In this document: one piece after another, positions 1 to 64,000 of the stretch
How positions within the stretch are numbered: position 1 is the stretch's first letter
Layout of the letters: every line of letters starts with the position of its first letter
Source of the DNA: Chlamydiifrater volucris
GTDB lineage: Bacteria > Chlamydiota > Chlamydiia > Chlamydiales > Chlamydiaceae
Direction: 5' to 3'
Assembly (NCBI RefSeq): GCF_902806995.1
Contig: NZ_LR777654.1
Coordinates: 1,133,354-1,197,353 of the forward strand
Length of the DNA: 64,000 bases
Notes under the pieces: generated by a model
Told to the model about the DNA's origin: nothing
The model's database searches: none
Seen by the model: only the letters and a program-made list of their open reading frames with translations
Made by a program: the position numbers and the translations under genes

Positions 1-759
1 TCTCCACGAATATATAGACTGGTCAGGGTCCCCCACAGCAAAAATATTATGGTGTTTTTTTGCTATGGCTCCAGCAATAACGTATTGGGCGTGGTTTGTA
101 TCTTGATACTCATCGATCAACAAAGCATCCCACAGATGTTGATATTCTTCTAATGTTTCTGAGGATTCTTGAAACAATCGAACAGGCAAAAGTAACAAAT
201 CGTCGAAGTCTAGTGCATTGGCTTCTAATAATTTTTTTTGATAGTTCTGATATATGGGAATGATAGGCTCTTCGTACTCCCTAGGGTCAATGTCCTCAGG
301 GCAGAGGAGAGAATTTTTTGCTCGCGAAATGTAGTACTGAACTGTGCCGGAAAGATTTTTTTTCAGATTAAGTTCTTGCAGGCATTGTTTAATCAATTTT
401 TCTGAGTCGCTTTGATCGTAAATAATGAAATTGGGACTTCTACCAAGTTTGTGAATAGACCGCCTAAGGATGTACACGCCGAGACTGTGGAAAGTGCAAA
501 TCATAGGGCGTTGCTCAATGGAGAGATCCTGAGACATCATGTGAAGAACCCTTTCATCGAGCTCTTTGGCTGCTTTGTTGGTAAAGGTCATCACGAGAAT
601 TTTGTTAGGAGAGATTCCTTCTCGGACAAGCCTGAGGATCCTATAGCTTACAACACGCGTCTTTCCTGCTCCAGCTCCCGCAAGAACAAGGACTGGACAG
701 AATGGAGCTGTTGCCGCAGCATACTGCGCTTCGTTTAACTCTGAAAATAACAAGGTCAC
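1..759 (-). CDS. uvrD: UvrD/PcrA-type DNA helicase, N-terminal part (cut by window edge)
   Basis: Superfamily 1 ATP-dependent 3'-5' DNA helicase used in nucleotide excision and mismatch repair. Reading the minus strand gives 253 codons from a GTG start at 759, preceded by AAGGAG at 767-772 with 7 nt spacing. Visible motifs are the Walker A loop GAGAGKT (residues 28-34), motif Ia TFTNKAA, the Walker B box DEYQDTN and motif III GDPDQSIYSWR right at the window edge. The rest of the gene lies beyond position 1. It is divergent from ung. In C. trachomatis the same pair is CT608/CT607. The order of motifs makes the family certain; UvrD versus PcrA or Rep cannot be separated from this fragment alone, although Chlamydia is annotated with UvrD here. 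Confidence 0.93.
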   Translation of the reverse strand, partial: MTLLFSELNEAQYAAATAPFCPVLVLAGAGAGKTRVVSYRILRLVREGISPNKILVMTFTNKAAKELDERVLHMMSQDLSIEQRPMICTFHSLGVYILRRSIHKLGRSPNFIIYDQSDSEKLIKQCLQELNLKKNLSGTVQYYISRAKNSLLCPEDIDPREYEEPIIPIYQNYQKKLLEANALDFDDLLLLPVRLFQESSETLEEYQHLWDALLIDEYQDTNHAQYVIAGAIAKKHHNIFAVGDPDQSIYSWR

Positions 760-867
760 GAGAAGGCTCCTTTTTTGCTTGTTTTCTCACCGTTTGCTAA
801 AGAATTTATAGAGATGAAATCTGGTGGCAGAGTATTATATCTCACAGTTTAAGAAAATGGTATTTTT

Positions 868-1557
868 GTGAATGTCGTCTTAGACTTCGATAAGCTGGAT
901 TATTCTTGGCAAGAGAGGCTGGAGGTCGTCCGTGGTTCTCCAACAGTTAGGAGATTAGATGATTTTCTTGCTTCGGAATATGAAAATCGGCAGGTTTTCC
1001 CGAAACGGGAGGATATCTTTAGCGCTTTGTCTTTAACACCTTTTGATAAAGTCCAGGTTGTTATTCTAGGACAGGATCCTTATCACGGGGAGGGGCAGGC
1101 GCATGGGCTTTCGTTCAGTGTCCCGGATGGGGTTCCACTACCTGCATCTTTGGTCAATATATTCCGTGAGCTAGAGGCGGATATAGGTGTTGTGAATACC
1201 AAAGGTTGCCTGCAATCGTGGGCTACTCAGGGTGTCTTGTTGTTAAATTCTGTTCTTACAGTAAGGAAAGGATTACCTCGGTCTCATGCAGGTAAGGGAT
1301 GGGAGGTCGTAACGGATGCTATCATTTCTGAGTTAGTGAACAGAGAAGACAGATTAATTTTCGTCTTGTGGGGGAGTGATGCTAGGAAAAAATGTAACAT
1401 TTTGTTCCAAGCTCCACAACGTCATGCGATCTTGTGTGCTCCTCATCCTTCGCCGCTTTCCGCTTATCGAGGATTTTTTGGTTCTTCTCCCTTTTCAAAA
1501 ATTAACTATCTGCTTAGAAAGCAAAATAAACCAATGATTAATTGGAAGCTTCCATGA
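868..1557 (+). CDS. ung: Uracil-DNA glycosylase (family 1)
   Basis: Removes uracil from DNA as the first step of base excision repair. The 229-residue protein has the normal length for family 1. Motif A GQDPYHG lies at residues 68-74, with Asp70 as the water-activating residue, and the minor-groove loop HPSPLS is at about 193-198. I accept the GTG start at 868 because it gives full length and no in-frame ATG is nearby; no convincing ribosome binding site precedes it. Its TGA stop overlaps the ATG of the next small gene as ATGA, so the two are probably translationally coupled. Orthologue of CT607. Confidence 0.96.
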
Positions 1558-1790
1558 GCGAAAACATCTGTTTGATTAAACTAGGGCAAATAAAGAAGGT
1601 AGTCTCTCGCCCTGCGGCTAGCTTAGAAATGACCGCTCTAGCTGAAGGGGTTAGGAAGAGCGAAGGAGTGGCCTCTTCAGAGAAAATACAAAATGACTTC
1701 GTAAGGGTAGAGAACATTCTTTCCGAAATGAGGGATCTTCGCCTAGAGGTTGAGCAGTCTTTGCAAAAAAGCTTACTCCCTCAGTGTTAA
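1554..1790 (+). CDS. Small conserved chlamydial hypothetical protein (CT606.1-like position)
   Basis: A 78-residue protein of unknown function. The frame is open from a TTG at 1542, but the ATG at 1554 is better: it overlaps the ung stop by ATGA and has GGAAG at 1544-1548 in front. The sequence is mostly helical, charged and without signal peptide or membrane segment; the last 30 residues (about 50-78) look like a short coiled coil. Its 3' end overlaps the 3' end of the converging rdgB-like gene by about 18 bp. Position matches the small ORF known as CT606.1 in C. trachomatis. I do not recognise any domain. Confidence 0.7.
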
Positions 1791-2393
1791 AGTTTCTTGC
1801 GAGAGAGTAGACAAAACTTCAGATAGCTTTTTCAGAGCTTTCGCCCTGTGAGAGACCCTATTCTTCAAGTCTTCTGTTAATTCCGCGAAAGTTAGATTGT
1901 AATCGTACTTGAAAAATAAAGGGTCGTAACCAAATCCACCGGAACCCCTCTCCGCATCGGCAATATACCCTTCACAACAACCTTGAGCTTTATGCACCTC
2001 CCCCGTTGGAGAATACAAAACCACGCTACACTCGAAATATGCAGACCGAGCGACAGGCCCAGAAAGATGAGTCATTTGACGAAGTAATTTTTGCCGATTA
2101 TCTTTATCAGAAGAATTGGGCCCAGCAAAATCACTGGAATTCTTTCCTGGCAAACCATCCAAAGCAGGAACAATTAAGAACGACGTCTCTGCTATGGCCC
2201 ACATCCTTAGCGTCGAAGAGGCTTGTTGTGCTTTTTTAAAGGCAACTTCTTCAGGAATATCCCCTTTCACAGGCTCTAGTCGGTAGGAAGGAAAATCCAG
2301 CAAAGAAAAAACGTCAAAGTCACCCACACTCTTTAGGAAGGCTTTTGTGGCGCGAATCTTGTAACCGTTAGTACTGACAATAACAATATCCAT
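1773..2393 (-). CDS. RdgB/HAM1-like nucleoside-triphosphate pyrophosphatase, altered active site
   Basis: Belongs to the HAM1 family, which normally hydrolyses dITP/XTP to monophosphates to keep deaminated purines out of DNA. I start it at ATG 2393 (206 residues), because the motif STNGYK that matches the family SxNxxK lies right after it; the frame extends to 2468 without homology. FGYDPLFF and VSHRAKAL near the C-terminus are classic. The usual ADDSGL active-site segment reads AETSFL here, so the two Asp (68 and 69 in E. coli RdgB, the second catalytic) are Glu and Thr. From memory the C. trachomatis protein CT606 is also non-standard here but keeps Asp. It may be inactive or have another substrate. 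Confidence 0.85.
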   Translation of the reverse strand: MDIVIVSTNGYKIRATKAFLKSVGDFDVFSLLDFPSYRLEPVKGDIPEEVAFKKAQQASSTLRMWAIAETSFLIVPALDGLPGKNSSDFAGPNSSDKDNRQKLLRQMTHLSGPVARSAYFECSVVLYSPTGEVHKAQGCCEGYIADAERGSGGFGYDPLFFKYDYNLTFAELTEDLKNRVSHRAKALKKLSEVLSTLSQETLTLRE

Positions 2394-2551
2394 GAGGGCA
2401 CCTTCAGAAAGAGATAACAAGCGCTCCAAGACGGCCGGAGAGGAGCGTCCCTGTCCTGAGGATATCATCAGTAAGATTAAAGAACAACCATCCAGAAATG
2501 CTTTTCAAGGCTTATTTTGCTTTAAAACTTTTTCACAGCTAGTATGGGCCT

Positions 2552-3790
2552 ATGAGGAAGTTTTGTTTTGTCATAGTACTAGTTTACTCAAATATCCTAT
2601 TTCCGCTGTTTTCCTCAGTGGTTGAGGTGGGCTTAGATCGTGTTTTCTCCGAGGATAAGTATCGAAAGATGCTTCAGGGGAAAAGAATCGGTTTGATCTC
2701 TCATCATGCAGCAATTAATCGGGAACGCAAGGACGCTCTCAAAGTATTTGAAGAGCAGGGAACATGTACTGTTAAAGTGCTAATGTCTCCAGAGCACGGT
2801 TTTTATGGAGCTTTTTTTGCTGAAACACTTGGGAAAGATCAGAGCGAGACAATAAAAAAATACAAACATATCTCTCTGTATGGAAAGTCGGAAATTCCTT
2901 CTTCCATTGTGGACTTATGTGATGTTTTGGTTTTTGATGTCCAAGACATCGGAGTGCGCTCATATTCTTTTATTCAGGTGCTTCTTAAGGCTGTACGAGC
3001 TTCTGAGAAGTATAAAATCCCATTGATAATTTTAGATAGACCAAACCCTTTAGGGGGTAACCTTGTTGATGGGCCTTTACCGACAAAAGGATTTGTTCCT
3101 GACGTTCCTTATTGCCATGGAATGACCTCTGGCGAATTAGCAAAATTTTTTCAATCGAAGTATTCTCCAGAAAGTAACGTAATAGTCGTCCCCATGGTGG
3201 GATGGCATCGATCAATGACTTTTCGTGATACTGGACTATTGTGGATTCCAACCAGCCCGCAAATTCCGGAAGATCGATCACCATTTTTTTATGCAACAAC
3301 AGGTATTTTGGGACATTTATCTCTAACAAGTATAGGTGTAGGTTACACCTTGCCCTTTCAAGTGGTAGGTGCTCCTTGGATAGAAGAAGAAGTTTTTGCT
3401 AAGACATTAAATTCCCAGAATCTTCCAGGAGTATTTTTTTTCCCCTACCAGTATGAACCTTTTTTTGGAAAATTTAAAATGGAACTCTGCAAAGGAATTT
3501 TTCTAGTAATTACTGATTCAGAGAAGTTTCTGCCTTTGGAAACACAGTTTACCATACTAGGTGTCTTGAAAAGACTTTATCCAAAAAAATTTGTCGAAGC
3601 TATAGAAATTTTTAATCAGATTCCTTACCGAAAGACAGCTTTATCGAACCTTTTGGGAAGGGAGGATGTTTTCGAAATTTTGGAAAGGGAGACCTATATA
3701 ATGTGGCCTTTGAGAAAGTTAAGTGCTTCAGGGAAAAAGCAATTTTTAGTTATGCGAGAACCATTTTTGCTTCCTGAATATGTAAATTAG
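2552..3790 (+). CDS. DUF1343 / NamZ-like exported exo-beta-N-acetylmuramidase
   Basis: 412-residue member of the DUF1343 family (B. subtilis YbbC/NamZ), an exo-lytic muramidase that takes terminal MurNAc from peptidoglycan fragments. A hydrophobic N-terminus (residues 1-22) looks like a signal peptide, so it should act in the periplasm. Family signatures are the GLISHHAA segment (about 47-54), SPEHGFYG (79-86, with a conserved Glu-His), DVQDIGVRSY and DRPNPLGG. Full family length, no frameshift. Orthologue of CT605. The enzymatic assignment is by family only; the substrate in Chlamydia, which makes a thin septal peptidoglycan ring, is inference. Confidence 0.83.
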   Translation: MRKFCFVIVLVYSNILFPLFSSVVEVGLDRVFSEDKYRKMLQGKRIGLISHHAAINRERKDALKVFEEQGTCTVKVLMSPEHGFYGAFFAETLGKDQSETIKKYKHISLYGKSEIPSSIVDLCDVLVFDVQDIGVRSYSFIQVLLKAVRASEKYKIPLIILDRPNPLGGNLVDGPLPTKGFVPDVPYCHGMTSGELAKFFQSKYSPESNVIVVPMVGWHRSMTFRDTGLLWIPTSPQIPEDRSPFFYATTGILGHLSLTSIGVGYTLPFQVVGAPWIEEEVFAKTLNSQNLPGVFFFPYQYEPFFGKFKMELCKGIFLVITDSEKFLPLETQFTILGVLKRLYPKKFVEAIEIFNQIPYRKTALSNLLGREDVFEILERETYIMWPLRKLSASGKKQFLVMREPFLLPEYVN

Positions 3791-3830
3791 CATTAACCCT
3801 AACAAGGTGCTAAAAGTCGGTCTGAATCGT

Positions 3831-3859
3831 TTGACAGGAATGTTTTTTGTTTTTAAGAT
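3831..3859 (+). promoter_or_regulatory. Probable sigma-66 promoter of groEL2
   Basis: A perfect -35 box TTGACA at 3831-3836 is followed after 17 bp by TAAGAT at 3854-3859 (4 of 6 matches to TATAAT). It leaves a leader of about 125 nt before the groEL2 ATG. I see no CIRCE inverted repeat (the HrcA operator) in this leader, so this groEL copy is probably not under HrcA heat-shock control. Confidence 0.55.
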
Positions 3860-3991
3860 GTCCGATTTTGTTGCTTTTTAGGGCTCAGAATGGCCCTAGC
3901 GCTAGTTAGTGAATCATCTCTGGGGAAAGAGGAGTCTTGCTAATGTAGTGTTGAGTTTCTTTTCGAGGAATTGAGTAGTAGGGAATTATCA

Positions 3992-5632
3992 ATGACTAAG
4001 GTTTTTAATGATCGATTTGAAGGATTGAAAGCTATTTCCAAGGGTGTGTTTGCTTTAGCTAAGGCAGTGTCCGCTACTCTGGGACCCAAAGGGAGAAATG
4101 TTATTTTGAAGAAGCAATCTTCTGGTCCTGTTTCGACAAAAGATGGGGCTACAGTTACCAAAGAGGTGGAACTGGAAGATCCTTTTGAGAATATGGGAGT
4201 CAAGTTAATTCGAGAGGCTTCGATCAAGACTGCCGAGGAAGTAGGAGATGGTTCTTCAACTTCTGTTGTTCTTGCGGCTAAAATTTTTCAGGAGGGTATG
4301 AAGGGAGTGGCTTCAGGAATGGATGTTAGGAAAATAGTTCAGGGAATATCTCTAGGCGCTAGAAAATTGGATGAAGCTTTGAAAGAGATGGCTACGCCTG
4401 TAAAGAGAGATGAAGAGATATTGCAGATAGCTACGGTGTCTGCTAGTAATGATGCTGCTATCGGAGGCATAATTGCTGAGGCCATGAAAAAAGTCGGCAA
4501 TGATGGTATGATTACGATTGCCGAAGGTAAAGGTGTGGATACAGTTCTGGAAGTCGTAGAAGGTATGAGCTTTGATCAAGGATACGCTTCTCCCTACTTC
4601 GTGACATCACCGGAAACTATGACTGTAGAACTAGAATATGCGTACGTGGGGATTTTAGATTACAAGTTGTCTTCGGTCAGCAAGCCTCTAATTTCTTTTT
4701 TAGAAAAAGTAGTTGCAGAAAACAAGGCTCCCCTTGTTTTAATTGCTGAAGACTTTGATGATCAAGTGTTAACTACTTTAGTAGTAAATAAACTAAAGGG
4801 AGGGTTTCCCGTCTGCGCTGTCAAAGCTCCAAGTTTTGGAGATCGAAGAAAAGCTATCCTTTCAGATATAGCGCTGTTGTCTGGAGCTACTGTTGTTTCT
4901 AATGAGGTGGGATTGTCTCTGGAAAGTGTAGGAACAGAAGTTCTTGGCAAGGTGAAGAAGATTTCTGTGGCTAAAGATAAAACAGTAATTATCGGTGGGT
5001 TTGGATCTTCTGAACTTGTTGAGGAGAGAGTGCGTCTGTTGAGAGGGGAAATAAAGGCTTGCGAATCCGGTTATGAGAAAACGTTCCTGGAAGAACGCTT
5101 GGCAAAACTAAGCGGAGGAGTCGCTGTGATAAAGTTGGGAGCTGTTACTGAAGCCGAGTTAAAAGAGAAGAAATATCGCGTGGAAGACGCTTTGTATGCG
5201 ACCAAGGCCGCTGTCTCTGAAGGTATAGTGCCTGGTGGGGGAGTAGCTCTGGCAAAATGTTCTCTTGTGCTGGAAAATATGCAGGGCAAGGATTCTGATG
5301 AAAATTTTGGTTTGGCTGCGGTTCACAAAGCCTCCAGGACTCCTTTACTGACAATAGCTTCTAACTGTGGCCGAGAAGGAGAAGTTATTCTAGAGCAAGT
5401 ATTGAACCAAAAAGACAAAAATTTTGGGTATAATGGACTAACAGATTCCATTGAAGATTTGGTAACTTCTGGGGTTCTAGATCCTGTTTTGGTGACCCGT
5501 TCAGCGTTAAAAAATGCTGTTTCTATGGCATCGATGTTGTTGTCAAGCGCATATTTTATTGCGGATAAACCTTCAAAGAAAAAGTCATCAGGTTCAGATT
5601 TTTCGGGAAGCGATGGATTTCCAGGGATGTAA
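3992..5632 (+). CDS. groEL2: GroEL-like chaperonin, second copy (GroEL2)
   Basis: A 60-kDa chaperonin paralogue, 546 residues from ATG 3992; a TTG at 3971 is in frame but adds residues absent from the family. TLGPKGRNVIL and DGATVTKEVELEDPFENMG are typical of the equatorial domain. The ATP loop reads GDGSSTS where E. coli GroEL has GDGTTTA; the catalytic Asp is kept. The C-terminus is Ser/Lys-rich and ends in GFPGM instead of the long GGM repeat. No groES gene is adjacent, unlike the main groESL operon. Chlamydiae carry three groEL genes; this corresponds to CT604, whose divergence suggests a specialised rather than general folding role. Confidence 0.93.
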   Translation: MTKVFNDRFEGLKAISKGVFALAKAVSATLGPKGRNVILKKQSSGPVSTKDGATVTKEVELEDPFENMGVKLIREASIKTAEEVGDGSSTSVVLAAKIFQEGMKGVASGMDVRKIVQGISLGARKLDEALKEMATPVKRDEEILQIATVSASNDAAIGGIIAEAMKKVGNDGMITIAEGKGVDTVLEVVEGMSFDQGYASPYFVTSPETMTVELEYAYVGILDYKLSSVSKPLISFLEKVVAENKAPLVLIAEDFDDQVLTTLVVNKLKGGFPVCAVKAPSFGDRRKAILSDIALLSGATVVSNEVGLSLESVGTEVLGKVKKISVAKDKTVIIGGFGSSELVEERVRLLRGEIKACESGYEKTFLEERLAKLSGGVAVIKLGAVTEAELKEKKYRVEDALYATKAAVSEGIVPGGGVALAKCSLVLENMQGKDSDENFGLAAVHKASRTPLLTIASNCGREGEVILEQVLNQKDKNFGYNGLTDSIEDLVTSGVLDPVLVTRSALKNAVSMASMLLSSAYFIADKPSKKKSSGSDFSGSDGFPGM

Positions 5633-5667
5633 TCAGTCAGATTGTTGATCATGTTGATTATTAGAGA

Positions 5668-5710
5668 GTTGTTTTATTCAGGCCTGTTTGAAACAACTTG
5701 ATCATTTTTC
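5668..5710 (+). terminator. Possible terminator after groEL2
   Basis: GTTGTTT (5668-5674) pairs with AAACAAC (5691-5697) across a 16-nt loop that itself contains AGGCCT, followed by a T-rich stretch with TTTTT at 5705-5709. The stem is short and AT-rich, so this is a weak call. Confidence 0.35.
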
Positions 5711-5743
5711 GATTTCTTGGTTACACTGCTCTGTGCAAAACGT

Positions 5744-5817
5744 GCACTGGTAGCTCAGTTGGATAGAGTACCTGGCTACGAACCAGGCGGTCAGAGGTTC
5801 GAATCCTCTCCAGTGCG
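5744..5817 (+). tRNA. tRNA-Arg (anticodon ACG)
   Basis: A 74-nt cloverleaf. The acceptor stem GCACTGG pairs with CCAGTGC, with discriminator G at 5817. The D arm contains AGCTCAGTTGGATAGAG. The anticodon stem CCTGG/CCAGG carries loop CTACGAA with anticodon ACG at 5778-5780, read as ICG after deamination, so it decodes CGU, CGC and CGA. The T arm AGAGG-TTCGAAT-CCTCT is canonical. CCA is not encoded. ahpC starts only 19 nt downstream. Confidence 0.97.
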
Positions 5818-5836
5818 TAAATATAGGAGGTATAGA

Positions 5837-6424
5837 ATGAGGTCTTTAGTAGGAAGCCAAGCCCCTTCTTTTGTTGCTAGGGCTGTTGTTGATGGAGAAG
5901 TGGAGACTATATCTCTAGAGTCCTATAGAGGGAGGAATGTCGTCCTTTTCTTTTACCCTAAAGATTTTACTTTTGTTTGTCCGACAGAGTTACATGCTTT
6001 TCAAGATGCTTTATCTGATTTTGAAAAAAGAGATGCCATTGTTTTAGGATGTTCTGTTGACGACGAAGAAACACATAAACGCTGGTTAGACACTCCCAAA
6101 AAGGAGGGGGGCGTGGCCGGGATTTCTTATCCTTTGATATCTGATGTCAGTAGGGAAATTTCACAAAAATATGGAGTTTTGCATCCTGAGGAGAATTTGT
6201 CTTTTCGAGGACTTTTTCTAATAGATAAGATAGGGATAATTCGTCATGCTGTTATTAATGACCTTCCCCTGGGTCGTTCTGTTGAAGAAGAACTTCGTGT
6301 TTTAGATGCTTTACTTTTCTTCGAAAGGAACGGAATGGTTTGCCCAGCAAATTGGAAGCAAGGTAGCAGAGCCATGGTTCCTAATGAGGAAGGACTTAAG
6401 GAGTATTTTAGTACCATCGATTAG
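5837..6424 (+). CDS. ahpC: AhpC/TSA-family 2-Cys peroxiredoxin
   Basis: Reduces hydrogen peroxide and organic peroxides in the cytoplasm. The 195-residue protein starts at ATG 5837 with a perfect AGGAGG at 5825-5830; an upstream in-frame start would run through the tRNA gene and is not credible. The peroxidatic Cys48 is in FVCPTE and the resolving Cys169 in VCPANW, so it is a typical 2-Cys enzyme. It probably depends on thioredoxin, because no ahpF is next to it. Its ribosome binding site begins 8 nt after the tRNA-Arg 3' end, which suggests a joint transcript. It converges on the CT602-like gene with a 4-bp overlap. Orthologue of CT603. Confidence 0.95.
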   Translation: MRSLVGSQAPSFVARAVVDGEVETISLESYRGRNVVLFFYPKDFTFVCPTELHAFQDALSDFEKRDAIVLGCSVDDEETHKRWLDTPKKEGGVAGISYPLISDVSREISQKYGVLHPEENLSFRGLFLIDKIGIIRHAVINDLPLGRSVEEELRVLDALLFFERNGMVCPANWKQGSRAMVPNEEGLKEYFSTID

Positions 6425-6798
6425 AAGGTAAATAAATCGTAGAGGTCCTTTTCCGAAAATAAGAGTAGACTGTTGTATTTCCTACATGCTGAACACAGGG
6501 CCTCTATGATGTTGTTATCGCCGACCCCGGGTAGGGCTATGGCGATGATGTTTTTTATGGAATTTTGAGTGTTAAGAAAGTGTATTCCGTAGAAATAATT
6601 TTCTATAGAGTATCCTTCTTCCTTTACTCGAAAGTAGACGACGCTGTAATTATACATCAGTGTCTTAATAGCCAAAGAGATCCCGCAACTATTGGAATGT
6701 CCCAGGTGGGTACAAAGATCCATGGGTGAGTGGCACAGATACGCAGCATCAAAGCAGCCCTTTTCTGCTTCGCCAAACAACGCTACAGTTGGTCGCAT
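6421..6798 (-). CDS. Conserved chlamydial hypothetical protein (CT602-like)
   Basis: 125 residues, no recognised domain. It has no signal peptide and no clear membrane helix; six cysteines are spread over the protein, including CSAC near residue 105, but the spacing does not form a recognisable zinc or iron-sulphur motif. The 3' end overlaps ahpC by 4 bp tail to tail. The position matches CT602. Function unknown. Confidence 0.65.
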   Translation of the reverse strand: MRPTVALFGEAEKGCFDAAYLCHSPMDLCTHLGHSNSCGISLAIKTLMYNYSVVYFRVKEEGYSIENYFYGIHFLNTQNSIKNIIAIALPGVGDNNIIEALCSACRKYNSLLLFSEKDLYDLFTF

Positions 6799-6889
6799 TT
6801 TGGAATTTAGTTGGTGATTTTCCCTTGATTTTGGATCTTACAAGAGCGTTTTATTATTAGCCATCGAATAATAGTTTATTGTAGAAAAG

Positions 6890-7516
6890 TTATTTGTCTT
6901 TTTTTTCTGAAGTTAAACAAAGTCTTTGACCAGCATAGATATCATCGGAATTAAGTTTATTAATTTTTTTTAACTCTTTAGGGGAAATTTGAAATTTTTT
7001 AGATATGGTCCAAAGACTATCACCCTTTTGAACCGTATAAAACCTTTTAGAACTTTCGCAAATAATCTCGGGATACTCTCCAGGCGTTGAGCCATCTATC
7101 AGCGAGGCCAAGGAGCGTCGGAGGAGTTTCATGTCTTTCAGTAAAAGCTCATGATTATCTCCCAAGGCCTTAAGCTTGTCGTATAGACAGGTCTGAGTCT
7201 CTTTTAGAGAGGAAGCTAAAGCTGTTACAGTTGCTTTTAGTTTCTTTTGTTCCGCCTCTAGACAAGTAATTTTAGGCTGCAAAGAATTTTTGTCTTTTAG
7301 CAATGATGAAGAAATTTTTGCCTCTAAATCGTCCAAACGATCTGAAAGCAGAGAGAGCTCTGCCTCATGGTGCGAAAACTTAAGCTCCAACTCTTCCAGT
7401 TCAGCTTCTAGCAACTGAGAGATAGGGACTTTCTTAGATTCTTTAGCTGCAACGATTTCTAAAGATCCTGTTAAAATACAAATTATGGCAACTCTTAAGA
7501 ATTTTTTAGCCCGCAT
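6890..7516 (-). CDS. Exported coiled-coil protein with C-terminal LysM domain (CT601-like), in the CpoB slot of the tol-pal operon
   Basis: Starting at ATG 7516 gives 208 residues: a signal peptide (about 1-24, ending VAA), a long heptad-rich coiled coil (about 30-130) with charged Glu/Lys/Leu pattern, and one LysM domain (about 160-203, beginning YTVQKGDSLWTISKKF) that should bind peptidoglycan glycan. The frame extends to 7561 but the nearer ATG gives a proper signal peptide and overlaps the pal stop by 11 bp. Being last after pal, it occupies the place that cpoB (ybgF) takes in other bacteria. CpoB also starts with a coiled coil but ends in TPRs, not LysM. Probably coordinates the Tol complex with septal peptidoglycan; this is inference. 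Confidence 0.8.
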   Translation of the reverse strand: MRAKKFLRVAIICILTGSLEIVAAKESKKVPISQLLEAELEELELKFSHHEAELSLLSDRLDDLEAKISSSLLKDKNSLQPKITCLEAEQKKLKATVTALASSLKETQTCLYDKLKALGDNHELLLKDMKLLRRSLASLIDGSTPGEYPEIICESSKRFYTVQKGDSLWTISKKFQISPKELKKINKLNSDDIYAGQRLCLTSEKKDK

Positions 7517-8081
7517 GAATCTTGAACTCCGTGCGACGATTTTGTTGCCAGGCAAGCTCATTATGTCCGGGATGAACGGGATGTTCTTTTCCGTAAGAGA
7601 CAGTTAAAAGACGATTGGAGGATATCCCTTGTTTGATAAGATATTCTTTCACTGAATTAGCTCTTCGAGATCCCAATGATAAATTGTAAGCCGCCGCACC
7701 GCGCTCATCGGTGTGCCCCTCTATAAACAAGGTAGTCTTTGAGTTTTTCTTTAAGTATTGAACCAAACTTTGCAGGATAGCTAAGTTATTCTCCCCCTTT
7801 ATAGTGTAACTATCTGTAGCAAAGGTAATGTTTCTGAAAGAGTTGGTAGCTTTAGGGGCTTGTTTATAAAGTTGTTCCTCTTTGACATCGTAATCACCAA
7901 CTTTGCCTTGGGCAAGATCCTCTTCCTCGTAAAAAGGAACAAAAGCAAATTGAGAACGATGCCCCTTTCGTGGAATCCCATGGCATCCCCCACAACAATT
8001 GTCCTGCCACGCAGGCATGCCGCAAGAGGATAGAAGAAGACTGGTAACTAGTAGGCTAAAGAATAGGTGGTATATTTTCAT
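7506..8081 (-). CDS. pal: Peptidoglycan-associated lipoprotein Pal
   Basis: 191-residue outer-membrane lipoprotein of the Tol-Pal system. The lipobox LLSSC places the acylated residue at Cys20. The C-terminal OmpA-like domain (about 85-190) has FIEGHTDERGAAAYNLSLG and the Arg-rich NRRTEF end that bind diaminopimelate in peptidoglycan. Its ATG overlaps the tolB stop as ATGA, showing tight coupling. Middle of the operon tolQ-tolR-tolA-like-tolB-pal-LysM. CT600 orthologue. Confidence 0.95.
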   Translation of the reverse strand: MKIYHLFFSLLVTSLLLSSCGMPAWQDNCCGGCHGIPRKGHRSQFAFVPFYEEEDLAQGKVGDYDVKEEQLYKQAPKATNSFRNITFATDSYTIKGENNLAILQSLVQYLKKNSKTTLFIEGHTDERGAAAYNLSLGSRRANSVKEYLIKQGISSNRLLTVSYGKEHPVHPGHNELAWQQNRRTEFKIHAG

Positions 8082-9412
8082 AATAATCTCTTTGGTTGAC
8101 TCGCAAAGGCTCCCCAGGAGGGAAAGCGTTTTTCTCCTGGTCCTGAAGTAATTTTAGTTATTTTTTTAGTAAAAACGCTAAGCAAATAAATATCTGACTT
8201 ATCCGAAGATCCGGAACTAAACACCAAGTGACGGTCATCTTTTGCCCATGAAGGATTTTCTTTATTTTCTGGAGAAAAGGTTAGTTGCAAATCTTCTTTC
8301 GTCGTTAAATCGTGTACAAATATTTGGCGTGTACCCTTGACTACCGCACAAAAAGCTACAAATTGTCCGTTATTAGACCAAGTTGGGCAACTACAGTTGC
8401 GGTAGCGTTTGGTGAGTAGATAAGGAGTGCTCAATTCTGGCTCTATAGGCATAACATAAATTCTTGGAGAGCCGTCTTTATTTGAAACAAATAATATCTT
8501 GGTACCGTCAGGACTGAAAGTCGGATTGCCTTGTGTGCCGAAAGAAGCATTCAGCAAAGGAAAAGGTTTCCCAAGAGCACCGGAAGTTAAGGAAAATGGT
8601 TGTAAAAAGATATCTGGATTTCCATTGATGTCTGAAACAAAAACAAGCTTATTTTTGTGACAAGAAATATCTGGCATCAACTGGTTGCCCCTCAGAGATA
8701 CTACACGTTGTCCCTGAGATTTATCGAAAGTATTGATAAAAATTTTGGGCACGCCTGTCTTATAAGAGACATATAAGTAGGGACAGGACTTTGAGGGAGA
8801 GCGAATAAATTTAGGGGTGACAGAAAGAGATTTCTCTTCTGTTTTTTGGGCTAAATTGGCTCCATCGTAATCGATAGTCCAAAGTTCTCCCTGTTTCAAG
8901 AGTTCTTCATTTTGTTGGCAAGTATTACTTAGGGTAAAGAGAATAACTCCAGAACAAATGCCCGGAATCCCTGTGAGAGCTTCATGGACGGCATCAGCAA
9001 CGAGATGAACCTTCTTTCGATCTTCTCCGAGGACTCCAGAAAGTAACTGAGGAGGGAATGTGAAGTCTTCCTTCATTTTCCCAGAAAAAAAACAAGACAC
9101 TGAAATTTCTGGGTAACGTATCCTCAATAAGACCTTCAAGGATGGATCAGAAGCATTATTTTTGGAAGCAACAGGAGCTAACCGATCCCCCGCAGCAAGA
9201 TCTCTTTTAAAAATTTCAAACAACTGTTCTGAATAATTACGCTTATTATCAGCCTGTGTTTGGGAAACAGAAAAATCTAAAACTACATTTACAGGAACGG
9301 AACGAGCCTCTGTTCTTACCGAAACCTCTAACTCTTTAGCAAGAGAGGAGGAAAAAGGAAGAAGCTGCAGCAAACAGGTGACTATGAAGGACAAAAAACT
9401 TCTCATACACAC
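8078..9412 (-). CDS. tolB: Tol-Pal system periplasmic protein TolB
   Basis: 444 residues: an N-terminal signal peptide (about 1-25, ending SSLA), the alpha/beta N-terminal domain (to about 170), and a beta-propeller with WD40-like PD40 repeats, for example GNPDIFLQ, SPDGTKILFVSNKDGSPRIYV and SWAKDDRHLVFSS. It shuttles between Pal and the TolA-like inner-membrane component. Start at 9412 or the second Met at 9406 are both possible. Follows the TolA-like gene after about 25 bp and overlaps pal by 4 bp. CT599 orthologue. Confidence 0.94.
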   Translation of the reverse strand: MCMRSFLSFIVTCLLQLLPFSSSLAKELEVSVRTEARSVPVNVVLDFSVSQTQADNKRNYSEQLFEIFKRDLAAGDRLAPVASKNNASDPSLKVLLRIRYPEISVSCFFSGKMKEDFTFPPQLLSGVLGEDRKKVHLVADAVHEALTGIPGICSGVILFTLSNTCQQNEELLKQGELWTIDYDGANLAQKTEEKSLSVTPKFIRSPSKSCPYLYVSYKTGVPKIFINTFDKSQGQRVVSLRGNQLMPDISCHKNKLVFVSDINGNPDIFLQPFSLTSGALGKPFPLLNASFGTQGNPTFSPDGTKILFVSNKDGSPRIYVMPIEPELSTPYLLTKRYRNCSCPTWSNNGQFVAFCAVVKGTRQIFVHDLTTKEDLQLTFSPENKENPSWAKDDRHLVFSSGSSDKSDIYLLSVFTKKITKITSGPGEKRFPSWGAFASQPKRLL

Positions 9413-9437
9413 TGGATAGCAAAAAGTCCCAGAATAA

Positions 9438-10334
9438 TCAAGGCTCTCCCACGAGTTTAATGTGGAAAGAGATATTTTTCGAGTTTTTGTGTTTTTTTAC
9501 AAAATCTTCGAAAGAAATTTTGTGAATTTTTGATAAAACATACTGCTTGTTAAGTTCTGTTTCTGATTCGTATATAAGGCAGTTTAACAACTCTCCCGTG
9601 GGGGAGATAGAAAGTTGCATGCGTAATATTCCTGGTAAGGGTAAAACCAGGTGTTTACGTAAAAGCTGAGTCAAGTTTTCTGGGTTTAATCCTACAGAAT
9701 TTTCTGCATCATCTCCGGTGGAAACAAAAACAGCTGTTTTCCTCAGTACGGGATCATGTAAACGTTTGTTATCTGCTTCCAAACGTTTAGTCATCTCGTT
9801 AGCCATCTTTGCTAATTCGCGGAGTTTTTCGTTTCGGTAGTTATCTGCAGTATTTTGTTTCTGCTGAGATGGGGCATCGGTTTTTGTGTTAAGAATAACT
9901 TTTGTCGGAGGAGAAGGAAGTTTTTCTTTAAATGTTTTTTGCTCTCTTGAGGTCTCTGAAGGGAGTTTCTGTGGTGACTGTTTAGAGGGTAGAGTTTTCT
10001 CAGAAATTTCTTTGGGAGTAAGTGTTTGTGAAGAGAGGAGAGAGGATTGCACAGTGGAAGAATATTCTCGGGCCTCAAGGCTTTTTGATGAGGATATTCC
10101 TTCCTGTGGGCGAGAGCTTGGTATGGCAGTTGGGGAAAGAAGAGGTGTTGATGAGTTCCCGACTCGTTGCTCTGACGATAACAAAGATGTTTCTACGAAA
10201 GTTTCCACAAAATGTTCTCGTAACTTTATGAGAGGCCGTTTGGAGGGAGCAATGTCTAAAGATAATAGCGAAATACAAACAACATGAAGGCTTAAAGAAA
10301 AAAATGCTTTGCCAAAGGGAAAGTTTTTATTCAC
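9438..10334 (-). CDS. TolA/TonB-like energy-transducing protein (CT598-like)
   Basis: 298 residues with one N-terminal membrane helix (about 9-28), a long low-complexity Ser/Pro/Lys/Thr-rich region (about 40-165) suited to span the periplasm, a short helical segment near ELAKMANEMTKRL (about 170-185), and a small C-terminal domain with LRMQLSISPTGELLNCLIYESE that resembles the TonB/TolA C-terminal fold. It overlaps the tolR ATG by 4 bp. Position and architecture identify it as the TolA equivalent linking TolQR to TolB/Pal; direct sequence similarity to TolA is weak, so TonB-like is equally fair. Confidence 0.75.
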   Translation of the reverse strand: MNKNFPFGKAFFSLSLHVVCISLLSLDIAPSKRPLIKLREHFVETFVETSLLSSEQRVGNSSTPLLSPTAIPSSRPQEGISSSKSLEAREYSSTVQSSLLSSQTLTPKEISEKTLPSKQSPQKLPSETSREQKTFKEKLPSPPTKVILNTKTDAPSQQKQNTADNYRNEKLRELAKMANEMTKRLEADNKRLHDPVLRKTAVFVSTGDDAENSVGLNPENLTQLLRKHLVLPLPGILRMQLSISPTGELLNCLIYESETELNKQYVLSKIHKISFEDFVKKHKNSKNISFHIKLVGEP

Positions 10335-10744
10335 GAACTCCTCAAAGCTACGTGGAGATCTTTAAATCCAACTGTTTCCACTTGGTCCTTTACTCTTCTG
10401 TAAGTTCCAAAAGAGGCTTTTTCATCATGCAAGAGGAGAGGAATAGCGCTAGGAAATTGTTGCTTTAAAGCTTTTAATTTTGCTGACAAGGAAGACAGAT
10501 CTATTTCTTGATCGTTTACAGTGACTGTATTGTTGGCAAAAACTCGAAGGACTATTTCTGGTGATTTTTGTTCAGGAGAAGATGTATTTTTTGTTAATGA
10601 AGGGCAGAGGGTCACAGAATCCAAGCGAATAAAAGGGACAGAAACCATAAATGTCATGAGAATGACAAAAACAACATCTATTAGTGGAGTGAGATTCACA
10701 GAAGGCTCGTCTTCCTCCTTGGAAGTAAATAGGAATCGTTTCAT
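10331..10744 (-). CDS. tolR: TolR/ExbD proton-channel component
   Basis: 137 residues with a single membrane helix (about 20-42) that contains the essential Asp23 in LTPLIDVVFVILM, matching the proton-carrying Asp of TolR/ExbD. A periplasmic ExbD-type domain follows. It lies 9 bp after tolQ and overlaps the TolA-like gene. Works with TolQ to use the proton-motive force. Often labelled exbD (CT597); the tolB-pal context argues for the Tol role. Confidence 0.92.
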   Translation of the reverse strand: MKRFLFTSKEEDEPSVNLTPLIDVVFVILMTFMVSVPFIRLDSVTLCPSLTKNTSSPEQKSPEIVLRVFANNTVTVNDQEIDLSSLSAKLKALKQQFPSAIPLLLHDEKASFGTYRRVKDQVETVGFKDLHVALRSS

Positions 10745-10753
10745 ACGAAAACC

Positions 10754-11446
10754 TTAAAGAGTATTTTGCCTGTACTTCACAGAGATAGCATTTAGAAGCA
10801 GGTAGGCAGTTTGTTCAATCTCAAAAGTTAGGGCATTTTCCTGCGCTTTTAAGTAGTTGTAGGTGATCAAAGAAGGAGCGGCTACTAACAAACCTGCTAC
10901 TGTTGTACCTAAAGCCGTTGCTATCCCTGCCATTAGTGTTTCTCCGTTTGAGGTTCCCATCCCAGAAAAAGCCTCTAAGATTCCCCATACGGTCCCCAGA
11001 AGCCCAAGAAAAGGAGCCACGCTAATAGCAGTTGCTGGAATAAAATTATTTCTCCCTAGTAAGGAACGATATTTAGGCATGACTACGCCGAAGAGGTTTT
11101 CCAAAGATAGAATATCTTCGCTAGAAAGAACAGGACCTTTGTCAGGAGAAGCTGCTCGGTTTTTATCCAGTAATTCAAGCGTTCCTCTCTTTAGAGTGTA
11201 GTACAAGTCGGCGAAGGGGCTGATCTCCGGATGAATATCCAGAGAGAGAGGAGTATTGCGGTTTTTTATTAGAAATTCTTTAAGGTTTCTGCCTGACTTA
11301 CGAAAATTTTGTTGGACAGTGATCTTTTGCTGCAAAATTATCCACGTGAAGACGGAGATTAGTAGTAGTAATAAAAATATTGCTTTTCCGAAGAAGCCAG
11401 CCTCTTTATAAGCATAAAAAACGGGATTTTGGGCCAAAAGTATCAT
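10754..11446 (-). CDS. tolQ: TolQ/ExbB proton-channel component
   Basis: 230 residues with three membrane helices: about 19-38, about 140-160 (SVAPFLGLLGTVWGI, the conserved ExbB/TolQ signature) and about 175-200 (TTVAGLLVAAPSLITYNYL). First gene of the Tol operon, divergent from dsbD over a 200-bp AT-rich gap. Often labelled exbB (CT596). With TolR it energises the TolA-like protein to pull in the outer membrane during division. Confidence 0.92.
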   Translation of the reverse strand: MILLAQNPVFYAYKEAGFFGKAIFLLLLLISVFTWIILQQKITVQQNFRKSGRNLKEFLIKNRNTPLSLDIHPEISPFADLYYTLKRGTLELLDKNRAASPDKGPVLSSEDILSLENLFGVVMPKYRSLLGRNNFIPATAISVAPFLGLLGTVWGILEAFSGMGTSNGETLMAGIATALGTTVAGLLVAAPSLITYNYLKAQENALTFEIEQTAYLLLNAISVKYRQNTL

Positions 11447-11646
11447 GGGATCGAAATTCGGTGTTCTTTTTAAGTTAGCTGTAGTAGATAGAAAGAATTT
11501 AAACTCTCGACGATGATCCTAGCAGATTTTTATTATAGATCCAAGATTGTTTTGTTAAAAATTTTTAACAAATTAAATCTAAGGGTGGCTTTTATTATAA
11601 AATGAAATAATAATATATGGTTTTCACGTTATTTAGATAGTAAATT

Positions 11647-13779
11647 ATGTCCAAAATAAAATCTTATCTAGCAACATTTTGGGGTCTTCTTCTTGTCTTT
11701 GCCCCTACAGTTTCTCAGGGAAAAGAATTTTTTGCCGAAACGAATTCGTCGAAGGCTACTCTTATTTCTGAGTCCGCGCATATTTCTGAAGGGCAAGCTT
11801 TTCATTTAGCTGTTAAGTTGAAAGTCCCCGAAGGTGGGCACATATATTGGAAAAATCCTGGGGAAATTGGGCAACCTCTGGAAATATCCTGGGAGATTCC
11901 TCAAGAGTTTCGTATTTCCGAAGAGTTTTGGCCTTGCCCAGAAATTTTTAAGGAAGCAGATATAACGAGTTATGGATACACGGGGTCTGTTTTAGTTATA
12001 GCGAAAATTATTCCCGCAGAAAGGTTAGTGGAGGGTAAGCATTATATTTTTAAAGCTAAGGCAAACTGGTTGGCTTGTGCCAGTAGCTGCGAGCCAGAAG
12101 CGGCAGAAATGAAGTTGTCTCTGCAAGCAAGTTCTTTGGCTCCTAAACTTAACAATGACAGCGCGGCAGATTTTGCCCAAACGCTCCTATCCCTACCTCG
12201 AATTATAGATAGAGAAAAGGAGTCTCTTGTAGCTATCAGAGAGGAGGAGAAAATTACTATCTCCTTACAAAGTTCTATAGCAGCCAAGATTTGTGGTGCT
12301 GAATTTATCCCAGAGACTAGAGACCAAGCCGTTGATTATTCTAGTGAGCAATTATTCTCTTCTAAAGACGGAGAAAAATTTACTCTAGTGGTAAAAACAA
12401 CACCAGGTTCAGAGCAAGTTTCTTTTGTTAAAGGAATCCTGCTATTGAAGGATGAGGGGGGGAATGTTGCTCAAGCCCTGGCTGTAAACACAAATTTTGA
12501 TGAAAAAATGCCCGGACTTGTGGAAGTTTCAGACTTAATTTCGTCGTCCTTCTTACTCATTCTAGCTTCTGCATTCCTAGGAGGATTACTATTAAACATT
12601 ATGCCTTGTGTTTTGCCTTTGATTACTCTTAAGGTGTACAGTTTAGTAAAATCCTCTGGTGAACATAATTGTTCTGTGGTGAAAAATAGCTTAGCCTTTG
12701 TTTGTGGTGTTATCGGATGTTTTTGGGCTTTGGGCGCAGCAGCGGCTCTACTTAAGTTGTTAGGCCATAACATAGGGTGGGGTTTTCAGCTGCAAGATCC
12801 GACATTCTTAATGATTCTTATTTTGTCGATGTTTTTATTTTCTCTAAGTTCCTTAGGCTTATTTGAATTGGGGGCGATTTTTGTTAACTTAGGTAGCCAT
12901 TATGATTCTTCTAGAAAACGTTCCGGATGGGCAGGTTCTTTTTTCAACGGCGTTTTGGCTACGCTAATCACTACTCCTTGTACCGGCCCCTTTCTTGGTT
13001 CAGTGCTAGGATTGGTAATGTCTCTGCCGATTGTCAAACAAATAAGTATTTTCACCAGTATGGGACTAGGAATGTCTTCGCCATATCTTGTGCTAGCTCT
13101 GTTTCCTAGACTGCTTGTTCTCCTGCCAAAACCTGGTGCTTGGATGGGAACATTTAAACAAATCACTGGGTTTTTGTTGATGGCTACCGTGGTTTGGTTG
13201 ATTTGGATTTTTAGTGTGGAAACAAATGTTGAAGCTGTTAATCTTCTGTTAGTTGCTCTCCTGGTTGCTGCTTTTGCTGTGTGGATTTTGGGCCGATGGG
13301 GTTTGCCAATTACGCCCAGAAGGAAGAGATGCTTTGCTATTACTGTCTCAGTCGTGATATTGGGTTTTTCTTTGTTCTTAGGGGTGAAAGCTTCTTGGAC
13401 TGAGAAAGATAGAACTGCCCCTTCCTTCCCTAACGCTGGGTGGGAAAAGTTTTCTAGAGAGAAAGTGGAAAAGTATCAAAGCCAGGGGCGAGGAGTTTTT
13501 GTTCATTTTACTGCTAAATGGTGTTTAACTTGCCAAGTGAACAAGCCAGTATTATATGCCCCAGAAGCCCAGCGCTTTTTCAAGAGTCGCAATATTGTAA
13601 CCATGGAAGCCGATTGGACAAAAAAAGATTCTGCAGTTACTGAAGAATTAGCTCGATTGGGTAGAGCTAGCGTGCCTACTTACGCTTATTACCCTCCAGG
13701 GAGATATTCAAAGCCTATCCTTTTGCCTCAGAATTTATCTCAGAAAGTCATAGAGACAACCATAGACTCTGTGACCTAG
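11647..13779 (+). CDS. dsbD: DsbD-type thiol:disulfide interchange protein
   Basis: 710 residues that pass electrons from cytoplasmic thioredoxin across the membrane to periplasmic proteins. A signal peptide (about 1-25) precedes a periplasmic alpha-like domain with a Cys pair in CASSC (about 146-151). The CcdA-like membrane domain (about 300-570) has the Cys-Pro pairs NIMPCVLPL (about 319) and TTPCTGPF (about 443). A C-terminal thioredoxin-like domain has CLTC at 626-629. All three redox pairs are thus intact. Relevant to chlamydiae because their outer-membrane proteins, MOMP among them, are disulfide cross-linked and reduced on entry. CT595 orthologue. Confidence 0.94.
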   Translation: MSKIKSYLATFWGLLLVFAPTVSQGKEFFAETNSSKATLISESAHISEGQAFHLAVKLKVPEGGHIYWKNPGEIGQPLEISWEIPQEFRISEEFWPCPEIFKEADITSYGYTGSVLVIAKIIPAERLVEGKHYIFKAKANWLACASSCEPEAAEMKLSLQASSLAPKLNNDSAADFAQTLLSLPRIIDREKESLVAIREEEKITISLQSSIAAKICGAEFIPETRDQAVDYSSEQLFSSKDGEKFTLVVKTTPGSEQVSFVKGILLLKDEGGNVAQALAVNTNFDEKMPGLVEVSDLISSSFLLILASAFLGGLLLNIMPCVLPLITLKVYSLVKSSGEHNCSVVKNSLAFVCGVIGCFWALGAAAALLKLLGHNIGWGFQLQDPTFLMILILSMFLFSLSSLGLFELGAIFVNLGSHYDSSRKRSGWAGSFFNGVLATLITTPCTGPFLGSVLGLVMSLPIVKQISIFTSMGLGMSSPYLVLALFPRLLVLLPKPGAWMGTFKQITGFLLMATVVWLIWIFSVETNVEAVNLLLVALLVAAFAVWILGRWGLPITPRRKRCFAITVSVVILGFSLFLGVKASWTEKDRTAPSFPNAGWEKFSREKVEKYQSQGRGVFVHFTAKWCLTCQVNKPVLYAPEAQRFFKSRNIVTMEADWTKKDSAVTEELARLGRASVPTYAYYPPGRYSKPILLPQNLSQKVIETTIDSVT

Positions 13780-13811
13780 TAGAAGATTTTTACTAGTTTT
13801 ATTTACTAGGA

Positions 13812-13873
13812 ACAGGTAGTTTGATGTCCTCTCGTCTTTCCGTTTTGTTTGGAGAGACGATACGAGTACCTGT
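13812..13873 (+). promoter_or_regulatory. Two-tier stem-loop between dsbD and tatD
   Basis: Outer arms ACAGGTA (13812-13818) and TACCTGT (13867-13873) pair perfectly. Inside, TCGTCTTTCC (13832-13841) pairs with GGAGAGACGA (13851-13860) over ten positions with one U-G wobble and a 9-nt loop. No U-run follows, so it is not a standard terminator. It lies about 30 nt before the tatD ATG and could be a processing or stability element. Confidence 0.45.
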
Positions 13874-13901
13874 CTAAGTCATAAGGTAACGGAAGGATTT
13901 T

Positions 13902-14705
13902 ATGTCTCTCATAGATGCGCATCTTCATCTTGCAGATCAATCTTTCCAAGATGATATTTGGGAAGTTTTGCTACGAGCTGAAGCAGAAGGCGTGGGAACT
14001 CTGCTTAACGTTTCTACGACTCAACAAGAATTAAAAAATGCTTTCCGCTATGCGGAGGCTTCTCCAAACATAAGATTTCTTCATGCTGCAGGAACTCCCC
14101 CTCAAGATGCTTTAGGAGATATGGAAGAGGATTTTGCTTTTTTCACCAAAACAGCTCGGGAAGGAAGGTTATCTGCTATTGGGGAGATTGGGTTAGATTA
14201 TGGCTTTGTTCACAATGAGCAAGAGAAAGTCCGTCAACAAGAGGTTTTTAAGAAATATTTGTCTTTGGCTCTAGAATGTGATCTCCCGCCAGTAATTCAT
14301 TGTAGGAATGCCTTTGAGGATTTTTTTGCCATAATAGATACTACTTATAAGAATGGGCGACCTGGAATGTTACACTGTTTTACAGGATCTTCTGAGGAAG
14401 CTATGCAGCTAGTCGAAAGAGACTGGTACATTTCCATTAGTGGTATAGTCACTTTTAAGAATGCTGAGTCCTTGAGGGAAGTGTTACAAGCTTTGCCCTT
14501 AGAACTTCTTCTAATAGAAACGGATGCTCCCTATTTGGCTCCCGTGCCTTTTCGAGGGAAAAAAAATGAACCAGCTTTTATTCGGCATACTTTTGAAAAA
14601 ATCTCTTCTTTGAAGGGAGTTTCTGTTTCAGAATTGGCAAACATAGTGAAGGCCAACATGTATCAGATGCTCTCTATCCATGAAAGAATTAGTGATTCTC
14701 AATAA
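13902..14705 (+). CDS. tatD: TatD-family metal-dependent hydrolase/DNase
   Basis: 267-residue TIM-barrel metallohydrolase. Metal ligands visible in order: DAHLHL (residues 5-10), GEIGLDY (Glu at about 97), IHCRNA (about 130), LHCFTGS (about 155) and ETDAPYL (about 205). The family shows 3'-5' exonuclease activity on single-stranded DNA and RNA and is linked to repair of oxidative damage. The gene lies upstream of sdhC with about 110 bp between. CT594 orthologue. Confidence 0.94.
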   Translation: MSLIDAHLHLADQSFQDDIWEVLLRAEAEGVGTLLNVSTTQQELKNAFRYAEASPNIRFLHAAGTPPQDALGDMEEDFAFFTKTAREGRLSAIGEIGLDYGFVHNEQEKVRQQEVFKKYLSLALECDLPPVIHCRNAFEDFFAIIDTTYKNGRPGMLHCFTGSSEEAMQLVERDWYISISGIVTFKNAESLREVLQALPLELLLIETDAPYLAPVPFRGKKNEPAFIRHTFEKISSLKGVSVSELANIVKANMYQMLSIHERISDSQ

Positions 14706-14814
14706 GATAAGGAGATAACCTTCTTTAAGCTCGAGAATTCTTTGCCAGATTTTTCTTACAAATTTTTCCCTTTTCAGCTTATTTTGAAGAAATAAATTGA
14801 AACAGGAGCCTTTG

Positions 14815-15672
14815 ATGTATGAAAAAAGCAAGAAACCTTGTGTAGCTGGTGGTCGGTTTTCTTTTTTCTTGCGAGTACTTCACTCTATTTCTGGGGTAGC
14901 ATTCACATTCTTTCTGTGTGAACATCTTCTTACAAATTTTTTGGCGTCGTCCTTTGGAGGTAACGGGAAGTTTTTTGTAGCTCTTGTCAATAGATTTCAC
15001 GCTATCCCAGGCTTAAAATTTATAGAGATTTTCTGTTTAGCTTTACCTTTCATGGTACATGCTATCATTGGGGTAGTCTATGCAATTAATGGACAGTTTA
15101 ATACGCACAGTAAGTATGGAAATACTCCAAAGTGTAATTTTGCAAGAAATCATGCTTACGTGTGGCAACGCGTTACAGCTTGGGCACTTCTATTAGCAGT
15201 AGGATTTCATGTAGTACACATGAGATTTGTTTTATACCCGTCCAAGGTGGAATGGAGAGGAAAATTTTATTTCGCCGTGACATCTCTTGGGAAACAAGTT
15301 CTTCCAACGGTGGGGGAAACAGCAGAATATCAAGTGCTGGTCCAGAAAGAAAGACTGGCTTTCCCCGATGAGTTGGAGAAAAATCTGGCTAATGAGAAAG
15401 TTCTAATATTGGCATCGAGTGCTGGCAAAGCCTTCCATTACATTGTTAGAAAGGCTTTGGCTTCACTCTGGGTAGCAATACTTTATACAATTCTTGTCTT
15501 AACTTCTGTGTTTCATGGTTTTAATGGGTTGTGGACGTTTTGTTCCCGATGGGGAGTTGTTGAAACAGCCAGGCAACAAAAAATTTTGCGTTTGGGAATT
15601 TATGGGATAATTATTCCTATATTTTCAATTTTGGGTGTTTACACCATTTGGAGTTTACATTTTGCGTTTTAA
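14815..15672 (+). CDS. sdhC: Succinate dehydrogenase cytochrome b subunit
   Basis: 285 residues from ATG 14815, chosen because AGGAGC (14804-14809) lies just upstream; a TTG at 14797 is in frame but poorer. Five membrane helices and conserved His in LHSISG, CEHLL, NRFHAIPG, VHAIIG and FHVVHM fit the single-subunit di-haem cytochrome b558 type found in Bacillus and epsilonproteobacterial enzymes, rather than the SdhC/SdhD pair. It anchors SdhAB to the inner membrane and reduces quinone. First gene of the operon; sdhA follows 15 bp later. CT593 orthologue. Confidence 0.93.
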   Translation: MYEKSKKPCVAGGRFSFFLRVLHSISGVAFTFFLCEHLLTNFLASSFGGNGKFFVALVNRFHAIPGLKFIEIFCLALPFMVHAIIGVVYAINGQFNTHSKYGNTPKCNFARNHAYVWQRVTAWALLLAVGFHVVHMRFVLYPSKVEWRGKFYFAVTSLGKQVLPTVGETAEYQVLVQKERLAFPDELEKNLANEKVLILASSAGKAFHYIVRKALASLWVAILYTILVLTSVFHGFNGLWTFCSRWGVVETARQQKILRLGIYGIIIPIFSILGVYTIWSLHFAF

Positions 15673-15687
15673 GTAAAAAGGCTTGTT

Positions 15688-17574
15688 ATGGGAAGAAGTG
15701 GTAGAGTTATCGTTGTCGGGGGAGGATTGGCTGGATTATCTGCAGCGATAAAGTTAGCAGACGCTGGGCTGCTTGTGGAAATCATTTCTTTGACCAAAGT
15801 TAAGAGGTCACATTCTGTTTGTGCTCAAGGTGGAATAAACGCTGCAGTCAATCTCAAGGAAGGAGAGGAGGATTCTCCTCACAGACATGCTTACGATACG
15901 ATAAAAGGGGGAGATTTTTTAGCAGATCAACCCCCTGTTTTAGAAATGTGCTTGGCTGCTCCTAGAATTATCAGAATGTTGGATAATTGGGGATGTCCTT
16001 TCAACAGAAATTCAAAAGGGGAGTTGGATGTACGACGTTTTGGAGGAACACTCTATAGTCGAACAGTGTTTTGTGGAGCGTCCACTGGTCAACAGTTGAT
16101 GTATACTCTAGATGAGCAAGTACGACGCAGGGAAGTGGCCGGCCACATTACGAAAAGAGAAAACCATGAGTTTGTCAGACTAGTGATGGATGACTCTGGA
16201 CGGACATGTGGTGTTGTTCTCATGAATTTATTCAATAACCGTCTGGAGATTTTGTCAGCAGATGCTGTTGTCATAGCTACAGGCGGGCCTGGCGTTATAT
16301 TTCGCTTGTCTACAAATTCTGTTTTTTGCACAGGGTCTGCTAATGGAAAATTATTCATGCAAGGTATGCACTACGCGAATCCTGAATTTATTCAGATCCA
16401 TCCTTCAGCTATTCCAGGAAAAGACAAATTACGGTTGATATCAGAATCTGTTCGAGGAGAGGGTGGACGAATTTGGGTCCCTGGGGATGCTTCGAAGACT
16501 TTGCTATTCCCTGATGGTTCGAAAAGGGCTTGTGGACAGACAGGAAAACCTTGGTATTTCCTAGAAGAGATGTATCCCGCTTACGGAAATCTGGTTAGCA
16601 GAGATGTGGGAGCTAGAGCTATCTTGCAAGTGTGTGAAGCTGGAATGGGTATTGGGGGAGGTCAGGAAGTATTTTTAGATGTCACACACTTACCTGCTGA
16701 AAACAGAAAAAAATTGGAAGCTGTTTTAGAAATTTACAGAAAATTTACCGGAGAAGATCCAAATACTACGCCTATGCGGATCTTTCCTGCTGTTCATTAT
16801 TCCATGGGTGGGGCTTGGGTGGATTGGCCAGCTGCTGATGATATTGATAGAAATAAACGCTACCGGCATATGACAAATTTAGAAGGCTGTTTCAATTGTG
16901 GGGAGTCAGATTTCCTATATCACGGAGCTAATCGGTTAGGGGCAAATTCGCTATTATCTTGTATTTACGCAGGGTTTTTAACGGGCGATGAAGTAGCCGC
17001 TTTCATCAGAGATAAGGGACACCAAAATAAAGTTTCTTCTTCGGTTTTTGAAAATTCTCTAACGGAGGAAAAAGAATATAATGAGAAGTTATTGAAAAAT
17101 TCTGGCAGAGAAAATGTTTTTCGTCTTCATGAAGAAATAGCGGACGTTATGGTGAAGAATGTCACAGTAAAAAGAAATAACAAAGACTTGAAAGACACCT
17201 TAGAAAAGCTTAAAGAGTTTCGAGAAAGATTTAACAATATAGGGATACAAGATTCTTCAAAATTTGCCAACAAAACCTTCCATTTTGCTAGAAGGTTAAA
17301 GCCTATGCTTGAGCTGGCTTTAGCTATTACTAAGGGTGCTTTATTGCGAAATGAATTTAGGGGGTCGCATTTTAAACCGGAGTTCCCTGAACGAGACGAC
17401 AAAAATTGGTTGAAGACAACTATTGCAAGTTACTCTCTAGATGAACCATCTATTTCCTACGTGCCTGTTGATGTAAGACATGTTGTGCCAGTGTCCAGAG
17501 ATTACACGAAGGGAAATAAAGAGGAAAAGATAGAGTTAATGAATGTACCTCAAAATATAAAGCTGCCTGTATAG
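15688..17574 (+). CDS. sdhA: Succinate dehydrogenase flavoprotein subunit
   Basis: 628 residues. The N-terminal FAD-binding fold is GGGLAGLSAAIKLADAGL (about 10-27); SHSVCAQGGIN holds the His expected to bind FAD covalently. Downstream are substrate-site segments HPSAIPG, SESVRGEGGR, SRDVGAR and HYSMGG, and the C-terminal FAD contact RLGANSLL. The longer C-terminal region matches the Bacillus-type enzyme. Oxidises succinate to fumarate in the truncated chlamydial TCA cycle. CT592 orthologue. Confidence 0.96.
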   Translation: MGRSGRVIVVGGGLAGLSAAIKLADAGLLVEIISLTKVKRSHSVCAQGGINAAVNLKEGEEDSPHRHAYDTIKGGDFLADQPPVLEMCLAAPRIIRMLDNWGCPFNRNSKGELDVRRFGGTLYSRTVFCGASTGQQLMYTLDEQVRRREVAGHITKRENHEFVRLVMDDSGRTCGVVLMNLFNNRLEILSADAVVIATGGPGVIFRLSTNSVFCTGSANGKLFMQGMHYANPEFIQIHPSAIPGKDKLRLISESVRGEGGRIWVPGDASKTLLFPDGSKRACGQTGKPWYFLEEMYPAYGNLVSRDVGARAILQVCEAGMGIGGGQEVFLDVTHLPAENRKKLEAVLEIYRKFTGEDPNTTPMRIFPAVHYSMGGAWVDWPAADDIDRNKRYRHMTNLEGCFNCGESDFLYHGANRLGANSLLSCIYAGFLTGDEVAAFIRDKGHQNKVSSSVFENSLTEEKEYNEKLLKNSGRENVFRLHEEIADVMVKNVTVKRNNKDLKDTLEKLKEFRERFNNIGIQDSSKFANKTFHFARRLKPMLELALAITKGALLRNEFRGSHFKPEFPERDDKNWLKTTIASYSLDEPSISYVPVDVRHVVPVSRDYTKGNKEEKIELMNVPQNIKLPV

Positions 17575-17583
17575 GAGGGTCTT

Positions 17584-18372
17584 TTGAGTAACGAGAAATT
17601 TTCGCGGACGTTTATATTAAAGGTTTTTCGAGGAACACCAGGTTGTCAGTTTTGGGAGCAGTTTTCTTTGCCTTTGCGGCCAGGGGAAAATGTTATAAGT
17701 GCTCTGATGGAAGTGGAGAAAAATCCCGTCAATATAGACGGAAAATCAGTTGATCCCATTGTATGGGAACAAGGTTGCTTGGAAGATGTTTGTGGATCCT
17801 GTTCCATGCTTATCAACGGAAGACCAGCTCAAGGTTGCACAGCATTGATAGCTAATCTATTAGAGGAAACAGGGACAGACACTGTCACTTTAGCCCCTTT
17901 TACTAAGTTTCCTTTAATCAGAGATTTAATGGTTGATAGATCTATCATGTTTGAGAACCTCAAAAGAGTACAGGCTTGGGTGGAGAATCCAATGGAGGGG
18001 GATAAATATGGAGTCGCTGTGTCTCAGGACCAACAGGAGTTAATGTACACGTTGTCTACTTGCATGACTTGTGGTTGTTGTGCAGAATCGTGTCCACAAG
18101 TCCACGACGAATCGGACTTTATTGGGCCTGCACCCGTTTCACAGGCGCGACTTTTCAATACTTATCCAGGAGACAGAAATACGAGAAAGCGATTGAAGGT
18201 TCTGGCAAGCAGAGGAGGTTTAGAGGGGTGTGGGCAAGCGCAAAATTGCGTAAGAGTTTGTCCCAAAAAATTACCTTTAACGGAAAGTATTTCTGCTATG
18301 GGAAGAGCTGTTTTGAAACATGAAGTTTTTTCTTTTTTTAGCTCCTTCTTTAAGAAAAAAAAGAAAAAATAA
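17584..18372 (+). CDS. sdhB: Succinate dehydrogenase iron-sulfur subunit
   Basis: 262 residues. Starts at TTG 17584 with AGGAGG at 17574-17579 that overlaps the sdhA stop; no ATG lies nearby in frame, so a TTG start is well supported. Cluster ligands: 2Fe-2S CLEDVCGSCSML...C (about 60-80), 4Fe-4S CMTCGCCAESCP (about 160-171) and 3Fe-4S CGQAQNCVRVCP (about 219-230). The C-terminus is a Lys-rich tail of about 12 residues. Normally followed by a convergent CT590 gene in C. trachomatis; here the MOMP array intervenes 4 bp later. CT591 orthologue. Confidence 0.95.
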   Translation: MSNEKFSRTFILKVFRGTPGCQFWEQFSLPLRPGENVISALMEVEKNPVNIDGKSVDPIVWEQGCLEDVCGSCSMLINGRPAQGCTALIANLLEETGTDTVTLAPFTKFPLIRDLMVDRSIMFENLKRVQAWVENPMEGDKYGVAVSQDQQELMYTLSTCMTCGCCAESCPQVHDESDFIGPAPVSQARLFNTYPGDRNTRKRLKVLASRGGLEGCGQAQNCVRVCPKKLPLTESISAMGRAVLKHEVFSFFSSFFKKKKKK

Positions 18373-18376
18373 TTGT

Positions 18377-19270
18377 TCATAAAACAGGTAATATTTTTCT
18401 AGACTTCAATTTATTCAAGGTGACGGATACTTTGGTTAAAACATCCGCATGAGCTGTACCTGTAGATGTTCCGGATAGTGTGGGGTTCCATGTAGATAAA
18501 TTGAATAAGGCTGAGTCTAGCTGTGGTTGAGCAATATAAGCGCCATCGAAGTCGATTTTAGCTCTAGACCACTTGATACCGATGTAAGGCGAAATAAAGT
18601 TGAGTCTGTAAGCTAAAGCCAATCCTACTTGCCACTCACTGTAATCAGCAATCACAGCTTTTGTTTTTTCTAATTTTGGAGCTCCAGAGGATTCTGCTGG
18701 TAAAGGAAGTTTGGTTTCTTTCCCAACAAATCCCTTAGGATGAGCGATAGAGAATTGAGCGACGTTAGAGACGACATTGATTTGAGAGATTTCGGGTTTG
18801 GCTTGAGCATATTGGAATTCCGCCCCTAGTGTAGCACACCCGCATTCCCAAAGAGCGCCTCTAGCCCCGATGCTCCAAGAAAACTCAGCATCCGTGTAAA
18901 GTTCCACGAAAGCATTTCCTATGGAGGCGTTAGGAACAACTGTTGCATTGATGGCATCAGTGTTTCCAATGAGTCCAACAAGATTAAAAGCAGCCGAAGA
19001 TCCTTTGATATAGGCGTTAGTAGTGCCTAGGGTACAGAAGACATCGAAGCGATCCCAGATATTGAGAGCGAGATAGCCTGCATTGGTGTAGAGTTCAGAT
19101 TGCGTCATATTTTTGTGCAGAGCTACGTTGGGTCTTTCTTTTCCTACGAAGTGACTTGATACAGCCGTATCTGATTCCTCCTCAGACATAAAGAAGGTAT
19201 TGGGTACATCGGTTTTAAGGAGTCTATTGAAGACGTAGTCGCCGAAGAAGCCCGCGCGTAAAGAGAGAGC
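18377..19270 (-). pseudogene. MOMP cassette 1 (partial ompA, no start, no signal peptide)
   Basis: The downstream-most unit. The MOMP-like frame is open from the constant segment LSLRAGFFGDYVF (19270) to a TAA at 18377. The first ATG at 19189 is the internal Met equivalent to that in the mature MOMP segment EFQMG, without a ribosome binding site, so it is not a real start. Hallmarks: LNIWDRFDVFCTLG, ALWECGCATLGAEFQYAQ, YRLNFISPYIGIKWSR. Variable domain 2 reads IGNTDAINATVVPNAS. Its 3' end is unique in the array: it keeps LNKLKSRK, as in true MOMP, then stops after ILPVL; it lacks the hairpin linker of the others. The last 50-60 MOMP residues are absent. Confidence 0.85.
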
Positions 19271-19350
19271 GTGGGCTTCGAGGTTAGGCTTTTCTTGCAG
19301 AAAAGCCTAATAGATGTATAAGCCCCTCTATTGTATAGAGGGGCTAATCC
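19271..19350 (-). repeat. Cassette 2/1 junction linker with two hairpins
   Basis: Hairpin A: TAGGCTTTTC (19285-19294), loop TTGCA, GAAAAGCCTA (19300-19309), a perfect 10-bp stem. Hairpin B: AGCCCCTCTAT (19321-19331), loop TGT, ATAGAGGGGCT (19335-19345), a perfect 11-bp stem. The loop of hairpin A differs from the other junctions (TACAA there), which removes the stop codon that ends cassettes 3 and 4. Confidence 0.85.
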
Positions 19351-20253
19351 TTTAACCTTCAATTTATTCAAGGTGACGGATACTTTTGTTAAAACATCTT
19401 TCATTTGATTTGTTACTGTGCCTAAATTATCTCCAGCCAGTGTGGGATTCCAGGTGACGAGGTCCAACTTTTCTGCATCTAGTTGAGGTTGGGCGATATA
19501 AGCGCCATCGAAGTCGATTTTAGCTCTGGACCACTTGATACCGATGTAAGGAGAGATAAAGTTAAGTCTATAAGCTAGAGCCAATCCTACTTGCCATTCA
19601 CTATAATTTGCTGATAAAGATTTTGTTTTTGAAAAATCTGGCAATGGAGAGGTTGTGGTTTTTGTTGGCAAAGGTAATTTAGCAAATTCCCCAACGAAAC
19701 CTTTAGGATGGGCAATAGAGAATTGAGCGACGTTAGAGACGACATTGATCTGAGAGATTTCGGGTTTGGCCTGAGCATATTGAAATTCTGCCCCTAGTGT
19801 AGCACATCCGCATTCCCAGAGAGCACCTCTAGCGCCAATACTCCAAGAAAACTCAGCATCGGTGTAGAGTTCTACGAAAGCATTGCCGATTGAAGCATTA
19901 GGATAGGCCTTATCTATGTCGGTTATTGATGTGTCCGTATCAGTAACTCCCAATAATCCTACGAGATTAAAAGCATTGGAAGATCCTTTGATGTAGGCGT
20001 TGGTAGTGCCCAGGGTACAGAAGACATCGAAGCGATCCCAGATATTGAGAGCAAGGTAGCCAGCGTTGGTATAAAGCTCAGATTGCGTCATATTTTTGTG
20101 CAGAGCCACGTTGGTTAAGTCTTTGCCAGTGAAGTTACTGCTTGCAGCTGCATCTGTACTTTGGTTCGACATTTTAAAAGTAGGAGGGACATCGGTTTTA
20201 AGGAGTCTATTGAAGACGTAGTCGCCGAAGAAGCCCGCGCGTAAAGAGAGAGC
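19297..20253 (-). pseudogene. MOMP cassette 2 (partial ompA, no start, no signal peptide, lost stop)
   Basis: MOMP frame open from LSLRAGFFGDYVF (20253; in fact from a stop codon at about 20290) through LNKLK and the linker-encoded tail LYNRGAYTSIRLF. Where cassettes 3 and 4 stop with TAG, this copy has TGC-AAG, so its frame runs on out of register through cassette 1 for 50 more codons to 19144; that tail is not MOMP. Variable domains: VD2 LLGVTDTDTSITDIDKAYPNAS, VD3 EFAKLPLPTKTTTSPLPDF, VD4 AEKLDLVTWNPTLAGDNLG. The internal ATG at 20172 lacks a ribosome binding site. Confidence 0.85.
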
Positions 20254-20330
20254 GTGGGCTTCGAGGTTAGGCTTTTCTACAAGAAAAGCCTAATAGATGT
20301 ATAAGACCCTCTATTGTATAGGGGGTCTAA
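20254..20330 (-). repeat. Cassette 3/2 junction linker with two hairpins
   Basis: Hairpin A: TAGGCTTTTC (20268-20277), loop TACAA, GAAAAGCCTA (20283-20292). Hairpin B: GACCCTCTAT (20305-20314), loop TGT, ATAGGGGGTC (20318-20327), ten positions with one T-G pair. Nearly identical to the 4/3 junction; one base differs in the shared GAGGYTAGG segment. Confidence 0.85.
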
Positions 20331-21239
20331 TCCTTTAACCTTCAATTTATTCAAGGTGACGGATACTTTAGTGAGTACGTCTTGAAATTTATCTGTAACA
20401 GCAGTATCTATCTTGTCCCCGGCTAAGGTTGGGTTCCAGGTAAGTAAGTCAAATTTTGCTTCAGTAAGTTGAGGTTGGGCGATATAAGCGCCATCGAAAT
20501 CGATTTTAGCTCTAGACCACTTGATGCCGACATAGGGGGAGATAAAGTTGAGTCTGTAAGCTAAAGCAAGTCCTACTTGCCATTCACCATAGTTCGCGGA
20601 CACAGATTTGGTTTTTGTAAGATTTGGTTGAGTGGAATTTGTAGCCATTGTAGGTAGTGGAAGTTTAGCATCTTCTCCGACGAAGCCTTTAGGATGAGCG
20701 ATAGAGAATTGAGCGACGTTAGAGACGACGTTGATTTGAGAGATTTCGGGTTTGGCTTGGGCATACTGGAATTCCGCACCTAGTGTAGCACACCCGCATT
20801 CCCAGAGAGCGCCTCTAGCACCGATGCTCCAAGAAAACTCAGCATCCGTGTAAAGTTCTACAAAAGCATTTCCAATAGAAGCATTTGGAACGGCTTTATC
20901 TACATCAGTTATCCCTGACGTATTTGTATCATTAATGCCCAGGAGTCCAACCAAATTAAAAGCTGCTGAGGACCCTTTGATGTAAGCATTGGTAGTGCCT
21001 AGGGTACAGAAGACATCGAAGCGATCCCAGATATTGAGAGCGAGGTAGCCTGCATTGGTATAGAGCTCCGATTGCGTCATATTTTTGTGCAGAGCCACGT
21101 TGGTTAAATCTTTGCCAGTAAATTGCCCATGAGCTGCATCTGTACCTTGGTTGGACATTTTGAAGGTATTGGGTACATCGGTTTTAAGGAGTCTATTGAA
21201 GACGTAGTCGCCGAAGAAGCCCGCGCGTAAAGAGAGAGC
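20277..21239 (-). pseudogene. MOMP cassette 3 (partial ompA, no start, no signal peptide)
   Basis: MOMP frame open from LSLRAGFFGDYVF (21239; open back to the stop at 21276-21278) to TAG at 20277. No start codon exists between that stop and the internal Met codon at 21158. Variable domain 1 contains NQGTDAAHGQFTGKDLT, VD2 LLGINDTNTSGITDVDKAVPNAS, VD3 EDAKLPLPTMATNSTQPNL, VD4 EAKFDLLTWNPTLAGDKID. The constant cysteines in FCTLG and ECGCATLG are kept. Ends with the linker tail LYNRGSYTSIRLFL in place of the native MOMP C-terminus. Confidence 0.85.
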
Positions 21240-21316
21240 GTGGGCTTCGAGGCTAGGCTTTTCTACAAGAAAAGCCTAATAGATGTATAAGACCCTCTAT
21301 TGTATAGGGGGTCTAA
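21240..21316 (-). repeat. Cassette 4/3 junction linker with two hairpins
   Basis: Hairpin A: TAGGCTTTTC (21254-21263), loop TACAA, GAAAAGCCTA (21269-21278), perfect 10-bp stem that includes the TAG stop of cassette 4. Hairpin B: GACCCTCTAT (21291-21300), loop TGT, ATAGGGGGTC (21304-21313). Together with the common LSLRAG-coding block it gives direct repeats of more than 100 bp at each end of a cassette. Confidence 0.85.
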
Positions 21317-22243
21317 TCCTTTAACCTTCAATTTATTCAAGGTGACGGATACTTTTGTTAAGAGGTCTGCATATCGCGTCGCTGTACCAGTTCCGGCTAA
21401 AGTTGGGTTCCAGGTAAGAAGGTCTGATTCTGCTGTTTCTAGCTGAGGTTGGGCGATATAAGCGCCATCGAAATCGATTTTAGCTCTGGACCATTTGATA
21501 CCGACATAAGGCGAGATAAAGTTAAGTCTATAAGCTAGAGCCAATCCTACTTGCCATTCACTATAATTTGCTGACACAGATTTAGTTTTGCTGAGATCAG
21601 GAATGGATTTATCGTCCAGTGTAGGTAAAGGAAGTTTAATATCTCTTCCAACGAAACCTTTAGGATGGGCGATAGAGAATTGAGCGACATTAGAGACGAC
21701 GTTGATTTGGGAGATTTCGGGTTTGGCCTGAGCGTATTGGAATTCCGCACCTAGTGTAGCACACCCGCATTCCCAGAGAGCACCTCTAGCGCCAATACTC
21801 CAGGAAAACTCTGCGTCTGTGTAAAGTTCTACAAAAGCGTTTCCGACGGAAACGTTGGGTACGGTTGTTTCGATGTTATTTGCTTCGGTTGTATCAGTAT
21901 TCCCAAATAGTCCGACAAGATTAAAAGCAGCCGAAGATCCTTTGATGTAGGCGTTAGTAGTACCTAGGGTACAGAAGACGTCGAAGCGATCCCAGATATT
22001 GAGAGCGAGGTAGCCTGCATTGGTATAGAGCTGAGATTGTGTCATATTTTTGTGAAGAGCTGTATTTGGTCTTTCTGTACCGGAAAAACTGTTAGCTCCT
22101 ACAGTACCTGTTTTAGCTGCTGACATAAAGAAGGTATTGGGTACATCGGTTTTAAGGAGTCTATTGAAGACGTAGTCGCCGAAGAAGCCCGCGCGTAAAG
22201 AGAGAGCGTCGCACCAAGTGGAGCAAGGGTCGCAAGGATCTCC
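21263..22243 (-). pseudogene. MOMP cassette 4 (partial ompA, most upstream, keeps the CDPC segment)
   Basis: The most complete 5' end: in-frame sequence NGDPCDPCSTWCDALSLRAG matches MOMP from its conserved Cys-rich segment, while the other three start only at ALSLRAG. The frame is open back to the stop codon of the CT590-like gene at 22286-22288, but contains no start codon until the internal Met at 22126 and no signal peptide. VD1 starts SAAKTGTVGANSFSGTERP, VD2 LFGNTDTTEANNIETTVPNVS, VD3 RDIKLPLPTLDDKSIPDL, VD4 TAESDLLTWNPTLAGTGTA. Ends with TAG at 21263 after the linker tail. No promoter is apparent in the 42 bp behind the CT590-like gene. Confidence 0.86.
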
Positions 22244-22285
22244 GTTAGTTCTTTTTGTATTGATTTGATAGTTTTGTCTAAAGGA

Positions 22286-25144
22286 TTAGAAAAATCCTTT
22301 AGGCAATCCAGATCGATAACCTGGGGGTGGGGGCATACCGTACTGGACAGGGTCGGAGAAGAGGACCCATTCCTGGGAAATATTTAGATATTGTTCCCAT
22401 TCTACCATAGGGAACCCATTGGCTCCGACATAATTAAATCCCCAGAGTTCTACAAGACCATTCCCCGGATTTACTGTAAATCCTAGGTAAGTATTGTCCC
22501 AATTTGAGTCTGCAAACAGCAACGGAGCGGGGTAAGCAAGTTTATGGTGTCGCATAGCGGATAATGTACGGAAGTACAGATCTTCGTCAAAATGTGTTTT
22601 TTGTAAAGCTTGGAGAAGTATGCAAGAGAACAAATGAAGAAAATCTGTCGAAGACAAGAAAGAAAATTTACCGAAATGATCTTCTATTATTTGTTGAAGA
22701 TGAATTTTTTTTACTTTTGAATATACCCCAACGTAAGAGGCGACTTTCTCTACAGCGTCAGGAACTGACTGTTCTGGAATTAATGGAATCAATTGGAAAA
22801 GGGTTTTACAGAGGAGTTTTTTTAATTGTAGGTTGGGATGTTGGTTGTTTTGTTCAAAGAACTTTAAAATTTTTGTATAGAATTCTGGGAGAGTCAAAGA
22901 GAAATCTTCAAAGAAAGAAAACATATCTTCTGCCAGGGAAGAGAAGTGTAAATTTTCTGTGAGCTTTACAATTAAGGCATGAATTTCTTGTTTTGAGAGT
23001 ATATGGGACGATAAAAACTGCTCATGTTGTTTTACCCATACATCTCGGATCCATGTGTAGCTATACCAATCGTTATTCCAAGCATCTATGAATAAAGGAT
23101 GGGAAGGGATTATGGAGAAAGCATGATTAGGAGAAGTTGTGATGAGACTATGTCCTTCTTCTAGGTAGCTCTTGATTTTCATTGGAAGGTCTTTTAAAGC
23201 GTCTGCGTAGAAAGCTATAAGTTCATGGGCATTTTCTGGGTGTTTTTTCATATTTGCCAGTGGAGCACTTTCTTCAAAGTAACAAGAGGCAAAAATAGAT
23301 AAAGATCCCCCAGAGATATATGTCCATGGTGTAAACGGTAAAGAATCTGTTTTTGTTATTGATAAATCTTGTTTGGGGCAGTTGTAGTGAGAAAGAATTC
23401 TGTCGAAAGCTCCGGAGAGGAAAATGTCCGAGTGTATGAAAGCTGTAATATTTTGAATAATGAAGCTTACTTCTTCTTTGATGGTAGATATGGATCGTTT
23501 ATCCTTAATTTCTTGATCCATAAAGGAAAAGAAGCTTGATAAGAACTGTATATATTCTGCCGAGGAGTATATAGGGGACCAAGCGTAATTATTTGCTCTT
23601 CCGTGGGTAAAGAACAATCGGAATCCTGCAGCGGAGTCGGAATATGAAGCACTTGCTGTTGGTAGCAATTCCGCATCATAGGAGCTCTTGAAATATGCTG
23701 GAAGTAAGTTTGATAACGATTTAAAGAAAAATTGTGGAAAAGAGAGCAAATGTTTGATTTTTTCTTTTATTTGCTCCCAATCGTAGAGGGACGCATTTAA
23801 TTCTTGCTGAAACCTATGATGATCATAGGACAAAATTTGATTGTCTTGGGAGTTTATGGGATTTTGCATACGACTATTTACGTAGTCGAGCTGGGATTGA
23901 GCTTCATAGTACCTAGATTCGCAATCTTTCGCTGCTAGGTTTAGTTTTTCTAACAGGTTATGAATAGTTTCTTCAAGGACACTGCCGATGCAAGAAACGT
24001 CTTTGTTATCGATTCCCATACCTACTAGTAGGTGAGAAGTTGTTTTATCAGAGGGTTTTTCTGCCAGCGTAGCTAACGAGAGTTCCCAAACCTTTAGTAG
24101 GGCATTCTGAGACATATCTACAAAAGCATTTCGAGCTCTTTCATAAGCTTGCAGATATTGGTGGGTGTTGGGGAAGGCCCCGTTTGGAGCATCCTTTTCT
24201 CTGATTCTTTGAGAAGAAAGGTTTTGTTTGACCTGATCTCCCTTAAGGTTAAAGATGTGAAGTAAAGTAGATTGGATGATTTCGTGGGCAGTAATCGATG
24301 CTAAAGGATCAGAAAGTTTTTCTGTTAAATACTCGTTAGCCAGCAATGTTTGGAGTTGTCGCTCTGGCTGTTGTTCTAAGGAGAAGATATTGGCTGCGGA
24401 GAAAGCTTGTAGTAGTTCAGGAGAGGAGGCTATAGCAACGAATGGATCTGGGTACAAAGAAGAAATTGCTACGGGAGTGTACAGATCTCCTAAGGATGCA
24501 GATAAATTAATGGGGGCCACATATTCCTTATCATCGATAATTCTTGATAGACGACCACTGCTTAGTAATTTGTCAATATCGGTAATAAACTTTTCCGGAT
24601 ATTCCTTTTGTACAATGATGGCTAGAGCTGAAGCAAAGCAAGTTCCGACATCTTGTCTAAGATAAGAAAGCAGAGCTGATACAGCAGCTCTACGGGCATG
24701 AGCAACGGAAAGTTCTTCTTCAGGAGGGAGAGCAAGTGTGCGTCGAATAATGTTTTGCATAGCTTTTTGTGTAGGAAGAAAAATTCGTTTTAGAGTGTCT
24801 TTGATGTCGGGTTTCTCTTTGATAGCTTTTAGCATGTTGAGTGTATGTTCTCGAAAAGGAGCTTCTTCCTGTCGAAAAGGGCCTAAAGGGTAAACACCCT
24901 TAGATAAAGTTGTTATGGAGGATACTACAATAGAAATATCCAATTCACCAGAATCAGAAATAATCCTTTGAGCCAAAGATCTGGCAAGTTTTAAATTTCT
25001 AAAAGCAAATGGATTTAGAAATCTTTGGAAAGAAAGTAGGTGAGAGCTTTCTGCATCTTCCTCGAAGAAAATACTCTCCTCATCAGAAAGATTTCTAGCC
25101 TTAACGATATCTTGGAAAACAGAGAGATGAAAATTTCTCATCAC
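22286..25144 (-). CDS. Large chlamydial protein of unknown function (CT590-like), with a papain-like Cys/His/Asn pattern
   Basis: 952 residues, unique to Chlamydiaceae in my knowledge (CT590). No signal peptide or clear membrane helix; mostly helical and acidic/polar. Residues 164-171 read QDVGTCFA, similar to the QxGxCxx(A/S) oxyanion/nucleophile box of papain-like peptidases (Gln164, Cys169). Near the C-terminus RHHKLAYPAPLLFADSNW has His then Asn-Trp 14 residues later, as around the papain His and Asn, and is followed by LGFTVNPGNGLVELWGF, which could form the barrel. I infer a possible papain-like or transglutaminase-like fold with a very long insertion; this is not established. M1 or M2 may be the start. 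It lies upstream of the MOMP array on the same strand. Confidence 0.75.
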   Translation of the reverse strand: MMRNFHLSVFQDIVKARNLSDEESIFFEEDAESSHLLSFQRFLNPFAFRNLKLARSLAQRIISDSGELDISIVVSSITTLSKGVYPLGPFRQEEAPFREHTLNMLKAIKEKPDIKDTLKRIFLPTQKAMQNIIRRTLALPPEEELSVAHARRAAVSALLSYLRQDVGTCFASALAIIVQKEYPEKFITDIDKLLSSGRLSRIIDDKEYVAPINLSASLGDLYTPVAISSLYPDPFVAIASSPELLQAFSAANIFSLEQQPERQLQTLLANEYLTEKLSDPLASITAHEIIQSTLLHIFNLKGDQVKQNLSSQRIREKDAPNGAFPNTHQYLQAYERARNAFVDMSQNALLKVWELSLATLAEKPSDKTTSHLLVGMGIDNKDVSCIGSVLEETIHNLLEKLNLAAKDCESRYYEAQSQLDYVNSRMQNPINSQDNQILSYDHHRFQQELNASLYDWEQIKEKIKHLLSFPQFFFKSLSNLLPAYFKSSYDAELLPTASASYSDSAAGFRLFFTHGRANNYAWSPIYSSAEYIQFLSSFFSFMDQEIKDKRSISTIKEEVSFIIQNITAFIHSDIFLSGAFDRILSHYNCPKQDLSITKTDSLPFTPWTYISGGSLSIFASCYFEESAPLANMKKHPENAHELIAFYADALKDLPMKIKSYLEEGHSLITTSPNHAFSIIPSHPLFIDAWNNDWYSYTWIRDVWVKQHEQFLSSHILSKQEIHALIVKLTENLHFSSLAEDMFSFFEDFSLTLPEFYTKILKFFEQNNQHPNLQLKKLLCKTLFQLIPLIPEQSVPDAVEKVASYVGVYSKVKKIHLQQIIEDHFGKFSFLSSTDFLHLFSCILLQALQKTHFDEDLYFRTLSAMRHHKLAYPAPLLFADSNWDNTYLGFTVNPGNGLVELWGFNYVGANGFPMVEWEQYLNISQEWVLFSDPVQYGMPPPPGYRSGLPKGFF

Positions 25145-25218
25145 TTTCGAATAGTTTATTAATTTAAACTTTCTTTAGCATTTCTTTCATCTTTCTTCCA
25201 GTAAACTCTCTAATTATT

Positions 25219-27081
25219 TTAATTCATTTGATAAAGAGAAATTTTTGTCTCAGAAAGATGTTTAGTTTTTATTGCATCTTCAAATAGTTCAACGAGCGAA
25301 TTTCCTCGCACTGGATGCAACGAATCAGACAAAAAAGGAGCAATCTCCTCTGCAAGGTTTACAGTAAAACTTTCGCTTGCACTAACGATGATGATTGCAT
25401 CTTCAGAAGAAAGGACATGTTTAGAAGAGAACGAAATTTCTTTGCATGTAGAATTTTTTCTCAAAAAAATTTTAGGCTGAGTTTCTCCAAAAAAAGATAG
25501 GTCTACAGATTTCTCTTTAAGGTCGAAGTCAATGATGACAAAGCTTACTGAATGGTTTGCCGATACAAGCGTCTGAAGATTGGAGAAAATTTTGGATCCG
25601 ATTTCTTGAATATTTGAGGTCGTACTAGCTTCTGCTAGGAAGAGACTTTTTGCTGACAGAGCATATAAATATGAAGGTAGGCCCTTATCTGCAGAATATC
25701 CTATAGCTCCTACAAGATGAGGTTCAGAACTGGAATTTTCTCTTTTGATCCAGCCTTCGAAATGACCTCTTTGGGCAAGTTGATCTGATTTATTAGAAAA
25801 TTTTTGGATCCCGTCCTTAAACGAATAATGGGAAGAAAGTAAAGAGATCTGTAAAGACTGCAAAAGAGATAATTCGTTGCGTAAAGCTTGGTTAGCTCGC
25901 CATTCTTTATCTGCTTTTTCCATGGAAATAAGCAGTCTGAGCAGTGTGCAATTGAATACATTGCCGAGGTCATTAACCTCATAACCATACTTATCTGGTT
26001 CGAAACGAACATTATAGTTGCCCTTCCAAGCAGCTTCCATGCACGTTGTTAGTTCTTGTAAAGGTCTGCTAACTTTTTTGTTTAATCTTGTTAACAGGAA
26101 CGCCATTAAGGAGAAGGTGATAATGTAAAAAGTGATGATAATTATAGGTAATCGGAAGGTTGACAAAAGAAATTGAGATAATGGTAAGAGAGACAGTGTA
26201 TAAGTGTTCTCTATGGGCAGTTTATCTAATAGGAACCCTAGGTAATGTTTTCCATGGATTTTAGTTGCTACTAGTTTACTGTGTTTCATGAGCCTAGGCG
26301 TATAGATGGGAATAGCTGTAGATGGATCTTTAGATTTAATATTCGGAAATCCATCGACTGCGCTTTCAAAAGTATAAGGGAAATATTCAAAACCTAGCTC
26401 CTTAGGAAGAAATTCTGAGGAGCTTAGAAGGATTTCTCCTCGATGATTTACAAGTAAAATATCACCATGGGAAAGAGTGATATTTTGAAAAAGCTCCTTT
26501 TGTAGGTTTTTCAATTTCTGAAAAGAGATGAGGAACCCTGAGAGCGAACTCGTGGAAAATCCATTTTTTGGAGTATCTATTTCTTCGACTATGACAATAT
26601 AAGGGATTTTTTCCTCAGATTTCGCGTTAGATATGGTGGTGATAAATGTCATGCCAGCATATCTGAATAACTTACTCCTTAAAGAGTTTTTTTGAGAGAG
26701 ATTAAAGACAAATGGGTCGTTAGGGTTTTTTGCCCATACTTTGCCTGTTTTGCTATCTAATAAGCACAATTCAAAGGAATCAGAAACTTCAGATAGCTCG
26801 GAAGATACTGTGGAAAAGAGGGCCTGTTCTTGGGTTGAAACAGTAAGTTCTTTTAGAGCAATAGTATTTGCGATTCTTTCTAAGAATAATTTTTTAAATG
26901 ATAAAACCTTCTTTATTTCTAAGCTTAAGTTGGTTGCATGAGTTCGAAAACATTGCTCTGTCGAGTCCAAAGATTCAGAAAAAGAGAAGAGAGTGAAGAT
27001 TCCTAAGTTTAAAACTAAAGGAATAGGGATGATGATAAAAAGGAATAGTAAAATTCGACTAGTAAAAGTTTGTTTGGGCAT
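25219..27081 (-). CDS. Membrane sensor protein with degenerate PPM-phosphatase-like C-terminus (CT589-like)
   Basis: 620 residues built like its upstream neighbour RsbU: membrane helix 1 (about 10-32), a periplasmic sensor-like domain (about 33-300), helix 2 (about 305-330), a HAMP-like linker (about 330-385, with PLQELTTCMEAAWKGNYNVRF) and a C-terminal domain. The C-terminal domain (about 420-620) aligns in layout with SpoIIE/RsbU phosphatases, but the metal-binding GGDFFD, DxSGKG and YSDGVTEA motifs are absent. It is therefore probably a catalytically dead paralogue. Starts 6 bp after the rsbU stop. Role unknown; partner or antagonist of RsbU is plausible. Confidence 0.78.
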   Translation of the reverse strand: MPKQTFTSRILLFLFIIIPIPLVLNLGIFTLFSFSESLDSTEQCFRTHATNLSLEIKKVLSFKKLFLERIANTIALKELTVSTQEQALFSTVSSELSEVSDSFELCLLDSKTGKVWAKNPNDPFVFNLSQKNSLRSKLFRYAGMTFITTISNAKSEEKIPYIVIVEEIDTPKNGFSTSSLSGFLISFQKLKNLQKELFQNITLSHGDILLVNHRGEILLSSSEFLPKELGFEYFPYTFESAVDGFPNIKSKDPSTAIPIYTPRLMKHSKLVATKIHGKHYLGFLLDKLPIENTYTLSLLPLSQFLLSTFRLPIIIITFYIITFSLMAFLLTRLNKKVSRPLQELTTCMEAAWKGNYNVRFEPDKYGYEVNDLGNVFNCTLLRLLISMEKADKEWRANQALRNELSLLQSLQISLLSSHYSFKDGIQKFSNKSDQLAQRGHFEGWIKRENSSSEPHLVGAIGYSADKGLPSYLYALSAKSLFLAEASTTSNIQEIGSKIFSNLQTLVSANHSVSFVIIDFDLKEKSVDLSFFGETQPKIFLRKNSTCKEISFSSKHVLSSEDAIIIVSASESFTVNLAEEIAPFLSDSLHPVRGNSLVELFEDAIKTKHLSETKISLYQMN

Positions 27082-27087
27082 AGTTCT

Positions 27088-28959
27088 TTAGAGAAATTTA
27101 AAGATAAACAAAGTTATATCATCATGTTGGGGATGATCTTCAGCAAAGTTTTTAATTTCCGAAAGGATAGACGAGGAGAGCTCTTTGGGTGACAGTTTAT
27201 AATATCTTTCCAAGCATTGCTGTAATCTTTGCTCTCCGAACAAGAGATCTTTGTTATTATGGGCTTCTGTAACACCATCGGAATATAGTGTAATTACAGA
27301 ACCTTTTTGAGGTTTCAGTGTTGATACCGGAAATATGGGCACATCGGGAACAAATCCCAAGGCCATTCCTGGGTGATAAAGCGTTTGTATCACACCTTCT
27401 GGGGAGATATAATATCCGGGGTTGTGCCCACAAGAGTAGTAGTCGATGATTCCGGAAGAATGTGTGTATCGATAGATACATAGAGTGACAAACATGCCTG
27501 TTTCTTCTGTGAAAGGGAAAAAGGTTACAGCAGTTTTTTTTACTGCCTCTTCTATAGAAGATAGTTCCATGAGGAACGTCTTTAGCATATTCTTCAAAAA
27601 TAGAGAGTGCCCGCAAGCATTGACGCCCTTCCCTGAAGCATCGGCTATTACGACAAAAAATTGTGCTTGCTCGCCCTCACCTTTTACAAAAACATCAAAA
27701 AAGTCTCCTCCAACAGTAGTTGCTGGAGAAAAATTATAAGTGGTTGCTATTCCCGGATATGTGGGGATGGAGCTTGGCAAGAGGCTGCGTTGGGCTTGTT
27801 CTCCTAGTTGTAACTCTTGTAGAGCGGATTCTTTTTTGTGAAAGTTTTTTTCTGCCAGTTTTTGCTGAGTAGAGAGATTTTGGATGAGGTCATTGAAGAT
27901 AGTGCCCAATCGGTTAATTTCAAAACCAAATTTTGTTGCTGTGTAAGGGGTAGAATTGTCTACATAGCGAGTTTGAGTCATTACTGTGGCCAACTTGCGA
28001 ATAGGGTAGGAAAGAATTTTAGCTATGCTATAAGCGAATAATCCTCCCAAAACGATAAAAAGTAGATAAGCACAATATAGAAGTATTCTTATTTTCAATG
28101 GTTTTAGAAGTTGATCTCTAGGACAATAGGAAAGAAGAGAAATTTCAAGTTCTGGAATTTCTTCTATGAATCCCCACATTTCCTGGTTGCTATGGTGAAA
28201 TTTTATAAAAGAAGTACCTAGTTTCAAGGTGTCAATGGTTAAGTGTTTGGACGGTCGTATATTGGAGGAAGGTTTTGTCAGCTGGTGTAAAAAAAGAGTA
28301 GGATCAGAGGCTTTGATAATTAACCCATCTTGAGTGATGACAGCTGTTTGGATAATAAAGTTTTCTTGCTGACCGATTAGGAGATCTTGGAAAAATTTTT
28401 CTGCACTGTAAGTTGTTAATAATACTCCCTCTAATTTTTTAGAGAACTTATTATAAATATTAGATGAAGAGGAGACTACGATAGCTTTTTCAATATCTGA
28501 GTAAGACACTGAAATTTGAAAAGGTTCGTTCAAAGAAGTTTTTAGGGCTTGTTGTTGCCCAATTTTTTCTATCCGTGTTGAGGCTATAATGGAACCTGAT
28601 AGTGACGTAGGATGGCTACTTTCGAGATCAATTTTAATCAGAGATAGTTCGCTATATACTTCTTGAAATAAGTGGTGCATTTCCTGACTTAAAGATAGAT
28701 CTGGTGAAGAAGGGAAGCGTTCATCTAGATCTAAAGCATCAGATAAAAATGATAATGCATTTCTTGACAAAGGAACAATTTTAGTTACCGTCGAGACCTT
28801 GAATGCTGAATCTTCTCTTAGTACTGTGGCAGCGGAAGACAAGGTTTTTTGGTATCGGGACTTCGCCAGCAGGAAGATGTTTACCCCCAGAGGGGTAATT
28901 ATTGCCACGCTGCAGGCGAGCCAAAGGCGGAAACCTATCGTTCTTGTGAAGGGGATCAT
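27088..28959 (-). CDS. rsbU: RsbU-type membrane sensor serine phosphatase
   Basis: 623 residues: helix 1 (about 13-32), periplasmic sensor domain, helix 2 (about 298-320), HAMP linker (to about 375) and a PPM/SpoIIE phosphatase domain with GGDFFDVF, ADASGKGVNACGHSL, LYSDGVTEAHNN and a terminal DDITLFIF, so all metal ligands are present. It dephosphorylates the anti-anti-sigma factor RsbV in the RsbVW partner switch; in Chlamydia this has been linked to sigma-66 availability and TCA metabolites. Upstream of the CT589-like gene in one operon. CT588 orthologue. Confidence 0.93.
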   Translation of the reverse strand: MIPFTRTIGFRLWLACSVAIITPLGVNIFLLAKSRYQKTLSSAATVLREDSAFKVSTVTKIVPLSRNALSFLSDALDLDERFPSSPDLSLSQEMHHLFQEVYSELSLIKIDLESSHPTSLSGSIIASTRIEKIGQQQALKTSLNEPFQISVSYSDIEKAIVVSSSSNIYNKFSKKLEGVLLTTYSAEKFFQDLLIGQQENFIIQTAVITQDGLIIKASDPTLFLHQLTKPSSNIRPSKHLTIDTLKLGTSFIKFHHSNQEMWGFIEEIPELEISLLSYCPRDQLLKPLKIRILLYCAYLLFIVLGGLFAYSIAKILSYPIRKLATVMTQTRYVDNSTPYTATKFGFEINRLGTIFNDLIQNLSTQQKLAEKNFHKKESALQELQLGEQAQRSLLPSSIPTYPGIATTYNFSPATTVGGDFFDVFVKGEGEQAQFFVVIADASGKGVNACGHSLFLKNMLKTFLMELSSIEEAVKKTAVTFFPFTEETGMFVTLCIYRYTHSSGIIDYYSCGHNPGYYISPEGVIQTLYHPGMALGFVPDVPIFPVSTLKPQKGSVITLYSDGVTEAHNNKDLLFGEQRLQQCLERYYKLSPKELSSSILSEIKNFAEDHPQHDDITLFIFKFL

Positions 28960-28998
28960 ATCCGCATGATAGGAAAAGATAAAAAAAATAGTTAGAGG

Positions 28999-29031
28999 AA
29001 AAAGTTCGGAGTCTTTAAAAAAACTCCGAAC
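28999..29031 (-). terminator. Terminator of the thrS-eno gene run
   Basis: GTTCGGAGT (29004-29012) and ACTCCGAAC (29023-29031) form a perfect 9-bp GC-containing stem with a 10-nt loop. On the minus strand it is followed by a run of U (complement of AAAAA at 28999-29003). It sits directly after eno and before rsbU. Confidence 0.85.
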
Positions 29032-29058
29032 AGAGAAAAAATGAAGATAAAAGAAGCG

Positions 29059-30345
<1,287 letters not shown>

Positions 30346-30348
30346 TCA

Positions 30349-32331
30349 TCATTGTTTATACAACAAGAATTCCTTGTATTTTTGAACTAAATCTCTGTAG
30401 TAAGCCGCTTCTTCAAAAAGAAATTTTTGAGCAGCATCTTTCATTTGTTTTTCATATTTTTTTATGATTCTCTCCAGTTCTTCATTAGAGAGAACAGATA
30501 GATCTTCCTCCGATCCTTTATTTTTTGTCGTTTCTTTTTTAGGAATCAAAGAGGATGCAATTTCTTTGATGATAGGCTTAGGGACAATTCCATGTTTTTT
30601 ATTGTAGGCCTGTTGTATTTCTCTTCGCCTTTGAGTTTCTGTTAAAGTTTGAGATATGGATTCTGTTATCATATCGGCATAAAGAATTGCTTTGCCTGAA
30701 ACATTTCTTGCTGCCCTGCCGCAAAACTGCATAAGGGAAGAGAAACTTCTCAAAAACCCTTCTTTGTCTGCGTCTAGGATAGCGATCAAAGATACCTCAG
30801 GCAGGTCTATACCTTCCCTTAGCAGATTAACACCTATCAGGACATCAATGAACCCTTTTCTCAGATCAGCAAGGATTTCTGATCGTTCGGCGGTTTCTAT
30901 TCCTGAGTGCAGATACGCAGATCGAATATTTAAATTAGATAAGTAAGAAGCAATATCCTCAGCAAGTTTTTTTGTGAGGGATACAACGATGATTTTTTCG
31001 TGAAGATTTTTTTGTAAACGAGAACGGATTTCTTCTAATAAATCGTCAATTTGTCCTGTAGCCGCCCGAACCTCAATTTCTGGATCAGGAATTCCTGTGG
31101 GACGAATTACTTGTTCAACAATGAGCCCAGAACTTTTTGCTATCTCTTCTTCACCTGGGGTAGCGGAAACGTAAACAACCTTACGAAAATATTTGTAGGC
31201 TTCGTCAAAAGTTAAAGGTCTATTGTCATAAGCGGAAGGCAAACGAAATCCAAACTCTACCAAGGATTGCTTCCGGGATCTATCTCCGTGATACATAGCT
31301 CGAATTTGCGGTAAAGTTCTATGAGATTCATCAACAATTAACAAAAAATCTTTAGGGAAATAATCTAAGAGGCAACAAGGGGGAGAACCTGCTGGTAACC
31401 CTGTGAAATGCGAGGAGTAGTTCTCTATACCCTTACAAAAACCTATTTCCCTGATCATTTCCATATCATATTTTGTTCGATTGAAAAGGCGTTCCCTTTC
31501 TATCGGACGATCTTCGAAGAAAAGTAGCCTATCTTCCAGTTCTGCTGCAATGGATCGCAAAGCTTTTTCTCGCACTTCTTCAGGTGTGACGTAATGAGAG
31601 CCGGGGAATAAAGTAATTTCTTGTAAAGTTTTGATGAGAGAGAAGTTAGCAGGGTGTAAAAGAAGAATAGTTTCTAATTCGTCATCACAAAACTCTAAGC
31701 GTAAAGAATACTGAGTGTCATAAGCAGGAACTATATCTAAAATACTTCCTGTCTCCCTAAAGGATCCCCTTTCAGGAACGGTGTCTGTAGCTCGATAGTG
31801 CATCTCCGCAAGCTGAGTTAACAACTGATCTCTGGGGTACGTGTGGCCTACGTGAAAGGAAATACTCATTGCCAAATAATACTCTGGAGATCCTATGCCG
31901 TAAATACAGGAAACAGAGGCAACGATAATGGTATCTTTCCTAGAAAGCAACGAGCGTGTAGCTGAAAGTCTGAGTTTATCTATTTCATCATTTATCAGAA
32001 GGCTTTTTTCTATGTAAGTGTCACTTCGCGCAATGTAGGCTTCTGGCTGGTAGTAATCGTAGTACGAAACGAAATACTCGACGGCATTAGTAGGGAAGAA
32101 TTCTTTAAATTCCAAATACAACTGAGCCGCTAATGTTTTGTTATGAGCGAGAACAAGGGTAGGAAGACCTATTTGAGTTATGACGTTGGCAACAGTGAAC
32201 GTTTTTCCCGACCCCGTAACGCCTTTGAGGACTTGTGCAGGCCTTCCTGCTTGCAAGCCTTCCACCAAAGATTTTATGGCTTCTGGTTGGTCTCCGCAAG
32301 GGGAATAAGAACTATTGAGCGAGAAACCCAT
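30349..32331 (-). CDS. uvrB: UvrABC system protein B
   Basis: 660-residue helicase-like damage verifier of nucleotide excision repair. Walker [10 protein letters not shown] (about 38-46), the beta-hairpin that clamps DNA around [10 protein letters not shown] (about 90-99), helicase motifs including DESHRTLPQ, and [24 protein letters not shown] and QFCGRAARN. The C-terminal UVR domain (about 620-655) binds UvrC. Lies 9 bp after trpS and 15 bp before eno. CT586 orthologue. Confidence 0.97.
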
Positions 32332-32340
32332 GAAATCTTT

Positions 32341-33378
32341 TTACCGATTGAAGAGCAGCTGGTGCCAGTGTCTGCTAAATCCTATAGCTTCACGGACTTC
32401 AGCCATTGTTTCTTTAGCTATTTTGGACATTGTTTCTGTCCCTTTGGCTACAGCTTCTTTTATGAGAACTGGGTTGGCTAGCAGAGCTTCACGCTTTTCT
32501 CTGAAGGGAGACAGAAACTTAATTATTTCTTCTGCTAAACGATCTTTGACTTCAATATCCTTGATACAGCCTCTTCGATATCGCTCTTTAAATTCACTAA
32601 CCTCATCAGGATCGGAATTAAACAGATCATGGTAAATGAACACGGGATTGCCTTCTACTCGACCAGGGGTTGTTGCGTGGATGCGATTAGGATCCGTGTA
32701 CATGCTACGCACTTTCTTACGTATAGCAGTGTCGTCATCGCTTAAAAATATGGCGTTATTAGCAGATTTGCTCATTTTTCCCTGACCGTCAATGCCTACC
32801 AGGGATGACAACTCTCCTTGCAAAACTTGAGGCTCGGGGAAAATGCTTCCGTATAACCGATTAAATTTTCTGGCGATATCCCTCGTAAGCTCTATATGGG
32901 ACTCGTTATCTTTGCCTACAGGAACAACTTGGGCTTTAGCTAACAAGATGTCAGCACTCTGTAGGACAGGGTAGCCTGCCAAACCAAAAGGAATGCTGGC
33001 CTCGTCTATGGCGGCATTAGCAGCCATCTCCTTAATGCTAGGAATTACTGTTAACCGATTCAGGGACACTAACATAGAGAGCAACAACTGCAATTCATAA
33101 ATTTCGGGGATGGCTGATTGCAAATACAGCGTGGTTTTATCTGGATCTATACCGACTGCCAACCAGTCCGCTACAACATCATGGATATGCTGGTCTATTA
33201 GGGCTAGATCTTCTTTCCGTTGCTTAGTTGTTAGACAGTGTAGATCTGCTATTAGCAAAAAACAAGAGTAACGCTCGTCACCTTGCAAGGCCAGGCGACT
33301 CTTCAAAGACCCCACCCAGTGTCCAAGATGAAGCTTTCCCGTGGGTCTATCGCCTGTCAATACACGAATTTTTTTCAT
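32341..33378 (-). CDS. trpS: Tryptophanyl-tRNA synthetase
   Basis: Class I aminoacyl-tRNA synthetase. I start at ATG 33378 (345 residues), since [19 protein letters not shown] is the family N-terminus; a TTG extension to 33414 would run inside the CT584-like gene. The HIGH-like box is HLGHW (about 16-20) and the second signature is KMSKS within [12 protein letters not shown] (about 203). No clear ribosome binding site precedes the ATG, which is only 7 nt after the previous stop, so coupling is likely. CT585 orthologue. Confidence 0.95.
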
Positions 33379-33385
33379 TGAGGAG

Positions 33386-33943
33386 TTATTTAAGGCTTTT
33401 TGATAATTCTTCAAGATAATTCTTTAGAGACAAGATATCCTCGCTAATCTCTGCAAGATTTTTTTCCCCAGCAGGATTCTTCTGTGCTTCCATGAGACGC
33501 GCAATGAAATGGCGGATAAGGTGACAAGTATTTTGAACATCCGTCATAAGTAAAAACTCTTGACCATCCACTCTAGCCAACCTGTTCAAAAAAACGCAAC
33601 GATCTTGTTGGGCTATCATATCGGAAGTGACAAAATTAATGAATTCCCCGCGTTCATGGACATCCTTAGCCACTCGAATGGGCATCATGAACTCACTGAT
33701 GAGCGCGTGAGCAGCAGTTTGTTGCTTGGCCGGCAGTTCTTTTGTTAATTTTCCATTAATAAGGAGTTCAAAGAAAAAGTTTGCCTTTTCCTGGTCATTT
33801 TCTGAGCAATTGAAAACAACATTCTGCACTTCACGAAAAGTTGTGTACCCGACAGGAGTGGCGAAGATCCGCTTCAAGTTCCCTTCAATGAGAAGAAAAA
33901 CATTGTCTTCCAAAGCAATCTGGTTTGCGGTCTTTTGTGCCAT
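33386..33943 (-). CDS. CT584-like protein, candidate type III secretion needle-tip protein
   Basis: 185 residues, no signal peptide, mostly helical at the ends with a mixed central part. Orthologue of CT584, a chlamydial hexameric protein proposed by structural work to be the type III needle-tip or a related component; the assignment is debated. Two cysteines (in FNCSEN and NTCHLI) and another in DRCVFL. It is embedded between the pGP6-D-like gene (9 bp upstream) and trpS (7 bp downstream), away from other type III genes. Confidence 0.8.
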
Positions 33944-33952
33944 ATCTATCTC

Positions 33953-34720
33953 CTAGTCGTCTGAAGTAAGCCCATTTGTAATCGTTTCAAGCTTTTTTAG
34001 CAATTTATTAAGCTTAGAGAATTTTTGTTTGGAAGCTTTCTGGGGCGTTTCTTGCAATAGTAAGGAGGCTTTTTCTAAATGTTTTATTGCTGCGGAGAGA
34101 AGGCATGTTCTTCGAGCATCAGATTCCTCTAAAGGAAATTCCCTGCGGATTAAAGATAAAATTTGATCTTTAGTTTCTCCGCAGTAGTTGCGAATGATTT
34201 CCTCCTTCTTTTCCTTCGAGCCATTACGAGAAGCTAAAGTGTAGAGAGCTTGCTTGGGCATTTTTTCAGCTTCTTTTTTTAGGGCGTCCGGAAGGGAACT
34301 ATAAAGCTCGTAATAGACTAGAAAATTATAAGGAGTTTGCCTATTGCCGTAAGCAAACAATAACCAGGCAGAAAAAGCGCCTTCACGATATTTTTTTAGG
34401 AGCTCTCTTGCCTTGCTAATGCGCTCCCCGTGTAACAGAATAGCTTGTCTATGAATTTCTTTGACTTCTGCTGACAGGGAAAGCAGAGTCGGGAGGTCTG
34501 AGGTTTTTTCTGAAGAGTTTTCTTTCGGGGAGTATTTTGTAAGAATATGTTGCAGATGATCACAGTCTTCTTGGGAGAGCTGTCTTGTTTGAAAAATCCC
34601 AGAGAAAGGGGATAAATCTCCTTCTATCCGTTTATGAACAAGATCGCGCATCTTTTGAGATCTTTGATCATTGGGCTTTTTTTTAAACCTGCCCTCGAGA
34701 ATAGTCTTCAAATTTGTCAT
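33953..34720 (-). CDS. Chromosomal homologue of plasmid protein pGP6-D (CT583-like)
   Basis: 255-residue Chlamydia-specific protein. The middle (about 85-190) has EIHRQAILLHGERISKAREL, FLVYYELYSSLP and ALYTLASRNGSKEKKEEIIRNYCG, similar in my memory to the plasmid-encoded pGP6-D. Highly basic and helical. It follows parA after 7 bp, as pGP6-D follows pGP5-D (ParA-like) on the plasmid, so the pair seems to be a chromosomal copy of a plasmid module. Function unknown; a ParB-like or regulatory partner of the ParA is a reasonable inference. Confidence 0.82.
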   Translation of the reverse strand: MTNLKTILEGRFKKKPNDQRSQKMRDLVHKRIEGDLSPFSGIFQTRQLSQEDCDHLQHILTKYSPKENSSEKTSDLPTLLSLSAEVKEIHRQAILLHGERISKARELLKKYREGAFSAWLLFAYGNRQTPYNFLVYYELYSSLPDALKKEAEKMPKQALYTLASRNGSKEKKEEIIRNYCGETKDQILSLIRREFPLEESDARRTCLLSAAIKHLEKASLLLQETPQKASKQKFSKLNKLLKKLETITNGLTSDD

Positions 34721-34727
34721 GTGATAG

Positions 34728-35492
34728 CTAATCCTTTAGGAGAGATAACAATTCATCTGTTAGCTCTAAATAATCCGCTGAAGCTCTCCCTGCAGGAGCC
34801 GTTACAAACACGGGTTTGCCTCGTATAGCGGCCTCAGATACTGTAATGTCCCTACGAACTTTAGCATTTAAAAGTTTCCCTGGGAAAGTTTTTTGAATCA
34901 GCTGGGTGAAAGCTTCGTTATTTTTTCCTCTATGGTTCCAGAAAGATAGAGCCACTCCTAGAACAGACAGAGGGTGTCTTGAAGATATTCCACTAATGAA
35001 ATCTGCCAATCTCTCTAATCCCTTTACGCTGTAGAATTCTGGAGTGGCACATATGAGGGCATAGTTCGCAGCGATTAACGCGGACTCTGTTAACCAGCAA
35101 AGGGAGGGAGGGGTATCGATGATGACATAGTCATAAGAGGACTCCAATTTAAGCAAAACATGCTTCAGCCTTTCGTGAGAGTACCTATCCGCAGCTAGAT
35201 TGCCAGAAACTTCTATGCGTTCCAACCAAGTGTCAGCCGGAATTAAATCCATGTTGGTATCTTCTATAGGCCTAATAACTTCTGAAACGTCCTTTTCTCC
35301 TTGCAAGACAACAGCTAGGCTGTCGTGACAATCTGGGTCTAACCCCAGTCCTGCGGTGAGATTTGCCTGGGCATCAAAGTCTATAAGCAACACCCGAGCT
35401 TTGTGATACGTTGCTAAAGCAGCGCCCAGATGCAACGCTGTTGATGTCTTTGCTGTTCCGCCTTTGAAGCTGTTTACGGCGATAGTTTTCAT
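34728..35492 (-). CDS. parA: ParA-family ATPase (pGP5-D-like chromosomal copy)
   Basis: 254-residue deviant-Walker ATPase. P-loop KGGTAKTST with signature Lys at residues 10-18, Walker A' LLIDFDAQANLTAGLG (about 35-50) and Walker B YVIIDTPPSL (about 122-131). Family members segregate DNA or place protein complexes. No canonical ParB gene is adjacent; the pGP6-D-like protein takes that place. In C. trachomatis CT582. Starts 12 bp after thrS. Confidence 0.9.
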   Translation of the reverse strand: MKTIAVNSFKGGTAKTSTALHLGAALATYHKARVLLIDFDAQANLTAGLGLDPDCHDSLAVVLQGEKDVSEVIRPIEDTNMDLIPADTWLERIEVSGNLAADRYSHERLKHVLLKLESSYDYVIIDTPPSLCWLTESALIAANYALICATPEFYSVKGLERLADFISGISSRHPLSVLGVALSFWNHRGKNNEAFTQLIQKTFPGKLLNAKVRRDITVSEAAIRGKPVFVTAPAGRASADYLELTDELLSLLKD

Positions 35493-35504
35493 ATCTCTCC
35501 TTGT

Positions 35505-37418
35505 CTAGATCAAAGCATGGAGGCTTTTGTTGTCTCTTTCTAAGCTAATAACAGAGATGAATTCTTCAAGATTTTTCTCGCCGATAACACGATTGTCTCT
35601 GGTTCGGATAGAAATCGTCTGATTTTCACACTCTTTGTCCCCTAAAGTTAACATATAGTTGACTTGCATATTTTGTGCGTTACGGATTTTTTTGCTTACA
35701 GACTCGTTAGAATCATCCAATGTAGCTATAATATTTTGTTCGTGGAGTTTTTGTAATACAATTTTACCAAAATCGGCATGTCTGTCAGCAACGGTGACAA
35801 TGCGGACTTGCTCTGGACTTAGCCACAAAGGAAACCTTCCTTTGAAATGTTCTATGAGTATTCCTAAGAATCGCTCTATCGAACCGAATAAGGCTCGGTG
35901 TAGCATGATGGGGACTTGTTTTTTCCCTTCTGAGTCTGTGTAATTTAAATCGAAGCGTTCGGGGAGAAACATATCCAACTGAATTGTTCCGCATTGCCAT
36001 GTTCGGCCAATAGCATCTTTAACATGAATATCTATCTTTGGACCGTAAAAAGCGCCTTCTCCAGGGCTTATTTTGAATTCTTTGCCACAGGACTGAAGAG
36101 CTCGAGTTAGAGCTTGAGTTGCTAGTTCCCAAATTTCATCGCTGCCGATAGTGCTTTTCTCGGGTTTTGTAGATAATTCTAAGTGGTAATCTAATCCGAA
36201 TGTCCCATACAATTTTTCTACCAATTGCAGAATGGCTAGCGTTTCATTTTCCACTTGTTCTGTTGTTAAGAACACGTGGGCATCGTCTTGATGAAAGCTC
36301 CGTACACGCATTAAGCCGGACAAAGCTCCGGACGCTTCTTGTCGATGAACGTGACCTATTTCTGCTACTCGTAAAGGAAAGTCTCGGTAACTGTGCAGAG
36401 ATGTTTTATAATACAACATACATCCAGGACAATTCATAGGTTTGATAGCATAGTCATCGTTGTCTATGGACAGAGTGTACATATTTTCTGAATAGTTTTC
36501 CCAGTGGCCGGAAATTTCCCATAGTTTTCTATTCAGTAGTTGGGGAGTTTTTATTTGTAGGTACCCAGCATTTTTGTGGAGGTCTTTCCAAAATTGTATT
36601 AAAGCATCCCAAACGATCATTCCTCTAGGGTGAAAGAAAGGCATTCCTGGAGAAAAGTCTTGCTGAGAGAATAAGTCCAAACGAGATCCTAATACTCTGT
36701 GATCTCTCTTTTTAGCTTCTTCCAAAAATTGCAAATGAGCGCGTAATTCTTTCGTAGTTGGGAAAGATATGCCATAAACGCGCACTAAGGATGCCTTGGA
36801 GGGGTCCCCACGCCAATAGGCTGCGGAAGTTTTTAAGAGTTTAAAGGCTTTTATTAGTTTGGTTGATGGAAGATGGGGACCTCTACAAAGATCAAAAAAC
36901 TCTCCTTGGCGGTATCCTGTGATGGAGGAGTCTTCGGAGAGTTCGGCAATGAGTTCCTTTTTAAAGGGATTATTGGGAAAGGCCTGTGAGGCTTCCACCT
37001 TGTTGGAAAAAACTTCTCTCCGTATGGACAAAGATTCTGCGACAATTTCTGCCATAACGGCCTCTATTTTTGGAAAATCTAATTCGCTTATGGAGACATT
37101 AGCAAAATCATAATAGAACCCCTGCTCAATCACTGGGCCAATAGTTGGTTGTGCTTGGGGCCACAACCTAAGCACTGCTTGAGCCAGTAGATGTGCTGAG
37201 GAGTGAAGAAAAATTTCTCTTCCTTCAGGGTCATCAAGAAATATGAATCGGATATCATCGTTGGGAGCGAGCACCGTAGAAAGATCTTTTAGCACTCCAT
37301 TAACGGAAACGCCCACAATTTGGGAGAAATTTGAAGGGTGAACGGTTTTTGCAAAATCTGCTGCTGTAGAGTTTTCTGCTACTTGGTAAGTTTGCTCTTT
37401 ATGAAGAACCGTTGTCAT
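35505..37418 (-). CDS. thrS: Threonyl-tRNA synthetase
   Basis: 637 residues from ATG 37418; an ATG at 37427 would add three. Domains: TGS (about 1-60), editing SAD-like domain with [11 protein letters not shown] (about 72), class II catalytic core with zinc ligands and motif 2 ([36 protein letters not shown]), motif 3 ([13 protein letters not shown]) and the anticodon domain to the end. First gene in the thrS-to-eno run, divergent from the EamA gene over 236 bp with no other feature I can support. CT581 orthologue. Confidence 0.96.
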
Positions 37419-37654
37419 AATATACACCCATTATCTTGCTAAAATTAAATTACGAACCTAAACAGAAGCTATTCTCTTGAAAGCAAGGAGTCATTGTAAA
37501 GAAGAAAGTTTCAAAATAAAAGTACAAAGGTGTGAAGAAAGATTTTTAAATGGTTTTGTATTTTTTTGTTTAATTTTTAGAAAGAGCTTCTTTCCTGTTC
37601 TAAAAACTATTTTTTCGATAAAATGGCGGAGTTTTTTGGAGCCAAGAGATTTTT

Positions 37655-38572
37655 GTGGGTATAGTTGCAATATTTTTCACGTTGTTTATCTGGTCCTCAT
37701 CTTTTGCTCTTTCCAAAATGGCTTTGGATGCATCAGCGCCTCTTTTTGCTACAGGCAGTAGGATGCTCGTAGCAGGGGTGGTACTGGGTCTATACTCTGC
37801 TTTGAGATCTCCTTCCAAGGTGACCTTCTCTTGGCGTGTATGGCGGGATGTGTTGATTTTGTCTTTTACTGGGTTTTATCTCGCGAATGTTTTTGAGTTT
37901 CTAGGGTTGCGGCATATTAGCGCTGCTAAGGCGAGTTTCATTTATGGCTTGTCTCCTTTTTTGGCCGCCTTATTTTCTTATCTTCAGCTGAAGGAAAGAA
38001 TTACGCCTAAAAAAATTCTTGGACTGACTTTAGGTATTGCAGGATATGTAACTTACTTGTTCTTTGGTGGAGAGGGGACTTATAATGCATTCTTTAAAGA
38101 TTTTCAGTTGGGAACTCCAGAGTTGTTACTGCTATCTGCAACCTGTGTATCTTCCTTTGGCTGGACATTAATGCGAAAAATAGAGAAGCAAGCTCCGGGA
38201 ATTCCCACTTCTCAAATCAATGCTGCTTGCATGATATTTGCTGGGATTTTGTCATTGGTACATTCATACTTTTCTGAGCACTGGGCTCCACTGCCTATTT
38301 CGGATATTTCAGCTTTAGTTAAGGCCTTAGTGTCATTGATCATTTTATCAAACTTTCTCTGCTATAACCTTTATGGAAAATTGCTCAGAAAATATTCTTC
38401 GACATTTCTGTCTTTCTGCGGGTTGGTTATGCCTATTTTTTCAGGGTTTTATGGGTTTGTCCTTTTAGGGGAGACGACATCTTTGGGCTTGTTTATCGCG
38501 GTGTGTATGACTTTGGTTGGGTGTCGGATGGTGTACAGCGAAGAATTCAAGCAAGGCTACCTTGCTTCTTGA
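37655..38572 (+). CDS. EamA/DMT-family inner-membrane transporter (CT580-like)
   Basis: 305 residues with ten predicted membrane helices in two EamA repeats (about 1-140 and 150-295), the drug/metabolite transporter superfamily layout. Typical segments are FIWSSSFALSKMAL, FIYGLSPFLAALFSYLQLKE with the conserved Glu, and the equivalent GLVMPIFSGFYGFVLLGE in repeat 2. Substrate unknown. Starts at GTG 37655, the only start that keeps the first helix; the upstream ATG is out of frame. It ends head to head with the CopD operon terminator. Confidence 0.87.
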   Translation: MGIVAIFFTLFIWSSSFALSKMALDASAPLFATGSRMLVAGVVLGLYSALRSPSKVTFSWRVWRDVLILSFTGFYLANVFEFLGLRHISAAKASFIYGLSPFLAALFSYLQLKERITPKKILGLTLGIAGYVTYLFFGGEGTYNAFFKDFQLGTPELLLLSATCVSSFGWTLMRKIEKQAPGIPTSQINAACMIFAGILSLVHSYFSEHWAPLPISDISALVKALVSLIILSNFLCYNLYGKLLRKYSSTFLSFCGLVMPIFSGFYGFVLLGETTSLGLFIAVCMTLVGCRMVYSEEFKQGYLAS

Positions 38573-38593
38573 TTTTGTCAAACGGTTTTACAG

Positions 38594-38621
38594 AAAAAAG
38601 GCTTCGTTTTTATACGAAGCC
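38594..38621 (-). terminator. Terminator of the type III translocator operon
   Basis: GGCTTCGT (38600-38607) and ACGAAGCC (38614-38621) form a perfect 8-bp stem with loop TTTTAT. On the minus strand a U-run follows (complement of AAAAAA 38594-38599). It lies between the convergent EamA gene and copD and may also slow plus-strand transcription. Confidence 0.82.
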
Positions 38622-38654
38622 CCTCTCTTGAATGGAAAGCCGACTGTTCCGACT

Positions 38655-40013
38655 CTAGTTAAAAATAGCACTAGTAGTTTGAGTTTGGGAATCGGCAATG
38701 TTTTGTAAAGTTTGTAATGCACTAGTGAAAGATTCGCTAGCTTTGTCAGCTAAGCTGCCTGCCTGAGAAGCGTATTTGTCTTGAACAGAAGCGTATTGTT
38801 GTAGCATAGCTGACTGTGCTTCTGCGGCTCCGGCAGCTTTTTGGTGGGCGGCTACTTGTGATTGGTAAACATATCCAGCAATTCCATCCACTCCAGCAGT
38901 CACAACATGGATCATTTGGGATGCTTGGGCGGCTTTCATGAAGGCTTCTCCGGCCATCTTAGCAGCTCTTCCTCCTTGAACTTTTGCTACATTCATTCCT
39001 CGCGCAAACTTATCTTTCCATCCAGGATTGTTCAAAGCTTGACTAAACGCGGAACTTCCTTTGGATGTTGCTGCCGCGGTGGCTTTGGAAGTAGACGCTG
39101 CTACATCGTCTAAAGTTCCCATAGCTTTTGATGCGGCAGAACCAGCTGCCGCAGCTCCTTTTGCAGCAGATCCAACGGCTTTTCCTGCACTTTCGACAGT
39201 TTCCATGGCGGCGGAGGATAAGGAAGAAGTAGCCTTCATGGCGGATGAGGAAGCTGCAGAGGCTGCAGCGGAAGCCCCTTTCGCTGAAGCTGTTTCTGAT
39301 TTAAAAGCCGCAGATTTTAGTCCTCCGAGCTTACTGGAAACCGACATAATACCTATACCTGCGGAAAGGGCGAATCCAGCAATATTTGTAATACCAGATA
39401 TCAAAGATTGGGTAGCCTGAGCTTGGGTGGCAGCAGCTTGATGATCTGCCTGAGTTCGAATAGCGTTACCAATTTCAGGGGCCATAGCCACTTGATTTTG
39501 AATGGCTTGGTTTTGTTGTTGGAAGCTTGATTGCCAAGATTTTGCACTGGCTTGTGCAAGCATGGTCATGATCAGCCCCAGAAGAGCCAAAGTACCCATA
39601 CCTTTTTTAATCCTCACTCCATCGACAGAAGTGTTGTCTGGCACAGGAAGTTTTGGTAATTCATAATTGTTTTGTGCTGGACCCTTGGGAGCTTTTACTG
39701 CTTGAGCAGTTGCTGTTTTAGATGCACTGGAAACAGAACTATTGGAGGATGTGGCACCAGCTTTTTCGTTTTTTGCGCTTTTCTTGGTTTGAGAAGTGCC
39801 TTCTTGTTTACTGGTTTTTCCTGTTTCTGTGGAGTTGCTAATTAGGTCTTCAAATCCTGCTGCAGCTTCCGTGTCTCCAGCTCCTGCGTTTCCTGCGGTT
39901 TTTTTTGCATCACCACTCTTAGCTGCCCCTGCTGCTTGATTGTTTTGCGCTAACTGGGCTTGTAAAGCGGGATCGAAACTATTTCCGCTGCTTCCACTAA
40001 TTCCAGATGTCAT
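38655..40013 (-). CDS. copD: Type III secretion translocator CopD (CT579-like)
   Basis: 452 residues. Pore-forming translocator that inserts in the host membrane with CopB. N-terminal third (1-135) is low complexity, rich in Ala/Gly/Ser/Lys. Hydrophobic segments: MGTLALLGLIMTMLAQAS (about 140-157) and GITNIAGFALSAGIGIMSV (about 205-223). A very Ala/Ser-rich helical region follows (about 230-330), then coiled-coil-like C-terminal helices. Lies 34 bp after copB. No signal peptide, as expected for a type III substrate. Confidence 0.88.
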   Translation of the reverse strand: MTSGISGSSGNSFDPALQAQLAQNNQAAGAAKSGDAKKTAGNAGAGDTEAAAGFEDLISNSTETGKTSKQEGTSQTKKSAKNEKAGATSSNSSVSSASKTATAQAVKAPKGPAQNNYELPKLPVPDNTSVDGVRIKKGMGTLALLGLIMTMLAQASAKSWQSSFQQQNQAIQNQVAMAPEIGNAIRTQADHQAAATQAQATQSLISGITNIAGFALSAGIGIMSVSSKLGGLKSAAFKSETASAKGASAAASAASSSAMKATSSLSSAAMETVESAGKAVGSAAKGAAAAGSAASKAMGTLDDVAASTSKATAAATSKGSSAFSQALNNPGWKDKFARGMNVAKVQGGRAAKMAGEAFMKAAQASQMIHVVTAGVDGIAGYVYQSQVAAHQKAAGAAEAQSAMLQQYASVQDKYASQAGSLADKASESFTSALQTLQNIADSQTQTTSAIFN

Positions 40014-40047
40014 AATAAATTCTCCCGAAAAATATGGGTTGTTGGGT

Positions 40048-41478
40048 TTACACAGCGCCTGCTAGCCCTTGACTGATGGCAGCAAAGGCTTTAGTAATGC
40101 TGGCGGCTAATTTTGTTGCTTGTTCACTCATTTCGTTTGCATCTCCAGTCTGTTTTGATGCAATCTTGCTAGCTTGTTGCCAAAATTGCGTGAACATCGC
40201 GATCATTTCGGATTGAGCGGAGAGTTTTCCTGTTTCTTTTTGAATTTTGGCTAAGTCTTCCTGCATTTTGGAAAGTTCTACGCTGCCCACCCCTTGTATT
40301 AAGGAGGGGACTGCAGTAGCGATCCCTACTCCAGCCATGACCCAGTGATTTCCTAATGTATTCATTACTTTGGAGAGATTTGGGTAAGCTTTGGAAATAA
40401 CGCCTTTACCTTGGCTAAATATTTTTCCAACGTTTTTGGCTAAAGTTTTGGCTCCAGCTTTAATAGCAGCTTTGAGCCCTTGCTGGGCCATAGCTTTGAC
40501 CCCTTGTTGTACCGCAGTTTTTACTGCTTGTACGACGGCAGTTTTTACTGCCTGCATGACGGCTTGCGTTGCTACTTGTGTTGCTACTGATGTTGCTACG
40601 GAAGTTCCTGCAGCGGCTCCGGCTGTAGCTCCAGCGGCTGCAGCTGTTGCTCCAATGGCTCCTGCAGAAGCTAGCAATCCTGCTCCACATGTGAACAAAG
40701 CCGAGACTACAGAAATGACAGTAATGGCTATAGTGACGCCCATCATAACTTTGTTCACGGTGTCCATTTTGTTCATTCCGTGCATCTTCTTCTCAATTTC
40801 CTGCATTTTTTTGAACTCAGTACGTTCGGAATCTATCTTCACAGCTTGCTTTTCGAGTCCAATTTTGCTCATGGTAGAAGCTAGACTCTGCGTTTCCTGG
40901 TAGTTGGAAAGAGCTTCTCTAGTGGTTTCTCCCAAAGCTGTTATGGCCTTCGCTAATGACAAACCGATTTCCATAACATCCTGTCTTGGAGTGATATGGG
41001 GTTTGGGTAGCGCGGGAGTATCAACGCCTTTTGAGGCCATTTCCCCAGAGATAGCTTGGTTGACAATCTCCTGGATTTCTTGCAGGTGCATAGCCGAAAC
41101 TTCTGACATGGACGAGACGGAAGAGGAAGAGAGAGTTTGGCTGGCTTCTCTTATCTGAGATGCACTTGTTGCAGCACCGGTAGCCCCAGCAGATTGTGTG
41201 GCATCGATACTCTTAGCAGCTTTGCCAGAGACGGCTTCCGTTGTTTCCGTACTTTCAAATAATTTAGAAGCAGCAGTCTTTACGCCATCATCTTTTTGTT
41301 TCCCAGAGATAACAGCGTCGCCTTCCATTTGAGTTTCGTTGCCAGTCCGTGTTTGAGTGACTTGCTTATTCTCCTTTCCATTTTTATCTGCATCAGGTAC
41401 CCCTTGTGGAGTGGATGCAATAACTTGTTGGATGATGGAGTTGTTATTATCGGCTCCCGATGACGAAGAAAGACTCAT
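40048..41478 (-). CDS. copB: Type III secretion translocator CopB (CT578-like)
   Basis: 476-residue YopB-like hydrophobic translocator. Polar Ser/Thr/Lys-rich N-terminus (1-150), then membrane segments VMMGVTIAITVISVVSALF (about 243-261) joined to an Ala/Thr-rich GAGLLASAGAIGATAAAAGA stretch (to about 300), and a second at about 375-400 (HWVMAGVGIATAVPSLIQG). Coiled-coil-like helices end the protein. Downstream of the CT577-like gene and its chaperone in one operon. Confidence 0.9.
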   Translation of the reverse strand: MSLSSSSGADNNNSIIQQVIASTPQGVPDADKNGKENKQVTQTRTGNETQMEGDAVISGKQKDDGVKTAASKLFESTETTEAVSGKAAKSIDATQSAGATGAATSASQIREASQTLSSSSVSSMSEVSAMHLQEIQEIVNQAISGEMASKGVDTPALPKPHITPRQDVMEIGLSLAKAITALGETTREALSNYQETQSLASTMSKIGLEKQAVKIDSERTEFKKMQEIEKKMHGMNKMDTVNKVMMGVTIAITVISVVSALFTCGAGLLASAGAIGATAAAAGATAGAAAGTSVATSVATQVATQAVMQAVKTAVVQAVKTAVQQGVKAMAQQGLKAAIKAGAKTLAKNVGKIFSQGKGVISKAYPNLSKVMNTLGNHWVMAGVGIATAVPSLIQGVGSVELSKMQEDLAKIQKETGKLSAQSEMIAMFTQFWQQASKIASKQTGDANEMSEQATKLAASITKAFAAISQGLAGAV

Positions 41479-41515
41479 AATATTCCCAAAAAATTGTGAG
41501 TTGCTTTTTTGTTTA

Positions 41516-41866
41516 CTAAATGCCTTTTTGTAAGGAGCTAGAGAGTTTCTTTATTTCGGACAGGACGTTATTCAATTGCTTAGAAAAGCTTTCACTGGCA
41601 TCTGTTTGGTCAAATAGATCCTCTGCTAATTCTTCCACAGGGATAGAAGAAAGACTTCTAGTCAGAGTGTTCATTAGTTTGTTCAGTTCTTTTTCAGAAT
41701 TTTCAAGAGTAATAGATTGGAGAGCTGGTAGCTCGCTGTAAATAGAAGAAACAATAGCTTCTAATTGTTGTGGGTAGTGATCTTGTTTGGTTTTTGTTTT
41801 TTTTACACTTTTGGTAGGTCTCTTTGTAGAGACTTTTTTTGACTTGTTGGATTTGCTTTTTCCCAT
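41516..41866 (-). CDS. Small type III operon protein (CT577-like)
   Basis: 116 residues with a strongly basic, Lys/Ser/Thr-rich first 30 residues and a helical, acidic remainder. No known domain. Fixed position between the LcrH-like chaperone and CopB suggests a secreted partner or second chaperone, but its function is unknown. Confidence 0.78.
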   Translation of the reverse strand: MGKSKSNKSKKVSTKRPTKSVKKTKTKQDHYPQQLEAIVSSIYSELPALQSITLENSEKELNKLMNTLTRSLSSIPVEELAEDLFDQTDASESFSKQLNNVLSEIKKLSSSLQKGI

Positions 41867-41903
41867 AACGTTGCTTCCTATTTGTGCGGATTAAAAAGTT
41901 CTG

Positions 41904-42599
41904 TTAAGAGGATTTTTTAGATTTTTTGCTCTTAGTAGAATTCCCTTTTGGAGAAGAAGCTTTCGGTTTACCTTTTTTCTCTTCTTTACCAAGCATTTTG
42001 CTCAGAGAATCTTTCATAATGTAGCAGCGTTCTTTTAAGATTTTGAACTCTGGCTTGTCTCCGCAGATATCCATGGTTATTTCTAAGAAATTATTAGACT
42101 CTTCTGGCATATCGGCTTTCATTAGACTGTCGGCAATGTAGTAAGGTGGGATAGGATTGTCTGGTTGAGAGTCGAAAGCGAGAAAGAATCCGAAGGCAGC
42201 CTCGTTATACATTTTCAATTGGTGGTAGCAGGAGCTAAGCCCGAGTGTGTATTTGTAGCAAGCAGGTTTAGAAGCAGTAAGTAGTTGGAATAAACCGACA
42301 GCTTCCATGTATTTACCTTGAGAGTAGAAGCTGTAGGCGATAGTGTAAATTTCTTCTAGGAGGAAATCTGATAACCCCAAGATGTCCTGTAGAGTTCGTC
42401 CTTCGCCGACCCCTTGTAAAATATTCATTAGGGCTTGCTTGGTTTGTTCTTCCGTGGGCAAGGGTTGATTCTGTTTTAACTCTTCTGCGTTGATTTTTTT
42501 TTGTGCAGCAATTTCTGCTAATCGGCTTCGTTGTTTTTTATTAAAAGAAGCAGAAGGTTTATTAGAGGATTTGGAATTTTTAGATGCACGTTCTTTCAT
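41904..42599 (-). CDS. scc2: LcrH/SycD-type TPR chaperone Scc2 (CT576-like)
   Basis: 231-residue class II type III chaperone for the translocators CopB/CopD. The core (about 55-180) has three TPR-like repeats, for example YTIAYSFYSQGKYMEAVGLF and YTLGLSSCYHQLKMYNEAAFGF, as in SycD. Both ends are Lys/Ser-rich tails that exceed the usual 165-residue family length. First gene of the operon; the 225-bp upstream gap holds a TATAAT and a long palindrome. Confidence 0.9.
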   Translation of the reverse strand: MKERASKNSKSSNKPSASFNKKQRSRLAEIAAQKKINAEELKQNQPLPTEEQTKQALMNILQGVGEGRTLQDILGLSDFLLEEIYTIAYSFYSQGKYMEAVGLFQLLTASKPACYKYTLGLSSCYHQLKMYNEAAFGFFLAFDSQPDNPIPPYYIADSLMKADMPEESNNFLEITMDICGDKPEFKILKERCYIMKDSLSKMLGKEEKKGKPKASSPKGNSTKSKKSKKSS

Positions 42600-42641
42600 G
42601 GATTAATTCCTAGAATAAAAAAATTTCTAATTTTCAAAATA

Positions 42642-42671
42642 ATTATAAAACTAATTTTTGAGCTAAAACAA
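42642..42671 (-). promoter_or_regulatory. Possible promoter of the scc2-copB-copD operon
   Basis: On the minus strand a perfect TATAAT (42647 down to 42642) lies about 40 nt before the scc2 start, with TTGTTT (42671 down to 42666) 18 bp further upstream as a weak -35. A perfect 27-bp palindrome lies immediately upstream. Confidence 0.45.
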
Positions 42672-42673
42672 TA

Positions 42674-42700
42674 AGTTATTAAAAATTATTTTTAATAACT
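42674..42700. promoter_or_regulatory. Perfect 27-bp palindrome, candidate operator
   Basis: AGTTATTAAAAAT (42674-42686), one central T, and ATTTTTAATAACT (42688-42700) are exact inverted repeats. It lies in the divergent gap between scc2 and mutL, about positions -39 to -65 relative to the scc2 start point predicted from the TATAAT. It could be a protein-binding site; as an AT-only hairpin it is a poor terminator. Confidence 0.5.
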
Positions 42701-42759
42701 CGTAATTCTTTGTTTTAAAGAGAGTTGTTAGTATTTATAAATCTTTACAGGTTTCATTC

Positions 42760-42788
42760 TTGACAAGCTCTTCAGGTTGCTTTAATGT
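42760..42788 (+). promoter_or_regulatory. Probable sigma-66 promoter of mutL
   Basis: TTGACA (42760-42765), 17-bp spacer, TAATGT (42783-42788). Perfect -35 and a modest -10. The implied leader before the ATG at 42825 is only about 30 nt. Confidence 0.45.
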
Positions 42789-42824
42789 GCCCGCCTTAAT
42801 TGATTGGATAGAAAGTTGTACAGC

Positions 42825-44645
42825 ATGAGAGAAATTCGCTTACTGGACCCTATCACTATCAATCGCATTGCCGCAGGGGAGGTTATAGAAAATGCATCCT
42901 CTGTAGTTAAGGAGTTGGTAGAGAACTCGTTAGATTCTGGCGCAGACTCTATTGTAGTGGAAACTTTAGCAGGAGGTCAGGGGTCTGTTATTATCCGGGA
43001 TAATGGGTGCGGCATGACTGAGGAAGAGATTTTACTGGCTCTAGAGCGCCACGCAACTTCTAAGATCTCGGCTTTCGAAGATTTGTATGCCCTCAGTAGC
43101 TTAGGTTTTCGCGGAGAGGCTTTACCTTCAATAGCTTCTGTTTCCCGAATGGAGATTCTGTCTTCCATTAACGGGAGAGAAGCCTCCAGGGTTTTTATAG
43201 ACGGAGGAGACATAGGGGGTACGGAGATGGGGGTGCGCTCTCAGGGGACAACGATTTCTGTCTCCTCCTTGTTTTATAATGTTCCTGCAAGGAAAAAGTT
43301 CCAAAAACATCCCAACGCAGACAAAATAAAAATTCGCCGGTTGTTGGAAGGTATGGTTTTATCTTTTGATAATGTCGGTTGGAGCTGGGTAAGCGAAGGT
43401 CAGGAGGACTTTAGTGTTCCTAAAAGCATGTCTTTTGAGGAGCGAGTAGCCTTTATTATGGGGGAGGCCTTTTTTGATTCGGCTTTGCGAATACAGTCGA
43501 AGGACCCCAGTGGACAGATGGAGGTATATGGTTTCTTGGGATCTTCGGATTGCCATAGGCCGTCTCGGCAAGGGCAGAAAATTTTCTTGAATGGCCGTAT
43601 AGTAGAGTTGCCATTTGTTGGGTTTCGTGTGGAGGAAGCTTGTGGGACCATCTTCCCCACACGTAGATATCCCGTCTTTGTTTTAAAATTAACATTGCCT
43701 CCCGACTGGTGTGATGTCAATGTACATCCACAGAAGGCGGTGGTCAGGATTCGTGAAGAGCAGAAGTTAGGGCCTTTTATTTATTCTGCGATCTCTTCAG
43801 CTCTAACGACTTCTGTTGGGAAGAGTATATCCATTTCTCATCCTAATATTGAAAGAGAAGAGTTCCCCTCTATGCATAAGTTTTCAGGACGGCAGAGACC
43901 GAACCCAGAGCTGTTTCGGACTCCGTGGAAAGGTGGAGAACAAGTAGGTGTTCTGGACAGCTTTGAGCAAATCAAAAGCTCTTTGCCAAAAAAGAAAATA
44001 GAGCATTTTTCGGCGGAAGGAAGGCCTTGTCAGGAGCTGTTAAAGCAGAGTTTTGTCAGGAGCGATATTCAGCAAGAAGCTATTGATTTTGCCTCTAGGG
44101 ATGTGCGGCCATTAGTTTGGGTTGGAGAATATCTTTTTGCTGAAGATGAGGAGGGGTTGCACATTGTTCATATCCCTTCTGCGAACAAGTTTATTTTATT
44201 CTATTCTGTGATGGAGAAAACTACTTCTTCTGTCAATGTACAAAAGTTACTGTGTCCGGTTGTTTTGGAAGTAACTGCTGAAGAAGGGTGTATTTTGGAG
44301 GAATATCATACGCTATTTGCTTCTATGGGTTTTGATCTGCGTTCAATAGGGAAAACTTCCTACGCAATAGAGTCAGCGCCTGCATCCATATGTGAGGAAG
44401 AGATTTCTTTATGGGTGTTTGCTGCTCTCTCATCTCTTCAGTCAGGGAAAAGGGATATATCAGATTATTTTGTTCAAAAACTTTTGACTAAACCTTTGCC
44501 AAAAAAATCTTCCAAAATCTTTCCTGAAGAACGACTAAGATTGTTTTGGTCTTTGGGTAAACCAGAAAAAGGATTTGACGGAACCCTAATCCGTAGATTA
44601 GTCTTGGAAGTCGATCTTAGTAAATGGTTTAGAATTTATGGGTAG
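42825..44645 (+). CDS. mutL: DNA mismatch repair protein MutL
   Basis: 606 residues from ATG 42825; a TTG at 42804 is less likely. GHKL ATPase motifs: VKELVENSLDSGAD (about 29-42), DNGCGM (about 60-65), ERHATSKI and GFRGEAL (about 93), then the transducer domain with DVNVHPQKAVVR (about 300). The C-terminal dimerisation domain is diverged and I see no clear DQHA(X)2E(X)4E endonuclease motif. It overlaps pepP by 8 bp. CT575 orthologue. Confidence 0.95.
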   Translation: MREIRLLDPITINRIAAGEVIENASSVVKELVENSLDSGADSIVVETLAGGQGSVIIRDNGCGMTEEEILLALERHATSKISAFEDLYALSSLGFRGEALPSIASVSRMEILSSINGREASRVFIDGGDIGGTEMGVRSQGTTISVSSLFYNVPARKKFQKHPNADKIKIRRLLEGMVLSFDNVGWSWVSEGQEDFSVPKSMSFEERVAFIMGEAFFDSALRIQSKDPSGQMEVYGFLGSSDCHRPSRQGQKIFLNGRIVELPFVGFRVEEACGTIFPTRRYPVFVLKLTLPPDWCDVNVHPQKAVVRIREEQKLGPFIYSAISSALTTSVGKSISISHPNIEREEFPSMHKFSGRQRPNPELFRTPWKGGEQVGVLDSFEQIKSSLPKKKIEHFSAEGRPCQELLKQSFVRSDIQQEAIDFASRDVRPLVWVGEYLFAEDEEGLHIVHIPSANKFILFYSVMEKTTSSVNVQKLLCPVVLEVTAEEGCILEEYHTLFASMGFDLRSIGKTSYAIESAPASICEEEISLWVFAALSSLQSGKRDISDYFVQKLLTKPLPKKSSKIFPEERLRLFWSLGKPEKGFDGTLIRRLVLEVDLSKWFRIYG

Positions 44646-45717
44646 TAATGTTCGGATCCAGGCTGCAAGGAAACTGTTAGAGCAGCTAGGTGTGGATGCT
44701 GTGCTGATTGATAATCAGATAGATTTGGAGTATCTCACTTATGACAGTGTATCTTCAGGGAAACTGCTAATCACTCAAAACTCCGCTACTCTTTATGTGG
44801 CTTTGATAGATAAGGATATGTACCCCTCCGTGCCTGGGGTCAGGGTAGAAGTCTGTGCACCCAAGTATATGAGAGTTTTTTCCGAGAAAATTCGAGGTAA
44901 ATACGCAAGGTTAGGGTTTGACGGAGCGGATACTTCTTATCGGGCTTTTCATGACCTATCTTCTTTAGATTGTGAGTTAGTTCCACTTTCCTTTTTTTCT
45001 GAGCAGCTTAGAGCTATCAAGGATGACCAAGAGATTAAGCTTATGAGAGAAGCAGCGTTGTTAGGTTCTCGGGGGTGGGATTATATTTTGTCGCTTTTAG
45101 AAGAAGGTGTTTCTGAGAAAGATTTAGCATATGCCTTGCACGTTTTTTGGGTTAAGGAAGGTGCTGAGGGTTTCTCGTTCGACCCAATTATTGCTTTTGG
45201 TTCCAATGCCGCTCTTCCTCATGCGAAACCCTCAGAAAGGAGATTACAGAGAGGTGATATCATCATTGCGGACATAGGTGTTAAATGGAAGGGATATTGT
45301 TCCGATATGACTCGTACAATAGCTTTTGGAGAACCTTTAGGGGAGCTTTGTGAAGCGTATACTGCTGTAGCAGAAGCTCAGGCTGTTGGAATTGCTGCTT
45401 GCAAGGAGGGTGCTCTATGTGGCGATATCCACAATGAGGTAGTTAGCGTTCTCGAAAGTAGAGGGTTAAATGAATTTTTTATTCATGGAACCGGTCACGG
45501 GGTGGGAAGGGAAGTTCATGAATATCCTTACCTTTCTATAGCTAACGCCACATCTTTTGTCCCTCTTCAACCCGGGATGATTGTTACAGTTGAGCCTGGG
45601 TTGTATTTCCCAGGAAAGGGCGGTATTCGTTTGGAAGATTCAGTGCTTATTACTAAAGAAGGGGCCGTTAGTATAACCGATAGGGCCGTTTCTAAGGAAA
45701 TTCCTATATTAAATTAA
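44638..45717 (+). CDS. pepP: M24-family aminopeptidase P-like metallopeptidase
   Basis: 359 residues with an N-terminal creatinase-like domain (1-125) and a C-terminal pita-bread domain. Metal ligands: Asp in [14 protein letters not shown] (two Asp, about 215-226), His in [12 protein letters not shown] (about 285), Glu in TVEPGLYFP (about 318) and Glu in GIRLEDSVL (about 332). Cleaves Xaa-Pro N-termini in the cytoplasm. ATG overlaps the end of mutL. CT574 orthologue. Confidence 0.93.
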
Positions 45718-45757
45718 TAATTTGGAATTAATTTATTAGGTTTTTTATTTTTTTTGT
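45711..45757 (+). terminator. Possible terminator after pepP
   Basis: AAATTAAT (45711-45718) and ATTAATTT (45727-45734) can pair, followed by T-rich sequence to 45757. The stem is entirely A/T, so this is a weak call. Confidence 0.35.
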
Positions 45758-45823
45758 TTGAAAATTGATATTTAATTCCCCTTAAACTATTCTTTTTCTT
45801 CATTTAAAGAGTTCTTTGTGCCC

Positions 45824-47164
45824 ATGTATCGACTTCTTCATGTAAGCTGCGGGACTTTGTTTGTGACAGCGGTTTTTTCATGCGCTGCTATACTTCCTTC
45901 TCAAACGAAGATGACAGGGGATGTTTGTGCTCGGCTTCTGAAGAAAGAAGAAACTTCTGCCTGTCTTCCACGCCCTCTCAATGAAGAAGTTGTAAAGCAA
46001 GTTTTTTCTGATAAAGGTATTTTATCCTTGCCTGCTCTTGAGGTGGCAGAAAAGTTACCGGACCTCAGGAAAGAAATTGTTTCTATTTCTTACAATGGGC
46101 GTCCTGACGCAAAAAACGCCAGATACCAGCTTAAGTTGTCCTCGGGAGAGATGCAAACGGTAGCTGCCGGGGAGAGAATTTTTCTTAAGGCAAAGCGTGA
46201 AGGGAGAAATTACTCCTACCATTTTTCTAAAGTTCCTGGAAACTTATGGGTGCAGTGTTCCCCATCTATGCACGGTAATAATGTAGAAGTGCAGGTATTT
46301 CTATTCGACAGCGGAGGGCAAAGGGTCTCAACTCCTTTCGAACGAAGCAAATTTTCTGTAGTGGCGTCAGGAGATGTTGCTGGGACATCGTGGGAAATTA
46401 ATGGAGATCGGGTGGACGCTAGCTTTGGAGTAAAGCAGCAAATGCGAAGGCTTGGGAAAGATTTGTTTCTAATTGTTCATGGAGGAGAGGAATACATAAC
46501 TTTCGCAGCTAAGGAGCGATTTGATTTTCGATCTTCTCGAGGATGTCGGTATTCCCAGTATTTGTCTCAGGGGGATTGGTTGTTTTGGGATGGGGATCGA
46601 TGGGTTCCTAGGGGCTTGTTTACTGGGGATTCATCGCAAGCACCTCTTTTGGAGGTTAAGCGATTGGAGGATAAGACCACAGTTTTTGATATCTGGAATG
46701 TTAATGGCAATCTCAAACAATCTATTACTTTGATGAAATATCAATCCTCCGTCATGGAGATTTCTGACGCAATAAGGGAGATAGCTTTTGTAGGAATGAA
46801 ATCATGGTCAAGTGCAGTAGTTGTTTTTCAGGAAGACATGGTGACGCGTACAGTTGTGCGCCCTGATGATTGGTTTATCCGGAAGGAGTCTGGTTGGGAA
46901 AAAATTTCCTCTTTGGAAGATGTGGAAGAATACGTTGATGGCCGCTTGGAAGGACCCCTTTTTGTTGTGGAAGGGATTGTTAAGGAAGAAAGAGGGTTTG
47001 TACTCAAGGGTCATATTTTTAATTCATATCGGACAATTCTAGAAAATATATCTATACCTTTGAAGGGAGAGCACTTTCCCTCCGAGTCACAAGCAACGGG
47101 GACAACTTCACAAGTCAAGGAAAATACTGCCTCCATAGAAAAATCTGGAGAAAATGAGCGATGA
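45824..47164 (+). CDS. Exported protein of unknown function at the head of the type II secretion operon (CT573-like)
   Basis: 446 residues from ATG 45824; a GTG two codons upstream is also possible. An N-terminal signal peptide (about 1-25) indicates export. The rest is beta-rich without a recognised domain, with many Trp/Asp/Gly motifs such as GDWLFWDGDRWVPRG. The stop overlaps the gspD ATG as ATGA, so it is translationally coupled to the secretin. It takes the place that gspC has in other operons, but I see no membrane anchor after the first residues nor a PDZ or HR domain. Confidence 0.78.
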   Translation: MYRLLHVSCGTLFVTAVFSCAAILPSQTKMTGDVCARLLKKEETSACLPRPLNEEVVKQVFSDKGILSLPALEVAEKLPDLRKEIVSISYNGRPDAKNARYQLKLSSGEMQTVAAGERIFLKAKREGRNYSYHFSKVPGNLWVQCSPSMHGNNVEVQVFLFDSGGQRVSTPFERSKFSVVASGDVAGTSWEINGDRVDASFGVKQQMRRLGKDLFLIVHGGEEYITFAAKERFDFRSSRGCRYSQYLSQGDWLFWDGDRWVPRGLFTGDSSQAPLLEVKRLEDKTTVFDIWNVNGNLKQSITLMKYQSSVMEISDAIREIAFVGMKSWSSAVVVFQEDMVTRTVVRPDDWFIRKESGWEKISSLEDVEEYVDGRLEGPLFVVEGIVKEERGFVLKGHIFNSYRTILENISIPLKGEHFPSESQATGTTSQVKENTASIEKSGENER

Positions 47165-49485
47165 GAAAACGAAAAAGTTTATGTTTCGCAATGCTTGTAG
47201 CCATGCTCCTTTCTCAAGTAAATTCTTTGCAAGGGCTCACCATTGCGGAAAAGAAAAATTCTTTTCAAGGAAAGGAGGCAGCCTCTTCCGGCAGTGCTGG
47301 TAGGAACAGCGTAAATTCATTTAATAAGGAGATCAAAGGACTTAATCAACATTTGAGCTCTTTATATGCTGAAGTTTGGGAGCAGAAAAGTCGCGGAGTT
47401 TCAGAAGAATTACTTCTGCATTTTGTTGATGAGATTGCGGAAGTCAAGGAAAAAATACAAGTTCTTCAATCCTTGTGGGTTGAAGAGATGAAAGAAGTAG
47501 AAGAAGACGCTGAAGGATATGTTCTTTGGCACCAGCCCGATGCTTCTATTTACAATCTAGTAGCAGATTATGGAGGCGAAGGGAAGATATATCTCATTCC
47601 AAAGGAAATTGGTAGTATACGCGTTTCTGCTTTGTCTAGTCTTAGTGTTCCTAAGGAATGTTCGGAAGAGTCGTTAGAGTTGCTTTTAAGCAGGCTAGGG
47701 ATAGGGGTTAGAGAAGTTTCGCCTTTCATTCGAGAACTATATCGGATGCAAAGTACAGCGCTATCGTCTGTCGCGGGGTTGTTTTTCAACCGTGCGGAAT
47801 TATCTATTCTTCCCGCTCAAGCATATGTCGGCTTCGCTATTTCTTCTCGTAATCCTGATATAAAAATTGATACAGAGATTCTTAATAAATTTTCAAATCC
47901 AGAAACTATTCGTATAGAAGTCATAGGAGGTCAACCTTTCATCTTCGGCACTGTCGGAGAAGTATCTGAGCTTTTAAAGATCTATGATTTCATAGCTTCG
48001 GATTGCGTACAACAAGAAGTCAAACTAATTTCTTTGTCCAAGTTAGAAGCGGATGAAATGGTTACCATTTTGAAAGCTGCTTTTAGAGAGGACTTTGCCA
48101 AAGACAACAACGAAGGGAGCGCTTCAAAGCTCAGCGTAGTGCCCTTACAGTATAGAGCGAGAACACTTTTTTTAAGTGGAAATTCAGGATTAGTTCATAG
48201 GGCTGTTAAACTGATCAAGGAATTGGAGGACGAAGTAGAGAGCCCGTCTGACAAAACAGTGTTTTGGTACAACGTTAAGCATTCTGATCCGGAGGAACTG
48301 GCTACGTTACTATCTCGAGTTTACAATGTTTTTAAAGACAAAGAATCCAATATGGTTTTTGCGGGGGATGAAAAGACAGTTTCAGCTTTGCCTGTGGCAA
48401 AAGAAATTCGAGTGGATCCTAGGGCGACTCCGTCCAAACCAAAAAGCGCCCGAGATTCAGGGAATTTAGGGAATTTCATCGTAGATGATAAGACGGGGAC
48501 TTTGATCATGGTTGTGGAGAAGGAGGCTTTACCACAGATCAAGATGCTTCTGAAAAAGTTAGACGTCCCTAAAAAGATGATTCGAATAGAAGTGCTCCTT
48601 TTTGAAAGGAAACTATCTCGGCAACATTCATCAGGGTTAAATCTTCTTAGATTGGGAGAAGAATTGGGTAAAAAGAGCTTGTCCACAGGTGTTAATTACG
48701 ATGCGTCTAAGGGGATTTTAGAATTTTTAATAGGAGGAAAAACTTCTTCTTCTCTTTTGCCCGGATATGATTTGGCTTACCAATTCTTGATGGCCCAGGA
48801 GGACGTCAGAATAAATGCAAATCCATCTGTCATTACAATGAACCAAACTCCGGCGACTATAGCTGTTGTTGAAGAAATGTCCATAGCTGTCGCAGCGGAT
48901 AACAACACTTCTCAGTATAACAGGGCTCAGTATGGAGTGATGATTAAGATTTTACCTACCGTCAATATAGGTGACGTAGAGAACGAAAATGGGAAACATT
49001 ACATCACCCTGGAAACAGACATAACGTTTGATACTACTGGGAAGAATCACAATGACCGTCCCGACGTTACTCGTCGACACGTTACTAATAGAGTTCGCAT
49101 TGCAGATGGGGAGACAGTTATCATAGGCGGTCTTCATTGCAAGCATAGTGCTGATTCAAGAGAAGGCATACCGTTTTTGGGGGATATTCCGGGTATAGGT
49201 AAATTATTTGGAATGAGTGCGTCGACAGAAAACAACACAGAGATGTTCGTTTTCATCACACCCAAAATTTTAGATGTTGCCTCTGAGGGAGAGGAAAATT
49301 TGGCGCAGATCCAACGACTTTCTTGTAGACCAGGAGAAGGTGAGGAATATCGTGTTGCTTTGAGAAGTGCCGAAAAAGTTGCCGAACAGAACGTGAGAAG
49401 GAAAATTGAAAAATCCTTAGATGAAGACTCTTTAGACTTGTTTGCTCTGTCAAGTGAGGGGTTGGAGTATGATGGAAAATACTAG
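47161..49485 (+). CDS. gspD: Type II secretion outer-membrane secretin GspD
   Basis: 774 residues. Signal peptide (about 1-25), a chlamydia-specific helical N-terminal part (about 40-110), N-domains with KH-like repeats (about 200-420, for example FASDCVQQEVKLISL and TVFWYNVKHSDPEELATLL), and the C-terminal secretin domain (about 450-700) ending in the signature with GETVIIGGL, GIPFLGDIPGIGKLFG and FVFITPKIL. Forms the outer-membrane channel for type II secretion. Overlaps CT573-like and gspE genes. CT572 orthologue. Confidence 0.94.
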   Translation: MRKRKSLCFAMLVAMLLSQVNSLQGLTIAEKKNSFQGKEAASSGSAGRNSVNSFNKEIKGLNQHLSSLYAEVWEQKSRGVSEELLLHFVDEIAEVKEKIQVLQSLWVEEMKEVEEDAEGYVLWHQPDASIYNLVADYGGEGKIYLIPKEIGSIRVSALSSLSVPKECSEESLELLLSRLGIGVREVSPFIRELYRMQSTALSSVAGLFFNRAELSILPAQAYVGFAISSRNPDIKIDTEILNKFSNPETIRIEVIGGQPFIFGTVGEVSELLKIYDFIASDCVQQEVKLISLSKLEADEMVTILKAAFREDFAKDNNEGSASKLSVVPLQYRARTLFLSGNSGLVHRAVKLIKELEDEVESPSDKTVFWYNVKHSDPEELATLLSRVYNVFKDKESNMVFAGDEKTVSALPVAKEIRVDPRATPSKPKSARDSGNLGNFIVDDKTGTLIMVVEKEALPQIKMLLKKLDVPKKMIRIEVLLFERKLSRQHSSGLNLLRLGEELGKKSLSTGVNYDASKGILEFLIGGKTSSSLLPGYDLAYQFLMAQEDVRINANPSVITMNQTPATIAVVEEMSIAVAADNNTSQYNRAQYGVMIKILPTVNIGDVENENGKHYITLETDITFDTTGKNHNDRPDVTRRHVTNRVRIADGETVIIGGLHCKHSADSREGIPFLGDIPGIGKLFGMSASTENNTEMFVFITPKILDVASEGEENLAQIQRLSCRPGEGEEYRVALRSAEKVAEQNVRRKIEKSLDEDSLDLFALSSEGLEYDGKY

Positions 49486-51016
49486 AGAAAGTTCTTCTAG
49501 CTCTAGAAGAGACGTCAAAGATATCCGAGTTTCTTCTGCTTTGCTAGAGAAAGTTCCTTATCATTTTCTAAAGAAGCATTTTCTGTTGATTTTGGAGGAA
49601 AGGGACGCAGAGATTGTTATTGCAACGAGCAATCCAGTAAATTACTTCGTGATAGATCAGCTAAAGCTCTTGGTTGGAAAGTCTATAATAATTCAAGAGT
49701 CTTCGGAAGAGTTAGTACTAGAAGGTCTTAGAGAACTATACCGACCTGATGATGAAGGGACCTCGAAATTTCTCTCACAGATGGCCTCAGTGAAGACAGA
49801 AAATATAGAGAATATCGAGGATCTTCTAGATAAAAGAGGGGAAGACGTCCCTATTATTAGATTTTTAAATCTAATTTTTAAAGAGGCCATAGAACAGAGA
49901 GCTTCAGATATCCACTTTGAGCCCACAGAACAGGGTGTAGTGGTTCGCTACCGGATTGATGGGATGTTATACGAGAGGCATACATCTTCGGCTGAGTTTA
50001 AGTCTTCTTTAATTACCCGTATTAAAGTGTTAGCGAAACTTGATATTGCGGAGAGAAGGCTTCCTCAAGACGGAAGGATAAAGCTACATATTGGTGGCAG
50101 GGAGGTGGATATGAGAGTGAGTACAGTTCCCGTCATCAATGGAGAGAGGATTGTTCTCAGAATTCTTGATAAACAGAATATAATTTTGGACATCGACGCT
50201 TTAGGAATGCCCGCTAACATGGGCGCTGCTTTCAAGGATCTTATTTCTTATCCTGAAGGGATTATCTTGGTAACAGGGCCAACAGGGAGTGGTAAGACAA
50301 CAACTTTATATAGTGTTTTAAAACATCTTTCTGGTGGTTTTACGAACATTATGACGATAGAAGATCCTCCAGAGTATAAATTGCCCAATATTTCTCAGAT
50401 AGCGGTCAAACCCAAAATAGGGCTCACGTTTTCTCAGGGACTTCGTCATTTGCTTCGGCAGGATCCTGATGTCTTAATGGTCGGGGAAATTAGGGACGTC
50501 GAAACAGCAGAAATAGCCATCCAAGCTGCCTTAACAGGACATTTAGTTGTAAGCACGTTGCACACAAATGATGCTATTTCTGCTATACCCCGTTTAGTGG
50601 ATATGGGAATAGAACCCTATTTGCTGTCTGCGACGGTGATAGGGGTCGTAGCTCAACGATTGGTAAGGCGAGTCTGCCCTCATTGTAGAGAGCTACAACC
50701 GATAAACGAGATAGAAAAATCCTTTTTGTCACAGCAGCTTCCGAAAACTAGGAAAAAATGTTCTCGTCTAGTGCGGGGGAAAGGTTGTGAGCACTGTTTT
50801 GGAGCCGGGTATAAGCACCGTCATGGGATTTATGAGTTACTACGCCCAGATGCTATTTTTCGTTCGGAAGTAGCTTCAAGAAGCCCCTACCATGTGTTGA
50901 AATCCGCAGCTGAGCAAGGAGGGTTCTGTTCGTTAGTTCATCATGGAGTAGAACTGATTCTCTCTGGAGAGACTACTGTAGATGAAGTGTTAAGAGTCAC
51001 TAAAAAGTATGATTGA
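49469..51016 (+). CDS. gspE: Type II secretion ATPase GspE
   Basis: 515 residues from ATG 49469 (ATG 49472 equally possible), overlapping gspD by 17 bp. Walker A GPTGSGKTTTLYS, Asp box MTIEDPPEY, Walker B LRQDPDVLMVGEIRD and the His box LTGHLVVSTLHTNDA are all present. A tetracysteine zinc element CPHC...CEHC sits in the C-terminal part as in GspE/PilB. Cytoplasmic motor of the pseudopilus. CT571 orthologue. Confidence 0.96.
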   Translation: MMENTRESSSSSRRDVKDIRVSSALLEKVPYHFLKKHFLLILEERDAEIVIATSNPVNYFVIDQLKLLVGKSIIIQESSEELVLEGLRELYRPDDEGTSKFLSQMASVKTENIENIEDLLDKRGEDVPIIRFLNLIFKEAIEQRASDIHFEPTEQGVVVRYRIDGMLYERHTSSAEFKSSLITRIKVLAKLDIAERRLPQDGRIKLHIGGREVDMRVSTVPVINGERIVLRILDKQNIILDIDALGMPANMGAAFKDLISYPEGIILVTGPTGSGKTTTLYSVLKHLSGGFTNIMTIEDPPEYKLPNISQIAVKPKIGLTFSQGLRHLLRQDPDVLMVGEIRDVETAEIAIQAALTGHLVVSTLHTNDAISAIPRLVDMGIEPYLLSATVIGVVAQRLVRRVCPHCRELQPINEIEKSFLSQQLPKTRKKCSRLVRGKGCEHCFGAGYKHRHGIYELLRPDAIFRSEVASRSPYHVLKSAAEQGGFCSLVHHGVELILSGETTVDEVLRVTKKYD

Positions 51017-51029
51017 GGGAGACAGAAAA

Positions 51030-52205
51030 ATGCCCCGGTACATGTATACCTTCCTCAACAAAGAAGAAAAAACAAAGAGAGGTTTTATAGAAGCCTCTTC
51101 TCTTGAAGAAGCCAAAGAGAATTTGCATCGTCAGGGACTAATGATTCTTGGTGTAAAGGAGAAGCGTGTATGGATAAAGCAATCTCCTAAAGCGCGAGAT
51201 GTAATAACGTTTTCTCAACAGCTAGCCCTTCTTTTAAAATCCGGTCTTCCTCTTTATGAGAGTTTAATTTCTTTAGAGGATCGTTACCAAGGTCAACCGC
51301 TGGGGCGTGTAGTAACAGCATTTGCTCGTAGAATCAGGGAAGGGGCGCCCTTATCCGAAGCTATGGCGGAATTTCCGGATATTTTTGATGAATTTTATAG
51401 GGGAAATATTATTGCCGGAGAAGTTTCAGGAGCTTTGGACGAGGTGTTAAGTCGATTAGCAATGGTTTTGGAACGAAGGGCTAAGTTTAAGAGCAGCATA
51501 ATTTCTGCTTTGGCATATCCCATGACTCTGATTGTTTTTTCCTTTGGAGTGATAATATTTTTTCTCTTGGGGGTTGTTCCTTCTTTGAAAGAAGTTTTAG
51601 AAAATGCAGAGAAAAATACGCTGACGCAATGCGTGTTTGGAGTTAGTGATTTTTGTTGTCAGTACAAAACTTTTCTGGGGGGGATCTTTCTTGTTTTAGG
51701 ATCAGTATTCTTTTTTTTACGAAAACAAATTCCTTTTCTGCGTTACGCAGAGATCCTTGTTATGAAAACAGCCTTTTTGCGAACGTTGTGTGTAAAAAGT
51801 CTTTTAGGAGAGTTCTTTATTCTCGTAAGTTCTGTACTGAAGGGAGGAAGTTCGTTGATCAAGGGGTTAGAAATTGGTCAGCAAGCAATAGCTTTCCGTT
51901 GTATTCGAGAGGATATAGCGGAGGTTGCGGAGGCGATTGTTTCTGGGGGGACACTGAGTACAGCTCTGCAAACTAAATCATGGGTTCCTAAGCTCGTGAT
52001 ACATATGACAGCTTTGGGAGAAGAAACAGGCGAGTTGCCAGAACTATTGGCTTGCTTGGGAAATATGTACGTTGACGATACTCAAAAGACACTGAATGTG
52101 TTGGCAACTTGGTGTCAGCCAGTGATCCTCGTCTGTTTAGGGGGTGTCATTGGAATTATTATGTTAGCAATATTGTTACCGCTTACAAGTAGCGTTAGTA
52201 TTTAA
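51030..52205 (+). CDS. gspF: Type II secretion inner-membrane platform protein GspF
   Basis: 391 residues from ATG 51030, preceded by GGGAG at 51017-51021; ATG 51009 overlaps gspE and is less likely because the family begins like PRYMYTFLNKEEKTKRG. Two T2SSF repeats (about 65-190 and 265-385) with three membrane helices (about 165-190, 215-235 and 365-388). Works with GspE to assemble pseudopilins. CT570 orthologue. Confidence 0.94.
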   Translation: MPRYMYTFLNKEEKTKRGFIEASSLEEAKENLHRQGLMILGVKEKRVWIKQSPKARDVITFSQQLALLLKSGLPLYESLISLEDRYQGQPLGRVVTAFARRIREGAPLSEAMAEFPDIFDEFYRGNIIAGEVSGALDEVLSRLAMVLERRAKFKSSIISALAYPMTLIVFSFGVIIFFLLGVVPSLKEVLENAEKNTLTQCVFGVSDFCCQYKTFLGGIFLVLGSVFFFLRKQIPFLRYAEILVMKTAFLRTLCVKSLLGEFFILVSSVLKGGSSLIKGLEIGQQAIAFRCIREDIAEVAEAIVSGGTLSTALQTKSWVPKLVIHMTALGEETGELPELLACLGNMYVDDTQKTLNVLATWCQPVILVCLGGVIGIIMLAILLPLTSSVSI

Positions 52206-52216
52206 GGAGAACAACT

Positions 52217-52597
52217 GTGCACAAACAGAAACGAATTAAGAGAGCAATCACCTTGATAGAAATGATGGTCGTGATTTGCTTGATAGGAATCATTGGTGGA
52301 GCTCTCGCTTTCAACATGAAAGGTAGTATTAATAAAGGTAAAGTATTTCAAACTGAGCAGAACTGCGCCAAAGTTTATGACATTCTTATGATGGAATATG
52401 CATTAAGTTCTGATACTTTAGAAGATATTGTTCGGAATAAGAAGCGTATAATAGAAGAGTCAGCTTTAGGAAAAGATTCTAGTAAATTATTGACAGATGC
52501 TTGGGGGGAAGAGCTAGTTGTTAAAGTTTGCGATGGTGGAGAGGATCTTGAAGTATATTCTAAAAAAGCTAGGGCACTTTCTAAAACCACTCGGTAG
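52217..52597 (+). CDS. gspG: Major pseudopilin GspG
   Basis: 126 residues from GTG 52217 with AAGGAGA at 52204-52210. The type IV prepilin N-terminus is KRA|ITLIEMMVVICLIGIIGGALAF: the Glu+5 and hydrophobic helix are there, but the residue before the cleavage site is Ala instead of the usual Gly. Soluble C-terminal part resembles GspG, with a helix then a short beta part containing TDAWGEEL, the conserved GspG segment. CT569 orthologue. Confidence 0.92.
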   Translation: MHKQKRIKRAITLIEMMVVICLIGIIGGALAFNMKGSINKGKVFQTEQNCAKVYDILMMEYALSSDTLEDIVRNKKRIIEESALGKDSSKLLTDAWGEELVVKVCDGGEDLEVYSKKARALSKTTR

Positions 52598-53066
52598 AAG
52601 TAAGAGCAAGAGTTTTTCTTTAGTAGAAATTTTGGTTGTTATGGGGATTTTGCTCCCCCTAGCTTTTTCTTTTACGCTGCTCAATCCTATGGCGAGGGAA
52701 CGCAGTGATCAAAAGAAGTTACGTAATGAAGCAGTTAAATTGCAGGAATTTCTTTATACGGTAGAGAGATGCTCCGTGTATCATGGGGTGGATGCTGAAG
52801 TGTGGTGCTCCCCAAACGGTAACGGAGGGTACTTATGCAGGATGTATTTGCAGCGCTCTTTGCCGGCTAAAGTATGGGCACTACTTCCTAAGACGTTAGA
52901 ATTACCTTTTGTCCAAGAGATATCTTTTTCTGGGAATAGACACGCTCATGCTGTGGTGTTTGAATTTGACGGGGTATTGGGATGTCGCCCTTCAGGAACG
53001 GTCTTGCTACGCAGTAACAAATGTAGTCAGAAGTTACAACTTTTTAGTGGAGGACGGCATGTATAA
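52533..53066 (+). CDS. Pseudopilin-like protein (CT568-like, possible GspH)
   Basis: 177 residues if started at ATG 52533, which overlaps gspG by 65 bp; the open frame extends a little further back and the true start is uncertain. The prepilin motif KS|FSLVEILVVMGILLPLAF begins at about residue 27, so the leader is long; Ser precedes the cleavage site. The C-terminal half is beta-rich with SGGRHV at the end, fitting a minor pseudopilin such as GspH. Confidence 0.75.
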   Translation: MVERILKYILKKLGHFLKPLGRSKSKSFSLVEILVVMGILLPLAFSFTLLNPMARERSDQKKLRNEAVKLQEFLYTVERCSVYHGVDAEVWCSPNGNGGYLCRMYLQRSLPAKVWALLPKTLELPFVQEISFSGNRHAHAVVFEFDGVLGCRPSGTVLLRSNKCSQKLQLFSGGRHV

Positions 53067-53514
53067 AAGGTGTAAGAAAAAAAAACGGAGATCTTTTTTT
53101 CTTGCAGAGATAATAGTCTCGTTTTCCTTGTTAGTATGCACAATGATTCCTTGTTTGCGTTTTTACAGGCAGATGGAATGTACTTTAGAAAAAAAATTAA
53201 TGGAAATGCAGCTTCCTGCATTAGTGGATACAGCATTTTTTCTTGTGCAACAAGATTTGCGGGATCCTCGTGTGTATAATAGTGCTCATGGTTCAGACGT
53301 TGTTGATAGAAACTATAATGAAGGAGGACCCTGTATATATAGCTCTTCGGGGAAAAGATATGATGTTGCCTGTCAGTATTCCGCTAGAGTGAAAAAATCG
53401 GCAGTCGGCCCTTCCGGGGGAGCAAAATTATTCGTTGTGGATGTTATCTTAGATATCCCTAGTCCTTTTAATGAACGAGTAGAAGCTCAAAGGCTTGTGT
53501 GCGTTGTGTATTAG
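53059..53514 (+). CDS. Pseudopilin-like protein (CT567-like)
   Basis: 151 residues from ATG 53059, chosen because TGGAGGA at 53048-53054 precedes it and the start gives a short basic leader; the frame is open upstream without homology. The leader KKKKRRS is followed by FFLAEIIVSFSLLVCTMIP, a prepilin helix with Glu+5 and Ser at -1. The remaining domain is small and not recognised. Overlaps the previous gene by 8 bp. Confidence 0.76.
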   Translation: MYKRCKKKKRRSFFLAEIIVSFSLLVCTMIPCLRFYRQMECTLEKKLMEMQLPALVDTAFFLVQQDLRDPRVYNSAHGSDVVDRNYNEGGPCIYSSSGKRYDVACQYSARVKKSAVGPSGGAKLFVVDVILDIPSPFNERVEAQRLVCVVY

Positions 53515-53547
53515 AAGATCAAGAAATATATCGGGGGGTAAGTAATA

Positions 53548-54114
53548 GTGGTGTTTTTTAGGGAAAAGGTCAAAAGATCCTTTTTGTTAACAGAGGTTGT
53601 GGTTTGTCTTTCTCTAATGATAATACTGTTAGGGAGTATTGGTTTTTGGCAGCTGCTGGTTGTCAAGAAGCATGAAAGGCATAAAGAAATTTGTAAAATG
53701 TTTGAAGATGAAAGTTTAGCTTATAAACGCTTACGAGCGGTTTTTGGTGCTATTGTTGGAGATCTTTCATTAACCCCCAAAGAAAAAACTATATGTTCTT
53801 TCATTTTTGATAGAGGGGTTTATAAAGTTCCCGCTCTCTCAGGCAATGTGTATGGTTCATTAGTATATGATGAGGAAGAGGGTGTGTTGTCTCTTGTAAT
53901 CCAATCTCAGAATTCTCCAGACCTTGTAGAAGAAAGTTATCTCCTTAGTAATGTGTCTTCCCTTACGTTGGTGCCGATATTCAATTTAAATGATGTTCCT
54001 CTTAAAGATGAGCGCTTGGGCATGCCCTCTTTCATAACATTTAACTTATCCCGAAAGGCTACAAAATACACTGCTTCAAGAAATTTTTCTTTTACTGTAG
54101 CTTCGGGTAGGTAG
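53548..54114 (+). CDS. Pseudopilin-like protein, possible GspJ/I (CT566 region)
   Basis: 188 residues from GTG 53548 with a G-rich ribosome site near 53533-53538. The leader KVKRS precedes FLLTEVVVCLSLMIILLGS, again prepilin-like with Glu+5 and Ser at -1. The C-terminal part is beta-rich and would suit a GspJ- or GspI-type minor pseudopilin. Which one cannot be decided by eye. Confidence 0.75.
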   Translation: MVFFREKVKRSFLLTEVVVCLSLMIILLGSIGFWQLLVVKKHERHKEICKMFEDESLAYKRLRAVFGAIVGDLSLTPKEKTICSFIFDRGVYKVPALSGNVYGSLVYDEEEGVLSLVIQSQNSPDLVEESYLLSNVSSLTLVPIFNLNDVPLKDERLGMPSFITFNLSRKATKYTASRNFSFTVASGR

Positions 54115-54119
54115 ATAAT

Positions 54120-55115
54120 ATGAATGCATATTTATTAACCTTATTGTGTTTAACATCTTTGATTATTATCACAACTAAAGACGCTGTAATGTCCAGAAAT
54201 CAAATGGTCTTATTACGATCTTCTGATTATTTAGAAGATGTTCATGCTACGGCGCAGTCTGCCTTGGCAGAAGCAAAATATAGTGACTACAGCAAAACTT
54301 TTTCTGGCTCCTCCAAGGGAGGTAAAAATACTAACCCAGAAAGTAAAAAATCTATTAGTGTTGGGAAACGCAGGAATTATTCTCTTCGAGTTCCTTTCAC
54401 CAGGCCCCCCAATAATTCAAGACTTAATGTCTATGCTTTGTTAGAAGAGCCCCCAGAATGCAGAGAAAGTCACTTATCTTGGTATTCCATCTTTTTGCGC
54501 TTTTTGCGTAATGCTTATGTCAATTCTGGGGTATTACCTTCTGGAGAAGACAAGATTTTGGTAGAAACTTTGTTAGAGAAAAAAGAGGAAATTCTACGAA
54601 AAGCTGAAGAAGGGGTCCCTGATGTTATTGCTACTTTGGAGTTTGATAATCCAGTGTTACAAAAAAGTTGGTATCAAATTCTTAAGGGGACGGATCAAAT
54701 TCCCTCTATATTAAATTATATCAATTATTCATCTAAGAAAAGTTCGGCTTACAAGTTGAACTTATTATTTATGGATCCGCTTCTTTTGTCTGCTATAGTA
54801 GATAACTCTGAGGCTTTTGATCGTTTGGATGCATTAAGGACGCAAATTTGGCAAACGGTTAAACAACAAGAGATTGCTGTCAAAGAAAGAGGTAGGGAGG
54901 CTTTGTTAGAAGGGTTTCGTAATCGAACTGATTTTCGGATAGAGTTGAAGGAAAAAACGGAAGGGCTACTCAGAGACTACTATTTGATCGACTTGCTGGA
55001 CAAGAAAATATTTGATTACACCTTAGGTTCCCAAGGAGACTTTTTATTTGTTGTAGATTCTGAAACAGGATGGATTACTCGATGTCGTTGTTCTTCAACA
55101 AGTAAAAAAAGGTGA
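54120..55115 (+). CDS. Membrane-anchored protein at the GspK position of the type II operon
   Basis: 331 residues; one N-terminal hydrophobic helix (about 3-20) without the prepilin Glu+5 signature, then a large soluble region. Follows the last pseudopilin by 5 bp and ends the operon. GspK is the large minor pseudopilin normally encoded last, so a GspK-like role is possible, but no GspK motif is visible. Otherwise unknown. Confidence 0.7.
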   Translation: MNAYLLTLLCLTSLIIITTKDAVMSRNQMVLLRSSDYLEDVHATAQSALAEAKYSDYSKTFSGSSKGGKNTNPESKKSISVGKRRNYSLRVPFTRPPNNSRLNVYALLEEPPECRESHLSWYSIFLRFLRNAYVNSGVLPSGEDKILVETLLEKKEEILRKAEEGVPDVIATLEFDNPVLQKSWYQILKGTDQIPSILNYINYSSKKSSAYKLNLLFMDPLLLSAIVDNSEAFDRLDALRTQIWQTVKQQEIAVKERGREALLEGFRNRTDFRIELKEKTEGLLRDYYLIDLLDKKIFDYTLGSQGDFLFVVDSETGWITRCRCSSTSKKR

Positions 55116-55141
55116 GGATTTATACTTTACTTATTAAAAAA

Positions 55142-55169
55142 TTTTGTTACTCTTTGCTAAAAGTATAAT
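55142..55169 (+). promoter_or_regulatory. Possible promoter of the Inc-like gene
   Basis: A perfect TATAAT at 55164-55169, with TTTTGT (55142-55147) 16 bp upstream as a weak -35. It gives the gene at 55202 its own transcript, consistent with a terminator right after it. Confidence 0.45.
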
Positions 55170-55201
55170 ATATTATTTGTTTTAATATTTTAGGAGCTTG
55201 T

Positions 55202-55696
55202 ATGGCTGATAAAGCTCATAATGCCCCCAATGATTCAGAAAATAGTAGCAAAGAAAAGAAAGGCTTGAAGATAGGACTTTCCAAACGGGATGTATCTTCG
55301 CTACAACGTTCTGTTGTTGGACATATTAAAGAAGTTATTGGAGGAGTACTGATCTTTTCTGGAATCGTCTCCGCATTTTTCTCTAGCATAAGCAGTCTTT
55401 TGGTTGCCGGTGGATTTATCGTAAGCTTCTACCCTGAATTGCGAAAAATTTTGAATAACTTACCCCAGCTTTATACTGACAATGGTCCTATCAAGAACGT
55501 CGTCCTTTGTGGGTTGCTGTTATTTTTCGGCATAAAGATGACGGGGTTTACTATCTCGTTCGTTCTTATTTGTGCTATCATAGCCTTCGTGGCCAAAGAT
55601 GCTGAAAATGAAGCTGCAGAGCACATCGAAGAAGCCGAGAGTAGTTCTGCTACCGAAGAGAAATCCAAGTCTAGTTCAACAGGAAATAAAAAGTAG
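55202..55696 (+). CDS. Inc-like inclusion membrane protein candidate (CT565-like)
   Basis: 164 residues without signal peptide. Two bilobed hydrophobic stretches, about 42-80 (VIGGVLIFSGIVSAFF, then SLLVAGGFIVSFY) and about 98-135 (NVVLCGLLLFFGIKM, then FTISFVLICAIIAFVA), are the hallmark of Inc proteins that type III secretion delivers into the inclusion membrane. Polar, charged termini should face the host cytosol. AGGAGC precedes the ATG. It has its own TATAAT and terminator and lies between type II and type III operons. CT565 has been listed among predicted Incs, from memory. Confidence 0.75.
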   Translation: MADKAHNAPNDSENSSKEKKGLKIGLSKRDVSSLQRSVVGHIKEVIGGVLIFSGIVSAFFSSISSLLVAGGFIVSFYPELRKILNNLPQLYTDNGPIKNVVLCGLLLFFGIKMTGFTISFVLICAIIAFVAKDAENEAAEHIEEAESSSATEEKSKSSSTGNKK

Positions 55697-55712
55697 ATAT
55701 TCCGTCTTTCTG

Positions 55713-55753
55713 AAAGGGCATCATTCATTTTCAGGGTGCCCTTTTTACTTTTT
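55713..55753 (+). terminator. Terminator after the Inc-like gene
   Basis: AAAGGGCA (55713-55720) pairs perfectly with TGCCCTTT (55737-55744) over a 16-nt loop, followed by TTACTTTTT. Confidence 0.75.
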
Positions 55754-55827
55754 CGTTACACTCTCTTTTCGATCTAAAAGATGGTCTTTGCCCCATTTAA
55801 AGATATTTTGAGTTTTCTGAATAGAGC

Positions 55828-56697
55828 TTAGATAGAAGAAATGGGACTACCAAAGATCATAGCTGGAATCTTTTTGAACCATGCCAGAGTAAATAAGTCT
55901 ATTTGCTTTACAATAAACCACCAAGAAATACAGAGGAACAACATCCCCATAAAAGCTTTAAGCGCAGACAGTAGGTAGATCACTTGAACTTGTGGAGCCA
56001 TTCGGTTAATAATTCCTAAAAATAAATCTGACATTAACATAGCAAGAGTAGAAGGAGCACTAAGTTGAATGGTCATAATCAAGCATAGCTGGGCCATTTT
56101 GATCAAAGTTACCCAAAGAGGAGAATCTGGCATGAGAATATCTTTGGGTAGAAATTGTTCCAGGGGTAACACTTGCAGGGAATGTAATAACAAATCTATC
56201 ACTATACGATAACCACCTACTAACCAAAATGTAATAGTTACTATGTAATGATATAGGATCCCTTGTGGAGAAGTCTGTTCTATGGATATTAAGGAGGTAG
56301 CGCCTTCCAGTCCTTGAATACCCTGTTGGTTAGAGACGAAGGAACCAGCAGATTGAGCGGCATAAAAGGGGAAAGATAAAACCAAGGCCATTACGCTACC
56401 TAGGAATACTTCTTTAACTAGTAGCACATAGAAGATGGAGTTTTCAAAAAGATCTACGCGACCTGTTTCAGCCAATAATTTGGGAAAAAGTAGTGCCAGC
56501 CAAGATATGGCGATACCTATTTTTATCGGGGAAGGGAATAGCTTCCCTCCCAAAAAAGGGACGATACCGAAAATTGGTAACAATCTAGCCAGTAGAAGAA
56601 GAAAAACACACCACACATGCTGAGCTGGGAACTGAAAAATGTAATCCAGGTATTCAGATTTCAGAGCTAAAGCAAGGTCCGGCAGAGTCATGCTCAT
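55828..56697 (-). CDS. sctT: Type III secretion export apparatus protein SctT (YscT/SpaR family)
   Basis: 289 residues with about six membrane helices and the family segments LLLARLLPIFGIVPFLGG, LVSFPFYAAQSAGSFVSNQQG-like (about 105-125), and SAPSTLAMLMSDLFLGIINRMAPQVQV (about 205-230). Part of the SctRST export gate in the inner membrane. Last gene of the operon, 12 bp after sctS. CT564 orthologue. Confidence 0.93.
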   Translation of the reverse strand: MSMTLPDLALALKSEYLDYIFQFPAQHVWCVFLLLLARLLPIFGIVPFLGGKLFPSPIKIGIAISWLALLFPKLLAETGRVDLFENSIFYVLLVKEVFLGSVMALVLSFPFYAAQSAGSFVSNQQGIQGLEGATSLISIEQTSPQGILYHYIVTITFWLVGGYRIVIDLLLHSLQVLPLEQFLPKDILMPDSPLWVTLIKMAQLCLIMTIQLSAPSTLAMLMSDLFLGIINRMAPQVQVIYLLSALKAFMGMLFLCISWWFIVKQIDLFTLAWFKKIPAMIFGSPISSI

Positions 56698-56709
56698 AGC
56701 AGCTTCTCT

Positions 56710-56991
56710 TTACTTCCATTTATAGAAATTCTGGAAGATCTGAAAGGCAAATCGGTAGATAACGGTTCCTAACCATCCGCCAGAGACCATAAGTGTGCCG
56801 AAGATAACTACGAGCTTAATTGCAAAAGCAAAAGTCTGCTCCTGAATTTGCGTGGCAGCTTGAAAGATAGCCACCATAATCCCAACTATAGAAGCCAAGA
56901 TAATTGGAGGAGCTGAGACGATTAAGATGAGTAGCAATGCTTGATATGAGTACTCAAACAAAACAGCTTTAAAACTTGTCGCTAGGAGCAT
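56710..56991 (-). CDS. sctS: Type III secretion export apparatus protein SctS (YscS/FliQ family)
   Basis: 93 residues with two membrane helices and the FliQ-like segments LILIVSAPPIILASIVGIMVA and FQAATQIQEQT (about 44-54). Forms the export gate with SctR and SctT. Sits 10 bp after sctR. CT563 orthologue. Confidence 0.94.
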   Translation of the reverse strand: MLLATSFKAVLFEYSYQALLLILIVSAPPIILASIVGIMVAIFQAATQIQEQTFAFAIKLVVIFGTLMVSGGWLGTVIYRFAFQIFQNFYKWK

Positions 56992-57001
56992 GACAAAACC
57001 T

Positions 57002-57919
57002 TTATTTAAAACTAATCATGAGTCCCTGTAGTAACAAGGTCCACCCATCTACCATTACAATTAGCAATAGTTTTAATGGTAAGGATATTGATAGAGGAGA
57101 AAGCATCATCATTTGCATAGCCACTAAAACGTTTGCCGTTACCAAATCTATGACAAAGAAAGGTAAATAAATTAATACACCAATTTCGAACGCATTACGA
57201 ATTTGTCCCATAATAAAGGCTGGGATGACAATGACAAAATCGTGCATGGAAAGTTTGGAACGTATCTCTTCAGGAAAAGTTTTTTGTGAAATTTTATAAA
57301 AACTTTGAATTTGTGTTTTGGGCGTATTACGTACCAGGAAGGAACGTAATGGTTCTTTAGATTTATTAAGAACTACAAAGACTGTTTCCGCTCCTTCAGC
57401 AGTGAAAAGGTTTCTAGATATGCTCTGTGAGTCTATTTCCTTTCGAGCGCTCTCATACATAGCCACTCCCGTGGGAAACATGACATATATGGAAAGAATG
57501 AGCGCTATCCCGTTCAATACCTGACTTGGAGGAGTCTGTTGAACTCCAAGTGCATTTCGCAGCAATACCAACGTGATGATAATTTTAAGGTAAGAAGTCA
57601 GCAACATCACCAGGAAAGGAGACAAAGCTAAGAATACCAGGATGACAGCCTGAGTGGTTAGATCGGGATAGGTATCGGAAAAACTTCCTTCTGAAAGACC
57701 TTCTCGGGGCAGAACATCTTGCGCAACGACTTGTTGCCTAAATGCTGGACAGGGTTGAATTTTTTTCTCTTCCACAGGAGCAGGAGGGATGGGCGGAGGC
57801 GTGAGCTTACACGAATAATTTTCCGAACAGGACCTGGAACAAGACCTCGATTCAGCCTTTGCAACAGAGGGCAATCCAAGGATCAGAACAGTAAGAAGAA
57901 GACGGAAAAATTTCTGCAT
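57002..57919 (-). CDS. sctR: Type III secretion export apparatus protein SctR (YscR/FliP family)
   Basis: 305 residues, longer than YscR (about 217). The N-terminus has a signal-peptide-like helix (about 1-22) and a Pro- and Cys-containing extension (about 23-85), as in FliP, which also has a cleaved signal. Core: SPFLVMLLTSYLKIIITLVLLRNALGVQQTPPSQVLNG-type segment and FVIVIPAFIMGQIRNAFEIG, typical FliP/SctR. CT562 orthologue. Confidence 0.94.
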   Translation of the reverse strand: MQKFFRLLLTVLILGLPSVAKAESRSCSRSCSENYSCKLTPPPIPPAPVEEKKIQPCPAFRQQVVAQDVLPREGLSEGSFSDTYPDLTTQAVILVFLALSPFLVMLLTSYLKIIITLVLLRNALGVQQTPPSQVLNGIALILSIYVMFPTGVAMYESARKEIDSQSISRNLFTAEGAETVFVVLNKSKEPLRSFLVRNTPKTQIQSFYKISQKTFPEEIRSKLSMHDFVIVIPAFIMGQIRNAFEIGVLIYLPFFVIDLVTANVLVAMQMMMLSPLSISLPLKLLLIVMVDGWTLLLQGLMISFK

Positions 57920-57927
57920 GTAATTTT

Positions 57928-58656
57928 CTACTCACCAGGTTCTTTATTTTCAGTACTTTCTTTTGGAGGAGTATGATTTGTCGATGAAGGATTTCCTTGT
58001 TTTTCAACAGAAGACTCTGGATTAGAGGGAAAATCCTTTTGTTTTAGGATCTTGTTGAATGCATTCTCCAATGCCTGGAGCTGTACATCGAGACTGGCGT
58101 TGATGATACCTGATTCAGTTTCTATAAGGCAACCCCCAGGTTCTACATCTGGCTTAGGAGAGATAATAAAAACCTCTGCGTACTCTATAATCTTTTTTAG
58201 TTCTGCGCGTTGTTTTTCTATAGCTTCTAAATCACTCGGATTTACAAAAATAACTACGCGGTTATTTTGAGATAACTCCTTAATAGCTCCGGAGATGATA
58301 GAAACAACAGTTTCTTTATTAGTTTCTAGTTCCTTGCCTATAATCTTCTTCACACTAGCGATAGCTAGAGGAACTAAAGATGCTTTAATGCTTTCTTTAA
58401 AGGATTTGATGCTAGCGTCAAGCTCAGCTAGCTTAGTTGTCCACTCCTGCAGTCCTGATTTGAAGCCTGCATTTTTAGAAGCTTCTTTCAAAGCAAAAGC
58501 TTCTTGTTCTGCATGCAGCCTGTACTCCTCAATGTCACTCTTGGCTGTCTTAAGCATTTCTTGGGCGTCTAAAACAGTCGAAAAAGCTTCTGGAGCCAGA
58601 ACTTTGCTATTGGGAGAAATAACGTCTTTTTTGAAAATTAGACTGAAAAATTTCAT
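57928..58656 (-). CDS. sctL: Type III secretion stator protein SctL (YscL/FliH family)
   Basis: 242 residues from ATG 58656, chosen because it overlaps the previous stop as ATGA and starts like MKFFSLIFKKD; the frame extends to 58788 without homology. Helical N-terminal part with Ala/Glu coiled coil (about 35-100), then the FliH-like domain with IASVKKIIGKELETNKETVV and a PDVEPGGCLIETESGIINASL segment typical of the family. Controls the SctN ATPase. CT561 orthologue. Confidence 0.92.
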   Translation of the reverse strand: MKFFSLIFKKDVISPNSKVLAPEAFSTVLDAQEMLKTAKSDIEEYRLHAEQEAFALKEASKNAGFKSGLQEWTTKLAELDASIKSFKESIKASLVPLAIASVKKIIGKELETNKETVVSIISGAIKELSQNNRVVIFVNPSDLEAIEKQRAELKKIIEYAEVFIISPKPDVEPGGCLIETESGIINASLDVQLQALENAFNKILKQKDFPSNPESSVEKQGNPSSTNHTPPKESTENKEPGE

Positions 58657-59489
58657 TGTGCCAGCACCTTCATGCATTGCGAAATACGGTCTCGGAAATA
58701 TTCTGAATGAGGCTCTTTCATAGCTTTCTTTAAAGCTGATTCCAAAATAAAAGCTCTTCCAATATCTAACCTTCTTAAAAGATGCCATAAGAAAGAGGCA
58801 TCCTCTTTAACTAAAGCTAGAGCTAAAATCTCCAACCCTTCTCTGTGAATGAATTTACGAAAAGTATCCTTAGCTCCATTCCATGAATGAATAAACAACT
58901 CGCGAGATAAATATTTGAGAGGATTAGCCCGACAATAAGATAGGAAATGCTTTTCTGTATCGGAAAGAGAATCTTGAATTTTCTTGATGATAACTTTGTC
59001 AACAATGTTCTTCATCTCTTTAACTATTGAGAATAACCCTAAACAGTCAATAAAAGTCATTTTGTTCTCCATCGAGTAATAAAGGAGATTATTGAAGGGA
59101 GACACGGGGAGAAAAATTTCCTCTGTTACTCCTGGAGGACGAATCTTTTTGCTTAACATATCTAGAATATAGAAGGCTCCAAAATCAGAGCAACGAGTAA
59201 CTTTGGGAAGTTGAGTTGATAAATAAGGGTGGATCTTTTGCGTTATTTGATCTGGGAGAAGAAGCAAAAACTCTGCCTGCATGAAGGAAGGAAAATCTTT
59301 CATAGCCATTACAATCCATGATGGATGTATAGCTGCTAACCAACGAAGGTTAAACGATAGCGAAGTTAGAGGAATATCCTGCGGATGGACACCTTTGACT
59401 AGCAACTTCTCTGGGAGAAATTGTTCTAGATGATCCGCCTTTGAGTATTTCATCAAAATGTCTAACGTGCCAAAGGTGTTTGCAGTCAC
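58653..59489 (-). CDS. Type III secretion operon protein (CT560-like, possible SctK-type)
   Basis: 278 residues, no signal peptide or membrane helix, helical throughout. Lies between sctJ and sctL, the place of sctK (YscK/OrgA), a sorting-platform adaptor of comparable size in other systems; sequence similarity is not evident by eye. Overlaps sctL by 4 bp and sctJ by one base. Function otherwise unknown. Confidence 0.72.
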   Translation of the reverse strand: MTANTFGTLDILMKYSKADHLEQFLPEKLLVKGVHPQDIPLTSLSFNLRWLAAIHPSWIVMAMKDFPSFMQAEFLLLLPDQITQKIHPYLSTQLPKVTRCSDFGAFYILDMLSKKIRPPGVTEEIFLPVSPFNNLLYYSMENKMTFIDCLGLFSIVKEMKNIVDKVIIKKIQDSLSDTEKHFLSYCRANPLKYLSRELFIHSWNGAKDTFRKFIHREGLEILALALVKEDASFLWHLLRRLDIGRAFILESALKKAMKEPHSEYFRDRISQCMKVLAQ

Positions 59490-60505
59490 TAAGCATCCTC
59501 ATTATTATCGTTAGAAGGTTCTGTAGGAGCTTCTTCTTTACTTGACTCTCCTCCTGTTTCCTCAGCAGATTTTTCTTCGCCAGCAGCTGTGGTTGCACTT
59601 TCTCCTTCAGAAGCTGAAGTTGGAGCCTCAGTAGGTTTTTCTATTGCAGCTTCCTTGGGTTTTACATAGGGGGAAGGATCTAACAGAGATTTAGCTCCTC
59701 CGAGAGCTCCGATAACGGCATGAGTTTTCCAAATAAGCCACATGAAACAACATGAAATCAGGAATAAAACGAGGATCATGCAATAGAAGATGACTCGAAA
59801 TTTAACTAACGAAGACTTAGCTAAAATGATTCCCCAAACGGAGACGTAATCAATTTCGTCCGTTAATCCCCAAGGTCCATTGATACTAATTTCGCTGTAA
59901 GAAGCTCGGTCTCCAATAACAGAGACATTCTCTGGCGTTAACCCTGGGACAGCACTGGCCACTAAACGTTTAATCTTAGAAACAACTATACTGTTTGGGT
60001 TGTCTAAAACCCCGCGATGCTTGATATATACGGAAGCTGTCAGTGGCAGCTCGTCTTCCGCATCGGTGGAAAATGATATTTGGACACTAGCATCAATAAT
60101 ACCATCCATTTTTCGGATAGTGGTGGCCATTTGCTCAGAAAGACCTTCTTGGTAGCGGATCTTCTCTTGCAACTCCGAAGGAACCAAGCCCTGTTTGGCA
60201 AACAAATCTAAAAGACTGGTACCTTTTAACCGAGGTAGACCAGCTTGGTTCAAGATAGATAATGCTTCTGTGATTTGGGAGGCTGGCACAGAAATGTCCC
60301 AAAGTTGTTCTGCAGATCCTCCACCAGAACTTCCAGCTGCCTTAGGCTGCTTTTGAGCAGCGATCCCTTTACTGACTAACAAGACGACAATTTCGTTAGC
60401 TTCTCTTCCTGGTAAATTATGAGCAATGAAGGAACGACTATCGCATCCTGTCATTGTCCCTAGTAAAACAAACAATGAAAAAAAAGAAATAAAACGACGA
60501 AACAT
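59489..60505 (-). CDS. sctJ: Type III secretion inner-ring lipoprotein SctJ (YscJ/PrgK family)
   Basis: 338 residues. Lipobox LGTMTGC places the acylated Cys at about 21. Two ring-building domains (about 25-110 and 130-225) with LPGREANEIVVLL and YQEGLSEQMATTIRKMDGI; membrane helix about 245-265. A long acidic Ala/Glu/Ser-rich cytoplasmic tail (about 285-338) exceeds YscJ. First gene of this operon, with its ribosome site inside a hairpin. CT559 orthologue. Confidence 0.94.
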   Translation of the reverse strand: MFRRFISFFSLFVLLGTMTGCDSRSFIAHNLPGREANEIVVLLVSKGIAAQKQPKAAGSSGGGSAEQLWDISVPASQITEALSILNQAGLPRLKGTSLLDLFAKQGLVPSELQEKIRYQEGLSEQMATTIRKMDGIIDASVQISFSTDAEDELPLTASVYIKHRGVLDNPNSIVVSKIKRLVASAVPGLTPENVSVIGDRASYSEISINGPWGLTDEIDYVSVWGIILAKSSLVKFRVIFYCMILVLFLISCCFMWLIWKTHAVIGALGGAKSLLDPSPYVKPKEAAIEKPTEAPTSASEGESATTAAGEEKSAEETGGESSKEEAPTEPSNDNNEDA

Positions 60506-60513
60506 AATTGGTA

Positions 60514-60542
60514 CACCTTTTCACTCACCATAGCAAAAGGTG
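60514..60542 (-). promoter_or_regulatory. Stem-loop sequestering the sctJ ribosome binding site
   Basis: CACCTTTT (60514-60521) and AAAAGGTG (60535-60542) are perfect inverted repeats around a 13-nt loop. On the minus-strand RNA, the arm next to the gene reads AAAAGGUG and ends 8 nt before the sctJ AUG, so it is the likely Shine-Dalgarno sequence, paired in the hairpin. Possible translational switch; not proven. Confidence 0.5.
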
Positions 60543-60641
60543 AGATTAGTGCCAATCGCGAACATATACTGATTCGTAAAACGATTATTAAGAGTGGGTT
60601 CAATTGTTGTTGCGAATTGATTTGGGGGGGAGAAAAGAAAA

Positions 60642-61529
60642 TTACGAAAGCATTCGTAGGATCTCCTCTTTCAAAAATGGAGGTATTTTTCGGGGTAGTT
60701 TTTCTTTCAGTTGTTCGGCGAATAAAGGGTCTTTTCTTTGTAGAGAAACATTTGCTAAATGGAAAATAGCATGGGGAAAGAAAGTCAACTCAGGGCGGAA
60801 AATTTGTTGTTTAGCAAATTCTATAACTTCCTCGTCATCAAAGAAGGCCAGACAAAAGCTAGCTGTTTCGTGGTCTTTAGTTACTGGGGAAGAAGCAATA
60901 AGTGCAAACAAGAAATCCTTGGAAGGGGCTCCTATTTTAGCAAGGGCAGAAGCAACTTCATCGTCGTACCCCGACGTTTGCGGGCTTCCTATCATTTCGA
61001 AAAGAGGACGTATAGCTAAAGGGCTTCGTATGTGGCCTAGGCATTCTATTAGTCGAAGAGGGGCAAGGCTAAATCCTGGCGACAAGGGATGAAACAAATC
61101 GAAAGTATTCAACAGGTTTATAATTTCAGGGACTATGGCCTCGCCTTCCTCTATGACGGCATCTCTGTCAAACGAAGATGTAGTGAAGGGGGCTGTCAGA
61201 ACCAGAGTAGCAATTTTCCCTTTTTGTGAATCTGGATCACAATCTTCCAGAAATTCATAGGCGGCTTTAGCTTTCTGTATTTCTTCCATATCCTTCTCGG
61301 ATAGCAACACTTCTACAAGGTTCACTTCATTAGAAGCTTCTATATTTGCTAGGTATTCAATATCTTTGACCGAAATATCTGGATCTGTTCCTAAGAAATC
61401 TTCATCTTCATAGCAAGCTTTCATATCATCGAAACTTCCTGAAAAGTGAACTTCTCTCAGAAGAACAATTTTTTTGAATTGTTCATCTGTTACGTCAAAA
61501 CCTGATTCGTAGTAAAAAGAGTCTTTCAT
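60642..61529 (-). CDS. HEAT-like repeat protein of unknown function
   Basis: 295 residues, acidic, all helical. The part about 165-290 shows weak HEAT/PBS-lyase-like repeats, for example RLIECLGHIRSPLAIRPLFEMIG and EVASALAKIGAPSKDFLFALI. No membrane segment or signal peptide. Starts 15 bp after lipA and may be in the same transcript. A conserved chlamydial gene next to lipA, role unknown; probably a protein-binding scaffold. Confidence 0.75.
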   Translation of the reverse strand: MKDSFYYESGFDVTDEQFKKIVLLREVHFSGSFDDMKACYEDEDFLGTDPDISVKDIEYLANIEASNEVNLVEVLLSEKDMEEIQKAKAAYEFLEDCDPDSQKGKIATLVLTAPFTTSSFDRDAVIEEGEAIVPEIINLLNTFDLFHPLSPGFSLAPLRLIECLGHIRSPLAIRPLFEMIGSPQTSGYDDEVASALAKIGAPSKDFLFALIASSPVTKDHETASFCLAFFDDEEVIEFAKQQIFRPELTFFPHAIFHLANVSLQRKDPLFAEQLKEKLPRKIPPFLKEEILRMLS

Positions 61530-61543
61530 AAAAAGAGATTTAT

Positions 61544-62476
61544 TTATTTATTCAAAAGATCAAACACCGCGTCAGCGTTATAACTGGAGCGAACGAAAGG
61601 CCCTGCATACACGAAAAGTCCCAAACTTTCTCCATAAGAGCGGTAATAATCATAAGTCTCAGGAGTAACATATTCTTTAACAGGGATCTTCAATCTATTA
61701 GGTTGCAGATACTGCCCAATGGTAACAATTTTTACTCCAACTTCAGCAAGATGTCTTAATGTTTGACGAACTTCAGGTTCCGTTTCCCCCAGGCCTACCA
61801 TGATACCAGATTTGATCCATAATGAGGAGTCAAACTTGGCTGCAACTTCCAGCATTTTGAGAGAACGTCCATAGGTAGCTTTATGACGAACCAATGGGGA
61901 TAAACGCTCTACAGTTTCTACATTATGATTGAAGATATCTAGTTCGGTTTTGAGAAGATGGTGAAGGGCAGGGACGCTACCTTGGAAATCAGAAGAAAGA
62001 ACTTCTATAGAAACTTGAGGTGAATCCTGTCGCACGGTTTCTACAATCTTGGCAAGCATGGATGCTCCGCCATCTTCTAGATCATCGCGAGAAACCATTG
62101 TTATGACAACATGACGTAAGTTCAATTCTTTGACAGAGTTAGATATTTTTTTAGGTTCTTCAAGATCTAAGGGAGGTGGCGTGGTTGAATAATCTATGTT
62201 GCAAAATCCACATTTCCTCGTGCAAACGCTTCCTAAAGCTAGATAAGTTGCGGTCTTCCTTGACCAACAAGAGGTTCGGTTGGGACAGAGAGCCTCTTCA
62301 CAAACAGTGGCAAGACCCTTTTTGTTGATAGAACCTTGAGTTTTTTGAAACACAGTATTCAGGGGCAAAGGTTTCCTCAGCCATGCAGGGAATCTTTCTG
62401 CCGGGCGGACTCTCTTTTTTTTAGAAATAGAGGGTTTGTCTGGCTTGCAGGGAATGTCTCGGGGGGAGGTGCCCAT
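61544..62476 (-). CDS. lipA: Lipoyl synthase
   Basis: 310-residue radical-SAM enzyme that inserts two sulfurs into the octanoyl group on lipoyl domains. Auxiliary cluster ligands C59-x4-C64-x5-C70 and radical-SAM ligands C85-x3-C89-x2-C92 (in [11 protein letters not shown]) are both complete; the C-terminal RSSYNAD holds the conserved Ser ligand. Eleven bp after lpdA, forming a lipoate/dehydrogenase-complex operon. CT558 orthologue. Confidence 0.97.
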
Positions 62477-62487
62477 AGAATACTCGT

Positions 62488-63873
62488 TTACTTAGGTGGC
62501 ATATGCAAAGGGTCACCATCTGCTAGAAGAGCCGCTTCCATCCAAATTTCAGACAAAGTAGGGTGAGCATGGACAGTTTCATAAATACATGACAATGTCA
62601 GCTCATTGCGGATGGCCAAAGCCATCTCTCCTATGAGGGAAGAGGCATGAGGGCCCACAATGTAAGCCCCTAACACCTGACCAGTTTCGGTATCGCTAAC
62701 GATGGAAGCGAACCCGTCGGCATCTATCATGGCAACAGCTTTACCTATAGCTCGGAAAGGAAAAGTAGTTAATTTTGCAGAAAACCCCTGACTTTGAGCT
62801 TGTTCTAAAGATAAACCGACCGAAGCAACTTCAGGAGAGGTGAATATGACAGAAGGAATAGCAGAGTAATCCATAATGGTATTCTTTCCTGCAGCATTTT
62901 CTGCAGCAATAATGCCTTGATGAGAAGCTACGTGAGCCAGCATCCATTTCGCCGTAATATCTCCAATAGCAAAGATATTGGGAACATTAGTGCGCATGTG
63001 TGCATCCGTCGGAATGACCCCTTTTTCGCAAATGACGCCAGCCTTGTCCAAATCTAAATTTTGTGTGTTTAACAGCCGCCCTATGGAAACCAATGCTAGG
63101 GAGTGTTCCAAGGAAGAGCCATCACTCAATGTCACCTTCACTGAGCTGGGGGTTTCTTCTAAATTGGAAACAGAAGCGGAGGTTATAACTTGGATGCCCT
63201 TCTTCACAAAAACATCTGTTATAAATTTCGAAATTTCTTTGTTATCAATAGCTAAAATTCTGTCAGCAGCTTCAACAATAGTGACTTTCGTTCCCAGAGT
63301 GTTGAACAATGAAGCAAACTCACACCCTATAACCCCGCCCCCTACAATCAGTAGACTTTCAGGAATTTCTTGCAGTTCCAGAATGTCTGTGGATGAACAG
63401 ATGCGTTTACCAAAAGGAACCCCAGGGAATGGGCGGGGCTCCGAACCTGTGGCTAAAATGATGCTTCGCGTTTTTAGAACAACATTTTCTTCGCCCAAAA
63501 CCTTGACTTCTGTTGAGGATAAAAGTTTCCCTTTGCCTCGGAAAGAGGATATCTTATTGCTCTTAATCAATCCCTCCAAACCAGTACGAATACCTGAGAC
63601 AACAGCATTTTTTCTCTGCATCATGGAAGGAAAATCCACGGAAAAATCCGAAACTTTGATCCCAAAACTACTTGCATTCTTAATAGCATTAAGGACAGAA
63701 GCTCCAGCTAACAGAGCTTTCGAGGGGATGCATCCCCTATTTAGGCAAGTGCCTCCGGCCAGATCATATTCGACCAGCGCCGTCTTTAATCCAGATCGAG
63801 AAGCCTTAATAGCTGCAACATAACCTCCAGGTCCACCTCCGATTACTACGCAGTCAAAATTTTGGGTTGTCAT
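62488..63873 (-). CDS. lpdA: Dihydrolipoamide dehydrogenase
   Basis: 461-residue E3 subunit of 2-oxoacid dehydrogenase complexes. I start at ATG 63873, since [16 protein letters not shown] is the family N-terminus; the frame extends to 63933 without homology. FAD fold GGGPGG (about 12-17), redox disulfide GTCLNRGC (Cys43 and Cys48), NAD fold GGGVIGCEF, second FAD box IFAIGDI and the catalytic HAHPTLSE near the C-terminus. The 127 bp upstream to the window end hold nothing I can support. CT557 orthologue. Confidence 0.96.
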
Positions 63874-64000
63874 CTTCTTATCCACTCTGTTTAAGCTAGG
63901 AAAAATGTCTCTGTCATGCAGCCGTTTCGCCAAGAAGAGAAAAAGGGACAGGCACTTGGGAAACTAAGTTTATATTAAAGCGATTTATTAATTTTCAGCA

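What the first reader, a model, noticed from the sequence alone, without database searches (positions are those of the whole stretch)
18377..22243. Array of four silent MOMP cassettes: a candidate antigenic-variation system
Seen: four tandem minus-strand copies of the middle of MOMP, each running from LSLRAGFFGDYVF to LNKLK, so each spans all four surface-exposed variable domains. None has a start codon at its conserved 5' end, a ribosome site, a signal peptide or the terminal barrel strands, yet all four frames are open across the MOMP-homologous part. Constant segments are near-identical at DNA level and changes cluster in the variable domains as whole-codon indels. Known: in C. trachomatis ompA is a single locus far from here, and sdhB and CT590 are adjacent. 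Promoterless, truncated, variable copies flanked by long conserved DNA are the structure of silent donor cassettes (Borrelia vls, Neisseria pilS). Inference: they feed gene conversion into a complete ompA elsewhere, which would give MOMP antigenic variation. I have a vague, unverified memory of multiple ompA-family genes reported in a non-Chlamydia genus of the family, so novelty should be checked.
Basis: partly seen in the sequence, partly recalled or inferred. Interest (0 to 1): 0.96.

Follow-up and report, generated by a model that had tools for sequence, protein, structure and literature searches.

The report
Silent cassettes rewriting a chlamydial porin
A genome of the exact size of a flamingo-isolated relative of Chlamydia carries nine start-less copies of the middle of its main surface-porin gene, and its one complete porin gene is identical to one of these copies over 902 bases, so the copies likely overwrite the working gene and would let the bacterium change its surface.

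Summary
The four cassettes are real, and there are five more. The genome has the chromosome and plasmid sizes of Chlamydiifrater volucris O50: one complete ompA plus nine truncated copies, five (A1-A5) about 7-12 kb from ompA and four (B1-B4, the window array) about 111 kb away. Truncated ompA copies are already published; no text that I could search proposes what they do. Support for the donor reading: (1) O50 ompA is identical to cassette A2 over 902 nt, while the other 44 pairs in that genome are 70-81% alike. (2) In the sister species (15 cassettes) ompA is an exact two-part mosaic: 811 nt of its cassette A2, then 94 nt of the neighbouring A1, joined within 11 nt. (3) Cassettes lack the signal-peptide region, start context and a constant linker frame, yet inner constant segments have pN/pS 0.02-0.07 with free synonymous change, while both end segments are almost invariant within a species. 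Best reading: donor cassettes for gene conversion of ompA, like Anaplasma msp2 or Borrelia vls. Switching during infection and escape from immunity are inferred, not tested.

The parts
21326..22204 (-). Cassette B1 (C1 to C5, four variable domains), first of the array
22205..22244 (-). Extra 40 nt of ompA 5' sequence upstream of B1 (part of a 102-nt exact match to ompA nt 132-233)
20340..21236 (-). Cassette B2
19357..20250 (-). Cassette B3
18404..19267 (-). Cassette B4, last of the array
21237..21325 (-). Linker B1-B2 (89 nt) with two palindromes; the exact one is at 21255-21277
20251..20339 (-). Linker B2-B3 (89 nt) with two palindromes; the exact one is at 20269-20291
19268..19356 (-). Linker B3-B4 (89 nt) with two palindromes; the exact one is at 19286-19308
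17584..18372 (+). sdhB, neighbour on the left; array B sits between it and the CT590-like gene, which are adjacent in 4 of 4 relatives examined
22286..25144 (-).

Best explanation
The four copies in the window belong to a set of nine ompA (MOMP) cassettes without start or signal-peptide region, in a genome whose single complete ompA is identical to one of them over 902 nt, and they likely act as silent donors that overwrite the middle of ompA by RecA-type gene conversion. Shown: one complete ompA; nine cassettes in two clusters, each with all four variable domains between a near-invariant 5' segment (62 nt exactly shared with ompA) and 3' segment; ompA of O50 equal to cassette A2; ompA of the sister species an exact A2+A1 mosaic with one junction; strong protein-level constraint in the copies. 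Inferred: tracts begin and end in the shared end segments or inside the gene and carry whole or partial cassettes into ompA while the donor stays; selection would act on a cassette once ompA carries it; the result would be serial change of the four variable domains, that is, antigenic variation. The use in a host is predicted, not tested.
For: 902-nt identity of O50 ompA and A2, next longest exact match 140 nt; the other 44 pairs 0.70-0.81 identical. R47 ompA nt 167-977 = A2 and nt 967-1060 = A1, junction nt 967-977; p<=0.0005, 0.001 over all pairs on ungapped columns. pN/pS in C2-C4 0.024 (O50) and 0.069 (R47); 23 of 24 lengths divisible by 3, 22 of 24 without stop. End segments pS 0.04-0.06 within species. 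5' arm of 62 exact nt in 8 of 8 other O50 cassettes, 3' arm 18-29 nt. Truncated copies in 2 of 2 genomes of this genus and as such in none of the 18 genomes of the second genus. RecA, RecF, RecR, RuvC genes present. O50 and other isolates of the species differ in cassettes and share single domains.
Against: One assembled genome per species at DNA level; no subclonal or time-series data. In O50 the direction of copying is open, and the window cassettes match present ompA no better than paralogues outside the ends. The site-permutation test ignores autocorrelation and is uninformative for O50 ompA/A2 (p 1.0). End-segment conservation may partly be codon constraint, since ompA outside the cassettes is also conserved between species (pS 0.17, 0.13). 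No G4 or other known trigger found. Transcription not tested; RecO, RecJ, RecB not searched.
Confidence: 0.85

Rival explanations
1. Archive in reverse: the cassettes are mainly recipients that store past versions of ompA, with little or no flow back.
For: O50 A2 has nine extra ompA-like nt at its 3' edge (98-nt linker against 87-89); the matching slot is A2 in both species; an O77 protein with the same tail has another body (P0128; its slot is not known).
Against: R47 ompA has a single A2/A1 junction within 11 nt; two separate outgoing tracts would meet there only by chance.
Confidence: 0.07
2. Each cassette is expressed as its own truncated porin-like protein.
For: Strong purifying selection in C2-C4; open frames; a Met codon in VD1 begins the ORFs that a mechanical caller lists.
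Against: No signal-peptide region; no SD-like motif in 9 of 9 O50 cassettes; the same Met is internal in ompA; linker lengths not constant modulo 3; promoter-like sites in the window array no more than in shuffles (6 against mean 7.3); tract exchange with ompA.
Confidence: 0.04
3. Decaying tandem duplicates without function.
For: R47 A4 has a stop and R47 B4 a frameshift.
Against: pN/pS 0.02-0.07; 0 of 9 O50 cassettes with stops; exact copy and mosaic in ompA.
Confidence: 0.02
4. Assembly or polishing artefact that copied ompA into A2.
For: Such repeats are hard to assemble; ompA of isolate O09 could not be assembled (PMC12281945 section 24).
Against: The authors re-basecalled and re-assembled with long reads and call the clusters supported (section 18); a one-junction mosaic in R47 is not what a collapse gives; ompA and A2 have distinct flanks.
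Confidence: 0.02

Closest known systems
Anaplasma msp2/p44 functional pseudogenes and single expression site
   Same: Obligate intracellular bacterium of similar genome size; start-less donors with conserved ends around variable middles; segmental conversion into one expression site (PMC2789410 passages; PMC11946796 abstract start in listing).
   Different: Another protein family (PF01617 there per PMC2789410, PF01308 here); donors here are in two tandem arrays with palindromic linkers; switching not yet seen here.
Borrelia burgdorferi vlsE and silent vls cassettes
   Same: Contiguous array of silent cassettes matching the central region of one expressed surface gene; segmental conversion (PMC11499132 abstract start in listing).
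   Different: Plasmid-borne lipoprotein there; chromosomal porin here; arrays here lie 7 and 111 kb from the expressed gene.
Neisseria pilE/pilS
   Same: Truncated promoterless donors and one complete gene (recalled).
   Different: pilE uses a G4 upstream (recalled); no G4 near ompA or the arrays.
Treponema pallidum tprK donor cassettes
   Same: Putative outer-membrane protein with discrete variable regions filled by segmental gene conversion (PMC8480903, PMC10063172 abstract starts in listing).
   Different: tprK donors are single variable regions (recalled); here each cassette carries all four.
Truncated ompA-like porin clusters of Chlamydiifrater as published (PMC12281945)
   Same: The same loci: one full-length ompA, two clusters of truncated copies, 15 in R47.
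   Different: The paper gives 5 for O50 (annotated CDS) where nine cassettes are counted here, and its main text has no occurrence of recombin, conversion or antigenic.

Membership tests
Silent-cassette gene-conversion antigenic variation systems (general kind) | One complete expression locus and several incomplete donor copies | tested here: met
   1 complete ompA, 9 partial copies in O50; 1 and 15 in R47
Silent-cassette gene-conversion antigenic variation systems (general kind) | Donors share flanking homology with the expressed gene around variable middles | tested here: met
   62-nt exact 5' arm, 18-29-nt 3' arm in the O50 cassettes other than A2; variable domains 0.33-0.63 identical
Silent-cassette gene-conversion antigenic variation systems (general kind) | Expressed allele is a copy or mosaic of donors in the same genome | tested here: met
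   2 of 2 species
Silent-cassette gene-conversion antigenic variation systems (general kind) | Transfer runs from donor to expression site and leaves the donor intact | tested here: inconclusive
   Donor copies persist; direction supported in R47 by one junction, open in O50
Silent-cassette gene-conversion antigenic variation systems (general kind) | Donors are not transcribed | not testable with these tools
   No RNA data; start context absent
Silent-cassette gene-conversion antigenic variation systems (general kind) | Expressed variants change within one population or infection and escape immunity | not testable with these tools
   No read data
Anaplasma msp2/p44 system | Surface protein of PF01617 | tested here: not met
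   The copies match PF01308; works like it, not a member
Neisseria pilE/pilS system | G4 upstream of the expressed gene (recalled) | tested here: not met
   No G4 on either strand in L012 and window 17501-23000, nor in L043 1-8500
Chlamydial MOMP (PF01308) | Match above the curated cut-off | tested here: met
   10 of 10 ompA-type places, 340-510 bits against 20; one related solved sequence, 9oq7

The most novel reading that the evidence does not exclude
A two-way cassette engine in a chlamydial genus: slot A2 is the dedicated exchange partner of ompA in both species, so that the outgoing allele is archived while new ones are written in from both arrays, and the paired palindromes that precede 7 of 9 cassettes are the elements that start or bound recombination. 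This would be the first gene-conversion antigenic variation of a porin in the phylum Chlamydiota.
Probability: 0.2. Interest if true: 0.92.

Novelty: new member of a known kind. Interest (0 to 1): 0.82.

Why it matters
MOMP is the main surface antigen and a vaccine candidate in Chlamydiaceae, and ompA variation in Chlamydia is ascribed to polymorphism and recombination between strains (PMC10242142 passages). A reservoir of cassettes that feeds ompA inside the same cell would be a new route in this phylum. It would explain why Chlamydiifrater keeps 9-15 seemingly useless copies in a reduced genome, and perhaps why ompA of isolate O09 could not be assembled. It can be tested on existing reads.

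Tried and rejected
Neutral decay: rejected by pN/pS 0.02-0.07 in inner constant segments. Cassettes as fused two-unit proteins (613- and 616-aa ORFs in cluster A): rejected, since linkers are 87, 98, 87, 89, 89, 89 nt in O50 and 86-90 nt in R47, not constant modulo 3. G4-driven initiation: none found. Linker palindromes as classical terminators: the scan of the window array found one terminator-like site, inside B1 and not in a linker; no Rfam match. Structure of ompA: the predicted model was poor (mean pLDDT 45.7) and was not used. The first tract scan counted gap columns as sites and gave false VD1 runs caused by the long insertion of A1; replaced. One search also counts gap columns; one search repeats its R47 result without them. 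The first cassette scan missed units and was replaced. ompA DNA in plasmid records: no match. Complete ompA proteins of O99 and O77 are not among the listed representatives (120 of 249 listed, 76; database clustered at 90%), so their alleles could not be compared. Tandem OMPs in G021 were set aside: five complete genes, not cassettes.
Full report
What is there. The window is C1:1133354-1197353 of a genome of 1,203,673 bases in two contigs, C1 being 1,197,353. These are exactly the chromosome and plasmid sizes (1,197,353 and 6,320) listed for Chlamydiifrater volucris 15-2067_O50 (PMC12281945 Table 1, section 7 read). The comparison genome G019 has a 1,195,517-base chromosome, the size listed for Cf. 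phoenicopteri 14-2711_R47. The strain names rest on these sizes. A PF01308 search of the own genome gives one complete ompA (C1:1039339-1040526, +), nine partial copies and one distant family member. The partial copies form cluster A (A1-A4 on +, A5 on -, C1:1047261-1052012) and cluster B, the window array (B1-B4, window 18404-22204, -). R47 has a complete ompA, eight cassettes in cluster A and seven in cluster B.

Distribution. Among 22 Chlamydiaceae genomes such partial copies occur in 2 of 2 genomes of this genus. The 18 genomes of the second genus have one complete ompA each (most also a weak distant match); one genome of a third genus shows pieces along one 322-aa frame, and one of a fourth has five complete tandem OMPs. 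In a draw of 38 genomes of the order, 35 of them outside the family, no further case appeared at E<=1e-20. In 4 of 4 relatives examined, sdhB and the CT590-like gene are neighbours with 11-37 nt between the match ends, so array B sits at a junction that is empty in them.

Anatomy. Each cassette runs from LSLRAGFFGDYVF to LNKLK and holds all four variable domains; the first 57 residues of ompA and the last about 41 are absent, apart from remnants at the cluster edges. Of 24 cassettes, 23 have lengths divisible by three and 22 have no stop between these limits; the exceptions are R47 A4 (one stop) and R47 B4 (frameshift). Stops that one search reports in further R47 matches lie outside these limits, in the linkers. 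The first Met is inside VD1, has no SD-like motif upstream in 9 of 9 O50 cassettes, and is also internal in ompA. Linkers of 86-98 nt separate the cassettes and hold two palindromes. The second, AGGCTTTTCTnnnAGAAAAGCCT, has seven exact copies in the genome, all just upstream of cassettes (A1-A4, B2-B4), and one other place with 3 mismatches. Over 18 linkers (16 distinct) 98% of cells pair, against 94.1% in shuffles, and 13 cells have changes on both sides (0 of 500 shuffles as high; slid controls 0-6). Against: the number of pairs with both-side changes (3) and of further pair types (7) is not above shuffles (270 and 487 of 500 as high), and the second helix has no both-side change. What the palindromes do is unknown. 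At the outer 5' ends, A5 and B1 (A8 and B1 in R47) carry extra ompA 5' sequence, and the inner ends of cluster A carry an ompA 3' remnant, which suggests origin by duplication of ompA (inference).

The expressed gene and the cassettes. O50 ompA nt 172-1073 is identical to A2, 902 nt; the next longest exact match to any cassette is 140 nt, with A5. In the variable domains ompA is 0.33-0.63 identical to the other eight cassettes, and the other 44 pairs among the ten O50 sequences are 0.70-0.81 identical. R47 ompA nt 167-977 is identical to its A2 (811 nt) and nt 967-1060 to its A1 (94 nt); the junction lies in nt 967-977. Of the 105 R47 pairs (B4 left out) the highest identities are 0.967 (ompA/A2) and then 0.79. 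Permutation of polymorphic sites gives p<=0.0005 for R47 ompA with A2 and, with A2 removed, with A1, and also for O50 ompA with A5 when A2 is removed (gap columns counted); on ungapped columns and over all pairs these are 0.001 for ompA/A1 in R47 and 0.001 for ompA/A5 in O50. The test says nothing for O50 ompA with A2, which never differ (p 1.0). With ompA left out, 3 of 36 O50 pairs (A2/A5, B1/B3, B2/B3) and 3 of 91 R47 pairs pass 0.05 over all pairs. The test does not keep autocorrelation, so the marginal ones need care.

Direction. In R47 two adjacent cassettes explain the whole cassette region of ompA without a mismatch and meet at one point. Had ompA given tracts to A2 and A1 separately, their ends would agree within 11 nt only by chance, so ompA is probably the recipient (inference). 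In O50 the direction is open: A2 has nine extra ompA-like nt at its 3' edge, and an O77 protein with the same tail has another body (P0128). In both species the matching slot is A2, by chance or as a preferred partner.

Selection. In C2-C4, O50 cassettes (A2 included, ompA left out) have pS 0.43 and pN 0.010; R47 cassettes (ompA and B4 left out) have pS 0.57 and pN 0.039; variable domains have pN/pS 0.52-0.54. So copies without signal-peptide region or start context keep their protein nearly constant while silent sites vary. The simplest account is that cassettes are judged after entering ompA (inference). The end segments C1 and C5 have pS 0.04-0.06 within a species and 0.2 between species, against 0.69-0.76 in six neighbouring genes between species: the ends look homogenised, as expected of recombination arms. 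Caution: ompA outside the cassettes is also conserved between species (pS 0.17 and 0.13), so codon constraint may contribute.

Isolates. The protein database holds proteins from contigs with the lengths of O99, O09 and O77. The clusters of all 4 window cassettes (P0006, P0121, P0123, P0136) span two contigs, the longer of O99's length, so O99 has relatives of all four at 90% or more. Fifteen other proteins of O99, O09 and O77 were compared: none matches an O50 cassette in all domains. They are cluster representatives, hence chosen for being different, and say nothing on how many cassettes are shared. Some share one domain: O09 P0007 has the VD1 of O50 ompA and then diverges, O09 P0138 has the VD1 of A5, and O99 P0124 and P0125 share VD3 only. 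Published ompA lengths are 393-402 aa in four genomes (section 18); O50 has 396 with no alternative start in its frame and R47 has 393, so O99 or O77 should carry an allele of another length (inference). O09 ompA could not be assembled (section 24); the authors blame sequencing and assembly; a mixed population is another possible reason.

Machinery. RecA, RecR, RuvC and RecF genes are present above their cut-offs; RecO, RecJ and RecB were not searched. No G4 in the stretches examined.

What is known. Truncated ompA copies were reported in 2021 (Vorimore et al., not held, not seen; cited in PMC12281945) and studied in 2025 (PMC12281945: abstract, passages and sections 7, 18, 24 and 29 read). 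The 2025 main text has no occurrence of recombin, conversion or antigenic and says that integration of truncated products into the outer membrane may be impossible. Chlamydiifrater with antigenic variation: 0 papers. With recombination: 3, of which PMC11645104 and PMC10242142 were read in passages without any link to cassettes and PMC11545194 was seen in the listing only. The listings (the last shows 25 of 13,631) show no title or abstract start that proposes MOMP cassettes. Most subscription papers and bioRxiv preprints are not in the library, so the 2021 paper could hold such a remark.

Verdict. The reading as silent donors for ompA is well supported by sequence in two species; antigenic variation as its use is likely but untested. 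It is a new member of a known kind and, as far as these searches show, the first in its phylum.

Noticed in passing
window 19286-19308, 20269-20291, 21255-21277; L012 and L043/L044 linkers: Each linker between cassettes has two palindromes; the second has seven exact copies in the genome, all at cassette 5' borders, and the first shows paired changes between the species.
   Followed up: partly
L012 11716-12617 and L043 11233-12043: The cassette that matches the complete ompA is in the second slot of cluster A in both species.
   Followed up: partly
L045 4452-10420 (G021): Another genus of the family has five complete, diverged OMP genes in tandem at the ompA locus beside rpsB.
   Followed up: no
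L013 (C1:31662-32285, -): A distant PF01308 member just around the cut-off, with similar weak matches in most Chlamydiaceae genomes searched; perhaps the 'ompA family protein' of PMC12281945.
   Followed up: no
ompA nt 1-171 and the last 141 nt, O50 against R47 (L012, L043): Unusually few synonymous differences between species (pS 0.17 and 0.13) compared with 0.69-0.76 in six neighbouring genes.
   Followed up: no
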